This document shows positions 1 to 19,282 of a stretch of DNA of 19,282 bases, in pieces; the stretch's first letter is position 1, and every line of letters begins with the position of its first letter. A program made the position numbers and the translations under genes. Source of the DNA: an uncultured Planctomycetaceae bacterium (lineage in GTDB: Bacteria; Planctomycetota; Planctomycetia; Planctomycetales; Planctomycetaceae); assembly GCA_903823545.1 (NCBI GenBank), contig CAIJTL010001438.1, positions 1 through 19,282 on the forward strand. The letters run 5' to 3'. The notes under the pieces are model-generated. The model saw only the letters and a list, made by a program, of their open reading frames with translations, ran no database searches and was not told the DNA's origin.

Positions 1-1035
1 ACCGAGACACCGCCGCCCGTGAAAATCTTGAAGCGAGGAGACCCCGAACAACCGGCGGACGAGGTTGCTCCGACATCGCTTGGATGCGTGACTGACTTGA
101 ATCCTGAACTTGGTACGCCGCAAGCCTCTGATGGTGAACGTCGCAAAGCGTTTGCCGATTGGGTCACGTCCTCGGCAAACCCACTCACTCGGCGAGTCAT
201 CGTGAATCGACTGTGGCATTATCACTTTGGTGCAGGACTCGTTGAAACACCCAGTGACTTTGGTCTCGGTGGAAGTCAGCCATCACATCCGGAGTTACTC
301 GATTGGCTCGCAGATGAACTGCTCGTTCAAAAATGGTCGCTCAAGGCAATGCATCGAGTGATCTGCACGAGTGCCGCGTATCGTCAGCTTTCCGACTCCG
401 CTTCCGTATCGCAAAGCGGTTCGACTGCGGTCACAGAAAGCCTGACCTCTGCTGGTCGTGGTATGGATCACGCTCGTGCGATTGATGCCAACAATCGGCT
501 GGTTTGGCGAATGAATCCACGTCGGCTCGATGCCGAATCTTTGCGAGATGCGGTCCTCGCCGTCAGCGGCAAGCTCAATAAGACGCAGTTTGGCCCCGGC
601 TATCGCGACTTCCAGTACCAAGAAGAATACGCACCGGTCTATCGATATATCACGCCCGATTCGCCGGACCTGTGGCGACGCAGTGTCTACCGATTCGTCG
701 TTCGCACAACCACGCATCAGTTTCTCACAACGCTCGATTGCCCCAGTCCGGCGAACTTGGTCCCCGCCCGCAACGTGACGACAACCGCACTGCAATCGCT
801 CACGCTACTCAACAATGACTTCATGCTGAAGCAAAGTGAGTACTTGTCTGAGCGATTGAACGCTGAGACCGGCAATGAGCCGACGCAGCAAGTGAATCGA
901 GCATTTGAACTCACTTTTGGTCGTCGCGCATCCGCGAACGAATTGGCAACCGCAGTGAGGCTGGTTCAATCACGCGGGCTTGCTCAGCTTTGCAGAATGT
1001 TGCTGAACACAAACGAGTTTGTGTATGTGGACTGA
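1..1035 (+). CDS. DUF1553 (PSD1-type) protein, C-terminal part, cut by window edge
   Basis: The reading frame is open from the first base of the window, so the gene starts upstream and 344 C-terminal residues are visible. The stretch around nt 170-310 reads NPLTRRVIVNRLWHYHFG followed by a SHPELLDWLADEL segment, which is the hallmark of the DUF1553 domain found in large planctomycete proteins that also carry a cytochrome-c-like domain and DUF1549. The end, NTNEFVYVD, is the usual terminus of this family. The upstream RGDP motif near nt 49 is also typical. The biochemical role of the family is not established; members are usually exported and often sit beside a DUF1501 gene, which is absent here on the downstream side. 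The stop codon is 17 bases from the stop of a convergent epimerase gene. Family assignment is firm; function is not. Confidence 0.9.
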   Translation, partial: TETPPPVKILKRGDPEQPADEVAPTSLGCVTDLNPELGTPQASDGERRKAFADWVTSSANPLTRRVIVNRLWHYHFGAGLVETPSDFGLGGSQPSHPELLDWLADELLVQKWSLKAMHRVICTSAAYRQLSDSASVSQSGSTAVTESLTSAGRGMDHARAIDANNRLVWRMNPRRLDAESLRDAVLAVSGKLNKTQFGPGYRDFQYQEEYAPVYRYITPDSPDLWRRSVYRFVVRTTTHQFLTTLDCPSPANLVPARNVTTTALQSLTLLNNDFMLKQSEYLSERLNAETGNEPTQQVNRAFELTFGRRASANELATAVRLVQSRGLAQLCRMLLNTNEFVYVD

Positions 1036-1052
1036 TTCAGAATTGCCGAGCG

Positions 1053-2066
1053 TTAAAGCAAACCGACATCACGGCACCAACTAACAGTGGTTCGCATGGC
1101 GTCCGTGAAGTCCGTTGATGGCGTGTAGCCGAGAATTCTGCGCGCTTTGTCGATCGAGTAATCCAGATTCAGTCCGAGGAACTTGATACGAGCACTGGAA
1201 AGAAGCGGTGCTTCTTGCTTACCCAGTAGTCGATACAGCCCCTCCATCAAATTGGCGAGCGTTTTAGCGACTGGCAGAGGAACGGACTTATTGGGGACAG
1301 GGATTCCAGCGTTGTCACAAAGAGTGCCAATGAACTCACGGCGCGAGACGAGTCGGTCATCTGTAATGTTGAAGACTTCGCCAACAACGTCGTCTTTCTC
1401 AATGGCCAGAAAGATCGCTTCGACCAAATTGCCGACGTATGTGTTGTTGAGCAGTTGCTGGCCAGTACCCAGAAACTTGAAGCCGCCGCTTTTCAGTCGA
1501 GCCAGAACTTTGGGAATAATGGTCTGGTCGCGCGGGCCATAGATAAATCCGGGACGCAAAACTACGGCAGGTAGTTGTCGCTCGCGTATGTGTTCTCGAA
1601 CGAGGTTCTCTGCTTCGACCTTCGTCAACGTGTAACCGTCGATACCAGTCGTACTGACTGGCTCAAATTCGTCGGTACCGTAATGGTCTCGAGCCGGGTA
1701 TACACCCAGCGAACTGACATGCACAAATCGCTTGAGGGTAGTTTGCGCCTCAACCGCTTCTAGTAAGTCACGCAGACCATCGACGTTGACTGACCGATAT
1801 GCTTCGGTTGGTCCCCAGTCACCAACCTTCGCAGCACAGTGTACGACAACTGTCACGCCACTGGAGGCGCGGCGTAGCGAGTCACGATTGGTCATATCTC
1901 CTTCGACGAGATCAACGCCCCAGCTCACGAGGTCGGTGCATTGGCTCGGCTTGCGGACGAGCGCACGGACACGATATCCGCGTTTTCGCATTTGTTCTGC
2001 AAAGTGACTACCAACGAGCCCAGTGGCTCCGGTGACGAGAATCAGATCACTGTCATTGAGCGTCAC
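1053..2066 (-). CDS. NAD(P)-dependent epimerase/dehydratase (extended SDR, 3-beta-HSD-like)
   Basis: A 337-residue extended short-chain dehydrogenase/reductase. The N-terminus has the Rossmann nucleotide-binding motif TGATGLVG (residues 12-19), followed by a D-containing GDMTN segment (57-60). The catalytic residues are visible as HVSS (116-119) and the YTLTK motif (Tyr145, Lys149). The LRPGFIYGPRD stretch is typical of the 3-beta-hydroxysteroid dehydrogenase / sugar epimerase branch. It probably oxidises or epimerises a sugar-nucleotide or sterol-like substrate; the substrate cannot be read from sequence. The start is GTG at 2064-2066, preceded on the minus strand by an AAAGG ribosome-binding site about 9 bases away. 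It follows a TPR gene on the same strand with a 134-bp gap and could be cotranscribed with it. Confidence 0.88.
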   Translation of the reverse strand: MTLNDSDLILVTGATGLVGSHFAEQMRKRGYRVRALVRKPSQCTDLVSWGVDLVEGDMTNRDSLRRASSGVTVVVHCAAKVGDWGPTEAYRSVNVDGLRDLLEAVEAQTTLKRFVHVSSLGVYPARDHYGTDEFEPVSTTGIDGYTLTKVEAENLVREHIRERQLPAVVLRPGFIYGPRDQTIIPKVLARLKSGGFKFLGTGQQLLNNTYVGNLVEAIFLAIEKDDVVGEVFNITDDRLVSRREFIGTLCDNAGIPVPNKSVPLPVAKTLANLMEGLYRLLGKQEAPLLSSARIKFLGLNLDYSIDKARRILGYTPSTDFTDAMRTTVSWCRDVGLL

Positions 2067-2200
2067 GAATGAAGCCTTTCACAGGGCCTGTCGTTGTGAG
2101 TTTCTGCAGCACAACGATTTAACAAAAACAGGCTAGTAACTACTCTGAAAACCAAACGACTTGAAGAGTTCGGCGTCGCTTACATTTCGAATTGGGTCGC

Positions 2201-3688
2201 TTACTTTTTCAGCGCCCACTTAGCTCCGCGATAGGCCGAGAGCTGTGTCGATTTCGACTTCATTGCGGCCTCGAAATGCGTCTTGGCCACGTCCTTTTGG
2301 CCTGCGAGTAGCTTGCGTTGGCCAATGAAGAATTCAGCTTCACACGTTTGCGGATCAGCCGCACGTGCATCAGTCGTATTGATCGCCTTGCGAAGATCAG
2401 CCTCCGTTTGCTTATCTGCGAGATATACCAACAGAGCATCTCCCCACTGTCGTTTCGGAGCCGGGATCGCAATATCCGCTGCGAGCTTGGTATCGGCCTG
2501 CGCCTTTTGATTGAGGTGAAGCATCGTCAAGTAGCGCCACGGAATCATGAATCGAAGATTCGGGTCCAGTTCATAGGCTTTATCGAAGGCCGCAAGCGCC
2601 TCTGGCATCTTGCTTGCGAAGAAAAGAGCGAAGCCAAGTTCCGCGTGACCAACAGCGTTCTTCGTGTCCCACTTCAAGACATCGTTGTAATCTTTGATGG
2701 CACCATCGAGATCGCCCCGTGAGAGTTTACTGCCTGCCCTCAAGCTGATGACCATTGGTTGTGCGGCATTGATTTTCAGGGATTCAGAAAAGTCATTTTC
2801 GGCCTCCTCAAATTGGCCCATGTTCATCAGCGTAAAACCACGATTAGTGAGAGCGACTAAGAACTGCGGATCGAGTTCAAGTGCTTTCGTGAAATCAATC
2901 ACCGCCTCTCCAAAGCGTCCCTGGCCCTGCTGAAACATTCCGCGGTTGTTGTAGACCAGAGCCATATTGGGAAACGATTTGACGGTCTCGTCATAGGCCG
3001 CCAATGCGGCATCGTTTTGACCGATGGCGGCGAGCGTGTCGGCAAGGCCGATTCTCGCACCGAGGTGTTGCGAGGAGATCTTCACAGCTGCTTGAAAGTC
3101 TTGCACAGCCTTGAGGTTGTCTTGTGTTGCCGAGTGTGCGAGAGCTCGTTGATACAAAGCATTAGCGCGATCTTCGCCCTTTAAGGTCGGCTGACTAATT
3201 AACTGATCCGCAATCTTTACAGCGACTTCAGCGTGAGCCTTCTTGTTTTCTAGGCTCGCGAGATTCGTCATGCCGTACAAATACGGCAGGAAGTAGTTCA
3301 AGTTGTCGGCAGGCTTGAGTCGGATTGCCTCGCGCGTGTCTGCAATGCCCTGTCGAACGAGTGCGGCGTCTCGATTGGCAATCCCAAGCTCGACACGAGC
3401 GCTTGCTCGCAAGTAATACGCTACATGGTCATTTGGGTTTTCAACGAGCACTCCCGTTGCCAACTCGATTGCCTTTTTATGATCTCCGCGGCGGTGCGCC
3501 TGATCGGCGTCATTCCTCGCTTGATCATGTGCAGGATTGAGGTTCGGGTCGCGTGGAGCGTTAGGAGTCTGTGTCGCAGACTCTGGTGTCGGCTTCTTTT
3601 CATCGTCTGCGTATAAGTTGTCGCCAACGACAGCAATGCAAACGGCTGTCAAAAACAGGTTCAACCATTTGGGTATCTTGTAGGGCAT
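2201..3688 (-). CDS. Exported TPR-repeat protein
   Basis: A 495-residue protein with a Sec-type signal peptide: basic start MPYKIPK, a hydrophobic core (about residues 9-21) and a likely cleavage after LYA (residue 27), leading into an acidic/proline-rich linker. The rest is a series of tetratricopeptide repeats, for example blocks reading NNRGMFQQGQGRFGEAVIDF and ALTNRGFTLMNMGQFEEAE, so it likely acts as an extracytoplasmic protein-binding scaffold. The frame is open further upstream to 3814, but I chose ATG at 3686-3688 because a perfect AGGAGG lies nine bases before it and the signal peptide starts there. The upstream extension has no protein-like character. Same-strand downstream neighbour is the epimerase. 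Partner proteins are unknown. Confidence 0.85.
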   Translation of the reverse strand: MPYKIPKWLNLFLTAVCIAVVGDNLYADDEKKPTPESATQTPNAPRDPNLNPAHDQARNDADQAHRRGDHKKAIELATGVLVENPNDHVAYYLRASARVELGIANRDAALVRQGIADTREAIRLKPADNLNYFLPYLYGMTNLASLENKKAHAEVAVKIADQLISQPTLKGEDRANALYQRALAHSATQDNLKAVQDFQAAVKISSQHLGARIGLADTLAAIGQNDAALAAYDETVKSFPNMALVYNNRGMFQQGQGRFGEAVIDFTKALELDPQFLVALTNRGFTLMNMGQFEEAENDFSESLKINAAQPMVISLRAGSKLSRGDLDGAIKDYNDVLKWDTKNAVGHAELGFALFFASKMPEALAAFDKAYELDPNLRFMIPWRYLTMLHLNQKAQADTKLAADIAIPAPKRQWGDALLVYLADKQTEADLRKAINTTDARAADPQTCEAEFFIGQRKLLAGQKDVAKTHFEAAMKSKSTQLSAYRGAKWALKK

Positions 3689-3777
3689 TTCGCACCGCCT
3701 CCTAGACGATGTCATCGCGTGAAAATGAACAGCGACTGAGTCGTCGAGAACCATAGTCGAAGTTTGATTGGCGCGGA

Positions 3778-3806
3778 ATCCTAGAAGCGGCCATGTACGC
3801 TGACCA
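3778..3806 (-). promoter_or_regulatory. Candidate sigma70-like promoter of the TPR gene
   Basis: On the minus strand TGGTCA and TAGGAT are separated by 17 bases, each matching four of six consensus positions. The expected start of transcription lies about 80 bases upstream of the TPR start codon. Inferred by eye only. Confidence 0.3.
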
Positions 3807-3908
3807 CTCCGCACGAGGTCAGTCCTTGATGAGTCCGTGAATGAATCACCGACTCACTGGAAGACGCTGTGAAAGCGGCATTGAGAGGCTGAAGGCGAGT
3901 CCTGCTCC

Positions 3909-3937
3909 TTGACAGTCCGAGTGGCCAAAAGTAATGT
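3909..3937 (+). promoter_or_regulatory. Candidate sigma70-like promoter of the nusA operon
   Basis: A perfect TTGACA (3909-3914) is followed after exactly 17 bases by TAATGT (3932-3937), a weaker match to the -10 hexamer. If used, transcription would start near 3944 and give a leader of about 300 bases before the nusA start codon, containing the hairpins at 4132-4181. Read by eye; no experimental support. Confidence 0.4.
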
Positions 3938-4131
3938 CACGCTCCCGCTCAGCAGGATGGGCAGAAGCCGTCGAAGATCCGATTGATTTCGGTGACTCCG
4001 ACGACACCAATCTGGATGTTGGCATAACCGCGTGAAACCGCGTGAGGAAGTCGACTATGTAGACGTGTCGGTTCAAGGACGTTTCCTTTCGGTAGCGTCT
4101 TCGATGGCTTAGCTCTGATGGTTGAGTGTGT

Positions 4132-4181
4132 TGCCGCTTTGCGGCAGCAACGAGAAAAGTGGGTTGACGCCCGCTTTTTTT
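4132..4181 (+). terminator. Attenuator-like hairpins in the nusA leader
   Basis: Two stem-loops lie back to back 70-120 bases before nusA. The first is TGCCGC/GCGGCA with a three-base loop (4132-4146). The second has arms AAAAGTGGG (4155-4163) and CCCGCTTTT (4170-4178) around a six-base loop and runs into seven T residues (4175-4181), the layout of a Rho-independent terminator. Premature terminators of this kind are known in leaders of rimP-nusA operons in other bacteria (rimP leader class in Rfam). Because NusA itself modulates termination and pausing at hairpins, autoregulation is plausible but inferred. Confidence 0.6.
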
Positions 4182-4252
4182 GTTCCACGGGAACCGTCGG
4201 CAGGTTGTCTGACGACAGGGGTCGACTCACCCGATCCCACGAAAGGAAAAGT

Positions 4253-5626
4253 ATGAACGGGGCGGACGTCTTACGATTCGTCGATGCATTGCACCGCGAT
4301 CGCAATATCGACAAGACCATCGTCGTCGAGGCGCTGGAGCAGGCCATTTTGTCGGCCGCCAAAAAGCACTTCGGCGAAGATTTTCAAATCACGGCGTCGA
4401 TCGACCCGGTCACAGGTAACCCAACTGTTAAGTGTGACAACAAAGATATCGAACCGGACATGCTCGGCGAGATTCTAGGGCGAATCTCCTCGCAAACCGC
4501 TAAGCAAGTTCTGATGCAGCGGATCCGTGAAGCGGAGCGCGATTCGATCTTTGACGAATATGAAGAGCTGAAAGGCCAATTGGTTAGCGGGGCAGTAACT
4601 CGATTCGAGGGTGGTTCTGCACTTGTGACGCTCGGCAAGATTGACGGGTTTCTTCCTAAGAGCGAGCAGATTCCTGGCGAGTCTCACCGTATTGGCGAGC
4701 GAATCAGGGCGGTGGTCATTGAAGTTCGTAAATCAGGAAGTCGCGTAAAGATCATTCTTTCGCGGACTCATCCTGATTTAGTCTTGCGCCTATTTGAGAC
4801 TGAAATTCCCGAAGTTGCTGAGCGGATTATTGAGGTTCGCTCTTTGGCTCGTGAAGCAGGATATCGTTCAAAGGTTGCTGTCTCGTGCTTGGATAGCAAG
4901 ATCGACTCAGTCGGAGCTTGTGTGGGTGTTCGCGGCGCTCGAATCAAGAATATTGTTGACGAACTGGCCGGCGAGCGGATCGATATCGTGAGATGGAATG
5001 ATTCGCTTCAAGTACTCGTTCCAAACGCGATGCAACCGTCTGAAGTTGAGGACGTGATTCTGTGCCCAATGCTGGGTCGCGTTATCGTTTTAGTTCGCGA
5101 AGATCAGCTTTCCTTGGCAATAGGTAAACGCGGCCAAAATGTGCGACTAGCGTCGAAACTTGTTGGCTGGGACATCGAGGTGATGACCCGAGATGAGTTG
5201 AATGAGCAGCTCGAAAAGTCGGTCGCGGCTTTTTCGCAAGTGCCGCATATTACGGAAGAGTTGGCGGAAAGCTTGGTGTCGCAGGGCTTCTTTAGCTTCT
5301 ACGACTTGTCTGTGATTGAGCCGGATCAACTTCAAGAAATGAGCGGGTTAGCTCCCGAGGAGTGTGAAGAGATCGTCGCCCACGCCGACGACGAAAGCGA
5401 AAAGCAAGAACAAGAAGAGACTCGCCGTAAGGCGGAAATGAAGTTGCAACGTGAAATCGATTCGCGCGCTCCTGCGGCACCTCCCCCAGCACCACCAACT
5501 CCTGTTGATGTTGCTTTAGTGGAATCGCCGGAGGTTGCAGTATCGACTGAATTAGAAACCGCGCCCAACACAGAAACTGAGCCCGAACCACCTGTGAGTG
5601 TCGTGACCGAATCAACCGCCGAGTGA
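4253..5626 (+). CDS. nusA: Transcription termination/antitermination factor NusA
   Basis: A 457-residue NusA, the RNA polymerase-associated factor controlling pausing, termination and antitermination. In order it shows the N-terminal polymerase-binding domain (start [13 protein letters not shown]; a [17 protein letters not shown] helix near residues 85-101), an S1 domain (about 108-175), and two KH domains, the second containing [18 protein letters not shown] around residues 286-303. A single C-terminal helical repeat follows (about 325-375), then a charged Glu/Lys stretch and a Pro/Ala/Glu-rich tail unlike standard NusA. The N-terminal domain is somewhat shorter than usual. The frame is open back to 4118, but ATG at 4253 has a GAAAGGAAAA ribosome-binding site and matches the family start. 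infB follows 75 bases after the stop, as in most bacteria. Confidence 0.95.
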
Positions 5627-5638
5627 TGTTGATCACAC

Positions 5639-5658
5639 CGGCCGATGACCTCCGGCCG
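5639..5658 (+). promoter_or_regulatory. Stem-loop in the nusA-infB gap
   Basis: CGGCCG at 5639-5644 and again at 5653-5658 can pair around an eight-base loop. The ATG at 5645, which would be the most upstream infB start, lies at the top of this loop and has no ribosome-binding site. The hairpin has no T tract, so it is not a standard terminator; it might affect mRNA stability or infB translation. Confidence 0.35.
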
Positions 5659-5701
5659 CAGGCGAAATTTCGACACTTGCCCATCAATACCGAGGGTGCC
5701 T

Positions 5702-8539
5702 TTGACCGAGAATCTGGCTGAGGACAAACAGCAGCTCAAAGTTCGTATTTTCGCATTGGCGAAAGAGCTGGGGATGGACAGCAAAGTGCTGATCCAGCAT
5801 TGCAATGATGCTGGCATCCCGGTGAAGGCGTCGGCGTTGGCCAGCATTTCTCCGGCTGAGCGCGATGTCGTCTTGGATTACATCAATTCCAAGAGCTCTA
5901 AGCCGACAAAGACGGAAACACCTGCCCTTCCACGTGAGTTACCCGTTGAGGTTGTGGGGAAGGTTCGTGCAATTAAGACGATCCCGACTGCTCCGCGGGC
6001 CATGGCGCCTGTTGTCAGGCCGTTGACGCCACCGAAAGTGGTTCGCGAGCCCGACGAAGAGCCTACCCCGTTAGCTCCCGAATCTGTCGTTGAACTTGCT
6101 GACGAAGTTCGCGTTGAAGCAGCGGAAACTGCAGATGCGCCAGAAATTGTGACGCAGGTTGAGGTCGCGATTGAGCCTACCACTGTTGCGGCTTCAGAAG
6201 CCACTGTTGCGGCTTCAGAAGAAGTTGAAACGAGAAGCCCTGCTGCGGATGAAGACGCGACTGTTGTCGGTGCGCACCGACGAGAAGACTATATCGCTCC
6301 TCACGGAAACTCGCCGACCAAATTGCGAGAAATGCGACCGATCGGTTCCACCGGTGACATGAGACCAACTGGAACTGTGCGAAAGACGAAACCGAATCTT
6401 CCGCAGTTGGCCGCAATTCCAGACGCACCGGTCGTCAAAGTGAAGAAAGACGACCGTCCGGCACAAAAGCCTGACATTAAGATTACCGCTGATTTTGATC
6501 ACACAGGCCCACTTGCAGGTCGAGTCAGCCAAGTCGTCGAAGGAAAGAAATCCCCAGCGCCACCTCGTAAGCGGATGATGACGCACGAAGAGGAAGAGGC
6601 GGAACGTACTAAAGGGAAGGGGCCGGGCGGAGGCCCTGCAGTTGGCTCGCGTGAGGAACGTCGGCAAAAGCGACATACTCGCGTCGAAATCCCTACAGAC
6701 GACGATGAAGATCGCCCAACGCGTACTCGTGTTCGAATGCGTCGCCCGAAGACCGTTACCTACGGCGAACACAAAACCCACGCGGAGGTCGACCTCCCGA
6801 TTTCACTGCGATCTTTGTCTGAATCGATGGGGCGCCCCGTCAAAGCTTTGATGGGAATCTTGTTCAAGCAAAACAAGATGGTCGGCATCAATGACGTGAT
6901 CGAAGAAGATCTGGCGTTAGAGTTGGCGATGGAACTTGGTGTCGAATTGACAATTCTCCGAGAGAAGGATCTCGAAGAAGAGTTGATGGATACACTGAAG
7001 GTTGAGGATTCGCCAGAAAGCTTGGTAACACGTCCGCCGATCGTCACGATTCTTGGTCACGTTGATCACGGCAAAACGACTCTTCTCGACAAGATTCGCT
7101 CGTCGAACGTCGCTGGCGGCGAAGCGGGTGGTATTACTCAACACATTCGTGCTTATCAGATTGAGCACAACGGCCACAAAGTCACGTTTGTGGACACGCC
7201 TGGCCACGCGGCCTTCGGTGAAATGCGTGCTCGCGGCGCGAACGTCACAGACGTGATTGTGCTGGTTGTTGCTGCAAACGATGGCGTGATGCCTCAAACG
7301 ATCGAATGCATTGCCCACGCGAAAGCGTCTGGTGCAACGGTCGTGGTGGCAATGAATAAGATCGACCTGCCTGATCGAAACGAACAAAAGCTGCTCAGTG
7401 ACCTGGCGACGCACGGCCTGCTTGTGCAGGAATGGGGCGGCGATGTGGAAATGGTCCGGACCTCTGGACTTACTGGTGCCGGTCTCGATGACCTGTTGGA
7501 ATTGCTGCTGTTGACTGCCGAAGTGCATGAATTGAAAGCGAACCCGAATCGTCCGGCTGTTGGTCTTTGCCTGGAAGGTTTCCGCGACGAGGGTCGTGGC
7601 GTCTTGGCTTTGATGATGGTTCGACAGGGAACACTCCGCGTTGGCGATATCATTCTTTGTGCGGGTGCTCACGGTCGTATTCGAGCGATGTACAACGATC
7701 TCGATGAGGAAGTTACAGAGGCACCACCGTCGACTCCGGTACGAGTCGCTGGCTTGGATATCATGCCGAATGCAGGCGAGCAATTCTTTGTGATGGACGA
7801 TCTCGATGCGGCTCGCGAGATCGCCGAGATTCGTCAACAACGAGGACGCAGCACAACGCTGTCTGGTCGGACTCGGAAGCGAACACTCGATGACATCCTC
7901 AATTCAGATCGCGAGAGCACGATCAAAGATCTGCCTCTGATTATCAAGGCAGATACGCCTGGTTCGATCGAAGCCATCAAACATGAGTTGGCGAAGTTCG
8001 ATCATCCCGAAGTCCGCGTTAACATACTGCACACGGCCGTGGGTGGTGTGAATGAAAGCGACATCTATCTGGCGAGTGCGTCGGGGGCGATTATCGTTGC
8101 GTTCCACGTTATCGCCGACGATCGCGCTGTTGCGTTGGCCGACAAAGAGGGTGTTGATATCCGCCGATATCAGATCATCTATGAGGTCACAGATGAGATT
8201 AAGGTCGCCCTGGAGGGATTGCTCACACCAGAGAAACGGCAGGTTTCAACTGGGCGAGCGATCGTCTTGCAGACATTCAGTATCAGTCGAACAGGGACGA
8301 TCGCTGGTTGTCGCGTATTGAGCGGCAATATCGAACGCAACAGTCGTATTCGGTTGATTCGCGACCAAAAAGTGCTTAACGACTATGGCATCGCCTCGCT
8401 CAAACGAGTGAAAGACGATGTGCGTGAAGTGCGTGAAGGAATGGAATGCGGTATCCGTCTCGATCACTTTAATGACATTAAGGAAGGCGATCTTCTCGAG
8501 GCGTATCGCATTGAAGAAGTTAAGCGGACGATGGATTAG
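5702..8539 (+). CDS. infB: Translation initiation factor IF-2
   Basis: IF-2 is the GTPase that places initiator tRNA on the 30S subunit and promotes subunit joining. About 945 residues: an N-terminal IF2_N module ([19 protein letters not shown], near 13-31), a long low-complexity Pro/Ala/Glu and basic linker (about 60-360), a second IF2_N module (about 363-425), then the G domain with GHVDHGKT (452-459), GGITQHI, DTPGH (498-502) and NKID (552-555), followed by the beta-barrel and C-terminal tRNA-binding domains. I favour the TTG at 5702 because GAGGGTG lies just upstream; a GTG at 5696 and an ATG at 5645 are alternatives, the ATG lacking a ribosome-binding site and adding 19 residues with no family resemblance. 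A 21-bp tandem duplication lies in the linker. Part of the nusA-infB-rbfA group. Confidence 0.95.
6180..6221 (+). repeat. Exact 21-bp tandem duplication inside infB linker
   Basis: The 21-base unit at 6180-6200 is repeated without mismatch at 6201-6221. It encodes two copies of the heptapeptide [14 protein letters not shown] in the disordered linker of IF-2. Length is a multiple of three, so the frame is kept. Confidence 0.9.
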
Positions 8540-8571
8540 CAACAGTGACTCTGCCCTAGGGTCAGGCCGAG

Positions 8572-8610
8572 ACGCAAGCAAATGGGCATTAACCTCGCCG
8601 CTTGCGTTTT
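8572..8610 (+). terminator. Terminator-like hairpin between infB and rbfA
   Basis: ACGCAAGC (8572-8579) pairs perfectly with GCTTGCGT (8600-8607) across a 20-base loop, and the arm ends in a short run of four T residues (8607-8610). It begins 33 bases after the infB stop. The loop is long and the T tract short, so it may attenuate rather than fully stop transcription into rbfA, or act as an mRNA processing or stability element. Confidence 0.4.
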
Positions 8611-8637
8611 GAATTGTCGAAAAATAGCAGCCGCCGA

Positions 8638-8669
8638 TTGAATTTTTAGTGTTTGTAATTTTTTATAAG
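8638..8669 (+). promoter_or_regulatory. AT-rich, promoter-like stretch before rbfA
   Basis: The sequence between the infB hairpin and rbfA turns strongly A+T-rich. TTGAAT at 8638-8643 and TTATAA at 8663-8668 resemble -35 and -10 boxes, but the 19-base spacer is longer than ideal. A separate rbfA promoter is possible; evidence is weak. Confidence 0.25.
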
Positions 8670-8692
8670 TTTCTCGTTTTGGATTTGTGACG

Positions 8693-9163
8693 ATGCCCTC
8701 GCGCCGGATTGCCAAAGTGAATCAGGCTATTTTGGAGACACTTAGTTCGGCGATGTTGTTTCAACTCCGCGATCCGCGAGTGAAGAATGTCACGATCTTG
8801 CATGTTGAAACGACTGATGATTTGAGGGCTGCGAAAGTTCATATTGGAGTGCGCGGTGATGAGAAAGTGCAGTCGTTAACGCTGCATGGACTCGATTCCG
8901 CGCGAGGTTTTTTGCAATCGAAAATCGCCGAGCGATTAGATACCCGATACACCCCGGTTCTTAAGTTTGTTTTGGAACCCAACTGGCTAGCAAATCTCAA
9001 GGAGACTTCCGACGACTTACATGTCGCTGAGGCCACTGTTGCTGAAGCGAATGCGGCGATGTCGGATGACTCAACTGAAGACGACGCGTCAGACAGTGGA
9101 GATGATGAAACATCTGGCGCCGGTGTTGATTTCGGTGAGGACGGTGATGATGAAGACCAGTAA
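8693..9163 (+). CDS. rbfA: Ribosome-binding factor A
   Basis: RbfA binds the 30S subunit during late maturation of 16S rRNA and matters in cold growth. The 156-residue product opens with the family start PSRRIAKVNQAILETLS, contains the typical LRDPRV segment (residues 25-30) and the type II KH fold through about residue 107, including LDTRYTPVLKFVLEPN near 82-97. The last 45 residues form an extra, very acidic tail rich in Asp, Glu and Ser, which is not part of the standard domain. ATG at 8693 is preferred because GGA lies nine bases upstream; a GTG at 8687 would add two residues. It follows infB after 153 bases that contain a hairpin, so it may be partly uncoupled from the nusA-infB transcript. 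truB, a frequent next gene, is not present. Confidence 0.92.
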   Translation: MPSRRIAKVNQAILETLSSAMLFQLRDPRVKNVTILHVETTDDLRAAKVHIGVRGDEKVQSLTLHGLDSARGFLQSKIAERLDTRYTPVLKFVLEPNWLANLKETSDDLHVAEATVAEANAAMSDDSTEDDASDSGDDETSGAGVDFGEDGDDEDQ

Positions 9164-9342
9164 TACAGCTTTTAAGAATGATGCCGTTGAGCCTTGTTCT
9201 TCACAGCGAGAGCAAGCAGTTCACCTGCGGTGTCGGTTCTGGAAATTTCCGGTTCCTTTGCCTGCGAGTTGAATGAACTTGACGTCCCGCGTGTTTCCGA
9301 ACTTTTCCGATTTGCCGACTTTCAGATTCAGGTGCGTTGCTC

Positions 9343-10194
9343 ATGGCCATCCTCAAGAAGACCAAAGCGTCCGACCTGCAAGGGCTTTGCAAAAAGCTCG
9401 TCACCCTGCTGAAGAAGCACTACAAGCCTGCTGGTCATAAGAAAGACCGTACGGTTTTGGAGACGATGCTATACGCCGTTTGCTTGGAGAACTCGACCCA
9501 GGAAGTCGCCGATGTTGCTTATGATCGGCTGCACTCCGTCTTCCACGATATGAACGAAATTCGCGTCAGCACTTATTCCGAGCTGACTCCGGTGTTTGAA
9601 GGCCTTTCCGAGCCTGAGGCACGTGCGGCTCGCGTTCGCGCGATTCTGCAGTATGTCTTCGAAATCAATTTTGATTTCGATTTTGAACCACTCAAGCGGA
9701 AGACACTTGAGCTTGCCGAGAAGCAATTGCAGAAGATTCGTTTCATCACGAGTTTCATCCAAGCCCACACCCTGCACACGGCGCTTGGCACTCACATGAT
9801 CCCGATCGACGACCACATGCGCGATGCTGCTGTATGGCTTGGCTTGGCGGTCCCTGGGGCGACAACTCACGATGCTTCCGATGGCCTTAAGGGGGCAATT
9901 CTTAAGTCAGATGCGCCAGTCTTTTGTCATTACCTTCGATCCTTTGCTTCAGATCCTCGGTTGTTGCCGCATTTCACAAAGCCCAAGCCTCCACCCGAAG
10001 GGTTCGATGTCGACGAGATGATCGACCGTGCGGAGGATCTGATTGCAAATGCAGACAAGGCAGCCAAAGCAAAACCAGCAGTGAAGGCCGCGCCGACGAA
10101 ACCAATCGGCAAACCAGCAGTCCATCACGAAACGAAAAAGCCAACGGCCAAACGACCAACCAAGGCGGCACCTGCGAAAAAGAAGCCTCGGTAA
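9343..10194 (+). CDS. Degenerate HhH-GPD (endonuclease III-like) protein with basic tail
   Basis: A 283-residue protein whose middle part (about 35-170) resembles the helix-hairpin-helix GPD fold of endonuclease III-type DNA glycosylases: an LETMLYAVCLENST helix, the SEPEARAARVRAILQYVFE stretch in place of the usual sequence before the hairpin, and IPIDDHMRDAAVWLGL (153-168) matching the PVDTHV..R...RLGL motif, with Asp156 at the position of the conserved catalytic aspartate. The LPGVGxKTA hairpin that carries the catalytic lysine is not recognisable, and there is no four-cysteine iron-sulfur motif. Residues about 238-283 form a Lys/Ala/Pro tail like histone H1. It may bind DNA or RNA without glycosylase-lyase activity. 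ATG 9343 follows an AGGT site; a TTG at 9337 would add two residues. Fold call is tentative. Confidence 0.6.
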   Translation: MAILKKTKASDLQGLCKKLVTLLKKHYKPAGHKKDRTVLETMLYAVCLENSTQEVADVAYDRLHSVFHDMNEIRVSTYSELTPVFEGLSEPEARAARVRAILQYVFEINFDFDFEPLKRKTLELAEKQLQKIRFITSFIQAHTLHTALGTHMIPIDDHMRDAAVWLGLAVPGATTHDASDGLKGAILKSDAPVFCHYLRSFASDPRLLPHFTKPKPPPEGFDVDEMIDRAEDLIANADKAAKAKPAVKAAPTKPIGKPAVHHETKKPTAKRPTKAAPAKKKPR

Positions 10195-10229
10195 AGTTCC
10201 GTGTTTCTTTGGTCACCGACGAACCTGAC

Positions 10230-10259
10230 TTGGTCTCGCCTGGAATCGCTCGCTAGAAT
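10230..10259 (+). promoter_or_regulatory. Candidate promoter of the large TPR gene
   Basis: TAGAAT (10254-10259) matches five of six positions of the -10 consensus, with TTGGTC (10230-10235) 18 bases upstream as a weak -35. Transcription would start about 70 bases before the TPR start codon. Seen by eye only. Confidence 0.35.
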
Positions 10260-10334
10260 CCGCCGCCGCTTGCGAACGCTTGGTGCTTCGCCGGTGACTT
10301 TGGTTTCAATTGCCAGTCCAAGGAAGCTCTGGTC

Positions 10335-12623
10335 ATGACACAGTCACGACAATGGATCGGCCGATTCATTCGAAAAGCAGGATCGATTTTTGTCTTAAGC
10401 TCCTGCCTCAGCGGCGGTTCGTTAGGGTTCTTTATCACGGCGTCAGAATGTTTCGCCGCTGGCAGTTTGGCTCAAGAAAAGAGCCCACCAGTCGATCCGA
10501 TTCATCGCATTGTAACACGCGGTGACTTCCGGATCGATTTCAACGATCCACCGGAAAAGTTGGTTCCGAGTCGGCCACGTACACCGGACGATCAAAAACG
10601 TCTCGATGCGATGTCGTGGTATATGAAGGGCCGGTTTCTCGAACAACGCGAAGAGTTTAAGGGGGCGCTCGAAGCCTATGAAAAGTCGGTCCAACTGAAT
10701 CCAAATGCCGTCGAAGCTTATCGAGCATTAATCCCACTAGCGTTTGGTTTGAACGACTCTGACTTGGCGATCAAATATGCTTTGAAAGCGATCGAGTTGA
10801 TGCCAGACGACTTTCTGTTGTTGCAGAGAGTTGGAATTCACTTAGCGACAAAAGAGAAGATTCCTGAAGCACTCAAACTCTTAGAGCAAGCGTCGCGGTC
10901 CAACAAGCTCGATCGTCAATCCGGTCAGTATGTCGCGATTATGCGTGACCTAGCTTTCTTGTATTTGATTACCGGGCAGGTCGATAAGTCCGCAGACGCG
11001 TTTGAAGTGGTTTTCGATGCAAAAGTTGACCCCGACAAGTACCACCTCGACTTCCAAATGAAGTCGGAACTGGAAAAGCATCAGCGCACGACTTACGAAG
11101 CCATCGGGCAAGTTTTTTTAGAAGCCAAGCGTCCTGACCGAGCGATTGTTGCGTTAGAACGAGCTGCGAAGGCTAAGAAGACCAAGCCGGGGAATATCGC
11201 CTTCAGCTTGGCTCAAGCGTATTTGATGACGGCGAAGCCGGACCAAGCGCTCGAACAATTGCAGACGTACTTCGATGCGCAACTGCAATCGAAGGGAAAA
11301 GCCGCGTATCAACTTCTGGCGGAAGTATTGAAGGCTCAAGGGAAATCGGCCGAACTGATTTCCCGTTTGGAACAGCTTGCCGAAAAAGATCAGCACAATC
11401 TCACATTGCAGTTCTTCCTCGCACAGCAATACGTCGAAGCCAATCGGTTCGATGATGCGGAGAAGCTCTACAAGAAGTCTTTAGACAAAGAGAAGACCAT
11501 TGAGGGTTACGTCGGATTGGCCTCGCTCTATCGAAGACAAAGCAGACCAACCGAATTGCTGCAAGCGCTTTCGCTCGCGATGTCGCGCGAGTCGGAACTT
11601 GAGAAGTCGGCAGAAGACCTTGAGCGTGAACTGCAAGCAATCGCCGCCGACGAAAAGCTTGTTGCCGGGCTATTGGCTGTTGGCAAACAGCAGACCGAGG
11701 GGGACGCCCCAAAACTCGATTTCGCGAGCAGCTTGTTGCTCGGCAAAATTGCCGCACAAGGCAAAGAGGCTGACTTAGCGGAAAAGTTTTTCCGGCACGC
11801 ATTGAAACTGCGTCGTGACAAAGCGGGGGGGATTTACGAGGAACTCGGCAAGCTGCTTCTCGATGTTCGTAAGTTCGCAGAAGCGGCCAAGGTGTTTCAG
11901 GATGCGGTTAAAGACTCCTCACTTTTGAATTCGCGTCCCAATTTTCTTTTCATGTTGTCGCAAGCCGAAGAAATGGCGGGCAACACTGCTGCAGCCTTGG
12001 AGGCAATTGCGGAAGCTCGCAAGGCGATTCCCGATCATCCACTGCTCGCGTTTCAAGAAGCGTGGGTTCATTACCACGCCCACGATTGGGACAAGGCAAT
12101 CCCCTTGCTTGAAGCGTTCATCGCGAAGCATCCGCAGCATCGACTCGCTCGTCAGTGCCAATACAGCCTGTCGAACATTCACGTTCAAAAAGGGGATATT
12201 CGCAAAGGCGAAGAGATTCTCGAAAAAGTCCTGGCTGAATCACCTGATGATCCTTCGGTCAACAACGATCTCGGTTATCTCTATGCGGACCAAGGGAAGA
12301 ATTTGGAGCAAGCTCGCGGCATGATTGAGAAGGCAATGAAGGCCGAACCAGACAACGCCGCGTATCAAGACAGCATGGGCTGGGTGCTTTACAAACTTGG
12401 TAAGTACCAAGAGGCGATTCCTTATCTGGAAAAATCGGTGAGCTCGCCTCGCGGTGGTGACGCCACCATTTGGGATCACCTCGGCGATGCTCAAGACAAG
12501 CTCGGCCAAAAAGAGAAGGCGATCGAGAGCTGGAAAAACGCACTCAAGGATGCGAAGGAAGACAAGCATCCGGATGCAAAGTTGATTGAGAAACTGGAAC
12601 TCAAATTGAAGGCGAAATCGTAA
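10335..12623 (+). CDS. Large exported TPR-repeat protein
   Basis: A 762-residue protein made almost wholly of tetratricopeptide repeats. The N-terminus carries an export signal: a basic region (R5, R10, R13, K14) and a hydrophobic stretch to about residue 41, with possible cleavage after ECFA. It also contains LSSC (21-24), which fits a lipobox, so a lipoprotein is an alternative. TPR units begin near residue 95 (SWYMKGRFLEQREEFKGALE) and continue to the end; the last ones (LGYLYADQGKNLEQARGMIE; YQDSMGWVLYKLGKYQEA; HLGDAQDKLGQKEKAIESW) are canonical. It probably serves as a periplasmic or surface scaffold. ATG at 10335 has an AAGGAAG site eight bases upstream. A palindrome-rich gap separates it from yebC. 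Partners are unknown. Confidence 0.87.
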   Translation: MTQSRQWIGRFIRKAGSIFVLSSCLSGGSLGFFITASECFAAGSLAQEKSPPVDPIHRIVTRGDFRIDFNDPPEKLVPSRPRTPDDQKRLDAMSWYMKGRFLEQREEFKGALEAYEKSVQLNPNAVEAYRALIPLAFGLNDSDLAIKYALKAIELMPDDFLLLQRVGIHLATKEKIPEALKLLEQASRSNKLDRQSGQYVAIMRDLAFLYLITGQVDKSADAFEVVFDAKVDPDKYHLDFQMKSELEKHQRTTYEAIGQVFLEAKRPDRAIVALERAAKAKKTKPGNIAFSLAQAYLMTAKPDQALEQLQTYFDAQLQSKGKAAYQLLAEVLKAQGKSAELISRLEQLAEKDQHNLTLQFFLAQQYVEANRFDDAEKLYKKSLDKEKTIEGYVGLASLYRRQSRPTELLQALSLAMSRESELEKSAEDLERELQAIAADEKLVAGLLAVGKQQTEGDAPKLDFASSLLLGKIAAQGKEADLAEKFFRHALKLRRDKAGGIYEELGKLLLDVRKFAEAAKVFQDAVKDSSLLNSRPNFLFMLSQAEEMAGNTAAALEAIAEARKAIPDHPLLAFQEAWVHYHAHDWDKAIPLLEAFIAKHPQHRLARQCQYSLSNIHVQKGDIRKGEEILEKVLAESPDDPSVNNDLGYLYADQGKNLEQARGMIEKAMKAEPDNAAYQDSMGWVLYKLGKYQEAIPYLEKSVSSPRGGDATIWDHLGDAQDKLGQKEKAIESWKNALKDAKEDKHPDAKLIEKLELKLKAKS

Positions 12624-12627
12624 CTTT

Positions 12628-12700
12628 AAGCTGCCAGCTTGAAGTCGAGTCGTTTGTATTTATTCAAACTCACCACATTCACTCCGCAAGCTGGCAGCTT
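12628..12700. repeat. Paired palindromes between TPR gene and yebC
   Basis: AAGCTGCCAGCTT (12628-12640) and AAGCTGGCAGCTT (12688-12700) are exact reverse complements of each other, and each is nearly self-complementary (AAGCT...AGCTT). The right copy extends to a 19-base hairpin, CGCAAGCT/AGCTTGCG around GGC (12685-12703). Between them GTTTG (12652-12656) pairs with CAAAC (12665-12669). The left copy starts five bases after the TPR stop. It may act as a terminator or be a dispersed intergenic repeat. Confidence 0.7.
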
Positions 12701-12721
12701 GCGACAACGCAAAAAAGACAC

Positions 12722-13471
12722 ATGGCAGGACATTCCCATTCGGCGAACATCGCCCTGCGCAAAGGTGCGGTCGACACAAAACGCGGCACACTGTTCGGCA
12801 AACTCAGTCGAGCAATCATCGTTGCTGCGCGACATGGTGGTGGCGATCCGACCGGTAATTTGGCACTTCGGTATGCACTCGACAAAGCTCGCAAGAACAG
12901 CATGCCCAAAGAGAATATCGACCGAGCAGTCAAGAAAGGCTGCGGCGAGTCGTCGGATGAGCAATACGACGACATGGTCTATGAAGGTTACGGACCCGGT
13001 GGTGTCGCAGTCCTTTGCGACATCCTCACCGACAACCGCAATCGAACTGCTGGTGAAGTCCGCAAGATTTTTGAAGTCCACGGCGGCAATCTCGGAAGCA
13101 CGGGCTGCGTCGCATACTTGTTCTCTCGCAAAGGAGTCTTCGTCATTCCCGCACAGCACATCGAAGAGGACAAGCTCTTTGAGATCGCGCTTGAGGCAGG
13201 CGCCGATGATGTGACGCGAGTCGGTGATAACTTTGAGGTGACCTGCGATCCGTCAGTCTTCCAGCAAGTCAACGAAACGCTCGAATCAGCCAACGTTCCG
13301 ACTGATGTCGCTGAAATTCAAAAAATTCCAAACAACCGAGTCGAAGTTGATCTCGAAATGGGACGCCGTGTTCTCGCCTTCATTGATGCGCTCGAAGACC
13401 AAGATGACATTCAAACGGTGACCGCAAACGTCAGTTATCCCGATGAATTGATCGCCGAGATGTCGACGTGA
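12722..13471 (+). CDS. YebC/TACO1 family protein
   Basis: A 249-residue member of the YebC/PmpR/TACO1 family, at the usual family length. The start MAGHSHSANIALRKGAVDTK corresponds to the conserved MAGHSKWANIKHRK opening. Further marks are the GGGDPTGNLALRYALDKAR and MPKENIDRAVKKG segments (about 40-70), the YEGYGPGGVAVL motif (about 90-101) and the NRNRTAGEVRKIF segment. Members have been described as transcriptional regulators and, more recently, as translation factors that help ribosomes through difficult sequences such as proline runs; which applies here cannot be told. The Shine-Dalgarno site is weak (AAAAAAGACAC before ATG). The next gene is ruvB; yebC commonly sits next to ruv genes. 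Confidence 0.93.
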   Translation: MAGHSHSANIALRKGAVDTKRGTLFGKLSRAIIVAARHGGGDPTGNLALRYALDKARKNSMPKENIDRAVKKGCGESSDEQYDDMVYEGYGPGGVAVLCDILTDNRNRTAGEVRKIFEVHGGNLGSTGCVAYLFSRKGVFVIPAQHIEEDKLFEIALEAGADDVTRVGDNFEVTCDPSVFQQVNETLESANVPTDVAEIQKIPNNRVEVDLEMGRRVLAFIDALEDQDDIQTVTANVSYPDELIAEMST

Positions 13472-13554
13472 TTGTTCGAGTTTTCGCGAGTTGCTTTTCT
13501 GCCACGTCAGTTTCACAAGACCACTGACAACTGACTTTGGACAACGGACGAATC

Positions 13555-14640
13555 ATGGCACGGCAGCGGATCATCAATGGCAGCCCTGACGAAGATCCGG
13601 ATGACGAGTCACCTCGTCCGCCGCTTGGTCCCAAGGTGGACTTCCGCCCTGACGACGAGAAGCATGACGATGAACTCCGTCCACAAAGGCTCGAAGATAT
13701 TGTTGGCCAACGTAAGGTCGTCGAGCGACTTCGGATTATGCTTGATGCGGCAAAGAAGCGTCAGGAGCCTCTCGGACATGTACTCTTCGATGGCCCGCCG
13801 GGGCTCGGCAAGACAACATTTGCGACCGTGATTCCGAAAGAACTCGGCACGGATTTTCAAATTGCTTCTGCTCCTGCGCTAACCGCTCCCAAGGACGTCT
13901 TGTCGTATCTGACAAATGCTAGTTACGGCTCAGTTCTGTTTATCGACGAGATTCATCGTCTCCCTCCGGCCGTCGAAGAGTTTATCTATCCGGCCATGGA
14001 AGACTTTCGCGTCGACATCTCACTGGGCGAAGGGATCAACGCTCGCACGATCAATATGCCGCTCAAACGCTTCACCATGATCGGAGCGACGACTCGTAGC
14101 GGGATGCTGACGGCACCTTTGCGAGATCGCTTTGTGAATCGCCTCCACGTCGATTTTTACGACGAACCCGATCTCGCTGAAATCGTTCAACGCAACTCGC
14201 GAAAGTTGCGAACGGAAATCGAACCGTCGGCATCCGCTGAGATTGCGAGACGTAGCCGAGGAACACCACGTAAAGCGAATAACTTGCTCTACTGGTGTCG
14301 TGACTATGCAGACAGCAAAGCTCAGGGACGTATCACCGATGACGTTGCGAGGCGAGCACTCGAAATGATCGAAGTTGATCACGTTGGCCTTGATGAGCTT
14401 GATCGCCGTTATCTGATGATCTTGATCAATGTCTTCTGTGGAGGCCCAGCAGGCGTGCAAGCAATCGGACACAGTATGAACTGCCCGGCTGACACGCTTG
14501 AGGATGAAATTGAGCCGTTCTTGCTTCGCGTCGGCTTCTTACAGCGAACCCCGCGCGGACGCATCGTGACTGCAGCGGCACTCGCACATCTCGGCATCAC
14601 TGCACCGCCAGACAAGCCGGCTCAGGGATCTTTGTTTTAA
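13555..14640 (+). CDS. ruvB: Holliday junction DNA helicase RuvB
   Basis: RuvB is the AAA+ motor that drives branch migration of Holliday junctions with RuvA. The 361-residue product contains Walker A GPPGLGKT (80-87), Walker B DEIH (131-134), the sensor GATTR (177-181), LRDRF (189-193), the arginine-containing RGTPRKAN segment (sensor 2) and the C-terminal winged-helix region ending with [10 protein letters not shown] and a HLG motif. It is well conserved but has an N-terminal extension of roughly 15-20 acidic and proline-rich residues compared with typical RuvB. ATG at 13555 follows a GGAC site; a TTG at 13537 would add six residues. ruvA and ruvC are not in the window. Its stop codon overlaps the stop codon of the convergent sugar transferase gene. 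Confidence 0.95.
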
Positions 14641-15455
14641 AGCGCGCCCTTACCGGTCAACACAACTCCTACCGTGCGGAACAGAATCTTGATGTCGTTC
14701 TTGATCGAGCAATTCCGCAGGTAGTGCAGATCGAGAGTGACCTTCCGCTTGAAGCCTTCCAACTCGTTGTCGTAACCGTTGACGATCTGAGCTAACCCAG
14801 TCAGTCCGGGTTTGATGCCAAGTCGAACGAGGTAATTAGGAATTTGATCCGAGAGTTGTTCGATAAACTCTGGACGCTCCGGTAGCGGCCCAACCAGCGA
14901 CATTTCGCCGCGCAACACGTTCCACAATTGCGGCAATTCATCGAGCCGAGATTTTCGCAGGAAGCGGCCGATGCTCGTGACTCGCGGGTCACCCTTAACG
15001 GCGAATTTGGCCCCGTCTTTTTCAGCGTCCGTTCGCATGGTGCGGAACTTGTAGAGCACAAACGGACGACCGTATGCCTCTGACATTCGCCGATCCGGTC
15101 GCTGATCTCGTCGTTCGTTAATCTGACCAACAGCGCTGCTGGCTGCTCGCCGATCTTTCTGCTGACGTAGATTGAGTCCCGTGCGAACTTGCCGAAACAA
15201 GACCGGTCCAGGCGAGGTCAGCCTCACAGCCAAAGCGACAAGTACCATAATCGGTGCTAACAGAACCAGCATCACGGCGGCACCAGCGACATCGACCATT
15301 CGCTTGAATCGCAGCGTGCGACTTTCGACTGGAACGACTTTCGAGACAGCATCATTCAAATGATGCTGCTCAAGCCAGTCGATCTGTTGGACAACGTTTG
15401 ACGCGACAGATTCGGTACGACATTCAGCCAGATCATTCACCAGCGTTGCACTCAT
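14637..15455 (-). CDS. Polyprenyl-phosphate sugar transferase (bacterial sugar transferase family)
   Basis: A 272-residue initiating sugar-1-phosphate transferase that would load the first sugar onto a lipid carrier for exopolysaccharide, capsule or O-antigen. One membrane-embedded helix (about 56-79) follows KRMVD; then [13 protein letters not shown] (81-93), LYKFRTM (134-140), the catalytic-region [16 protein letters not shown] (171-186) with [11 protein letters not shown], and [10 protein letters not shown] (215-224). An unusual 34-residue hydrophilic, Arg-rich insertion (about 95-128) separates the RTGLN and YKFRTM motifs. It has no large N-terminal multi-helix domain, so it belongs to the short, single-domain type. 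ATG at 15453-15455 is preceded by AGGAA at a good distance; the frame is open further to 15587 without family similarity. No other polysaccharide gene is visible nearby. Confidence 0.92.
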
Positions 15456-15816
15456 GAAACCATTCCTGAAAGCGACTTCGCAGATCAAAGCGGAAACTCG
15501 GCCTTGGCTTTGAAAAACGCAACTTCTGCGAACGACATATAGTTCGCTGCGAATGAGAACGGTTAGTCCAAACTGAGCGATCGCCACGCTTCAGTTCCGC
15601 AAGACGCCAACTCGATAGATCCTGTCGGTCGTATCAACTTCTCGACTCTTGCGGATGGTATCTGTCCTATTTGGGTGTTGTCTTTTTGCAACACGCGCGG
15701 CCTGCGGATGCCTGGGCTGAGTCACGGTTCTGGCATAGAACGCGACACCCTGGATTATCAGCGAATTAGTGAGACGGACTCGCGTCCCTGCGGCGGACGG
15801 CCAACGCAGCGGCGGT
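15456..15816. other. Gene-free stretch upstream of the sugar transferase
   Basis: No supported gene lies in these 361 bases; open frames here are short and out of character. Two simple hairpins are visible: GCGAAC/GTTCGC around an eight-base loop (15528-15547), close enough to the sugar transferase start to be an operator or 5'-UTR element, and GTGTTG/CAACAC around eight bases (15675-15694). Neither has a convincing T tract for termination of the kinase/LRR transcript. I found no clear -35/-10 pair. Confidence 0.5.
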
Positions 15817-16125
15817 TCACTTCAAGATGTTGCATTTGGGCAATGTCTTCTGGAGTTCCTCGATTCCGGCGTCCGTCACCTGCGTGCAGGGCAGGTTGAG
15901 GTGATAGCGGTTCCTGAGTGGGGCGAGTTGCTCGAGCCCGATGTCTGTCACCTGCGTGTGGTCCAGATTGAGCCAACTGACGTTCGTGAGTGGTGCGAGC
16001 TCCTTGAGCCCGGCGTCTGTCACCTGCGTGCCTGACAGACCAATGCGAGTCACCGGTTTTAAGGGAGAGTTGTCGTCGCGGAAAACTTTCCCGCCGAGCG
16101 ACTCCACAAACGAGACGGCCCGGTC
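15817..16125 (-). pseudogene. Orphaned LRR module, probably the lost C-terminus of the kinase protein
   Basis: In the frame +1 relative to the kinase gene, immediately at its stop codon, the sequence reads DRAVSFVESLGGKVFRDD and then three leucine-rich repeats of about 23-24 residues, each containing a TQVTD[AI]G[LI] motif, ending in KCNILK and a TGA. The pattern 'LGGKV...P...V..I.LSGTQVTDAGL' is the usual entry into LRR arrays of planctomycete proteins. The kinase frame ends in a short acidic linker (APEPEPHTDDNT) exactly where this begins, so a one-base change would fuse the two. A separate gene is possible from GTG at 16107 (96 residues) but no ribosome-binding site is visible. LRR content is firm; pseudogene status is inferred. 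Confidence 0.65.
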
Positions 16126-19100
16126 AAGTGTTGTCGTCGGTGTGAGGTTCAGGTTCAGGAGCGGTCCCGACAACCAAAACCAAACGAAAGCCCATGTTGT
16201 CGCGCTGAAAGTTCGTCGGGGTTCGGAGACGCATTGCCGAACGGCACTCGAATGGGGCGGAGTGCCAATCGCCCCCGCGCATCGGTCTTGGATGATTGTC
16301 AGTGGGAAATGGACTGAAGGGGTCAAGTGCGGCATTCTTTTGAAACTGCGAATAGAACGCCGGATCCCAACTGTCCTGAACCCACTCCCACACATTGCCA
16401 TGCATGTCTGATAACCCGAACGAGTTTGGCTTCGACTCACCCGCGGCATGTGTGCGGATGCCGGAGTTCCCGCTATGCCAGCCAGCCGAAATCAGATCTT
16501 GGTCATGATCGCCGCTCCAGAACCGCGTTGTAGTCCCGGCCCGGCAGGCGTATTCCCATTCGGCCTCTGTTGGCAGTCGGTAGCCGGTACCTTCCAGCAA
16601 CGTCACCGATTCACCGGAACGGGAGTAGCACGGTTTCAGCGTCTCCTGCTGGCTCAGTTTTGCGCAGAACTCTGCCGCGTCATACCAGCTCACCATTTCT
16701 ACTGGATGGTTGCCAGTCTCCATGTTTGCAATCTGGCCATCCCCTTTTCCCGTCGCCGAGAAATGTGATGGGTTGGCTCCCTTCACCTGCTGGTACTGCG
16801 ACTGCGTCACCTCAGTCACCCCGACGTAGTTCGGCTTTGTGAGAATCACTTTGTGCTGCGGACCTTCGCTCTGAACGTGCTCTCTCCAATTGGAATTAGA
16901 CACATTGAGCGCCGCTTCGATCTCCTCGGGCGTACTCCCCATCATGAACTCGCCGGGTGGAACAAGGCGGAACTTCATGCCGATCGAGTTCTCGTACACG
17001 ACCGGCACTCCGAGGTGCATCGCCCACTTCTCTTGATGGACCCTGGCCTGCGCTTCGTCGAACGGGGCGACGGCGGGCGGCGGGGCATTCGCCTCCCTCT
17101 TGCCCAGCAGCTCCTTCACGGCGTCAGCAACCAGCACCACACGGAACCCCGCCTCGGCGTATGTGTGATAGTAGAGGCGACTCGACGAGCGGACTAACTC
17201 CGGGACTTGCATAAAACTTCCACCCCGGCGCATCGGCTCGGAACCGGCGGAAAGTGGGCTGAAAGGGTCCGTTGCGACATTCGCTTGAAACTGCCCATAG
17301 AACTTCGGATCCCAGCCGTCCTGCACCCATTCCCACACGTTGCCGTGCAGGTCTGACAATCCGAACGGATTGGCTTTCAACTCGCTAACAGCATGCGTGC
17401 GGCCGCCATAGTTGCTGTGGCACCAGCCAACCCGAATCAGGTCCTCGTTCTCATCGCCGCTCCAGAACCGCGTCGTGGTCCCGGCCCGGCAGGCAAACTC
17501 CCATTCCGCCTCCGTTGGCAGTCGGTAGCCGGTCCCTTCCAGCGATGTCACCGTTTGATCGAAGCGGAAGTTGAACGGCTTCAGCTTCTCCTGCTGGCTC
17601 AGTTTGGCGCAGAACTCAGCCGAGTCGTAGCCGCTCACCGTTTCCACCGGATAATCGCCGGTCTCCAGGTTGGCGACCGCCTCTTTCCCTTGACCCGTGG
17701 CCGAGAATTGCGACGGGGTCGTTCCCATCACTTGCTCGTACTGTGACTGTGTCACCTCAGTCACCCCGACGTAGATCGGCTTTGTGAGAACCACTTTGTG
17801 CTGCGGACCCTCGCTCTCGATTTGCGTTCGCCAGAACTGTAAATGTCCCTGTAGCCCAGGCCGCTTCAGCTCCGCTTCGATCTCCTCGGGCGTACTCCCC
17901 ATCAGGAACTCGCCCGGTGGGATGAGCCGGAACTTCATCCCGATGCTGTTGGTAAACTCGACCGGTAACTTGAGATGCGCGGCCCAAGCCTCTTGATGCT
18001 GTTGGGCTTGCTCGGCATTGAAGGGAGCAATCGCTCGTGGAGGAGCCTTTGCTGCGTCATGCGAGAGGCCCTCTGTCTGAGGTCCCTCCGAGGGATTCGT
18101 TGCCGTGAGGTCCAGATCCGTTGGCCTCGGATTGCGACCGCGACTGAAGACAACTGCCAATACGACGCCCGCTAACAACGCGACCGCGATGAGCGTGCGT
18201 TTCAATTTGGCCGTCACGGGGCCGCGTGACGAGCCTTGCAACGCGATGCTCGAAGCAGGCAACCGGCTCTGACCAATCGAATGGGGGTGGGCCGTCGTTG
18301 GCCCGTCACGTCGTTCGCGATTTGGGGCCTGACATCGCGTCAGCAGGTCGGCCACTTCTTTCGCTGTTTGAATGCGATCTTCCGGTTGCTTGGCCATGAG
18401 CTTCTCAATGACCTCGCATAACCAATCGGGGATCGCCGGATTCAAGGATTGAATCGGTCCGGGTTCGTGATCTGTCACTCGCCGCAGCACGACGATCGCG
18501 CTCTCCGCATGAAACGGCGTCTGCCCGGTACAAAGCGAATACAGCACGCTCCCCAAACTGAAGAGATCGCTGCGATGGTCGAGCGCCTTTCCATTGGCCT
18601 GCTCCGGTGACATGTATTGCGGTGTCCCCGCAATGAAGCCAGACCGAGTAATCGCCGACTCCGACGCCACGCGAGCCAACCCGAAGTCGGTGATTTTAAG
18701 TCGAGAACTTGGCGAGCCGGGGTGCGTCAGCCCCCGGACCGACCCGTCGTCCGTTGTCCGGGGGCTGACGCACCCCGGCTCGCCATTTTGACCGTCCAGC
18801 AGAATATTCGCCGGCTTGATATCACGATGAATCAGCCCGCGTCGGTGAGCGGCATCTAGGCCTGACGCGATTTGAATTCCGAACTGCACGATCTCGTCGA
18901 CCGGGAGCGGTCCGCGTTTCATCCGGTCTTGCAGCGACTCGCCGTTGATGAGTTCCATCACGAGGAACGGGATGCCGTTCGCTTCATCGACGGAATAAAT
19001 CGTGACGACGTTGTCGTGCCGCACCGCAGCCGCAGATTGAGCCTCTCGCAAGAACCGTTGCACGGCCTCGGCGTCCGCTGCCAAATGCGGAGCCAACACT

Positions 19101-19231
19101 TTGATGGCGACATCCCGCTTAAGCTTTTTGTCGTGAGCCTTCAGAACGATCCCCATCCCTCCTTTGCCGATCGTCCGTTCGATTTCAAAGTTGCCCAAAC
19201 CCGACATGAAGGGAGCAGATTCCAAATTCAC
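16124..19231 (-). CDS. Serine/threonine protein kinase with two FGE-sulfatase (SUMF1-like) domains
   Basis: A 1035-residue protein. The PknB-type kinase domain has the glycine loop GKGGMGIV (22-29), Lys44 in VAIK, Glu63, HRDIKPAN (135-142), DFG (182-184) and GTPQYMSPE (202-210), so it should be active. An extra peptide of about 25 residues (149-174), encoded by a perfect palindrome, sits between the catalytic loop and DFG. A membrane helix follows (about 346-362), then two homologous FGE-sulfatase domains (about 424-702 and 744-1022), each with NSIGMKFRL.PPGEF.MGS, GYRLPTEAEWE, HGNVWEWVQD and a closing GFR. The active-site cysteine pair of formylglycine-generating enzymes is not evident, so they may be sensor domains. 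Start is GTG at 19231 without a clear ribosome-binding site; ATG at 19207 is an alternative. The reading frame stops just before an LRR module. Confidence 0.92.
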   Translation of the reverse strand: MNLESAPFMSGLGNFEIERTIGKGGMGIVLKAHDKKLKRDVAIKVLAPHLAADAEAVQRFLREAQSAAAVRHDNVVTIYSVDEANGIPFLVMELINGESLQDRMKRGPLPVDEIVQFGIQIASGLDAAHRRGLIHRDIKPANILLDGQNGEPGCVSPRTTDDGSVRGLTHPGSPSSRLKITDFGLARVASESAITRSGFIAGTPQYMSPEQANGKALDHRSDLFSLGSVLYSLCTGQTPFHAESAIVVLRRVTDHEPGPIQSLNPAIPDWLCEVIEKLMAKQPEDRIQTAKEVADLLTRCQAPNRERRDGPTTAHPHSIGQSRLPASSIALQGSSRGPVTAKLKRTLIAVALLAGVVLAVVFSRGRNPRPTDLDLTATNPSEGPQTEGLSHDAAKAPPRAIAPFNAEQAQQHQEAWAAHLKLPVEFTNSIGMKFRLIPPGEFLMGSTPEEIEAELKRPGLQGHLQFWRTQIESEGPQHKVVLTKPIYVGVTEVTQSQYEQVMGTTPSQFSATGQGKEAVANLETGDYPVETVSGYDSAEFCAKLSQQEKLKPFNFRFDQTVTSLEGTGYRLPTEAEWEFACRAGTTTRFWSGDENEDLIRVGWCHSNYGGRTHAVSELKANPFGLSDLHGNVWEWVQDGWDPKFYGQFQANVATDPFSPLSAGSEPMRRGGSFMQVPELVRSSSRLYYHTYAEAGFRVVLVADAVKELLGKREANAPPPAVAPFDEAQARVHQEKWAMHLGVPVVYENSIGMKFRLVPPGEFMMGSTPEEIEAALNVSNSNWREHVQSEGPQHKVILTKPNYVGVTEVTQSQYQQVKGANPSHFSATGKGDGQIANMETGNHPVEMVSWYDAAEFCAKLSQQETLKPCYSRSGESVTLLEGTGYRLPTEAEWEYACRAGTTTRFWSGDHDQDLISAGWHSGNSGIRTHAAGESKPNSFGLSDMHGNVWEWVQDSWDPAFYSQFQKNAALDPFSPFPTDNHPRPMRGGDWHSAPFECRSAMRLRTPTNFQRDNMGFRLVLVVGTAPEPEPHTDDNT
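16912..17904 (-). repeat. Duplicated FGE-domain DNA within the kinase gene
   Basis: The two FGE-sulfatase segments are similar at DNA level. For example 33 bases at 16912-16944 are identical to 17872-17904 (offset 960), encoding the GSTPEEIEAE/A region. Other near-identical blocks cover the VTEVTQSQY and GTGYRLPTEAEWE regions. This points to intragenic duplication, possibly with later gene conversion. Confidence 0.75.
18711..18784. repeat. Perfect 74-bp palindromic element inserted in the kinase coding sequence
   Basis: Left arm 18711-18739 and right arm 18756-18784 are 29-base exact reverse complements, starting with GGCGAGCCGGGG, around a 16-base loop (18740-18755). The element lies within the kinase domain and is translated in frame on the minus strand. 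In this frame both orientations of the element are free of stops and give the same outer peptides, GEPGCVSPRT and VRGLTHPGSP. The first 11 bases of the arm recur at 19272-19282. Confidence 0.93.
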
Positions 19232-19239
19232 CGTGCCAT

Positions 19240-19281
19240 ATTCGGATTTCAGCGAGCCAAATTCAGATTTCGGCGAGCCGG
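19240..19281. repeat. Imperfect 21-bp tandem repeat upstream of the kinase
   Basis: Unit 19240-19260 and unit 19261-19281 align over 21 bases with four differences. Both contain GCGAGCC, and the second runs into the GGCGAGCCGGG start of a further copy of the palindromic element at the window edge. This lies just upstream of the kinase start codon, so it may overlap its promoter region. Confidence 0.6.
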
Positions 19282-19282
19282 G
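19272..19282. repeat. Start of a second copy of the palindromic element, cut by the window edge
   Basis: The last 11 bases, GGCGAGCCGGG, are identical to the first 11 bases of the 74-bp palindrome at 18711. The match ends because the window ends. With only 11 bases it is suggestive, not proven. Confidence 0.45.

Follow-up and report, generated by a model that had tools for sequence, protein, structure and literature searches.

REP doublets that move as units tied to RAYTs (REPINs) are known from Pseudomonas fluorescens SBW25, and the portion of that paper used here describes them as extragenic (PMC3116915). In-frame REP dimers of 20–30 residues have been reported from several phyla including Verrucomicrobia, with DNA polymerase I among the proteins and Planctomycetes named among REP hosts, in the sections of PMC3733652 drawn on here. 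The same sections describe recB of two Xanthomonas species, which carries different REPs at about the same site, and other genes of one category, in which the REPs occupy different sites (PMC3733652).

The window analyzed here, a stretch of 19,282 nucleotides from an uncultured Planctomycetaceae bacterium, carries a related element inside a Ser/Thr kinase gene. Like the SBW25 REPINs as presented in that portion of PMC3116915, it consists of two inverted REPs and a spacer, has a high copy number, and belongs to a family whose REPs lie beside a transposase gene, in this case in relatives. With the GTAG- and CGTC-tagged intragenic REPs it shares the form of a 20–30-residue dimer inside real proteins, DNA polymerase I included, but it has GYGAG in place of GTAG (PMC3733652, same sections). 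The sequence-only reading had likened its behavior to that of Rickettsia palindromic elements, and this likeness was borne out, since palindromes are inserted in frame in unrelated protein genes (here two kinases, DNA polymerase I and two PSCyt2/PSD1 proteins). The Rickettsia elements are nevertheless set apart by description: they belong to another phylum and, according to the sections of PMC3733652 used, end in CGTC, which the window unit does not; the family is not classed among them here. The features of the locus are as follows.

16124..19231, minus strand: host gene (1035 aa), encoding a Ser/Thr kinase domain and two FGE-sulfatase stretches (ORF, Pfam)
18680..18688, minus strand: DFG motif, residues 182–184 (sequence; columns invariant in the kinase alignment)
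18710..18739, plus strand: left arm, one REP unit, consensus GGYGAGCCGGNNGGCGTYAGCCCCCGGAC plus an outer T (inverted-repeat scan, genus-wide unit search)
18740..18755, no strand: REPIN spacer, 16 nt (inverted-repeat scan)
18756..18785, minus strand: right arm, second, inverted REP unit (inverted-repeat scan, genus-wide unit search)
18710..18784, minus strand: translated REPIN, kinase codons 150–174, GEPGCVSPRTTDDGSVRGLTHPGSP (ORF translation, doublet survey, PknB alignment)
18806..18829, minus strand: catalytic loop motif HRDIKPAN, residues 135–142 (sequence; H, R, D, K, P and N columns invariant in the kinase alignment)
19272..19282, plus strand: GGCGAGCCGGG, beginning of another REP unit, upstream of the kinase and truncated at the contig end (sequence)

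The 1035 residues of the host frame are counted from a GTG, and the frame is open upstream as far as the contig end. In the encoded protein the Pkinase domain (PF00069, E 8.9e-47) precedes the two FGE-sulfatase stretches. When it was aligned to solved PknB kinases, residues 150–174 remained unpaired, with residue 149 corresponding to PknB 153 and residue 175 to PknB 152. The insert thus sits in the turn at PknB residues 152–153, between the catalytic loop and DFG, which from kinase anatomy we take to join strands beta7 and beta8.

An inverted-repeat scan found the palindrome that had been noticed from the sequence alone. The perfect arms and the 16-nt spacer were as described, but the arms had been called one base pair short at each end: they are 30 nt each (not 29), 100% complementary, and the whole palindrome is 76 bp (not 74). 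Likewise, the in-frame read-through of about 25 residues in the HRD–DFG interval held, with its span corrected from 149–174 to 150–174. Four of the six reading frames of the element are open; both orientations give the same outer peptides because the element is a palindrome. Each arm alone is an imperfect palindrome capable of forming a hairpin, read in the sequence as CCGGGG, TGCGTCAG and CCCCCGG. A chance origin is excluded, since resampled loci gave no inverted repeat scoring at least 18 in 147,790 bases and the unit recurs in 12/12 genomes of the genus with a reversed-pattern control of 0.

Orthologues lacking the insert, which the sequence-only reading had anticipated, were recovered by a protein search that yielded 16 proteins with 76–84% identity over residues 1–320. 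Fourteen of these have an HRD–DFG loop of 20 residues (like ILLESQNEPGEPNVVRVKIT), one has a loop of 31 residues, and one has no motif. The window insertion is therefore derived. The loop of the window kinase spans 39 residues, a net gain of 19 codons (57 nt) over the 20-residue orthologues. As this is less than the 76-nt palindrome, some 18–19 nt of host sequence were probably lost or rearranged, the opposite of the proposal that extra bases had arrived with the insertion. Nor does GQ join SRLK directly once the element is removed, as had been supposed: 14 of the 16 close orthologues show EPGEPN-like residues there. In the orthologue from genome G007, the loop contains GGCGAGCC, which is also the start of the REP unit; this match may reflect microhomology or chance. 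A TAG occurs within the aligned stretch of this orthologue (L050, G007:C113:979-3705), and the database protein that matches it has 824 aa, so that the second FGE-sulfatase part may stand apart or have been lost.

The element is a member of a dispersed family of paired, inverted REPs. Searches of its own genome, which the sequence-only reading had proposed, returned 63 BLAST-type matches and 58 occurrences of a 14-nt core at up to 1 mismatch (reversed control 0). A 27-nt unit (up to 1 mismatch) was present in 12/12 genomes of the genus, from 5 copies (G003) to 156 copies (G006), and its control gave 0 in each. As a BLAST query at E ≤ 0.001, the element matched 20 of 40 genomes, comprising 12/12 of the genus (its own included) and 8/28 others, most of the latter with weak matches. 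Among named genomes at least 113 stretches matched, and all 80 listed bear planctomycete names. Complete doublets numbered 33 in the window plus 46 stretches of its own genome, counted with a script that accepts only a plus unit followed by a minus unit; the list of single units held no close pair in the opposite order. The family thus combines two inverted REP units around a short spacer with high copy number and dispersal in the genome, as REPINs do. The foot of its hairpin reads GYGAG, not GTAG, and for this reason we did not file it under the GTAG-tagged REP super-family. Several contigs end at or within REP units (the window at 19272–19282, C247, C1187, C1083 and C1603), and copy numbers are therefore probably underestimated.

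We also searched for a RAYT that could mobilize the family. Of 40 genomes, 34 have Y1_Tnp genes, and the window's own genome gave 4 matches. The RAYTs closest to the Pfam model were rejected as mobilizers: at up to 4 mismatches, their 60 loci (L029–L048, L225–L264) contained only two distant look-alikes of the window REP (L029, L264), and the REPs that accompany these RAYTs bear different tags, e.g. GTAG, GATAG and GAAAG. A divergent type was reached by querying with the RAYT of G008:C85. One such gene, in G001 (L326), lies between REPs of the window family, and another in G004 (L327), whose frame is broken, lies among close variants of the window REP. Other divergent RAYTs have other REPs on both sides (F2-type at L325, F3 at L336, F4 at L330), and these families also occur in kinase genes. 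The check for RAYTs suggested by the sequence-only reading thus found such genes, with one flanked by the window REP in a relative only; in the window's own genome, which is 88% complete, none flanked by the window REP was found. The divergent-group member of that genome (L329) is without such REPs in view. One of the four Y1_Tnp matches there, a RAYT (L095), has a window REPIN about 1.5 kb away and GTAG-tagged REPs as its direct neighbors. At that locus (L095 2300–5100, contig C771) the RAYT and its GTAG-tagged REPs stand beside a putative type I CRISPR cas7 gene, with the window REPIN family just before that gene.

L326, L329 and L330 are without the Tyr that L325 has after the HUH motif and have Trp there instead. 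We take this Tyr to be catalytic in RAYTs, so activity of L326 is doubtful; judged by sequence, the three proteins would be either inactive or dependent on another residue. RAYT genes and REPs are associated in the relatives, and the element itself was probably moved by a RAYT.

The SBW25 REPINs are described as extragenic in the part of PMC3116915 used here; by contrast, of the 33 doublets here, 13 fall within stop-to-stop frames that reach 400 aa or more. The other 20 are not in frames of that length. Five doublets sit firmly inside known proteins: two kinases (that of the window and C4), DNA polymerase I, and a pair of PSCyt2/PSD1 proteins, in which PSCyt2 precedes the insert and PSD1 follows it. 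The remaining 8 of the 13 lie near the start of a frame, have one side without a domain, have no Pfam match or were unscanned (one in L113). The encoded peptides are alike across unrelated proteins, e.g. GEPGGVSPRT...VRGLTP.GSP. Peptides of this kind (e.g. GEPGGVSPRT...VRGLTPPGSP), when they recur in unrelated proteins, are to be read as translated mobile DNA and not as domains.

DNA polymerase I of the same genome (L096) carries the window REPIN at residues 381–409 and a weaker inverted repeat from residue 431, between the 5'-3' exonuclease and a 3'-5' exonuclease-like region. Among 11 genomes of the genus with a polymerase frame longer than 900 aa (G006, where the gene is not whole, was left out), this linker contained an inverted repeat scoring at least 15 in 6 and none in 5. 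The repeats belong to the window family in G000 and G001 and are other sequences in G002, G010, G007 and, weakly, G004. Linkers filled by different inverted repeats across species are seen at loci L096, L455–L458 and L465. The linker behaves like the kinase turn in that different REP families refill it.

We then examined the HRD–DFG loop in 72 kinases from fetched loci, drawn from the best search matches, mostly from the genus and at least 7 from outside it. An inverted repeat scoring at least 14 was found inside the loop in 18 of the 36 kinases with loops of 29 or more residues and in 0 of the 36 with shorter loops; nine of the latter have one elsewhere in the domain (8 in the activation segment, 1 N-terminal to HRD). 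The seven kinases from outside the genus had no inverted repeat in the loop. Two kinases of the window's own genome, C4 and C669, have weaker inverted repeats in the loop. A stricter scan (score at least 18; 52 of 60 loci having the motif) assigned 11 repeats to the loop, 6 to the activation segment of a single orthologue group and 3 to the domain end; the rest of the kinase domain had none, another 9 fell in other parts of the same frames, and 12 lay beyond those frames. In that orthologue group, inverted repeats follow DFG at L190, L195, L196, L199, L207, L212, L215 and L223, from family F11 in L190 and L195 and F4 in the other six. An in-frame REPIN of family F3 lies 30–56 residues before HRD in the kinase domain of L054.

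The loop repeats fall into about 10 REP families by our own grouping and labels; several are GTAG-tagged, so that GTAG families do occur in the same turn as the window element, and one starts with CGTC. Each family was found elsewhere in the fetched DNA (up to 3 mismatches), with reversed controls of 0 except for the low-complexity F5 (2). The window family itself occupies the same turn in two further kinases, L100 (in another frame) and L169; the loop copies of L100 and L132 are decayed. The C4 paralogue, 66.2% identical to the window kinase outside the loop, has an imperfect copy of the window family in the same turn and another frame, and the different frame speaks for a separate insertion. 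The turn between HRD and DFG is a repeated landing site for different REP families. Sequence-specific targeting of the turn is not favored, as families, frames and flanks differ among the inserts.

Filled turns are a minority in the window's own genome: the window kinase and C4 have them among 24 readable kinases of the 30 best Pfam matches, a sample biased against filled loops since Pfam rank disfavors inserts, and C669 is a further case. Outgroup loci (L295–L324) had the motif in 27 of 30, with loops of 12–13 residues in 25 and of 15 and 17 in two, and no inverted repeats; being top Pfam scores, these too disfavor inserts and prove nothing about genus specificity. Among 118 readable proteins from the protein search, 71 have loops of 12–14 residues and others up to 69. 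P0045 and other proteins have loops with inverted-looking peptides, e.g. LPLGEGGRRPDEGAG...PHPGPLPEGEGE. Seen as protein only, these loops point to further REP-like repeats occupying this turn in other planctomycetes.

Closely related kinases differ in the state of this turn. Five that are 92.0–94.5% identical outside the loop (L133, L165, L167, L168 and L271) include two with plain 14-residue loops and three with filled ones (one GTAG family, two F5), and L202 and L220, which are 93.8% identical, carry different REP families. In a quick tree of 90 kinases from which the loop had been omitted, the REPIN label (20 rows, C4 and C669 set by hand) requires at least 14 changes, 9 of them forced by starred branches, and shuffled labels average 18.3; gain and loss are indistinguishable on this tree and some branches are long. 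Between the window kinase and L050 (20-residue loop), pairwise values outside the loop are dN 0.046, dS 0.252 and dN/dS about 0.18. Six other kinase pairs, one with both loops empty, gave dN 0.020–0.035, dS 0.30–0.50 and dN/dS 0.06–0.10. The kinases stay constrained by purifying selection, the window pair less than the others, and filled kinases still look functional.

In-frame REP insertion as such is already known (PMC3733652, in the sections used here). Repeated insertion into a kinase loop did not come up in our searches. Those sections make no mention of a kinase loop and place the REPs in other genes of one category at different sites, unlike the single turn filled here across a paralogous family. 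The main text of a paper on planctomycete kinase expansion, the part of PMC11032199 searched, has no occurrence of insertion, palindrom or indel. Our search, which lay mostly outside subscription journals, found no report of REPs recurring in this loop. The sequence-only reading, which knew of no planctomycete equivalent, is refined as regards intragenic REP dimers, already described from several phyla in the same sections of PMC3733652, and the kinase-loop recurrence goes beyond it. Its core stood (an in-frame mobile palindrome akin to the Rickettsia elements, with other copies, orthologues lacking it and RAYT genes present), with the identification as a REPIN added and the length arithmetic revised. 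Of the two outcomes that it had named as refuting, a genome without further copies and distant orthologues all sharing the peptide without a DNA palindrome, neither was observed.

We consider it quite likely that these are RAYT-mobilized REPINs that persist at sites where the protein fold can accommodate them. Built from two inverted REPs around a short spacer, such an element would be non-autonomous and would most likely move as a single-stranded hairpin through a RAYT-type HUH transposase. The window copy would have entered the kinase gene in the HRD–DFG turn after the split from the close orthologues. The unit leaves stop-free frames and would therefore be read as about 25 residues while the gene stays under purifying selection. 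Insertions may land in many places, with selection removing those that disturb the fold and keeping those in exposed turns and linkers. Such tolerance would explain why different REP families refill the same few places: the kinase HRD–DFG turn, the kinase activation segment and the DNA polymerase I inter-domain linker. The recurrence is observed, and tolerance is its probable cause. Local formation of the palindrome within a single gene (through template switching or inverted duplication) and an error of assembly were both rejected as highly improbable because the family is dispersed. The perfect arms and a draft assembly of 1707 contigs that often end at REPs might suggest such an origin, but homologous copies occur in 12/12 genomes of the genus and in named records of other projects, and about 500 bases separate the window copy from the end of its contig.

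It is also improbable, though less so, that the element is kept for a structure in mRNA or DNA, a stable hairpin acting in pausing, cleavage or supercoiling control with the peptide as a by-product. The 150-nt segment containing the element has a folding energy of −90.5 kcal/mol and a 30-bp stem, and functional REP roles in RNA are discussed in the sections of PMC3733652 used here; yet many copies are decayed, including those in loops, and the choice of the same turn in paralogues fits protein tolerance better. A somewhat stronger candidate, although still doubtful, is adaptive capture, in which REPIN loops are positively selected in kinases as added docking, regulatory or phosphorylatable segments and the REP pool serves as a source of peptides. 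The clustering of inserts in a single turn of a large kinase family and the exchange of REP families between near-identical kinases would fit. However, the inserts differ in family, frame and peptide, so that they reveal no shared function, DNA polymerase I linkers follow the same pattern, and low dN/dS outside the loop says nothing about selection on the loop itself.

These observations link REPIN/RAYT mobile DNA, the large planctomycete kinase families and the evolution of protein loops, which are usually studied apart. Because natural pairs of near-identical kinases with empty and filled turns exist, the cost or benefit of a 25-residue insert by the active site is measurable. There is a small chance that the turn is an evolutionary docking site, where RAYT-driven insertion, exchange and loss involve REPINs from many families and where the new surface segments of paralogous kinases are then used in signaling. 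If so, mobile DNA would be a standing source of kinase loop diversity in these planctomycetes.
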